From a virus, in the IMG/VR virus record IMGVR_UViG_3300032287_002642, positions 1 to 21,957 of that record: a DNA stretch of 21,957 bases; one strand, given 5' to 3'. Below are positions 1 through 21,957 of the stretch, in pieces; position 1 is the first letter of the stretch; each line of letters opens with the position of its first letter. The translations under genes and the position numbers were made by a program. The notes under the pieces are model-generated. The model ran no database searches. It was given only the letters and a program-made list of their open reading frames with translations, and was not told the origin of the DNA.

Positions 1-844
1 ATCTCCGTTCGAGCCAGGTTTTTAAAGAGGACCCGACGCGTTGCTGCAAGGCCAATGGGATGCCGCTTGGCATGCTGTTACCTTTTGAAAGGTTTGCCCT
101 CTTCCACATTGGACGCAGGTTTGTGTAGTGGAAGGCAACGGCTTGATGGTCTGCACAGGTCAAGTCAAACCTTGAGAGCGGAAGAATGTGATCCACATGC
201 CAATGCGACCTGTTTTCCCACGTCATGCCAACGCAGAACTGCGATTCAATGTGGGCAGCTAATTGGCGTGACGAACATCCAATCAAAGCAAGGGTTCTGT
301 TGCTCTTGTTAGCTCCTTGCCTGCAAAGAGCGCTCCAGACCCTTCGCCTTTGCCTTTGCGCTTCGGCAAATGAAGGGTCCGTCTTCATGCGGGCGTTAAT
401 GTATCCACGCATGTACTTCCTAGCACGATCTCGGTTGTTTTCCATCCATCGCTTGTGCCATTCGTACATCTTACGCTTTAGTTCTGGCGATGCTGGTTTC
501 TTCGGTTTGTGCTTCTTAACCCTGTGGTAGTAGGACTTCCTGTATTCGTTGAGTTTGGTTCTGTTTTTTAATCGCCACTCTTTTCCAATTGACAACAGTC
601 TTGATTTGTTTTTCTCGTACCACGCCTTTTCTTTTTCCCTGTACTTATCGATGTTCCTGTGACGCGTTTGGCTTCTCTTCTTGCGAACGTGTTCTGCGTT
701 GTTGCGCACCCACTCGCGCTTCATCGCCCTAACCGCTTCTGGATTATCTGCCCTTTTCTTTGCTTGCCTTTCCCTATCCCTGCGCCTCTTCCTCTCTGCT
801 GGCGTCTCTTCCGGTCCGAATGCCAATGTCATTTGGCGATCCAT
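1..844 (-). CDS. HNH homing-type endonuclease, 3' end beyond window
   Basis: At least 281 codons are read from an ATG at 844 to the window edge without a stop, so the C-terminus is missing. Upstream AAAGGAGA sits 7 bases from the ATG. Residues 15-170 are very basic and repetitive, with recurring Tyr/Trp-rich helices spaced like the N-terminal DNA-binding arrays of phage HNH proteins. The nuclease core lies near 215-255: HVDHILPLS (216-224), then TNLRPMW and NLSKG (about 241-254), the usual beta-beta-alpha metal pattern with His216, Asp218, His219 and a late Asn. The gene is clearly AT-richer than its neighbours and its first 71 bases overlap the end of the resolvase gene, which suggests a recently acquired mobile endonuclease. 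Function as a free-standing phage HNH nuclease is inferred from the family. Confidence 0.82.
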   Translation of the reverse strand, partial: MDRQMTLAFGPEETPAERKRRRDRERQAKKRADNPEAVRAMKREWVRNNAEHVRKKRSQTRHRNIDKYREKEKAWYEKNKSRLLSIGKEWRLKNRTKLNEYRKSYYHRVKKHKPKKPASPELKRKMYEWHKRWMENNRDRARKYMRGYINARMKTDPSFAEAQRQRRRVWSALCRQGANKSNRTLALIGCSSRQLAAHIESQFCVGMTWENRSHWHVDHILPLSRFDLTCADHQAVAFHYTNLRPMWKRANLSKGNSMPSGIPLALQQRVGSSLKTWLERR

Positions 845-1184
845 CGCCTGTCTCCTTTGCGTCCGCCGCCCGCACCAGCTCTCTCGCCAACTCCAGCAGT
901 CTCGCCGTCTCCACGATCACGACCGAGCCCCTACGGTTCGGCCTGTGCCACACGATCGGCACCTTGCCAGTTGGTGCGTCAGCTCGAGCCTGTTCGACGG
1001 CCGGCCATAGCGTGAGCTTCTCGGTACGCTTCGCCTCGACGTGAATCGCCACGCCGTCGAGCACCACGTCGGGCGAGTCCGGGCCGCCCTGGTACTGAAC
1101 GCCACGCCGTGCATCGACGCCGAGCAAAGCGCCAAGCTCGGCCGCCGCCTCACGCTCACCTCTCTTGCCCTTTTGCCGACTCAT
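774..1184 (-). CDS. Holliday-junction-resolvase-like PD-(D/E)xK nuclease
   Basis: This 136-residue protein starts at the ATG of an ATGA overlap with the upstream gene. It shows the archaeal-Hjc / phage-resolvase layout: KGKRGEREAA with Glu12 in the first helix, Asp39 in PDSPDVV, and Glu50-x-Lys52 in HVEAKR, the metal-binding catalytic triad of the PD-(D/E)xK fold. A Trp-containing stretch and a basic helix follow. Family knowledge suggests cleavage of branched DNA made during phage replication or recombination, which suits an operon that also carries RecT and an SSB-like protein. The last 23 residues overlap the start of the HNH gene in another frame and may be a secondary extension. It could instead be a general VRR-NUC/restriction-like nuclease. 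Confidence 0.75.
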   Translation of the reverse strand: MSRQKGKRGEREAAAELGALLGVDARRGVQYQGGPDSPDVVLDGVAIHVEAKRTEKLTLWPAVEQARADAPTGKVPIVWHRPNRRGSVVIVETARLLELARELVRAADAKETGDGSPNDIGIRTGRDASREEEAQG

Positions 1185-1540
1185 GCCACCCATGCCACGT
1201 CCTCCGACTGCTGCTTCCACACGTAGCACGTGTGCCCGTCCATGATCCGTCGAGCCCGGCAGTACGCCGCCAGCTCCGCGATCTGCTCCGGCGTCGGATC
1301 TCCCCACGCCGGGCCGTCGTCGATCGGATTGCAGTGGTTGTCCTCGTGCTTCAAGACGATCGGCGGTGCCTTTACATGGCCACGCCATCCGCCCGTCGTC
1401 CGCTGCCCAAGATTGAATCGCTTCGCCCACAGTTGGCACGTCGCAGACGAGATCCGCAACATGCGAGCGATCGTGTCGATCGTCAGTTCGCGGTCGAGGT
1501 AGAGCGACGCGAACTGCTCGCGGCTTGGCCTGGTCGTCAC
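1181..1540 (-). CDS. Helix-turn-helix protein
   Basis: I start this 119-residue protein at a GTG in a GTGA overlap with the preceding stop; an ATG further upstream would cover more of that gene and lacks the overlap logic seen at every other junction. Residues about 6-40 read as a helix-turn-helix (SREQFASLYLDRELT, then IARMLRISSATCQLWAKRF), like the short DNA-binding domains of phage regulators. The C-terminal half carries DGPAWGDPTPEQIAELA and an aromatic-rich tail. It overlaps the resolvase start by 4 bases. A DNA-binding or regulatory role is inferred; no specific family is recognised. Confidence 0.7.
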   Translation of the reverse strand: MTTRPSREQFASLYLDRELTIDTIARMLRISSATCQLWAKRFNLGQRTTGGWRGHVKAPPIVLKHEDNHCNPIDDGPAWGDPTPEQIAELAAYCRARRIMDGHTCYVWKQQSEDVAWVA

Positions 1541-1881
1541 CCGTCGCCCTCCGGCCCCGGCGGCAGCGGCATCCAGTGGGAACATTCGTAGTTACCGCGA
1601 TCTGTCCCAAAATCACTGCCCTTCCAGTGAACCGCTTCGCATACCTCAACTCTGCCTTTGCTGTCAGGAGTCAGCGCGACAATGACGCTCTGGTATTTCT
1701 CCGGCAACCTCTCCGCCACCGGCACCCACCGCCGCTCCTCGCGGAGCCGGGCGATCTCGGCCCGCAGCGCAGACACTTCGTCAAAGGTAGCGGCATCGCC
1801 CGGCGCGTCAGCGTGAAACGTGCAGTCGCCTTTATGAGGCGGCTGTAGAACCTCGCAACACGGGCATGTGTACGGGATCAT
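1537..1881 (-). CDS. DUF551-like phage protein with N-terminal Cys motif
   Basis: A 114-residue protein behind GGAGGTGGGGAA-ATG. The N-terminus has a zinc-knuckle-like CPCC motif (residues 6-9). A short coiled-coil segment (SALRAEIARLREER) leads into WVPVAERLPEKYQSVIVAL and ends with SHWMPLPPGPE. That opening Trp-x-Pro-Val plus closing His-Trp-Met-x-Leu-Pro pattern is the hallmark of DUF551, a common small phage domain of unknown function. It shares an ATGA overlap with the upstream gene and a GTGA overlap with the downstream one, so it is an operon member. Biological role unknown. Confidence 0.78.
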   Translation of the reverse strand: MIPYTCPCCEVLQPPHKGDCTFHADAPGDAATFDEVSALRAEIARLREERRWVPVAERLPEKYQSVIVALTPDSKGRVEVCEAVHWKGSDFGTDRGNYECSHWMPLPPGPEGDG

Positions 1882-2519
1882 TTCCCCACCTCCTTCACCG
1901 CCACGCCCGCAGCGGCGAGGGCTTTGATAACGTCACGCCGAGAAAAACACTCGCCAGTTTCATCGGTGGGCAAAGCATCGAGCACCACCTCTGGCGGCGT
2001 GGAGCGGGCGAGAAGCTGCTTGAGCACGCGAGCGATGAAGACGCATTCGCTGTCGCCGTGATCGTCGTCGTCAAAGTAATCGCGGGCCGCATCCACAGCC
2101 TCCCGCTCCTCCTCGGTCAGCCACCCGCGCGGCTGCTCCCCGCCGCCGCTCGCGGCCTGGGCGGCGTGATTCGATTCGCCGTCATCGTTCGCGTGTGATG
2201 CGAGTTTCGGCTCATGGACAACACGCACGGACTCCATCAGCCCCAGCGACTCATCGACCACCTCGACAATCCAGTCCGAGAGCCGCGCGTCGAGATCGTG
2301 CGTCACCTCCAGCGTCACCCGCTCCGTGCGCATGCCGGTGTCCGCCGCGCCGCGCTCGCCGCGCGACGGGGCGGGATCGGTCCCGCCACATGGGCGGGCC
2401 GTCTGCTTCTGCCGCTCGATGCACTCCCCCAGCGTCGGCAGCGGCGCGGCCCTGCCGTCCTCGGCCGCTCGCACCTGTTCGTCGCGGGCAACGTCGCGGC
2501 ACCATGCGTGGTCAGCCAT
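1878..2519 (-). CDS. Hypothetical acidic phage protein
   Basis: I do not recognise this 213-residue protein. The start at 2519 is set by AAGGAG seven bases upstream and an 8-base overlap with the preceding gene; an earlier ATG would overlap far more. The N-terminal third is polar with a stretch like a nucleic-acid-linked linker, the middle (about MRTERVTLEVTHDLDARLSDW) looks like a beta-strand plus helix unit, and the last 90 residues are acidic and helical, including an Asp cluster (DYFDDDDHGD) and a C-terminal segment resembling a small helical DNA-mimic or adaptor. Codon use matches its neighbours. Confidence 0.65.
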   Translation of the reverse strand: MADHAWCRDVARDEQVRAAEDGRAAPLPTLGECIERQKQTARPCGGTDPAPSRGERGAADTGMRTERVTLEVTHDLDARLSDWIVEVVDESLGLMESVRVVHEPKLASHANDDGESNHAAQAASGGGEQPRGWLTEEEREAVDAARDYFDDDDHGDSECVFIARVLKQLLARSTPPEVVLDALPTDETGECFSRRDVIKALAAAGVAVKEVGK

Positions 2520-2760
2520 TCGATGACTCCTTCGGCTTGCGCGTGGCGAGCATCGCGTCGGCCGCTTGGTATGCCTCTCCAGCAAGATCCTTCCAATCCA
2601 CTTTCACGGCGTCTGGGTGAGAAAGCATTCCCTGCAGAGCTGCCGCCGCGAAGTAGTCGCGGAGGTTGATTCCGTACCACACAGACACGCTGCCGTCGGC
2701 GTTTTGCGTCTCCTGCGGATGCACCGGACCACCAACGTCCGCCAATGTCACTCCTGCCAC
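2512..2760 (-). CDS. Small phage protein with LRDYFAAxALQG motif
   Basis: An 82-residue protein from a GTG at 2760 with GGGAGGGG about six bases upstream; the longer frame upstream lacks a ribosome site. The central INLRDYFAAAALQGML and the closing EAYQAADAMLATRK are the conserved blocks of a very common, uncharacterised prophage protein family, normally 70-100 residues. The N-terminal part PVHPQETQ, then a short GSVSVWYG hairpin, fits the same family. It lies between a possible 26-codon gene and the acidic protein. Function unknown. Confidence 0.72.
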   Translation of the reverse strand: MAGVTLADVGGPVHPQETQNADGSVSVWYGINLRDYFAAAALQGMLSHPDAVKVDWKDLAGEAYQAADAMLATRKPKESSNG

Positions 2761-2761
2761 C

Positions 2762-2842
2762 TCACCCCTCCCGCGGCCTCGCCGCCTTAAATAACACCGC
2801 CAACTGTTCAACCTTCGGCCCGTTTTCTTTCACACCGTTCAC
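2762..2842 (-). CDS. Possible 26-residue leader/small protein
   Basis: A GTG at 2842 overlaps the stop of the secreted protein upstream as GTGA, the same junction type used through the operon, and the frame runs 26 codons to a TGA two bases before the next gene. The peptide (VNGVKENGPKVEQLAVLFKA...) forms an amphipathic helix. Evidence is only the junction geometry, the fill of an otherwise empty 78-base gap and reasonable codons. It may just be a translated spacer coupling the flanking genes. Confidence 0.35.
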   Translation of the reverse strand: MNGVKENGPKVEQLAVLFKAARPREG

Positions 2843-3144
2843 CCCGGATACGGCGTACCGACCACCTCGATCCGAGCACCCACGAGCGCCCACGCGGACA
2901 GTTGCGTTGCACCGTTCAACAGAACCCACACGGTGGGCGAGGTCCGCGAATCGGCCATCCCGTACCAGCGGTAAAAGCCCCACTCCCACGAGCCATCGGC
3001 GTAGTGAATCTTGACCGTCTGTTTCCACCACCTCGCCACCGCCGTCGATTTCGCGGCCGGTTGCGTCCGCTGGAGAGCACCCTGCGACGACGCACCGACG
3101 AGACAAAGAGCCACGACCGCAAGAGCCACACGCATCAACCGCAT
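2839..3144 (-). CDS. Small secreted protein with signal peptide
   Basis: A 101-residue protein from an ATG at 3144 preceded by GGAGGGA. Residues 1-25 form a classical Sec signal: Arg-rich start (MRLMR), hydrophobic core VALAVVALCLVGA, and a small-residue cleavage region near ASSQGA; the Cys14 lies inside the core, so a lipobox is not obvious. The mature part contains WWKQTVKIHYADGSWEW and a second Trp-rich stretch, suggesting a small beta domain. It lies just downstream of the tRNA-like element. An exported phage protein in an early operon is unusual; it could change the host envelope or act in superinfection immunity, but no family is recognised. Confidence 0.68.
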   Translation of the reverse strand: MRLMRVALAVVALCLVGASSQGALQRTQPAAKSTAVARWWKQTVKIHYADGSWEWGFYRWYGMADSRTSPTVWVLLNGATQLSAWALVGARIEVVGTPYPG

Positions 3145-3178
3145 CTCGATTCCCTCCGAGAGTTCACATCGATCCCAG

Positions 3179-3272
3179 GACGCCAACCGGGACTCGAACC
3201 CGGATCTCCGGCAGCGCCGGATTCTGCCGCGGCCCCTGCCTCGCGGCAGGGAGCTCTTGAACTATTGGCGTC
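3179..3272 (-). tRNA. tRNA-like element lacking a recognisable anticodon
   Basis: The minus strand over 94 bases has a perfect acceptor stem (GACGCCA pairing with TGGCGTC, extendable to 8 bp by an A-T pair) and a canonical T arm (CCGGG, loop TTCGAGT, CCCGG). The D region retains TAGTTCA...AGAGCT but its loop is only CAAG, without the usual GG. Where an anticodon arm is expected there is a 7-bp stem CCCTGCC/GGCAGGG capped by a GCGA (GNRA) tetraloop, with no T33 or anticodon. A third hairpin, TCCGGC-GCT-GCCGGA, resembles a long variable arm; an exclusive alternative pairs CGGCAG with CTGCCG. No CCA is encoded. It may be a decayed phage tRNA or a tRNA-mimicking RNA rather than a decoder. Confidence 0.5.
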
Positions 3273-3278
3273 GAACGT

Positions 3279-3644
3279 TCACCTCATGCTGTAGCGCCGA
3301 CAGGCATACCACCGCCCATCCCGCCCGCGAGCCACACCCTCCTCGAGCACCGCCCCGCCGTTGTTGCAGCACGACGCGAGGGCCGCGGCCGGCGAGCCGC
3401 CGACGCCGACGCCTTCGTAGGTCGCGCCGTGGCTGGCGGCGTGGACCATCGAGCCCGCCGCGGCCATCGCCTCGGCGTGAGCCTGAGCACCGCCGCCGCG
3501 GGTCACCGTCCGCGTCGACGCCGACGAGCAGCTCGTGCCCGAGCATGTCGACGCCCTGGTCGTCGTCACCGACCGCCGGAACGGGCCGGCGTCGGCCGAG
3601 GTCGCCAGGAGAGCCAGAGCCATCGCCATGAGAATCCGTCGCAT
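3279..3644 (-). CDS. Small secreted Ser/Thr/Cys-containing protein
   Basis: A 121-residue protein from an ATG at 3644 behind GGAGGTG. It begins with a clear Sec signal (MRRILMAMALALLATSADA, cleavage probably after ADA), then a Thr/Ser-rich region with two cysteines, a Gly/His/Ala segment (AQAHAEAMAAAGSMVH) and an ending with ALASCCNNGG, EEGVARGRDGRWYACRRY. The C-terminal block, with its Cys pair and GRWYACRRY, looks like a compact disulphide-linked domain. It is the first gene after the terminator-like hairpin at 3698-3720 and precedes the tRNA-like element. Together with 2839-3144 it makes a pair of exported proteins. Function unknown. Confidence 0.66.
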   Translation of the reverse strand: MRRILMAMALALLATSADAGPFRRSVTTTRASTCSGTSCSSASTRTVTRGGGAQAHAEAMAAAGSMVHAASHGATYEGVGVGGSPAAALASCCNNGGAVLEEGVARGRDGRWYACRRYSMR

Positions 3645-3697
3645 GTCCACCTCCGTGGGATAGGGAAACGATCCGTCGAGCCGCAAAACCTAACACG

Positions 3698-3720
3698 CCC
3701 CGGACTTGTCCAATCCGGGG
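3698..3720 (-). terminator. Terminator-like hairpin after replisome organiser
   Basis: CCCCGGA and TCCGGGG form a 7-bp stem with a 9-base loop starting at the base next to the stop codon of the 3721-4566 gene. On the leftward RNA it is followed by a loosely U-rich stretch (CGTGTTAGGTTTTG). The T tract is interrupted, so termination may be partial. Confidence 0.45.
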
Positions 3721-4566
3721 TCAGTCGGCGGGTGTATTTACCCTCGCCGCCGTCGCTTTGAACCGGTCGGCGTCCGCACCGGACCACGCCCTCACCGACC
3801 GCTCCGGTGTCGGCCCGCCGCCCTTCGCCGGTTTGGCGGCGTCGTACTGCCCGCCGAGGCACAAAGCCACGAACCGCTCGCCCACGAACTGCGGCAGGGT
3901 GACCGGCGTCTCGAAGTACCGGCAACGCGGCAGCCGGGCCAACGCCTCGCCCGCTTGGTCGTACCACCCCGGCTCCGCGATCCGGGCCGCCCACGCCGGC
4001 GGCGGTGCCGCCGGCTTCCACTCGCGGCGGTTCCCGCCCGCCGCCCCGGTGTTCCACGCCCGGCGAAACGCCTGCCACGCCTCCCCGGCTCCGGTGTCCC
4101 CGAGCGAAGCGTCTCGCGGAGGAGGAGGAACTTCTCCTCTCCTCTCCTCTCCTCTACGGCGCTCGTGCGCCGGAGCGTCCGGCGCTTGAGCGCCGGGAGC
4201 CCCGGCGCGTCGGCGTTTGTCCTCGTGAGCCGCTGACCGGTCGGCGTGCTGGAGCCTCGACTTGGCCGCCTGGCTGAACCGGCGATCCCATCCGGGGATA
4301 GCAACGGTGGCGTCCGTCTCGTCGATCTCCAGCCACCCGACGGCCTCGACGGCCCGCCAGAAGTCCGCATCCGCCCCGCACGTCCGCACGAGCCGGGCCA
4401 CGGTCATCCGTGCCCGCCCGTCGGTCGTGTTCATGGCCGCCCAGCCCCAGAGCCGGAGGAGCCGAAACGTCACCACCTCGACGGGCTCGCCCGTCAGGTC
4501 GATCAGCTCCTGCACCTCCGGCTTATCGGGCAGGCCGAGGTCATAGGCAATCCACTCACCCGCCAT
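3721..4566 (-). CDS. Replisome-organiser / DnaD-like N-terminal phage protein
   Basis: A 281-residue protein from an ATG at 4566, six bases after GAGGAGG. Residues 1-110 resemble the N-terminal winged-helix region of phage replisome organisers: EWIAYDLGLPDKPEVQELI, VTFRLLRLWGWAAMN, then ARLVRTCGADADFWRAVEAVGWLEI and a DRRFSQAAKSRLQ helix. Family knowledge says such proteins bind the phage origin and recruit the replicative helicase. A low-complexity, basic linker (about 116-160, including the pentanucleotide repeat) leads to a C-terminal region rich in Trp and Pro (WAARIAEPGWYDQAGEAL). It sits next to the ParB-like gene in the replication section. No helicase loader is seen beside it. Confidence 0.68.
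   Translation of the reverse strand: MAGEWIAYDLGLPDKPEVQELIDLTGEPVEVVTFRLLRLWGWAAMNTTDGRARMTVARLVRTCGADADFWRAVEAVGWLEIDETDATVAIPGWDRRFSQAAKSRLQHADRSAAHEDKRRRAGAPGAQAPDAPAHERRRGEERRGEVPPPPRDASLGDTGAGEAWQAFRRAWNTGAAGGNRREWKPAAPPPAWAARIAEPGWYDQAGEALARLPRCRYFETPVTLPQFVGERFVALCLGGQYDAAKPAKGGGPTPERSVRAWSGADADRFKATAARVNTPAD
4133..4155. repeat. Pentanucleotide tandem repeat inside coding region
   Basis: TCTCC is repeated 4.6 times on the plus strand (AGGAG-type repeats on the coding strand) within the linker of the replisome-organiser-like gene. A 5-base unit is not a multiple of three, so slippage would change the reading frame at the hinge between its two halves. Confidence 0.8.
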
Positions 4567-4816
4567 ACGCCGCCTCCTCGCCGTCGTCCTCGAGCTCCAC
4601 ATCGTCCGCCGCCGCCGGCGTCGCGTCCCACAGCTCCTGCAGCTTCCGCCGCTCCTCCGCCAACGCCTTCCGCCTGGCCGCCAACTCGATCAGCAGATTC
4701 CGAGACGCTGCCATCCCGATCTCGTCGACACGGTCGAGGATCTGCTTCTTGATCGCGTCCAGCTCGTGGGCCTGGGCGATGGCGATGAGAGCGGCGTAGT
4801 CGTGGGGCAGGGTCAT
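4556..4816 (-). CDS. Small coiled-coil phage protein
   Basis: An 86-residue protein that starts in a 4-base ATGA overlap with the ParB-like gene and ends 11 bases inside the replisome-organiser gene. Nearly all of it is predicted helix, with a long charged coiled-coil-like stretch (ELAARRKALAEERRKLQELW, residues about 45-64) followed by an acidic tail (DDVELEDDGEEAAYGG). Family not recognised. The position between ParB-like and replication-initiation genes suggests an accessory replication role, but this is only context. The ribosome site (AAGGGAG) is further from the ATG than usual, so translation is probably coupled to the upstream gene. Confidence 0.65.
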   Translation of the reverse strand: MTLPHDYAALIAIAQAHELDAIKKQILDRVDEIGMAASRNLLIELAARRKALAEERRKLQELWDATPAAADDVELEDDGEEAAYGG

Positions 4817-5724
4817 TGGGTTTTGACACTCTCCCTTGCGAGCTTCACGAGATACTCGGCGTGGCAGCGCTCCGGGTAGCAGTGACAGATCAATACCTTG
4901 CCGACGAGATCGCCGGCACGCTCAGCGATGCTCGGCTTGTGCGGGAGGTAGTGCAGCCGGTAGGCGTCGCACACATCGTCTCGATCGCCGTCTTCACCGA
5001 GAATGAACGGATTGCCGTATCGCGTCCCTCGATCCACGCGAACCGCCAGACCCTCGGCCTCGGCCCATGCGATCAAGTTCTTGTCGTTGGATGCGTTGGC
5101 GACCACCGTAGCGCCGCCTTCGCACCTTTCCTGCCGGTCACGCTCGTCTTTGCGCCAATCGTCGGTTGGCTTCTTCGCCACCTCACGCTTGGCGTCTTGA
5201 AGCGTAATCTTTCCGGCCTTCAGGCGCTCGAACACTTCAGGAGCTTGGGCCTTTACCTTCTTGGCGTCCTGAACGTAGCGGTCGTTGACGCCGACGGATT
5301 TTGCGGCCTCTTCGCGGGCCATCAAAGCACGTGGCGGGCTGGAAACTTGCGGAAGTTTTTCCGTAAGTTTTTCAGCGTCTTTCTTCGGCCTTCCTTCTGT
5401 CTCTTTCCTCCTGCGTGCAGCATCTTGCGCGAAGAACGGCTCCAGCTCAGCAGCGACGGCCGCGAGGGCCGATTTGCCCATGTGCCGCCGCCGGTCGTTC
5501 AGCGACACCGCAAACGCGGTCGGCTCGTCGCCCTTGTATTCCATGATGATCGGCTTGATCTCAGCCCGCCGGCACGCCTCAAAGCGATTCCGGCCGTCAA
5601 GGATCATGCCTTCAAACGTCCAGATCGGCTGGAGTTGGCCTTGTTGCCGAATGTCCTCGGCGAGTTCGTCCAGCTTCTCATCGTCCAACATCGGCCAGAC
5701 GTTTGCGATCGGGTGGTTATTCAC
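4813..5724 (-). CDS. ParB-like nuclease domain fused to DUF4326
   Basis: A 303-residue protein starting at a GTG in a GTGA overlap. Residues 1-100 are a ParB/Srx-type domain: LAEDIRQQGQLQPIW, then the signature ILDGRNRFEAC (41-51). A basic linker and a helix-turn-helix-like region (about 130-190, AAKSVGVNDRYVQDAKKV) follow. The last 100 residues match DUF4326: a VVANAS opening, RYGNPF near 235-240, and ICHCYPERCHAEYL near the end, with the conserved Cys and His residues intact. Phage ParB-domain proteins usually act as DNA-binding or nicking regulators; DUF4326 is an uncharacterised domain common in phages. The fusion couples a DNA-recognition module with a probable small-molecule or nucleotide module. 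Confidence 0.82.
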   Translation of the reverse strand: MNNHPIANVWPMLDDEKLDELAEDIRQQGQLQPIWTFEGMILDGRNRFEACRRAEIKPIIMEYKGDEPTAFAVSLNDRRRHMGKSALAAVAAELEPFFAQDAARRRKETEGRPKKDAEKLTEKLPQVSSPPRALMAREEAAKSVGVNDRYVQDAKKVKAQAPEVFERLKAGKITLQDAKREVAKKPTDDWRKDERDRQERCEGGATVVANASNDKNLIAWAEAEGLAVRVDRGTRYGNPFILGEDGDRDDVCDAYRLHYLPHKPSIAERAGDLVGKVLICHCYPERCHAEYLVKLARESVKTQ

Positions 5725-5978
5725 TTAGGCGTCCCCGTTTCTTGCGGAAGGTTGTCGTAGTCGAACAGAAGAGCAGCCTTACAGGCGCGGATCGCGTCGC
5801 CGAGGTTCACCTGCGGCCCGCAGCATGGGCCAATATGCTGCGCCATCTCAAGCAGCGCAACTGCGCCGACAATCAACGAATCGATGTCTGGCATTACCTT
5901 GAATGCCAAGTCTCTGGTTTTCCTAAGTTCATACTCCCCGTAGTCTTTCTGCATGGCCTTTTGGAGTTCTATGAACAT
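5721..5978 (-). CDS. Hypothetical helical protein
   Basis: An 85-residue protein from an ATG at 5978 with AAGAGGA ten bases upstream; its stop forms a GTGA overlap with the ParB-DUF4326 gene and its start overlaps the HNH gene end by 10 bases. It begins with a charged helix (MFIELQKAMQKDYGEYELRK) and continues with hydrophobic helices around SLIVGAVALLEMAQHIG and ACKAALLFDYDNL. A CCG motif sits mid-protein. I do not recognise the family. Lower GC than most of the operon links it with the adjacent HNH gene. Longer upstream extension of the frame reads antisense-like sequence and lacks a ribosome site. Confidence 0.62.
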   Translation of the reverse strand: MFIELQKAMQKDYGEYELRKTRDLAFKVMPDIDSLIVGAVALLEMAQHIGPCCGPQVNLGDAIRACKAALLFDYDNLPQETGTPK

Positions 5979-6235
5979 CGTCCGTGAATCCTCTTGTGAC
6001 AGTGCCGGCAAACAATGAGGTAGTCGGCGTCCTCGTACTCCCACGGCTCCAGGTCGGAGTCGTACTTCATGTGGTGAACAACTGGCCCTGACCCGTCGAG
6101 GCCACACGCCTGGCACGAATGTCCTCGCGTGGCAAGTAAGGCCAGCCGCTTGGCCTTCCATCGCTGATCGAGCAGTTTGCGAGCGTAGGTTGCTGGGTTG
6201 TTTTTTTTAGCCGGTGGACATGGACAACGACCCAC
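5969..6235 (-). CDS. HNH endonuclease, possibly expressed by -1 frameshift
   Basis: Up to 88 residues from a GTG at 6235, but there is no good ribosome site, and the frame overlaps the preceding gene by 169 bases. The core is a complete small HNH domain: Cys41-x2-Cys44, VVHHMKY with His54-His55, LEPWEYEDADYLIV, then Cys76-x2-Cys79-His80 and His84 (CRHCHKRIHG). The frame is -1 relative to the upstream gene, and an A8 tract where the frames meet offers A-AAA-AAA, a classic -1 slippery site. So this may be the C-terminal domain of a fusion made by frameshifting, a single gene broken by an indel, or an independent nuclease with a weak start. The nuclease assignment is firm; the start is not. Confidence 0.72.
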   Translation of the reverse strand: MGRCPCPPAKKNNPATYARKLLDQRWKAKRLALLATRGHSCQACGLDGSGPVVHHMKYDSDLEPWEYEDADYLIVCRHCHKRIHGRCS

Positions 6236-6876
6236 ACATTCCGCTTGTCCTTAGTGTTGCCGACCAAAAGCCATTTGGTGAAGTCGATGTCCTCGATCCG
6301 AAGGTTCGACCATAGCTGCGATGTGTTTGACGGGTTGCGTCGAAGCCACTCGTACGCTTCGTGAGCGCACAACTGGTGCTCGTGCTTCTTTCCAGCAGAG
6401 CTTCTCCAGTGAACGTATGGTCGCTGCGGAGTCTCGCGCTGCGTCATCACCCAGTCCGGAGATTCGTCGAACTCCCGTACTTCCATGCCGTAGCCGATGC
6501 CCGTCGTCGGCTGACGCACGAGCCCAACGCTTCGGCGCTCCCGGTTTAGATAGTCAATCGGATCTTCGTCGCCGTGCTTGAGAATGCAGCCGTCGAGGAT
6601 CGTCCGCTTCTCAGAGGAAGACTCGACTTTGCCAAGAATCTCCGCTCCGTCGAGCTTCCAACTCTCAATCCTGTTGTCGCCGTCGTGCGTGTGGACCGAA
6701 CACGAGACGCGATCCCACACGCTTACGCTCCTCATCACGCCTCCGAAGTCGGCGTAGATGCGGCACAGCCCGTGCTCGTCTCCGAGCACGATGGCGCACT
6801 GCACGGCCCGGCCGTCTTTTGAGCGATTCGGAGCCCCGATTCCAAGGACAATTCCGTTGATCGTGTCGCCCGCCAT
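6067..6876 (-). CDS. Hypothetical OB-like phage protein, tail overlaps HNH
   Basis: A 269-residue frame from an ATG at 6876 after GGAGGGT. Residues 1-75 look like a beta-barrel/OB-type unit (DTINGIVLGIGAPNRSKDGR, VSVWDRVSCSVHTHDGDNR) and residues 85-235 form a second region with RRSVGLVRQP and SNLRIEDIDFTKWLLVGNTKDKRNVWVVVHVHRL. I recall the combination of an N-terminal beta unit, a Ser-Val-Gly-Leu-Val motif and a C-terminal VGNxKDxRNxWxVVxVxRLKK ending from uncharacterised bacterial proteins, but cannot name it. The sense-looking protein stops making sense at the A8 tract; the last 40 or so residues read the HNH gene out of frame, so the original C-terminus was probably near RLKK. Confidence 0.62.
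   Translation of the reverse strand: MAGDTINGIVLGIGAPNRSKDGRAVQCAIVLGDEHGLCRIYADFGGVMRSVSVWDRVSCSVHTHDGDNRIESWKLDGAEILGKVESSSEKRTILDGCILKHGDEDPIDYLNRERRSVGLVRQPTTGIGYGMEVREFDESPDWVMTQRETPQRPYVHWRSSAGKKHEHQLCAHEAYEWLRRNPSNTSQLWSNLRIEDIDFTKWLLVGNTKDKRNVWVVVHVHRLKKTTQQPTLANCSISDGRPSGWPYLPREDIRARRVASTGQGQLFTT
6202..6208 (-). promoter_or_regulatory. Putative -1 frameshift heptamer A-AAA-AAA
   Basis: An A8 run on the coding strand lies in the upstream gene's frame as CTA AAA AAA ACA. A -1 slip moves reading into the HNH frame (AAA AAA AAC AAC CCA). This matches the X-XXY-YYZ rule for bacterial slippery sites. I see no obvious upstream Shine-Dalgarno-like stimulator other than AAGGA about 45 bases before, so the function is open. 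Confidence 0.4.
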
Positions 6877-6878
6877 AG

Positions 6879-7208
6879 TCACACCCTCCCCCCACCCACA
6901 ACCCGCCACTCCGTCTCGCCCCGCCTGGCGGCCGACATGACCTCCAGCCCCGTCCGCTCGACCTTGCCGAGCCGCTCGAGCCGCTTCATCCGGCGGATCA
7001 CCTGCTGATCCGTCATGCTGCCGATCCGAGCCGCCAGCTCCGTCTTGCCGGCCGGCCCTGCCGCCAGCGCCGCAAGGATCAGCCGTTCGTGTTCGTCAAC
7101 GGCAGCGGCCGTCATCGCCTGCCCGGCCGCGACCGAGGTCGGCGGATCGGTGCGACGAGCCGGAGCCGCGTCGAAGTCGATGTAGTGCTGCCCTTGGAAC
7201 GTGCTCAT
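6879..7208 (-). CDS. Winged-helix DNA-binding phage protein
   Basis: A 109-residue protein from an ATG at 7208 in a 4-base ATGA overlap with the upstream gene. It opens with FDAAPARRTDPPTSVAAG (residues 12-29), the TDPxTS motif common at the start of phage and prophage winged-helix proteins. It continues with DEHERLILAALAAGPAGKTELAARIG, TDQQVIRRMKRLERLGKVERTG (38-87), a typical winged helix whose recognition helix is QQVIRRMKRLERLG, and ends with a beta-wing (TEWRVVGGG). It is likely a transcriptional regulator or replication accessory factor of the early operon. Two bases separate it from the downstream gene. Confidence 0.74.
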   Translation of the reverse strand: MSTFQGQHYIDFDAAPARRTDPPTSVAAGQAMTAAAVDEHERLILAALAAGPAGKTELAARIGSMTDQQVIRRMKRLERLGKVERTGLEVMSAARRGETEWRVVGGGRV

Positions 7209-7561
7209 GTCGCCACCAGCCCTTCCGCCTCGACGAGCTGCCGGCACCTAAAAAGAACGGCGTCCTTCGCCCCGGCCCGGTCTTCCGCATCGTCAGACGC
7301 TCGCCACCGGTCGACGGCGGCCGAGAGCATGAGGATGTAGTCGTCACGCCTTGAGGTGAGCGTCTCGACGAGCAGATCCCCATTGCTGCCACGCTGCACA
7401 CCGCGGAGCATCGTGCGAGCGACCCGGCGTCGCTCGGCGGTGTACGCCGACGTGCAGGATCTGCACCAGGCGGTGCGCCCGTCCTTGGATCGTCGGTTGA
7501 CCGAGAACGAGCCCGCGGGCTTCGTCTCGCCGCACCGCCTGCACCGCTTCGCCTCTTCCAT
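7205..7561 (-). CDS. Zinc-ribbon phage protein
   Basis: A 118-residue protein from an ATG at 7561 behind an excellent AAGGAGGAGACGC site. Residues 7-36 hold CRRCGETKPAGSF...WCRSC, a four-Cys zinc ribbon (Cys7, Cys10, Cys33, Cys36) of the type found at the N-terminus of phage HNH or zinc-finger proteins, but no HNH core follows here. The remainder is charged helix, ending with LFRCRQLVEAEGL. Its ribosome site lies directly after the large nested hairpin at 7581-7661, so its expression could be attenuated relative to the upstream gene. Function: nucleic-acid binding by inference. Confidence 0.7.
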   Translation of the reverse strand: MEEAKRCRRCGETKPAGSFSVNRRSKDGRTAWCRSCTSAYTAERRRVARTMLRGVQRGSNGDLLVETLTSRRDDYILMLSAAVDRWRASDDAEDRAGAKDAVLFRCRQLVEAEGLVAT

Positions 7562-7580
7562 GCGTCTCCTCCTTGAAAAC

Positions 7581-7661
7581 CCCGACGGCGGGCGGTTTTT
7601 CCGCGACCGGCCCGAGCCCCGAATTGGTTCGGGGTGTGGGTTAGTCCCGCCCGCCGCCGGG
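7581..7661 (-). terminator. Nested hairpin / attenuator before zinc-ribbon gene
   Basis: Bases 7647-7661 pair with 7581-7595 over 15 positions. The single deviation is a G-U wobble in the leftward RNA but an A-C mismatch in the rightward RNA, so the structure fits leftward transcription. Inside is a perfect hairpin CCCCGAA-TTGG-TTCGGGG (7617-7634). The stem is followed by GGGGTTTTC and then the Shine-Dalgarno of the next gene. It fills nearly the whole gap between two genes and looks like a terminator or attenuator, or a structured RNA. Confidence 0.5.
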
Positions 7662-7662
7662 T

Positions 7663-7866
7663 TTATTTGTCTCGCTTCGGCATCGGCACCGTCTGCACGT
7701 GCCGCAACACCTTGCGCATCCGCTTCCCTGTCCACTGTTCGTCAACAACGTGCTGGTACAGCCGCGATCCGTCCGTCCACACCATGCACTCGGCGTCGAG
7801 ATCCCACGGCACCCTCTTCCCGTCGAGCGGGCCTCCGAGCACTTCGATAACGACCAGGCGTGCCAT
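7663..7866 (-). CDS. Small phage protein with GGPLDGK motif
   Basis: A 67-residue protein from an ATG at 7866 with GGAG five bases upstream. VIEVLGGPLDGKRVPW at residues 7-22 is the conserved opening of a family of small phage proteins of unknown function, usually 60-90 residues, followed by a beta-rich middle (MVWTDGSRLYQHVV) and a basic C-terminus (VLRHVQTVPMPKRDK). The Leu-Gly-Gly-Pro-Leu-Asp-Gly motif suggests a small folded barrel. It is separated from the HNH gene upstream by 198 bases without a convincing gene. Confidence 0.72.
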   Translation of the reverse strand: MARLVVIEVLGGPLDGKRVPWDLDAECMVWTDGSRLYQHVVDEQWTGKRMRKVLRHVQTVPMPKRDK

Positions 7867-8064
7867 GCGAACTCCGTTTCTGATCCCACCCTGCCGCGTC
7901 GAACGGCATCCGGCCCGACTCCGAGGTGGTTGTCGTGGCAGCCTGCGGGAAATGTTCGCTGCCCCACGATCGCCGGCGATTGCGGGCAAGTTTCCGCTCG
8001 CTCATCCGGCTGACGAGCCCATTCCGCTTCCGTGTTCAGCGGGGCCAGGGCGGGCCGGGTAGAC
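7867..8064. other. 198-base gap without convincing gene
   Basis: All frames on the minus strand are open here, but none has a ribosome site, normal composition or a sensible end: the best candidate starts at 8005 and runs 120 bases into the GGPLDG gene. GC is high and I see no strong hairpin or promoter consensus. It may carry regulatory sequence. Confidence 0.5.
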
Positions 8065-8496
8065 CTAAGCTGACTCCTGCACGATGTAGTTACCGTGGTG
8101 CATGAGATGATGCACTCGGCAAAACCACCGCACATCGAGCGGCCGTGAATAATCTTCGTGATGGGCCTCTGACTGCATGGTGCCGCACACCTCGCACGGC
8201 TTCCGAATCAGAGTTCCACGACGGATCGCGTTACCAACCGCGATTCGTGCCGCCCTCTTCTCTGGGTGTGCCGCGTTTTGCTTCTTGAGGCTCGCGTGAA
8301 CAGACTCACGACGGCGAAGCGTGTCGAAGCGCTCGCGGTCGTACTGCCTGTAATACTCCAGCTTCTGCCGTCGGTTCTTCACCGCATCCGTGCGACAGCA
8401 CGCCTTGCACTTGTTGAGGTGCCCGTCGAACATCATCGGATGACGATAGAACTCTTCGATTGGCTTAAGCTCTCGGCAACGGATGCAGTTCTTCAT
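8065..8496 (-). CDS. HNH endonuclease with N-terminal zinc ribbon
   Basis: A 143-residue protein from an ATG at 8496, after GGGAGGG, in an ATGA overlap with the SSB-like gene. Residues 4-33 are a zinc ribbon (CIRCRELKPIEEF, then KCKACC). A basic linker with Tyr/Arg-rich helices follows. Residues 101-134 form the nuclease-like region: CEVCG (Cys101, Cys104), EAHHEDYSRPL (His112-His113, Asp115), then WFCRVHHLMHHG. This is the layout of a large phage HNH family; the HHEDYSRPLDV stretch is particularly characteristic. It is the second of three HNH proteins in this operon. DNA cleavage is inferred, and a zinc-finger DNA-binding role without cleavage is possible. Confidence 0.8.
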   Translation of the reverse strand: MKNCIRCRELKPIEEFYRHPMMFDGHLNKCKACCRTDAVKNRRQKLEYYRQYDRERFDTLRRRESVHASLKKQNAAHPEKRAARIAVGNAIRRGTLIRKPCEVCGTMQSEAHHEDYSRPLDVRWFCRVHHLMHHGNYIVQESA

Positions 8497-9044
8497 GCCA
8501 GCCCTCCCATCGACGCCACCGCCAGGGCGAGCGGGAGCATCCACATGAACGGAATATCGTCCCCGCCGCCGGCCTCGTCGCCTCGAGCGGCGGCGACCTT
8601 CGCCGCCGGCGTCCTTGCGGCTGGCTTCTTCTCCGGTGCGGCGGCGATCGCCGGCAGATAGTCGTTGACGAACACTCGCGTCTTACCGCTCCGCAGCGTG
8701 ACCTGCTTCGTCGTCACCTTCAGTTCCATGCCGACAAGCTCCGACGGATCGGCGTCGGCCCATGCGTCCGGCGTGAACCCGAGAGCCGTCGCCAGGAGCC
8801 CGGCCTGCGCCCGGTCCTTCGCCGACGATCCAAGCGACACCCACACGAACCCGTACGAGCCGTTCGGGGCCAGCGTGAGGTGCAGGAAGTCGCCGGGGTT
8901 GTTCTCGGCGAACTTGTGCGGCCCCTCGCTCGCCTCCTTGATCGTCACGCCGTGAGTGCCGTCCGGCAGCATCTCGCGTTCGCCGGCCGGCGCACCGCCA
9001 GCCGTCGCCGCGTCGAACCCGTCATCGAAGTTGTGAACCCTCAT
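8493..9044 (-). CDS. SSB-like single-strand DNA-binding protein (DUF669-like)
   Basis: A 183-residue protein overlapping both neighbours by 4 bases. It begins with VHNFDDGFD and LPDGTHGVTIKEA, continues with FLHLTLAPNGSYGFVWVSLGSS, ALGFTPDAWADADPSELVG, and KVTTKQVTLRSGKTRVFVNDYL, which matches phage OB-fold DUF669/SSB-type proteins that pair with RecT recombinases. After a basic Ala/Pro linker it carries DDIPF (162-166), the tip by which SSB recruits partner proteins. Unusually, 17 further hydrophobic residues (MWMLPLALAVASMGGLA) follow that tip. The order RecT then SSB-like protein in the same operon supports a strand-annealing module. Confidence 0.7.
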   Translation of the reverse strand: MRVHNFDDGFDAATAGGAPAGEREMLPDGTHGVTIKEASEGPHKFAENNPGDFLHLTLAPNGSYGFVWVSLGSSAKDRAQAGLLATALGFTPDAWADADPSELVGMELKVTTKQVTLRSGKTRVFVNDYLPAIAAAPEKKPAARTPAAKVAAARGDEAGGGDDIPFMWMLPLALAVASMGGLA

Positions 9045-9280
9045 CGCCCCTCCCCTGTCTGAATGTCCGGTCGAAAGTCCTGCCCGACACGGACGATCCG
9101 GTCGGCGTCACCATTCAAGATGTCCCGCGTGATCTCCAAGAATCGGGCATGACTCATCTGCCCTGTTCTCGTCAGCGGTACGAGGTCGGCGATCTTCAGG
9201 AACTGCCGCTCCTGCTCTGCCGAGCGGTCTCTCTGCCTCTTCGCCTGGAGGTCGCGTCGGATTCCGTCACGAAAGCTCAT
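9041..9280 (-). CDS. Hypothetical basic helical protein
   Basis: A 79-residue protein from an ATG at 9280 behind AAGGAGGGGCA, overlapping the next gene by 4 bases. The N-terminal half is a basic helix (FRDGIRRDLQAKRQRDRSAEQERQFL), and the C-terminal half contains TRTGQMSHARFLEITRDIL, which reads as a helix pair. No family is recognised. Position between RecT-proximal genes and the SSB-like gene suggests a small recombination or replication accessory protein, on context only. Confidence 0.62.
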   Translation of the reverse strand: MSFRDGIRRDLQAKRQRDRSAEQERQFLKIADLVPLTRTGQMSHARFLEITRDILNGDADRIVRVGQDFRPDIQTGEGR

Positions 9281-9555
9281 TGCCCCTCCTTCATTTCGTT
9301 GGCCTGAACAATCGCCCGCTCCGCCGACATCAACGCTTGCGACAAGTTCTGCGGCGTCGCACTCGCACCGGGCCGACGCCATTCCGCAATCGCCAGCCGG
9401 AGGTACTCGAGGAGCAGCGGCCCGTACTCACGAGCCTTGTCCTCTGACATGCCAGCCGGTGGCGCGGTGCGAACCGGAACGCTGTGGACCCGGTCACGCA
9501 CGTGCTCGGCCTGCATCAGCACCCGAGCAACGATCGTCGGTAGCGCGTCGCTCAT
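9277..9555 (-). CDS. Hypothetical small phage protein
   Basis: A 92-residue protein from an ATG at 9555 whose A is shared with the upstream stop (TGATG), and whose own stop forms ATGA with the next gene. The sequence is mostly helical: IVARVLMQAEHVRDRVHS, KAREYGPLLLEYLRLAIAEW, NLSQALMSAERAIVQANEM. Not recognised. Composition and codon use match the operon. The helical bundle pattern suggests a small scaffold or DNA-replication accessory factor, but this is a guess. Confidence 0.62.
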   Translation of the reverse strand: MSDALPTIVARVLMQAEHVRDRVHSVPVRTAPPAGMSEDKAREYGPLLLEYLRLAIAEWRRPGASATPQNLSQALMSAERAIVQANEMKEGQ

Positions 9556-9800
9556 CAGCGGCCTCCTGCTCTGATTCGCCATGCCTGGGCCTGGAGCACC
9601 TGCGACATCGCCTCGATCTTGGCCGCCGCGTCCTCTCGTGCCGCGGCCTCCGTCTCGTGCCACCCATCACCGCCGTACAAGCTGTCGCCAACTGAGGCGT
9701 ACAACTTGCCGTGCACGTCCACAGCCTCGGCGGTGCTGAAATGCACGAACACGCCATCGGACCTGATCTGTTCGTAAACGTCTGCCCGGTGAAGCCTCAT
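9555..9800 (-). CDS. Hypothetical small protein
   Basis: An 81-residue protein starting in a 4-base overlap with recT. The first half is beta-rich (DVYEQIRSDGVFVHFSTAEAV, KLYASVGDSLYGGDGWH) and the second half is one long Ala-rich helix (EAAAREDAAAKIEAMSQVLQ). No domain recognised. The tight coupling to RecT on one side and a TGATG junction on the other makes it a real operon member, possibly a RecT accessory protein. Confidence 0.62.
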   Translation of the reverse strand: MRLHRADVYEQIRSDGVFVHFSTAEAVDVHGKLYASVGDSLYGGDGWHETEAAAREDAAAKIEAMSQVLQAQAWRIRAGGR

Positions 9801-10534
9801 GCCGTCACCTCGCTTTCGATCGCGGCGTGCCGTTCGTTGATCGCGGCGTCGAGCTGCTCCCGCTGGGCGGGAGATAACCGGCCGTTACTCACCGCCTGGT
9901 CGGCGTCGTCACCGATCCGGCCCAGATCATCGACCGTCACCGCCTGGGCGACGCGGTCCCGCCAGCCGGGACGCTTGGCCGGCTCGGCGGCCTTCGGCGT
10001 CGGCATCGCGTCCCGCAGCTCGTCCGGGTCGTAGTTCCCGACCGCACCGGCCCAGCCGATGCCCTTTAGCGCCGCCGTGATGCACCGGCTGCGGATCATC
10101 GCCCTCGGAAACTTGCTGTGGTTGCCGCCCGTGAGCCCGGCCTTCTTCGAGTCTTCGGCCGTCCATGTCTCAGAGTGCTTGTCACCGTTCGGGTGCGTCA
10201 GGTGCAGCACGGCCCGCGTGTCGTCGAGCGTCTCAAACTCAGCCCGGCCGCCGGACTCCTTGAAACGGGCCAACTGGCTGTCGGCCTTCTCGACGACGTT
10301 GCCTTTGATGATCTGGAGCGAGCGGATCGCCCTCATCGGCGGGATGCCCATCTCCCGGCCCGTCAGGACGATGGCGGCAAACTGCTCGCCTGTCCTGATG
10401 TGGTCGGGCAGGAATCCGGTCTTCACCATCTGCGAGCCGGCTTGCACCAGCTCAAAAAAGTTGAAGGACTCCGTCGCCTCGCGGACGGCCACTTCGCCGC
10501 CTCGCACTTCCGTCGTGATCTCGTTTTCCGCCAT
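9797..10534 (-). CDS. recT: RecT-family single-strand annealing protein
   Basis: A 245-residue protein from an ATG at 10534 after GAGGAGGAATTAGGG. Hallmarks of phage RecT-type annealing proteins appear in order: FFELVQAGSQMVKTGFLPDHI, AAIVLTGREMGIPPMRAIRSL and IIKGNVVEKADSQLARFKES, then SETWTAEDSKKAGLTG, NHSKFPRAMIRSRCITAALK and YDPDEL. These correspond to the family's conserved lipid-like 'Gly-x-Glu-x-Gly-Ile-x-Pro-Met' and 'Trp-Thr-x-Glu-Asp-x-x-Lys-Ala-Gly-Leu' blocks. It promotes annealing of complementary single strands during phage recombination. Length is slightly short of the usual 260-330. No RecE-type exonuclease is next to it; the resolvase-like nuclease is far downstream. Confidence 0.85.
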   Translation of the reverse strand: MAENEITTEVRGGEVAVREATESFNFFELVQAGSQMVKTGFLPDHIRTGEQFAAIVLTGREMGIPPMRAIRSLQIIKGNVVEKADSQLARFKESGGRAEFETLDDTRAVLHLTHPNGDKHSETWTAEDSKKAGLTGGNHSKFPRAMIRSRCITAALKGIGWAGAVGNYDPDELRDAMPTPKAAEPAKRPGWRDRVAQAVTVDDLGRIGDDADQAVSNGRLSPAQREQLDAAINERHAAIESEVTA

Positions 10535-10536
10535 CC

Positions 10537-11040
10537 CTAATTCCTCCTCGCGTCTCGATCAGTGTGCAACGCCTGGAAACGCTCCTGGCGTCGTGCCATC
10601 TCTGCGACCTTCTCCGGCGTCCCCGGTAGAGCCGCGGTCGCAACCGGCTCTACCGCTGCCTCGATCTCCCGGCCGACGCCTTGGAGCTGGCAGATCGACT
10701 CGACGATCGTGTCGAGAAGAATCCGCGGGTCTCCTGCGAGCGCCGCCTCCACGTAGCAATCACCAGCCAATGACCGGCCCCCGGCTCGCCGGGGATCGGC
10801 GTAGAGGTTGCCCGTGTGTGTGAGCCGGGCCTGCACCCGTCGCACCTCACGAAGCCACGCCACGATTCGTGGACGCACCTCCGACCGAATCCGAACCCGC
10901 TTCGCACCCTTCGTCTCCGGGTGCCGCTGCTTCTTCTTCCGACAGAGCCGCACGGCGGGCCGACGTGATCCGGCGGCAGCACGACGCGCCGGCAATCGCC
11001 AGAACGTCCGCTGCACGTGGATCACGCCTTCGCCTGCCAT
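10537..11040 (-). CDS. Hypothetical basic protein upstream of recT
   Basis: A 167-residue protein from an ATG at 11040 behind GGAGGGG and ending two bases before recT. The first 60 residues are strongly basic (RTFWRLPARRAAAG, RLCRKKKQRHPETKG), then helical segments follow (RPRIVAWLREVRRVQARL, DPRILLDTIVESICQL, EIEAAVEPVATAALPG, KVAEMARRQERFQALH). I do not recognise a family. Basicity and the tight link to recT suggest nucleic-acid binding. A small hairpin (11060-11080) sits just before its ribosome site. Confidence 0.6.
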   Translation of the reverse strand: MAGEGVIHVQRTFWRLPARRAAAGSRRPAVRLCRKKKQRHPETKGAKRVRIRSEVRPRIVAWLREVRRVQARLTHTGNLYADPRRAGGRSLAGDCYVEAALAGDPRILLDTIVESICQLQGVGREIEAAVEPVATAALPGTPEKVAEMARRQERFQALHTDRDARRN

Positions 11041-11059
11041 GCCGCCCCTCCGTGAACCC

Positions 11060-11080
11060 GTCGGCGGTTCCACCGCCGAC
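11060..11080 (-). promoter_or_regulatory. Leader hairpin before basic protein gene
   Basis: GTCGGCGG and CCGCCGAC form an 8-bp stem around a 5-base loop, ending about 10 bases before the Shine-Dalgarno of the 10537-11040 gene. The flanking 109-base gap holds no gene. No T tract follows, so it may set mRNA stability or translation rather than termination. Confidence 0.35.
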
Positions 11081-11149
11081 GGTCGCCGTCCCTGTCACAC
11101 CCGCTCCGCGGGCTCCTGGCCGGTGGCGTCCTGCCCCGGCCCGTCCGTG

Positions 11150-11422
11150 TCAGCAGTCCGTCGGATCTGCGAGCAGGCAGTCCATCGGCAGCCCCGTCGG
11201 CGACGGCTCGTGGATGTGTTCCGGCTTCACGCCGAGCCACCCGCCGTCGATCTCCACGCAGATCCCATCGCCGAAGTCCTCGAGGACGCGCCCGGAGAAC
11301 TTCTTGCCGAAGCACTCGCCGCGAACCCACTGCCCCTCCTCGAACCGAGGACGGCCGTAGGTCTCCTGCATCCCCGCGATCGCTCCTGCCGCTTCCGCAT
11401 CACCGGCCATGACATTCGCCAT
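11150..11422 (-). CDS. Hypothetical small beta-rich protein
   Basis: A 90-residue protein starting at an ATG at 11422 behind AGGAGCAGGAA, overlapping the end of the CsrA gene by 23 bases. The core RPRFEEGQWVRGECFGKKFSG, then VLEDFGDGICVEIDGGWLGVK, reads as an SH3-like small barrel of five strands. Ends with a Cys-containing tail (MDCLLADPTDC). Family not recognised. Translation is probably coupled to csrA. Confidence 0.62.
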   Translation of the reverse strand: MANVMAGDAEAAGAIAGMQETYGRPRFEEGQWVRGECFGKKFSGRVLEDFGDGICVEIDGGWLGVKPEHIHEPSPTGLPMDCLLADPTDC

Positions 11423-11615
11423 TGGATTCCTGCTCCTGTGCTTCGAGCCGTCGAAACAGCTCCGTCCTGTAGATCGCCTGATCGTGGTTCGCCACGATCT
11501 CTAAACGCACTCGATCGCCTCGCAAGCTGTGGACACGAACGACAACGTCATCTGCTGGACAATCACCGGGGAGGGTGATGGACTGACCTTCTCGACGGTC
11601 GAGTCGGAGTGGCAT
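11400..11615 (-). CDS. csrA: CsrA-family post-transcriptional regulator
   Basis: A 71-residue protein aligning along its length with CsrA: an opening L-R-L-D-R-R-E-G-Q-S-I (compare the usual LxLSRKxGESI), then DDVVVRVHSLRGDRVRLEI, then DQAIYRTELFRRLE, where Arg50 of YRTEL matches the RNA-binding Arg in the family's HREEI motif. CsrA dimers bind GGA motifs in mRNA leaders and alter translation or stability. The first 115 bases overlap the end of the HTH gene in a different frame, an exceptionally long overlap. Phage-borne CsrA proteins are known but uncommon. The AAAGG site upstream is modest. A role in host or early-operon mRNA control is inferred. Confidence 0.8.
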   Translation of the reverse strand: MPLRLDRREGQSITLPGDCPADDVVVRVHSLRGDRVRLEIVANHDQAIYRTELFRRLEAQEQESNGECHGR

Positions 11616-11959
11616 TGCTGCTTGGCCTTTCGCTTGTCGTCGTATCGCCGTTGAATCTCACGCCGGTGTCGCTGCCGGTACTCGACGGTGCGGCTGCTCG
11701 GTCGTGCCGTGCATCCGTGTTCCGCGAGTTGCCGAAGCTCCGGCGTCCATCCCCGTTGAATCTCTTTCGCCCGCTTCCGGATCGTGCTCTGCACAGGGTC
11801 TTTCGGAGTCGGCAAACCCGTCCGAACCGACCACTCGTGCCACACCAGATCCACCGATTCGCCGACCACCCACGCCGTCGATCGGATCGACAGCCCTACC
11901 CCTAGGCAGATGTCAATCAGGTCGTGATCGACTCGCCCCTCTCCACCGTTCGTCTGCAT
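11501..11959 (-). CDS. Helix-turn-helix protein, first gene of early operon
   Basis: A 152-residue protein. I choose the ATG at 11959 because AGGGGA lies seven bases before it; the ATG at 11965 touches that site. Residues 12-45 (VDHDLIDICLGVGLSIRSTAWVV...) look like a homeodomain-like or sigma-4-like helix-turn-helix, and TIRKRAKEIQRGWTPELRQLAEHG continues as further helices, followed by a basic C-terminal tail. It is the first gene after a leader of about 190 bases that carries operator-like repeats. A candidate regulator of its own promoter. The last 38 codons overlap csrA, so the tail may be of little functional weight. Confidence 0.68.
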   Translation of the reverse strand: MQTNGGEGRVDHDLIDICLGVGLSIRSTAWVVGESVDLVWHEWSVRTGLPTPKDPVQSTIRKRAKEIQRGWTPELRQLAEHGCTARPSSRTVEYRQRHRREIQRRYDDKRKAKQQCHSDSTVEKVSPSPSPVIVQQMTLSFVSTACEAIECV

Positions 11960-12061
11960 CTCCATTCCCCTAACGTGTACGCCCGTTCACTTAGTTGGGA
12001 TTTAGCCTACCCACGATTTGCAGCGGGTCATCCCCCGAAAACCACGGGCGAAACGGGCGTC

Positions 12062-12174
12062 CTTGCCAAGGTGTCCAGCAAGGTTACGTAGCGAACCTTG
12101 CGTCGAAACCAAACGCCCGAGGAGTTTCAATCCCCGAGCGTTTGAGCAAGGTAAAGTCAGCTACCGAACCTTGT
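12062..12174. repeat. Six CAAGG/CCTTG repeats (operator or att arm sites)
   Basis: The pentamer occurs as CCTTG at 12062, 12097 and 12170 and as CAAGG at 12068, 12080 and 12148. It forms three inverted pairs with inner spacings of 1, 12 and 17 bases. In two pairs the flanks are also shared: GCAAGGT on one side and CGAACCTTG on the other. The outermost pair exactly covers a TTGACA promoter. The pattern suggests repeated sites for one DNA-binding protein. Confidence 0.6.
12111..12145. other. 14-7-14 inverted repeat: attP core candidate or leader hairpin
   Basis: Two 14-base arms (CAAACGCCCGAGGA and TCCCCGAGCGTTTG) flank GTTTCAA. A 7-base centre between imperfect inverted arms is the geometry of a tyrosine-recombinase core site, and CAAGG repeats lie on both sides. 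Alternatively, both arm differences become G-U pairs in the leftward RNA but C-A mismatches in the rightward RNA, so a 14-bp leader hairpin in the early transcript is equally supported. It lies between the excisionase-like gene and the early operon. Confidence 0.45.
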
Positions 12175-12178
12175 CAAC
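12150..12178 (-). promoter_or_regulatory. Putative leftward early promoter with operator
   Basis: A perfect -35 TTGACA (12173-12178) is followed after 17-18 bases by a weak -10 (TTACCT or TACCTT, 12149-12155). The inverted CAAGG...CCTTG pair covers both hexamers, so a bound repressor would block it. It would drive the HTH-csrA-recT operon with a leader of about 190 bases. The weak -10 suggests a need for activation or a different sigma preference. Confidence 0.38.
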
Positions 12179-12180
12179 AG

Positions 12181-12206
12181 CAGTTCGCAGATTTCGGAGA
12201 ACTGCG
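12181..12206 (-). terminator. Hairpin downstream of excisionase-like gene
   Basis: GCAGTTC and GAACTGC form a perfect 7-bp stem with a 12-base loop, 8 bases after the stop of the excisionase-like gene on the leftward strand. It is not followed by a T tract, but it separates that gene from the TTGACA promoter. Confidence 0.35.
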
Positions 12207-12214
12207 GGAAACGC

Positions 12215-12457
12215 CTACGCCTTCGGCTTTTTCGAGCGCGAACGAGACGCGGCGAGCTGCTCGCGTTTGCGGAGCGAGCGGTTAGAGATCACGCGGGCCA
12301 GCTCTTCGGCGGATTGGCGTCGAACCATCCACACACGCTCGCCGAGACGTTCGCCTTCGAGGTCGCCGTCCCTGATCTTCAGGCAGATCGTCTTCGGCGT
12401 GCAGCCCACGATCTCGGCGGCCTCTGCCACTGACACGAGTTCGCTGGGCTTTGCCAC
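12215..12457 (-). CDS. Excisionase-like helix-turn-helix protein
   Basis: An 80-residue protein from a GTG at 12457 with GGCGGAGGTG upstream. Residues 6-52 (LVSVAEAAEIVGCTPKTICLKI, then GDLEGERLGERVWMVRR) are the HTH_17/MerR-like excisionase domain: first helices, recognition turn and a two-strand wing ending in Trp. The C-terminal tail is very basic (SLRKREQLAASRSRSKKPKA). It lies between the integrase, which it diverges from, and the attP-like region, the usual place for an excisionase. Excisionases bend att DNA and steer integrase towards excision, and many also repress early promoters. A regulator-only role is possible. Confidence 0.72.
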   Translation of the reverse strand: MAKPSELVSVAEAAEIVGCTPKTICLKIRDGDLEGERLGERVWMVRRQSAEELARVISNRSLRKREQLAASRSRSKKPKA

Positions 12458-12534
12458 GCCACACCTCCGCCGCGCACCCGCCCTCGCGGATGCGTACTGT
12501 TACCTACCGACCGAACTACAACGGAGAGGGCGGG

Positions 12535-12575
12535 ATTGTACATGCGTTCAGGACTGAACATGCGTGAGGTACAAT
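12535..12575. promoter_or_regulatory. Palindromic divergent promoter/operator for xis and int
   Basis: ATTGTAC (12535-12541) and GTACAAT (12569-12575) form the outer inverted repeat, GTTCAG-GA-CTGAAC (12546-12559) the inner one, and ACATGCGT is a direct repeat at 12540 and 12558. TACAAT, one base off the -10 consensus, reads outward on each strand, so leftward excisionase and rightward integrase transcription could both start here. The -35 boxes are poor (TTCAGG-like), as expected for activator or repressor control. Confidence 0.55.
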
Positions 12576-12605
12576 CTCGGTTCCTCCGGTCGGCAAGGAA
12601 CAGGA

Positions 12606-12627
12606 GGGTACGACGCGGAGCGTACCC
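12606..12627 (+). promoter_or_regulatory. Hairpin in integrase leader
   Basis: GGGTACG and CGTACCC form a 7-bp stem around ACGCGGAG, about 40 bases before the integrase ATG and downstream of the TACAAT box. The GTAC core is shared with the outer repeat of the divergent operator, so this could be a third operator site or an mRNA leader hairpin. Confidence 0.35.
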
Positions 12628-12668
12628 ACTGCCGGGCATGGAGGCGAGGCCGTTAGCGGAGCCTTGCG

Positions 12669-13577
12669 ATGAAATTGACGGACGTTCTCGACCGATACGC
12701 GGTCCTCATGAATCTCTCGGCGCGGTCCGTGGTGCTGTACCGGCACTCGATCGCGAAGCTCGGCGAGTTCGTGGGCCACGAGCCGACGCTTGCCGATCTC
12801 GACGATTTCACGGTGGCGAAGTTCTTGCGATGGCGAGCCACCAACACCCGCGGCGGGAAGCCGATCTCACCGGAGAGCGTGGCGAAGGACCGTTCGCAGA
12901 TCCTCGCCCTCTGGAATTGGTCGTGCCGCAAAAAGATCCACGAGGGCGAATGGCCGGCCCTCGCCCGGCAGAAACGAATCCACCGCACGCCGAAGGCGTA
13001 CACCTCGAGCGACGTTGCCAAGATCATCATGCAGGCTCGGCAGCGTCACCGCCGAACCGGTGGGCTGCCGTCTTCGTGGTGGTGGTCCACGATCATCTAC
13101 ACCGCCTGGTGCTGCGGCTCGCGGATCGGCGAGCTGATGCAGCTTCGATGGCGGGACGTGGACCTTGAGAATCGGCGGGTGCTGTTCGTCGCCGCGACGC
13201 GGAAGGGCGGTGCCGCAGACATCTCGCACGCTCTGCCGGCCGATCTCTGCCAGCAGCTCGAGGAGCAACGCCGCGGGCCGGACGATCTCGTGTGGCCGTG
13301 GGACCGGCAGCCGACGAGCATCTATCCGTCCATGCGGCTGCTCTGCCGGGCTGCCGGCGTGCCGTACCGGGCATTTCATGCGATCCGAAAAGCCTCGGCG
13401 TCGTACGTGGCTGCCGGGGGCGGGGATGCGACGGCGCACCTCGGACACTCCGATCCGGCGATGACCCGCGGCCACTACCTCGATCCGGCGATCACGCAGA
13501 CGCGGTCGGCCCTCGACTACCTACCGCCGCTCGACCTAGCCGACGACGTGGCCGAGTTCGTGCCGGAGCCGGAATGA
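12669..13577 (+). CDS. int: Tyrosine recombinase / phage integrase
   Basis: A 302-residue integrase from an ATG with GCGGAG seven bases upstream. Residues 1-100 are the SAM-like core-binding domain (MKLTDVLDRYAVLMNLSARS, VVLYRHSIAKLGEFVG). Catalytic residues are all present: Arg152 in GSRIGELMQLRW, Lys179 in TRKGG, His237 and Arg240 in HAIRKASASY, His260 in LGHSDP and Tyr270 in TRGHYLD. It is a compact XerC/D-sized enzyme without an N-terminal arm-binding domain. It catalyses site-specific integration and excision by strand exchange through a Tyr-DNA intermediate. It diverges from the excisionase-like gene, and the candidate core site is 0.5 kb upstream. Confidence 0.95.
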   Translation: MKLTDVLDRYAVLMNLSARSVVLYRHSIAKLGEFVGHEPTLADLDDFTVAKFLRWRATNTRGGKPISPESVAKDRSQILALWNWSCRKKIHEGEWPALARQKRIHRTPKAYTSSDVAKIIMQARQRHRRTGGLPSSWWWSTIIYTAWCCGSRIGELMQLRWRDVDLENRRVLFVAATRKGGAADISHALPADLCQQLEEQRRGPDDLVWPWDRQPTSIYPSMRLLCRAAGVPYRAFHAIRKASASYVAAGGGDATAHLGHSDPAMTRGHYLDPAITQTRSALDYLPPLDLADDVAEFVPEPE

Positions 13578-13626
13578 CCGCTTTTCCCGCGGAAAACCGC
13601 CCCCAAAAAAATCTTTCCTCACCCTG

Positions 13627-13655
13627 TTGACCTACTATGGACGATAGTCTACAGT
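13627..13655 (+). promoter_or_regulatory. Promoter with overlapping palindromes
   Basis: TTGACC (13627-13632), a 17-base spacer and TACAGT (13650-13655) make a good sigma-70-like promoter. The spacer contains ACTAT-GGACG-ATAGT and the -10 is embedded in GTCTAC-A-GTAGAC (13647-13659), so repressor control is likely. It precedes the rightward mini-operon by about 45 bases. Upstream, TTTTCC-CGC-GGAAAA and a run of seven A lie after the integrase stop. Confidence 0.6.
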
Positions 13656-13698
13656 AGACCCAGACGAGAACGAGACACCCAAACCAAGGAAACGAACG

Positions 13699-13833
13699 AT
13701 GAACGTCATCATCAACTTCGACACGATCATCCACGCCGAAACCGGGACAGTGATTCAGGAGTGCGGATCGCAGGAACAAGCAACGATGATTGCGGCCGAC
13801 TGCGGATTCAACGTCATCGGATGGATCTACTGA
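13699..13833 (+). CDS. Small 44-residue protein, first of rightward mini-operon
   Basis: Not among longer frames, but it has AAGGAAA six bases before its ATG, sits 45 bases after a good promoter and ends at TGA. The sequence (MNVIINFDTIIHAETGTVIQ, then ECGSQEQATMIAADCGFNVIGWIY) looks like a compact beta-alpha-beta domain with two Cys. A strong hairpin follows its stop. Unknown family. As the first product of an operator-controlled promoter beside int it might regulate lysogeny or act as a small anti-host protein. Confidence 0.65.
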   Translation: MNVIINFDTIIHAETGTVIQECGSQEQATMIAADCGFNVIGWIY

Positions 13834-13845
13834 GAAGCCCGCCCC

Positions 13846-13872
13846 ACCCGCCCGGCACTTCGCCGGGCGGGT
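13846..13872 (+). terminator. Strong intergenic GC hairpin
   Basis: ACCCGCCCGGC and GCCGGGCGGGT form a perfect 11-bp stem around ACTTC, between two genes of the rightward mini-operon. No T tract follows in either direction, so it may be an mRNA-processing or stability element or a weak terminator that lowers expression of the later genes. Confidence 0.5.
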
Positions 13873-13900
13873 CACCACCACGAGAGGAGAGGAACGAGAA

Positions 13901-14119
13901 ATGAGCAAGACGCTTTCCGATTTGGCAAAAAGGAACCCAGATAAAATCGACTCCATCGAGAGAGACGACACGGGGTGGATCATTTATCTTACGGACGACT
14001 GGGAGGAAGCCAGCGATCCAATGTGCCCGAGCCAGATGATCTTTGAAGACACTGTCCGGGAGGTGCTGTCGGCGTTCCGATCAATCCGAAGGCGTCAGGG
14101 GTGCGGGGCTGCGAAATGA
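13901..14119 (+). CDS. Hypothetical 72-residue protein
   Basis: The ATG at 13901 is preceded by GAGAGGAGAGGAACGAGAA, and the stop forms ATGA with the next gene. The protein starts SKTLSDLAKRNPDKI, continues SIERDDTGWIIYLTDDWEE, and then has DTVREVLSAFRSIRRRQG, a mix of helix, short beta hairpin and basic helix. Not recognised. An upstream extension of the frame would read through the GC hairpin and is rejected. Likely a small phage control protein. Confidence 0.65.
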   Translation: MSKTLSDLAKRNPDKIDSIERDDTGWIIYLTDDWEEASDPMCPSQMIFEDTVREVLSAFRSIRRRQGCGAAK

Positions 14120-14322
14120 CCCGCATCAACACCACCGACTACGTCCGGCCGACGACGGCGGCCACGCTCGCCGGCGTCAGCCGAGCCCTGGCCTACCGGA
14201 TGGTCAAGGACGGCACCGTCCCGAGCGTGGAGATCGACGGCACCGTGTTTGTCCACCGGCGGGATGTTGCCAAGATCGTGGCCACGCCGGGGATGGGGCG
14301 GCCGAGGAAGGCCAAGCCATGA
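14116..14322 (+). CDS. Excisionase-like helix-turn-helix protein
   Basis: A 68-residue protein in ATGA overlaps with both neighbours. Residues 10-55 (YVRPTTAATLAGVSRALAYRMV, then VPSVEIDGTVFVHRRDVAKI) form an HTH_17/MerR-type domain with the usual Tyr in the recognition helix and a short wing. The tail is basic (GMGRPRKAKP). It is the second such protein in the window and is transcribed away from int. It may be a repressor or co-regulator matched to the palindromes, or an accessory excision factor. Confidence 0.72.
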   Translation: MTRINTTDYVRPTTAATLAGVSRALAYRMVKDGTVPSVEIDGTVFVHRRDVAKIVATPGMGRPRKAKP

Positions 14323-14396
14323 CCGTTCGCCAGACCCTTGCGTGGCTTCCAGTGACGATACCAGTGGCTCTGCTGCTGCGGTGGCTGGCAGGTTGA
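14319..14396 (+). CDS. 25-residue membrane peptide
   Basis: A tiny gene in ATGA overlap with the HTH gene: MTVRQTLAWLPVTIPVALLL then RWLAG. It is a single amphipathic or membrane-spanning helix with one flanking Arg on each side. The junction geometry, same as in all true neighbouring genes, is the main evidence. It ends just before the shared terminator. Could be a small membrane regulator or toxin-like peptide. Confidence 0.45.
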   Translation: MTVRQTLAWLPVTIPVALLLRWLAG

Positions 14397-14401
14397 AGAC
14401 C

Positions 14402-14464
14402 CCGCCCCCGGCGCGACGGCAGCCCGCGGGCATTGCCGGTCAGCGGCCGGGGGCGGAGCTTTTG
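14402..14464. terminator. Bidirectional terminator between convergent operons
   Basis: CCGCCCCCGGC (14402-14412) and GCCGGGGGCGG (14446-14456) form an 11-bp stem. Inside is CGGCA-GCCCGCGGGC-ATTGCCG with a 10-base GCCCGCGGGC palindrome. TTTT (14460-14463) follows on the plus side. It lies between the rightward mini-operon and the late-type operon and overlaps the last codons of the 14440-14715 gene. Confidence 0.65.
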
Positions 14465-14715
14465 CGGCAGCCGCAGCCACACGCCGTGTCGCACTTCATC
14501 TCGATCCGCCCGTCGGGCCGGTAGATGCCGTTCGAGCACTTCCCCCCGCACGCACACCCGGCCGGAGCCGGGGGCGGCGTCGGTGCCGTCTCCGGGGCGA
14601 GGCTGGCATAGGCGGCAACGACGGCCGCGGCGGCGCGTGGAGGCTCGCGGTCGATCTCGGCCGGATCGGCGGAGAGGCTGGCCAACAGGGCGAGGAGGGA
14701 GCGGTAGAGGGTCAC
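14440..14715 (-). CDS. Small protein with Cys-rich C-terminus
   Basis: A 91-residue protein from a GTG in a GTGA overlap, with TTGGAGGTGAC upstream. The N-terminal third is helical (LYRSLLALLASLSADP), the middle Ala/Pro-rich, and the last 32 residues carry eight Cys (CACGGKCSNGIYRP, then KCDTACGCGCRK), probably a zinc or disulphide cluster. It is the last gene of the late-type operon and overlaps the shared terminator. Family unknown. Confidence 0.65.
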   Translation of the reverse strand: MTLYRSLLALLASLSADPAEIDREPPRAAAAVVAAYASLAPETAPTPPPAPAGCACGGKCSNGIYRPDGRIEMKCDTACGCGCRKSSAPGR

Positions 14716-14930
14716 AACGTCACCTCCAAGCGAACGTGCTGCCAGAGCCACGAGCACACGTTCAGCGCAGCAAAGACGAGACCCAAAACCGTGAGGGTGG
14801 CCGTTGCGAATCCGCCAGCGATCACAGCGGTGAGCACTTCAACACGGTCAGAGCCCCAATGGGAAAGCCCCCATTCAAAGACCGCGTAGGCCGTAGCGAA
14901 CAGAACCAAGAAAACGGCTATCGTGTCCAT
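14712..14930 (-). CDS. Small two-helix membrane protein (holin-like size)
   Basis: A 72-residue protein from an ATG at 14930 sharing its A with the upstream stop (TGATG). Two membrane segments are evident: about 3-22 (TIAVFLVLFATAYAVFEWGL) and about 33-56 (VLTAVIAGGFATATLTVLGL...). The short charged loop and C-terminus with QHVRLEV fit a class II holin-like topology. Late position next to a protease and other membrane proteins is compatible with a lysis role, but no endolysin is recognised nearby, so this stays tentative. Confidence 0.65.
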   Translation of the reverse strand: MDTIAVFLVLFATAYAVFEWGLSHWGSDRVEVLTAVIAGGFATATLTVLGLVFAALNVCSWLWQHVRLEVTL

Positions 14931-15205
14931 CACCAGCCCTCCCCATGATTCACCACCCGATGCCCATCGGCGTCAACCGCCGGCGCGTGGACGAGTTGCC
15001 GGCTGTCGGCCTGCGACGGTGCGGGCTCGGCTGCGAGCGCGGCCCACAGCCCGAGCCGCGCGGCGATCCGGGCCAGCCGGCCGACGGCTTGCAAGACCGG
15101 CCGCTGGGGCGTCGGGTTGATCGGTGACGACGGCGAGGAGCCGAGCCACCACCCGGCGGCGAGGCAGACGAGGACGACGGCGACGAGCTTGCGGTCGATC
15201 AGCAT
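14930..15205 (-). CDS. Membrane-anchored small protein
   Basis: A 91-residue protein from an ATG at 15205 with GTGAGG upstream. Residues 5-24 (RKLVAVVLVCLAAGWWLGSS) are a membrane anchor or signal segment; Cys12 in LVCLAAGW is not a standard lipobox because of its position. The mature part is Pro/Ser-rich, then has LQAVGRLARIAARLGLWAALA. It is 7 bases from the protease gene stop. Spanin-like or envelope-associated function is possible; nothing is proven. Confidence 0.6.
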   Translation of the reverse strand: MLIDRKLVAVVLVCLAAGWWLGSSPSSPINPTPQRPVLQAVGRLARIAARLGLWAALAAEPAPSQADSRQLVHAPAVDADGHRVVNHGEGW

Positions 15206-15212
15206 GGCGGCC

Positions 15213-16376
15213 TCACGGGGCGAGGGAGAATGTGTCTGCAATCAGGCGGGCGGGTTGCGGGCGGCGAACGGCGGGAGCGGGCTCGAACCATTGGCCGTTA
15301 TCGAGGGGAACCGGCTCCCAATTGGCCGTCGTGGAGTACGCCCACGAATCACCCGCGGCGAGAACCGCCTCGGCGTCTTCGCGGACGATCCAGAACGTGC
15401 CGTCGGGTTGATCCGCTGGGAACTTGCCGCCACCCTGCGAAGGCCACGCACCCCACGAATTGAACACGAGGACGCCGTCCCTCGGCTTCGTGGTGCCGGG
15501 CGGCGCGTTCTTCGCCCATCGCAGACCACCGATCGCCATCATGTGCGGCCACGTCGAATTGCGACGGATGAATCCGTCGGCATCACGGGCCGACGCCTGG
15601 AAGCCGACGTTCGACGCGATCGTCACCGGCAGACCCGACGAGAGAGCGTGTACCAGCTCGTCCCACGTGGTGATCCGGCTGACCTTCTGAATCGGGTGCT
15701 TCTTCGCCTCGGCGTCGAACTTCCCGTCGTCGTCTTTCCCGCCGTTGCCGAAGGCACCCCAATCCCGCTCGAGGTGCTGACCGTTCGTCAGATCGATCCC
15801 AAAGGCGGCGTAGGGCTGCTGATAGGTGATGCCCCAATCACGCACCCACTTTGCGGCGTGGTAGCCCGTACTGCCGTCGCTGAATCCGCCGTATGGCTGC
15901 CGGCCGTCTCCGGGCCTGCCTCTCGCCTCGACGCGGGAGCCGCCGTAGATCGACGGAGTCGAGGGACGGAGCGGCACGTCTGCCCGTATCCCGGCGTCCC
16001 ATGCGAGGCTCTCGGCCATGTAGACGGCGTGCTGGGCACCATGCGCGACACACGAGCCGACCGAAGCTTGATTGCTGACAGCAAACGGCTTGCCGTATCT
16101 CTTGCGGCTCGCCTTGTCGGCGGCCCGCCACAAGAAAACGTCCTGGCCGATCGGCACCGCCATCGCATCCGGTGCGGCGGACGCAAAGACGCCCTCCCGG
16201 CCCATCGCAGAGACGAACTCGTCAGCGCCGACGATGTCGGCCTTCCACCCGAATTGGGATTCCACCCTGCCGGCGATCCGGTGCGTGGCCCGCTCGACGA
16301 GCGCGCCGATAACGGCCGCGAAGACGACGAACCCGATCGCGGACCATGTCCACACCGTGCGTTGACGTGCGGTCAT
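15213..16376 (-). CDS. Membrane-anchored papain-like (C1A) cysteine protease
   Basis: A 387-residue protein from an ATG at 16376 (ATGA overlap). Residues 8-30 are a membrane anchor (VWTWSAIGFVVFAAVIGALV). The papain-fold catalytic residues follow in the right order: Gln103 and Cys109 in SNQASVGSCVAHGAQHAVYM, His278 in WPHMMAIGG, and Asn306 in VLVFNSWGAW. A large insert rich in Gly/Asp separates the Cys and His blocks. Papain-type proteases are rare in phages, where they may process virion proteins, degrade host envelope proteins or release domains. The membrane anchor and surrounding small membrane proteins favour an envelope role. Activity is inferred from the residues only. Confidence 0.8.
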   Translation of the reverse strand: MTARQRTVWTWSAIGFVVFAAVIGALVERATHRIAGRVESQFGWKADIVGADEFVSAMGREGVFASAAPDAMAVPIGQDVFLWRAADKASRKRYGKPFAVSNQASVGSCVAHGAQHAVYMAESLAWDAGIRADVPLRPSTPSIYGGSRVEARGRPGDGRQPYGGFSDGSTGYHAAKWVRDWGITYQQPYAAFGIDLTNGQHLERDWGAFGNGGKDDDGKFDAEAKKHPIQKVSRITTWDELVHALSSGLPVTIASNVGFQASARDADGFIRRNSTWPHMMAIGGLRWAKNAPPGTTKPRDGVLVFNSWGAWPSQGGGKFPADQPDGTFWIVREDAEAVLAAGDSWAYSTTANWEPVPLDNGQWFEPAPAVRRPQPARLIADTFSLAP

Positions 16377-16966
16377 CGGCTGGCCTCCGCCGCGGCCTGC
16401 GAGACCGCCCGGTACGCTCGCACCCACTTTGCCCGGCTGGCAGCATCGACCGGCCCGCCTTCGGTGCCGGCCTCAGCGTCGAGGAAGGTTTTGATGGCAT
16501 CTCGGACGGCTGGCTGCCGAGCCCCGAGCGACACGCCCCGGCACCGCAGCTCGCGGGCGGCGCGGCGGAGATCGTCGAACGCGGCCCCGGTCTTCATCCG
16601 CGGCTCGGTCTGTTGCCCGTCCCACTCGATCTGGCCGGCCAACTCCTCGAGCAGCGCCGCCGTCAGAGCGGCGTCGGTGGCGGCGTCCGGCCCGACGAAC
16701 CGGCCCCGGAGATCGAGCCCGACCACCGGGGCGGGGCTGGGGGCGGGGGCAGGCGGTTTTCCACTTTCCAGAATTGCGAACGCCACCATCCCGCCGGCGG
16801 CGAGGATCGCCAGGAGGGTGAGCGGGTGCGGGCCGCCAGACGACATCGCCGGGCCTGCCGGCAGCGACGGGATCGGCGACAGCGGCGGCAGCCCCGCCGG
16901 GGCGGCCGGGCGTGACCACAGCAGGTAGGCGACCGCAAGACCGGCGAGGAGGAGGGCGGTCGTCAT
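16373..16966 (-). CDS. Membrane protein with Pro-rich linker
   Basis: A 197-residue protein from an ATG at 16966 behind GGAGCCAGTCGC. Two hydrophobic segments flank a Pro/Ala linker: TTALLLAGLAVAYLLW near the start and LTLLAILAAGGMVAFAIL near 50-67. The C-terminal 110 residues are helical and soluble (ALLEELAGQIEWDG, AAFDDLRRAARELRCRG, RAYRAVSQAAAEA). It precedes the protease gene with a 4-base overlap and probably forms a unit with it in the envelope. Not recognised. Confidence 0.65.
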   Translation of the reverse strand: MTTALLLAGLAVAYLLWSRPAAPAGLPPLSPIPSLPAGPAMSSGGPHPLTLLAILAAGGMVAFAILESGKPPAPAPSPAPVVGLDLRGRFVGPDAATDAALTAALLEELAGQIEWDGQQTEPRMKTGAAFDDLRRAARELRCRGVSLGARQPAVRDAIKTFLDAEAGTEGGPVDAASRAKWVRAYRAVSQAAAEASR

Positions 16967-17196
16967 GCGACTGGCTCCGTGATCGGCACGACGCGGAGCG
17001 GTGCCGGGTAGAACTTGAGTTGCCGCACGATGTCCGAGTGGTCACCGTTGAAGACAAGCGACTCCCCGTCGTGCTTTAGCTGCACTACCTCGCCGGTGTC
17101 GGTGTCCATCCACACGACGTAGGTGATCTCCTTGCCGTTGGCGTCGTAGACCTTGGCGGCCGTCCACGGCTCTGCCTGATTCACGTCCCAGATCAT
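16963..17196 (-). CDS. Small beta-rich phage protein
   Basis: A 77-residue protein from an ATG at 17196 with GGAGGTGTCCGC. The sequence WTAAKVYDANGKEITYVVWMDTDTGEVVQL, then HSDIVRQLKFYPAPLRVVPI looks like a small beta-sandwich. Similar one-domain proteins with KEITYVVWxDTDTGE occur in phage genomes, but I cannot name the family. Linked by 4-base overlaps to both neighbours. Confidence 0.66.
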   Translation of the reverse strand: MIWDVNQAEPWTAAKVYDANGKEITYVVWMDTDTGEVVQLKHDGESLVFNGDHSDIVRQLKFYPAPLRVVPITEPVA

Positions 17197-17552
17197 GCGG
17201 ACACCTCCGGGGCGGCGGCGCGGGTCAGCGTAAGGATCTGTTCGAGAGCCCCGCCGGCAGCCGAGAGAACGAGCGTGCGAACGGCTGGCCGGACGATCCA
17301 CCAGATCGGCCGGGCGACGAACGGGACGCACGAGTCGGCCACGGAGTCGAAAAGGCTCCCAACGCACGACAGCGCCCATGCCTTTTTCGTCGGCCCGTCC
17401 ATGCCCGAGATCGTGTCGAGCCCTGTCACCGCCAGGCGGATCAGCTCAACGGTGAGGCTGCCGAACTCCGAGACGGTGAGCCCGCCGCGAGCCTTGTCGC
17501 GGGCACCGTTCAAAAAGCCGGTCACGGCAGCGGTGAGAGCGTCCGGTGTCAT
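17193..17552 (-). CDS. Hypothetical hydrophobic-helix protein
   Basis: A 119-residue protein from an ATG at 17552. Helical throughout, with LTVELIRLAVTGLDTISG, KAWALSCVGSLFDSVADSC and a moderately hydrophobic C-terminal segment (PIWWIVRPAVRTLVLSAAGG) that may associate with membrane. Two Cys in the centre. No family recognised. One base separates it from the probable structural protein upstream. Confidence 0.6.
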   Translation of the reverse strand: MTPDALTAAVTGFLNGARDKARGGLTVSEFGSLTVELIRLAVTGLDTISGMDGPTKKAWALSCVGSLFDSVADSCVPFVARPIWWIVRPAVRTLVLSAAGGALEQILTLTRAAAPEVSA

Positions 17553-17553
17553 G

Positions 17554-18069
17554 TCAGTACCCCGCGGGTCCAGTGGCGTTCGTGCCGGCGATCACGATCG
17601 AATACGAGACGGAGCCGGTCGGCCCGGTGGCGCGGATCGTCACGCCCCGCTCGGTCGCGGTCACGCCCCAGGCGTGCGTCTGCTGGACGCCGAGCAGCTC
17701 GCCGCCCGGCCCCACCTCGCCGGCGACGCGGCCCCAGCCGTTCGTGCCCGACGGCCCGACGACGATCCGCGGGCCGGTCGTCGTCTCGTTGTTGACGACG
17801 CGCACGAGCCGAACCTGACGCATCGTCTGCACGCCGGTCGCCCCTTGGATCGTGTCGGCGAGGGCGAGGAGGTCGAGCGTCTCGGTCGAGCCGACGGCGA
17901 GCGAGCGGTTCGACACCCACAGTTGATCCGAGAGCGGCCCGGAGACGCTGTTGAGCGGGTAGCTCTTGCCCACGGAGACGGCCCGCGTCGAGCTGCCGAC
18001 GGTGCCCGTCTGCGTCTGCGTTAGGCTCGTCGTCGTCGAGACAATGCCATCGAGGGAGTCAGGAGGCAT
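17554..18069 (-). CDS. Probable virion structural protein
   Basis: A 171-residue protein from an ATG at 18069 with GGAG seven bases upstream. It is Thr/Ser/Gly-rich with alternating hydrophobic residues (TTSLTQTQTGTVGSSTRAVS, LDLLALADTIQGATGVQTMR, VRLVRVVNNETTTG, SYSIVIAGTNATGPAGY), typical of small beta-sandwich virion or tail proteins. Its ending motif GTNATGPAGY resembles tail decoration proteins. Position in the late-type operon supports a virion role, though the exact part is unknown. Confidence 0.6.
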   Translation of the reverse strand: MPPDSLDGIVSTTTSLTQTQTGTVGSSTRAVSVGKSYPLNSVSGPLSDQLWVSNRSLAVGSTETLDLLALADTIQGATGVQTMRQVRLVRVVNNETTTGPRIVVGPSGTNGWGRVAGEVGPGGELLGVQQTHAWGVTATERGVTIRATGPTGSVSYSIVIAGTNATGPAGY

Positions 18070-18301
18070 CGAATTGCTCCAACATGCCGAGGGCGATCGC
18101 CTGCTTCACTGCCACCACCGTCACGCCGAGCCGGTATGCGATCAGCTCCAATTCCCGGTCCGTGTAGGCCGGTCGTGAGGTGATCCTGCCGCTCTTCGCG
18201 CCGTTGCCGGCGAGGTGTGCAAGGGAAACGTGATCGCCCGGTGCCGCGACGGACTCGCGGCCCGTGCTGACGGCCCGCCAGTGCGTCGGTCGTGCGATCA
18301 C
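18059..18301 (-). CDS. Small HTH-like protein
   Basis: An 80-residue protein from a GTG at 18301 with GTGGAG upstream, overlapping the next gene by 11 bases. The C-terminal part ELELIAYRLGVTVVAVKQAIALGMLEQF reads as a helix-turn-helix. The N-terminal half is polar with His/Gly. No family is recognised. It could be a late regulator or a small connector protein. Confidence 0.55.
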   Translation of the reverse strand: MIARPTHWRAVSTGRESVAAPGDHVSLAHLAGNGAKSGRITSRPAYTDRELELIAYRLGVTVVAVKQAIALGMLEQFDAS

Positions 18302-18324
18302 GTGTCACTCCACACCATCAATCG

Positions 18325-18954
18325 TCACCGGTGGCCGGTGACGGGCGGAGGGGGTGCGGACGATTGGCACTCCGCAAGACAAGCGGCGTAGCCCGCCAGG
18401 TCGACGGCGTTGTCGGCGTGCGGCTTCGGCCCGAGATCGCGGGCGAGCTTGTCGAGAATCATGATCCGTGCCCAATCGGCCGTGGTGAGCGGCCGGCGGA
18501 GCACGTCGGCAAACAGGCTGTTGACCATGCCGACCGTGCGTGCGAAATGTGCCGTGGGAGGCCCGTAGACGGCATGCCGATCACGCACGGCCGCGGTCGC
18601 CTGCTCGAGCAGCCGCACCGCCACCGGCGGGCCGGCCGTCTCCGGCTCCGGAAACACACGCCCGTCTCCGATCTGCGCCGCCCTGGCCGTCTCCTCGGCC
18701 ACGTCGGCGGCGTCGTCTTCGGTGAGGATCATGGCGTCCGAGGGTGCCATCTCATCGCCGGTGTAGAGCCGCAGCTCCCGCTCGCCGCGGAGGATGTGAT
18801 CGACCGGGTATTCGCACGACATGCCACGCTCCTCAATGTGCCGCACCAATCGCCTCGCATCGGCGGCGAGGCTGCCAAGCGTCCCCGTCCAACAGTTCGC
18901 CGCACCGGCCCGCTGAATCCGCCGGTCGATGTCCCGCAGCTCGTCGCCGGTCAT
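18325..18954 (-). CDS. DUF6378-type phage protein
   Basis: A 209-residue protein in ATGA overlap with the metallophosphoesterase gene. The C-terminal 95 residues match the DUF6378 pattern: VRDRHAVYGPPTAHFARTVGM, RRPLTTADWARIMILDKLARDLG and HADNAVDLAGYAACLAE, that is, an opening YG, a central ...D...M..K.AR block and a closing D..DLAGY. The N-terminal part is helical and contains an LRLYTGDEMAPSDAM strand-helix unit. This domain is frequent in phages and may relate to nucleotide pyrophosphohydrolase-like helical bundles, but its biochemistry is unknown to me. The neighbouring phosphoesterase suggests nucleotide metabolism. Confidence 0.75.
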   Translation of the reverse strand: MTGDELRDIDRRIQRAGAANCWTGTLGSLAADARRLVRHIEERGMSCEYPVDHILRGERELRLYTGDEMAPSDAMILTEDDAADVAEETARAAQIGDGRVFPEPETAGPPVAVRLLEQATAAVRDRHAVYGPPTAHFARTVGMVNSLFADVLRRPLTTADWARIMILDKLARDLGPKPHADNAVDLAGYAACLAECQSSAPPPPVTGHR

Positions 18955-19949
18955 GACTGCCGCACCTTGCCCGCCTGAATCCGAAAGTTCTCAACGTCAA
19001 ACGTGCGATCAGCGTGAACCGTCACCACCGCCGCCCCGTGGTTCCACTTGTTCAGGCGAGCGTAGGCGGGCCGCATGTCACACAGGCACCCGGTGCTGAA
19101 ACACACCGTTTCGCGGCCCATCATATCGGGCTCGGAATGTGTCGAAGTTCGGTGGCCGTGGCCTTCGAGGACGGTGTGATGCAGCCGCATAAACGCGCCA
19201 CGAGCTTGGTTCACCGGCGACGAAATCCCGTTGCCCTTCTCGTGTCCGTGCAGGATCGGCAGAGCGCCGGCGAGGACGATCCGCTTGTCCTTCACGAGAT
19301 CAATCTCGAGCCGCTCGAACCCGTACCAATTGTCGATACCCATGATGGGATCGTCGCTGATCTCCGGTGCGTGTTCCCACAACCACTTCTCCCACCGCTC
19401 CTCGTGGTTGCCGAGCTTCGCCACGAATCGAGCGTCGGGAAACTCCTGCCGCAACCACTTCAACAGCTCACGCCCGGCGTGCAGCTCGGCCTTGAAGTTG
19501 CGAAGCTTCGGATTCTTCTCGTGCCTGCTGATCGAGTAGAAGTCAGCCCAATCGCCATTCAGGAGCAGGCAGTCGACCTGCTCCGCCTGGAGGTGATCGA
19601 CCGCGGCCCGCAGCGCCGTCTCGTCGTGGTATGGGACGTGGATGTCGGACAACACGCCGACCTTGCCGGTGATCCCGAGATCGAACGGCAGCCACGGCTC
19701 GGCCTGCGAGGGCGGCATGGCGAGCCGCTCGCCGGCCTTGCGTGGCGGGCGGTGCAACGGCTTGTCGTGCGACTGTTTCCGCCGTGGTTCTCCGTTCAGC
19801 CCGAGGATGCTACGGATGCGGCTCCGGGCCTGCTCGAGCGTCAACGCCCCGTTCACGTCCTCGACGAGCCGGCGAGCGAGCGTGCGTGCCGGGGCGTTCG
19901 GGTGCTTGCGAATCAGGTCTCGCACGATGTCGGTGATACGGTCATCCAT
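18951..19949 (-). CDS. Calcineurin-like metallophosphoesterase with N-terminal HTH
   Basis: A 332-residue protein. I choose the ATG at 19949, six bases after GAGGAGG. Residues 1-55 are a helix-turn-helix-like domain (ITDIVRDLIRKHPNAPARTL, TLEQARSRIRSIL). The phosphoesterase motifs follow: DIH at 102-104 (VLSDIHVPYH), GDWAD at 132-136, GNHE at 180-183, LHGHE at 233-237 and GHGH at 263-266, giving a complete two-metal site. Phage relatives may act as DNA-repair nucleases, nucleotide phosphatases or phosphoprotein phosphatases. The helix-turn-helix fusion points to DNA. It overlaps the HExxH gene by 8 bases. Confidence 0.83.
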   Translation of the reverse strand: MDDRITDIVRDLIRKHPNAPARTLARRLVEDVNGALTLEQARSRIRSILGLNGEPRRKQSHDKPLHRPPRKAGERLAMPPSQAEPWLPFDLGITGKVGVLSDIHVPYHDETALRAAVDHLQAEQVDCLLLNGDWADFYSISRHEKNPKLRNFKAELHAGRELLKWLRQEFPDARFVAKLGNHEERWEKWLWEHAPEISDDPIMGIDNWYGFERLEIDLVKDKRIVLAGALPILHGHEKGNGISSPVNQARGAFMRLHHTVLEGHGHRTSTHSEPDMMGRETVCFSTGCLCDMRPAYARLNKWNHGAAVVTVHADRTFDVENFRIQAGKVRQS

Positions 19950-20226
19950 CGGCATCCTCCTCTCGGACGAATCCGAACGCCGTCACCACCGCTGCGATCT
20001 CCTGGCCGAACTCCTCGACCGCCTCTTCCGACAGGTCCGGCCACCGGGCGTGGATCAGCTCGTGGACGAGGACTTCGAGGAGATCGTCCCCGCGAAGGCT
20101 CTCGGAGACGCGGATCAGACGCTTGTCGTAGTCACAGTCCCCGTGCCGGTCTGACGGCACCCGGCACCGGCGAACGCGCCACCGCTGATCGGAGATCCAC
20201 ACGGTGATCGAGCGGCGGTCGGCCAT
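19942..20226 (-). CDS. HExxH zinc-metalloprotease-like small protein
   Basis: A 94-residue protein with an LLEVLVHELIHARWPDLSEE segment: His55, Glu56 and His59 form HExxH, with acidic residues (EEAVEEFGQE) that could supply the third ligand. A beta-rich N-terminal half (ITVWISDQRWRVRRCRV) and the IRVSESL strand before the helix resemble minimal SprT- or IrrE/ImmA-like metallopeptidase cores. Phage versions are often associated with DNA-bound protein removal or repressor cleavage. The start is less certain: the upstream site (GAAG) is weak. Confidence 0.72.
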   Translation of the reverse strand: MADRRSITVWISDQRWRVRRCRVPSDRHGDCDYDKRLIRVSESLRGDDLLEVLVHELIHARWPDLSEEAVEEFGQEIAAVVTAFGFVREEDADG

Positions 20227-20251
20227 GCCGCCATCTTCGCCCGCCGGCAGA

Positions 20252-20599
20252 TCACCCGGCGGGGGGTGTGCCAGCCTCGATGGCCCGAGCGATGGCGATC
20301 CGGGCCGCGGTGGCGATGAACGGGAACCCGCGTTTCGCGGCTGCTTCGCGGAGGTGGTCGACGATCTCTTCCATGTGCTGCCAGCACGCCGATCCCCAGG
20401 CGTCCATCTTCGCCGCGTACTCCGTGCAGCCGCACTTCCCGTCGTCGCGGACGAACCACGCCAGCGTCCGGCGGAGTTGGCAGCCGGGGCCGCAGTGCGT
20501 CGGGGCCGGCTTGCGGCATTGCCGGATCGCTCCGCGGACCTTCGAGGCGAAGCCGCAGCGGGGGCATGTGGCGTCGGGGGCGGTGAGGTCGCAGTTCAT
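20252..20599 (-). CDS. Zinc-ribbon phage protein
   Basis: A 115-residue protein from an ATG at 20599 in ATGA overlap with the structural gene. It has six or more Cys, with CPRCGF near 12-17, QCRKPAPTHCGPGC and KCGCTEYAAKMDAWG, where the two clusters probably bind zinc. The helical second half (QHMEEIVDHLREAAAKRG) follows. An arrangement of GxCGCxxYAxxMDxWG then HxEEIVxHL is seen in small proteins of phages in GC-rich hosts as far as I recall, but I cannot name the family. It lies at the junction of probable virion genes and enzymes. Confidence 0.62.
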   Translation of the reverse strand: MNCDLTAPDATCPRCGFASKVRGAIRQCRKPAPTHCGPGCQLRRTLAWFVRDDGKCGCTEYAAKMDAWGSACWQHMEEIVDHLREAAAKRGFPFIATAARIAIARAIEAGTPPAG

Positions 20600-21678
20600 G
20601 CGGAGATCTCCCAGTCGAACGTGCCTGTTGTGGCTGCGCCGTTTGCGAAAGTGATCTGGCCTCCAGTGCCGCTCTTGATGAGTCCTGCTCCGCAAATTGG
20701 AACAGGAGTGGCATCGAACCAATACAAGGTCGCCAGAACGCACTCAGAGACACCACCGATTGTGACAACTCGCCTTATCGACTGCGACATTGTGCGGACG
20801 GTCATCGAAGTCGCCACTATGTATTCGTTGTATCCCCAAAAAGACCCGACAGAGCACGTCAAGTCAGCGTAATTCTCCCAGAGATCGCAAAGATTTGGTG
20901 CTCTTGTCATCACGTACGTTCCGGCCAATCCCGCCACAGTAGCGCCACCAGAAAGGGATACGTTTTTGATCGTCAGGTAGATCGTATTTGGCGGCGGGCT
21001 TCCACTGCACACCGTCGCGCACGGCGTCCCCTCCTCGTAGCACTCTCGCACTATCCCATACAGAACGTGCTGCCGCTTCTTCGTGTTCCATCGGATCGTC
21101 GCGCGAATCGTAAACGTGGTTTCCACGTTGTCGCAGAGTGACGAATACGAAACGGTCCCTTCCCCCGTGCGCGGGTCTGACGTTGAAGCGTCACCTCCGC
21201 CGGACACAAGCGGCACCGATCCCACCGTGACCGCACCATCCGCCGCCGTGATGACTCGACCATCCGGGGCGACAAGCGACCCCGTCGAAACGATCACCTC
21301 AACGATGTTTTCCGTCAGCGCGGAAGACGGCGGCGGGATCGTGCTGGCACCGAGAACGTAGTTATTGCGCCAAAACGACACGACCACGGAGCAGGGAAAG
21401 CGAGTGCCTGGACTGCTACCTCCGAGCGTGAACCCACCGCTGACACGCTGATACCAGGGACCGTTGCCATCCATCCCGTCATACGGGTCTGAAGTGTCGC
21501 TGTCTCCGGTTGCGGTAAAGAAACCGTCCGTAGTGTTGCCCGCCTCCGCGCCCTCAAAGAAGCGAGTGTAGACAACCTCGAACGCCGTCCCGGTGTGCGG
21601 GTTCGTGCATGTCCGCTCGCACGGATTGCACGGCACACATGCACATTGCTGGCAGCCGCCTTTGCCTCCGAGCAACAT
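20596..21678 (-). CDS. Probable virion/tail protein with Cys-rich head
   Basis: A 360-residue protein from the ATG at 21678, whose A is shared with the upstream stop (TGATG), with GGAG eight bases upstream. It starts with a Gly/Cys cluster (MLLGGKGGCQQCACVPCNPC), then long Ser/Thr/Gly-rich beta segments with many aromatic residues (FEVVYTRFFEGAE, TFTIRATIRWNTKKRQHVLY, TIYLTIKNVSLSGG). The composition and position fit a baseplate, tail-fibre or minor tail protein. The Cys-rich start may bind metal or cross-link. Its closing residues are TTGTFDWEISA. Not identified further. Confidence 0.65.
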   Translation of the reverse strand: MLLGGKGGCQQCACVPCNPCERTCTNPHTGTAFEVVYTRFFEGAEAGNTTDGFFTATGDSDTSDPYDGMDGNGPWYQRVSGGFTLGGSSPGTRFPCSVVVSFWRNNYVLGASTIPPPSSALTENIVEVIVSTGSLVAPDGRVITAADGAVTVGSVPLVSGGGDASTSDPRTGEGTVSYSSLCDNVETTFTIRATIRWNTKKRQHVLYGIVRECYEEGTPCATVCSGSPPPNTIYLTIKNVSLSGGATVAGLAGTYVMTRAPNLCDLWENYADLTCSVGSFWGYNEYIVATSMTVRTMSQSIRRVVTIGGVSECVLATLYWFDATPVPICGAGLIKSGTGGQITFANGAATTGTFDWEISA

Positions 21679-21957
21679 CACGTACACTCCGCCCATTCAA
21701 GGTGCCACGTGCCATCGATCGACTCGCACCCCACCCAATAACCCCCGGTCGGCCCGGTAACGGTCTGCGCCCGGTTGATCGCCGTGAACGTCAGCGGCCC
21801 GCTCGTGCCGGTCACCGCCTGGGAGCCGTCGCCCTTCCACTGCGTGACGCTTGCCGTCGCACCCTTGGTCCAAGTGCCCGAGACCTTGCCGAGCCGGATG
21901 CCAGCCGCCCCGGCCGCCCCGAATCGCACGAGTGCCCACTTCCCCGCCCCGGTGCCG
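21678..21957 (-). CDS. Probable virion protein, 5' end beyond window
   Basis: The frame is open at the right edge (upstream residues GTGAGKWALVRFG) and ends at 21678, so the N-terminus is missing. The visible 93 residues are beta-rich, with VSGTWTKGATASVTQWKG, then LTFTAINRAQTVTGPTGGYW and a closing GTWHLEWAECT. Such Trp/Gly/Thr-rich sequence with a Cys-Thr end suggests a tail or fibre protein, like the following gene. An internal GTG start is possible but has no ribosome site. Confidence 0.6.
   Translation of the reverse strand, partial: GTGAGKWALVRFGAAGAAGIRLGKVSGTWTKGATASVTQWKGDGSQAVTGTSGPLTFTAINRAQTVTGPTGGYWVGCESIDGTWHLEWAECT

Follow-up and report, generated by a model that had tools for sequence, protein, structure and literature searches.

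Positions 12062-12178 of the window (the whole stretch that was analysed, a virus record of 21,957 bases) are most plausibly interpreted as controlling a leftward early operon, with a putative promoter and candidate operators. We propose a model for a temperate phage in which this region would be controlled by an HTH/O1/O2 cassette, the early message would carry a 5' hairpin, and integration would use a separate tRNA attP. Taken as a whole, we regard this model as probable. Its computed parts are the repeats, the co-inheritance of regulator and operators, the concerted change of the operators, the hairpin pairing and the identity of the tRNA. From the sequence we infer binding, repression, the transcription start and the function of the hairpin.

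In the model, the HTH protein (12457-12215) would bind O1 and O2 and thereby repress early transcription. The promoter would be of the sigma-70 type on the minus strand (TTGACA at 12177-12172, -10 box at about 12153-12148); O2 sits within this spacer and O1 lies 73 bp downstream of it. Together with O1/O2, the HTH gene would be exchanged as an immunity-type cassette. Transcription of the early mRNA is predicted to start at about 12141, so that the message would open with a strong hairpin (12144-12110), which most likely protects or regulates it. Integration would occur elsewhere, at an attP (12519-12537) that corresponds to a tRNA-Ser(GCT) 3' end. The features are as follows.

11501..11965, minus strand: the early operon's first open reading frame (154 aa), without a match to any family
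11966..12078, minus strand: remaining early leader, with blocks common to all group-1 phages and L116
12079..12100, minus strand: O1, the second candidate operator, in the leader (CAAGGTTCGCTACGTAACCTTG); left edge of the exchanged cassette
12110..12144, minus strand: RNA hairpin of the early leader, predicted to be 5'-terminal; 14 bp, loop UUGAAAC, -23.3 kcal/mol
12148..12153, minus strand: putative -10 box TACCTT, 18-bp spacer; relatives have TATCCT, TAGATT or TACCTT at the same position
12152..12173, minus strand: O2, candidate operator for the HTH_17 protein, a pseudo-palindrome of about 22 bp within the -35/-10 spacer (CAAGGTTCGGTAGCTGACTTTA)
12172..12177, minus strand: -35 box TTGACA of the leftward early promoter, predicted from the consensus; TGTCAA is invariant in 18 of 18 aligned phages
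12215..12457, minus strand: HTH_17/excisionase-family gene, 80 aa, proposed repressor of the early promoter
12519..12537, plus strand: predicted attP core, the 3' end of tRNA-Ser(GCT) as reverse complement, 16-19 bp
12669..13577, plus strand: tyrosine recombinase (integrase, int), 302 aa; PF00589 E 4.9e-9, phrog_1 E 5.4e-32

Relatives, gene order and the early promoter

Relatives were collected by scanning virus contigs with the integrase, which yielded 80 loci. Seventeen of these (group 1, integrase 68-91% identical) could be aligned across the whole region, and they are unbroken at the control region because phage genes flank it on either side. A second group, with integrases of about 54% identity (the 54% group), has an unchanged gene order of early gene, promoter, HTH gene and int. 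When the early-gene protein was used as bait, relatives were not found; the CCTTGCCA block retrieved group 1, one further relative (L116) and unrelated matches.

The early genes run leftward from 11965. Blocks of the leader at 11972-12078 (GTTCACTTAG, GGGTCAYCCCC and TCCTTGCCARRGTGTCCA) are kept in the group-1 phages and partly in L116, whose integrase is 42% identical. Their conservation suggests that the leader may have an additional function. The minus strand also encodes a replication initiation-like protein (3721-4602), a ParB-like/DUF4326 protein (4813-5724) and a RecT-like annealing protein (9797-10534); the DNA of the last matches phage record MW202627 (Manatee Spring) at 69%. A second HTH_17/excisionase-like gene lies on the plus strand at 14101-14322, and several relatives (L004-L006, L008 and L016-L018) lack the stretch 13576-14390 as one block. 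The hosts of the virus are probably planctomycete bacteria.

An early promoter and operator upstream of the early operon had been proposed in the preliminary description, and the putative boxes listed above support this by inference. The -10 box is weak, and a promoter scan of the window at a stricter threshold reported no site. Part of the 54% group has TTGACG-17-TACACT.

Repeats and the leader hairpin

Six CAAGG/CCTTG pentamers (at 12061, 12067, 12079, 12096, 12147 and 12169) lie within 113 bases, compared with a maximum of 4 and a mean of 2.3 for the best 117-base stretch in 100 dinucleotide shuffles. The pentamer cluster noted earlier was therefore borne out as denser than any of the shuffles. 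One pentamer pair had also been said to cover TTGACA exactly. It does not, as the minus-strand TTGACA (12177-12172) shares only two bases with CCTTG (12169-12173), and the outer pair extends from the -35 to the -10 box. Comparison with the relatives shows that the pentamers belong to more than one family. CCTTGCCAAGG (12061-12071) is part of a block kept in all relatives, where CAGAG or CAAAG is frequently found as the second half, and the 12147 CAAGG does not fall in register. On this comparison, the real repeat unit is the candidate site of about 22 bp, found at 12079-12100 and 12152-12173.

A 14-7-14 inverted repeat, CAAACGCCCGAGGA GTTTCAA TCCCCGAGCGTTTG, exists as had been described, but it occupies 12110-12144 and not 12111-12145, a difference of one base. 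As DNA it pairs at 12 of 14 positions. Two repeats of the 14-7-14 form with 12 or more pairs occur in the window, and each of 20 shuffles contains none or one. In the leftward RNA both DNA mismatches become G-U pairs, giving a perfect 14-bp stem with 12 Watson-Crick and two G-U pairs and a z-score of -5.0; the other strand scores -3.2. Because transcription is predicted to start at about 12141, from the promoter position alone, the early RNA would begin with the repeat.

The sequence TTGAAA is constant, and the arms vary with pairing kept, even among phages with identical integrases. For instance, between L012 and L017 a G-C pair has become A-T on both sides of the stem. In the group-1 types that are in register the mismatches are G-U, not A-C; this is a hand count that covers few independent events, as a one-base loop difference put the formal alignment out of register. 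The 54% group has a hairpin at the same place, soon past the -10 box and just ahead of the ribosome site, with stems of GTCAGG/CCTGAC or GCGAG/CTCGC and a 9-base loop ending in TGAGA. All (100%) of its cells are paired and 4 of 6 pairs have changed on both sides, compared with 0-1 in slid controls, although the events are few and the z-scores weak (-0.5 to -2.0). A constant centre with free arms is the pattern expected of an RNA hairpin, and the opposite of that expected of a DNA-binding or recombinase site.

We propose that the hairpin acts either in 5' mRNA protection or as an RNA operator. Stem-loops that stabilize mRNAs from the 5' terminus have been reviewed (PMC3997798), and the phage structure shares with them a stable stem, placed where the message is predicted to begin. 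It differs in that its loop sequence is constant across phages, whereas protection alone would not require constancy. We consider it possible, though less likely than not, that the constant loop (UUGAAAC, or UGAGA in the 54% group) is bound by a protein of the phage or the host that regulates translation, decay or antitermination of the early message. Such an RNA operator would be compatible with the control-region model and would specify the job of the hairpin. It would account for the constant loop in both phage groups, on stems that vary while staying paired, and the gene 43 operators of T4 and RB69 likewise conserve the top of their hairpin (PMC3014915). However, the RNA-binding protein has no candidate, and the loop of L116 differs. 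More speculatively, these phages may represent a planctomycete-type family with a loop-conserved, arm-variable hairpin at +1, in which an RNA-binding factor, encoded by phage or host, recognizes the loop. This would add a post-transcriptional layer of lysis-lysogeny control beside the HTH_17 'mini-repressor' cassette.

Candidate operators that change with the HTH gene

The two candidate operators of the window are identical at 16 of 22 positions, O1 lying 73 bp downstream of O2; the O2 copy is imperfect and its symmetry is poor. At both positions, the relatives carry other pseudo-palindromes of about 22 bp: CAAGGGCGGxTAxCGGCCCTTA in type B, CAGTGTTCGxCGAxGAACxCTA in type C and CAGCGxACGAxxACGTTCGxTA in type D. 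The spacing between O1 and O2 is 73-77 bp in all four types. Across 18 phages O1 and O2 change in concert, switching with the HTH allele. Among the 153 pairs of these phages, HTH identity correlates with operator identity at r = 0.99 for O1 and 0.98 for O2, and the correlation of int identity with operator identity is about 0. For example, L016 and L017 have 100% identical int but only 17% identity in HTH and 36-41% in the operators; L003 and L010 are 71% identical in int, 100% in HTH and 95% in the operators. Directly past O1, sequence conservation returns. Regulator and operators are co-inherited and uncoupled from the flanking genes, as in an immunity-type cassette. The spacer between the -35 and -10 boxes in the 54% group holds a motif that tracks the HTH type and recurs at a second early promoter. 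Second-promoter copies of the spacer operator are found in the early regions of L023 (1930-1950), L024 (6736-6774) and L032 (6862-6900).

Because the HTH gene and the operators adjoin, physical linkage by itself yields co-inheritance, and it contributes to the pattern here. It does not, however, account for the resemblance between the two copies of each type despite their distance, and it is only this concerted change of two separate copies that would favour binding. The simplest mechanism would be that the HTH protein represses the early promoters and that its gene moves together with O1/O2 as an immunity-type cassette. Against a repressor role, the family name of the HTH protein is excisionase (PF12728, E 6.9e-5; TIGR01764, E 1.7e-4; PHROG excisionase, E 3e-4), and most of its scores, namely those for Pfam and NCBIfam, fall below the curated cut-offs.

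The lambdoid immunity region consists of a repressor gene and its cognate operators, which are exchanged as a unit. The proposed cassette is similar in that the regulator gene and both operator copies swap jointly on a conserved backbone, and in that an operator overlaps the early promoter. It differs in that the regulator is an HTH_17/excisionase-like protein of about 80 aa and not CI, with putative roles in operator binding and immunity. Additionally, there would be one target promoter, with the second site downstream in the leader and a hairpin leader between the sites. Under this model, homo- and heteroimmunity groups of uncultured phages would be predictable from sequence alone, and small HTH_17 'excisionase' proteins, labelled Xis by annotation pipelines, may act as repressors.

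We think it rather doubtful that the HTH protein is a dual recombination directionality factor (RDF) like Apl of phage 186 or Cox of P2, which would repress the early promoter via O1/O2 and also drive excision at attP. The HMM matches to the excisionase family and the position of the gene between attP and the early operon would fit such a role, and Apl binds att and early promoters alike (PMC7498355). Like Apl and Cox, the phage protein is a small excisionase-family protein adjoining int with predicted sites at the early promoter. However, the sites bound by RDFs are found at att as direct repeats spaced by one helical turn (about 10-11 bp) (PMC7498355), whereas the candidate sites here are single pseudo-palindromes of about 22 bp that lie 73-77 bp apart. 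A search for HTH sites within 6 mismatches across the window returned O1 and O2 only, with none near attP.

The proposed attachment site and other readings of the repeat

Several other roles for the 12110-12144 repeat were weighed against that of a protective or regulatory hairpin. A promoter-proximal intrinsic terminator (attenuator) is improbable. The GC stems of types C and D are followed by UUUUU, but this U-run is missing in the window type and in the 54% group, and a terminator scan of the window found none.

The preliminary description had considered the repeat as a possible attP core of the tyrosine integrase, flanked by arm or excisionase sites, so that one region might unite integration and early transcription. 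That reading is now largely refuted, and we hold it to be very improbable. The geometry of inverted arms around a 7-base centre fits, the centre TTTCAATCC is invariant in 18 phages, and the int gene is 500 bp off. However, the repeat arms are unlike in L016 and L017, which have 100% identical int and the same attP; the repeat has no tRNA half and no attB-like match; and the 54% group has the tRNA-Ser site without the 12110-12144 core sequence. Instead, a tRNA-Ser 3' end stands about 130 bp from int in each group-1 relative that covers the HTH-int gap. None of the other virus contigs searched has the exact 12110-12144 sequence. As an attB it is absent from 142 Pirellulales genomes, in which the 5 matches at up to 3 mismatches all lie in long open frames without a tRNA or a related int. 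In distant int relatives (40-54%), GTTTCAAT is missing or unrelated.

The loop UUGAAAC (window 12124-12133, minus strand) resembles a tRNA-Phe anticodon loop, and also the end of CRISPR repeats; support was found for neither. An att site in the anticodon loop was rejected, as the tRNA 3' half does not come after the loop. It is extremely unlikely that the hairpin is a solitary CRISPR repeat or a CRISPR mimic: many CRISPR repeats have a 3' end similar to GGATTGAAAC and Rfam gives a match to CRISPR-DR9, but at 16.7 bits (E 1.2) this is far under the gathering threshold of 45, the arms are freely variable among relatives, and the window holds one copy only.

We propose that the attachment site lies at 12519-12537, in the HTH-int intergenic region and about 400 bases off the control region 12062-12178. 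The candidate core, CGGAGAGGGCGGGATT, was chosen on tRNA identity and position. Its CGGAGAGGGCGGGAYT part covers 12522-12537, and 19 bp including CAA cover 12519-12537; 0.05 matches at up to 2 mismatches are expected by chance. The tRNA-Ser end motif occurs 25 times among 146 Pirellulales genomes, of which 22 carry it, compared with 0 for a reversed-pattern control, and ARAGORN ends a tRNA-Ser(gct) at the motif in 18 of 20 fetched loci. Several of the matched tRNA-Ser genes are followed by CAA, like the phage sequence, and lack an encoded CCA. Among the phages, CGGAGAGGGCGGGAYT is present in the HTH-int gap as a single copy per locus in all group-1 loci covering the gap, and also in the 54% group, L036 excepted.

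The call rests on tRNA identity and position because an integrated copy of the phage family was not found; 39 virus contigs with the tRNA-Ser end were all unrelated to the phage and gave no lysogen junction. Phage DNA flanks the predicted attP left and right, so that the site is uncut, and the window has no tRNA gene; the record would therefore be an unintegrated form. Thus, the earlier view of an unintegrated phage genome holds, though at another site than had been guessed. The attP is of the T-loop/acceptor type (Islander, PMC4383910). It is like the subsite J tRNA 3'-end attP of Islander (PMC4383910) in comprising 16-19 bp of the tRNA, from T-loop to discriminator end, beside int. It differs in that the target is tRNA-Ser(GCT) of Pirellulales-like hosts, with CCA not encoded, and in that no integrated example was found. 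The corrected attachment site, tRNA-Ser(GCT), points to a Pirellulales-like host.

In L038, L039 and L081, a T-arm-like repeat that lies 60-100 bp upstream of int was considered as another tRNA attP and had 0 matches in 149 Planctomycetota genomes. In a Pirellulales genome (L096, about 1501-1580), the tRNA-Ser end motif occurs without a tRNA gene and is followed downstream by GAGTACAATC in nearly the way seen at the phage attP; this may be an att scar or a chance match. Right of attP in the window (12531-12578) there are inverted repeats (GATTGTAC at 12534 and GTACAATC at 12569) and direct repeats of CATGCGT (12541 and 12559), which are possible integrase arm sites or part of an int promoter.
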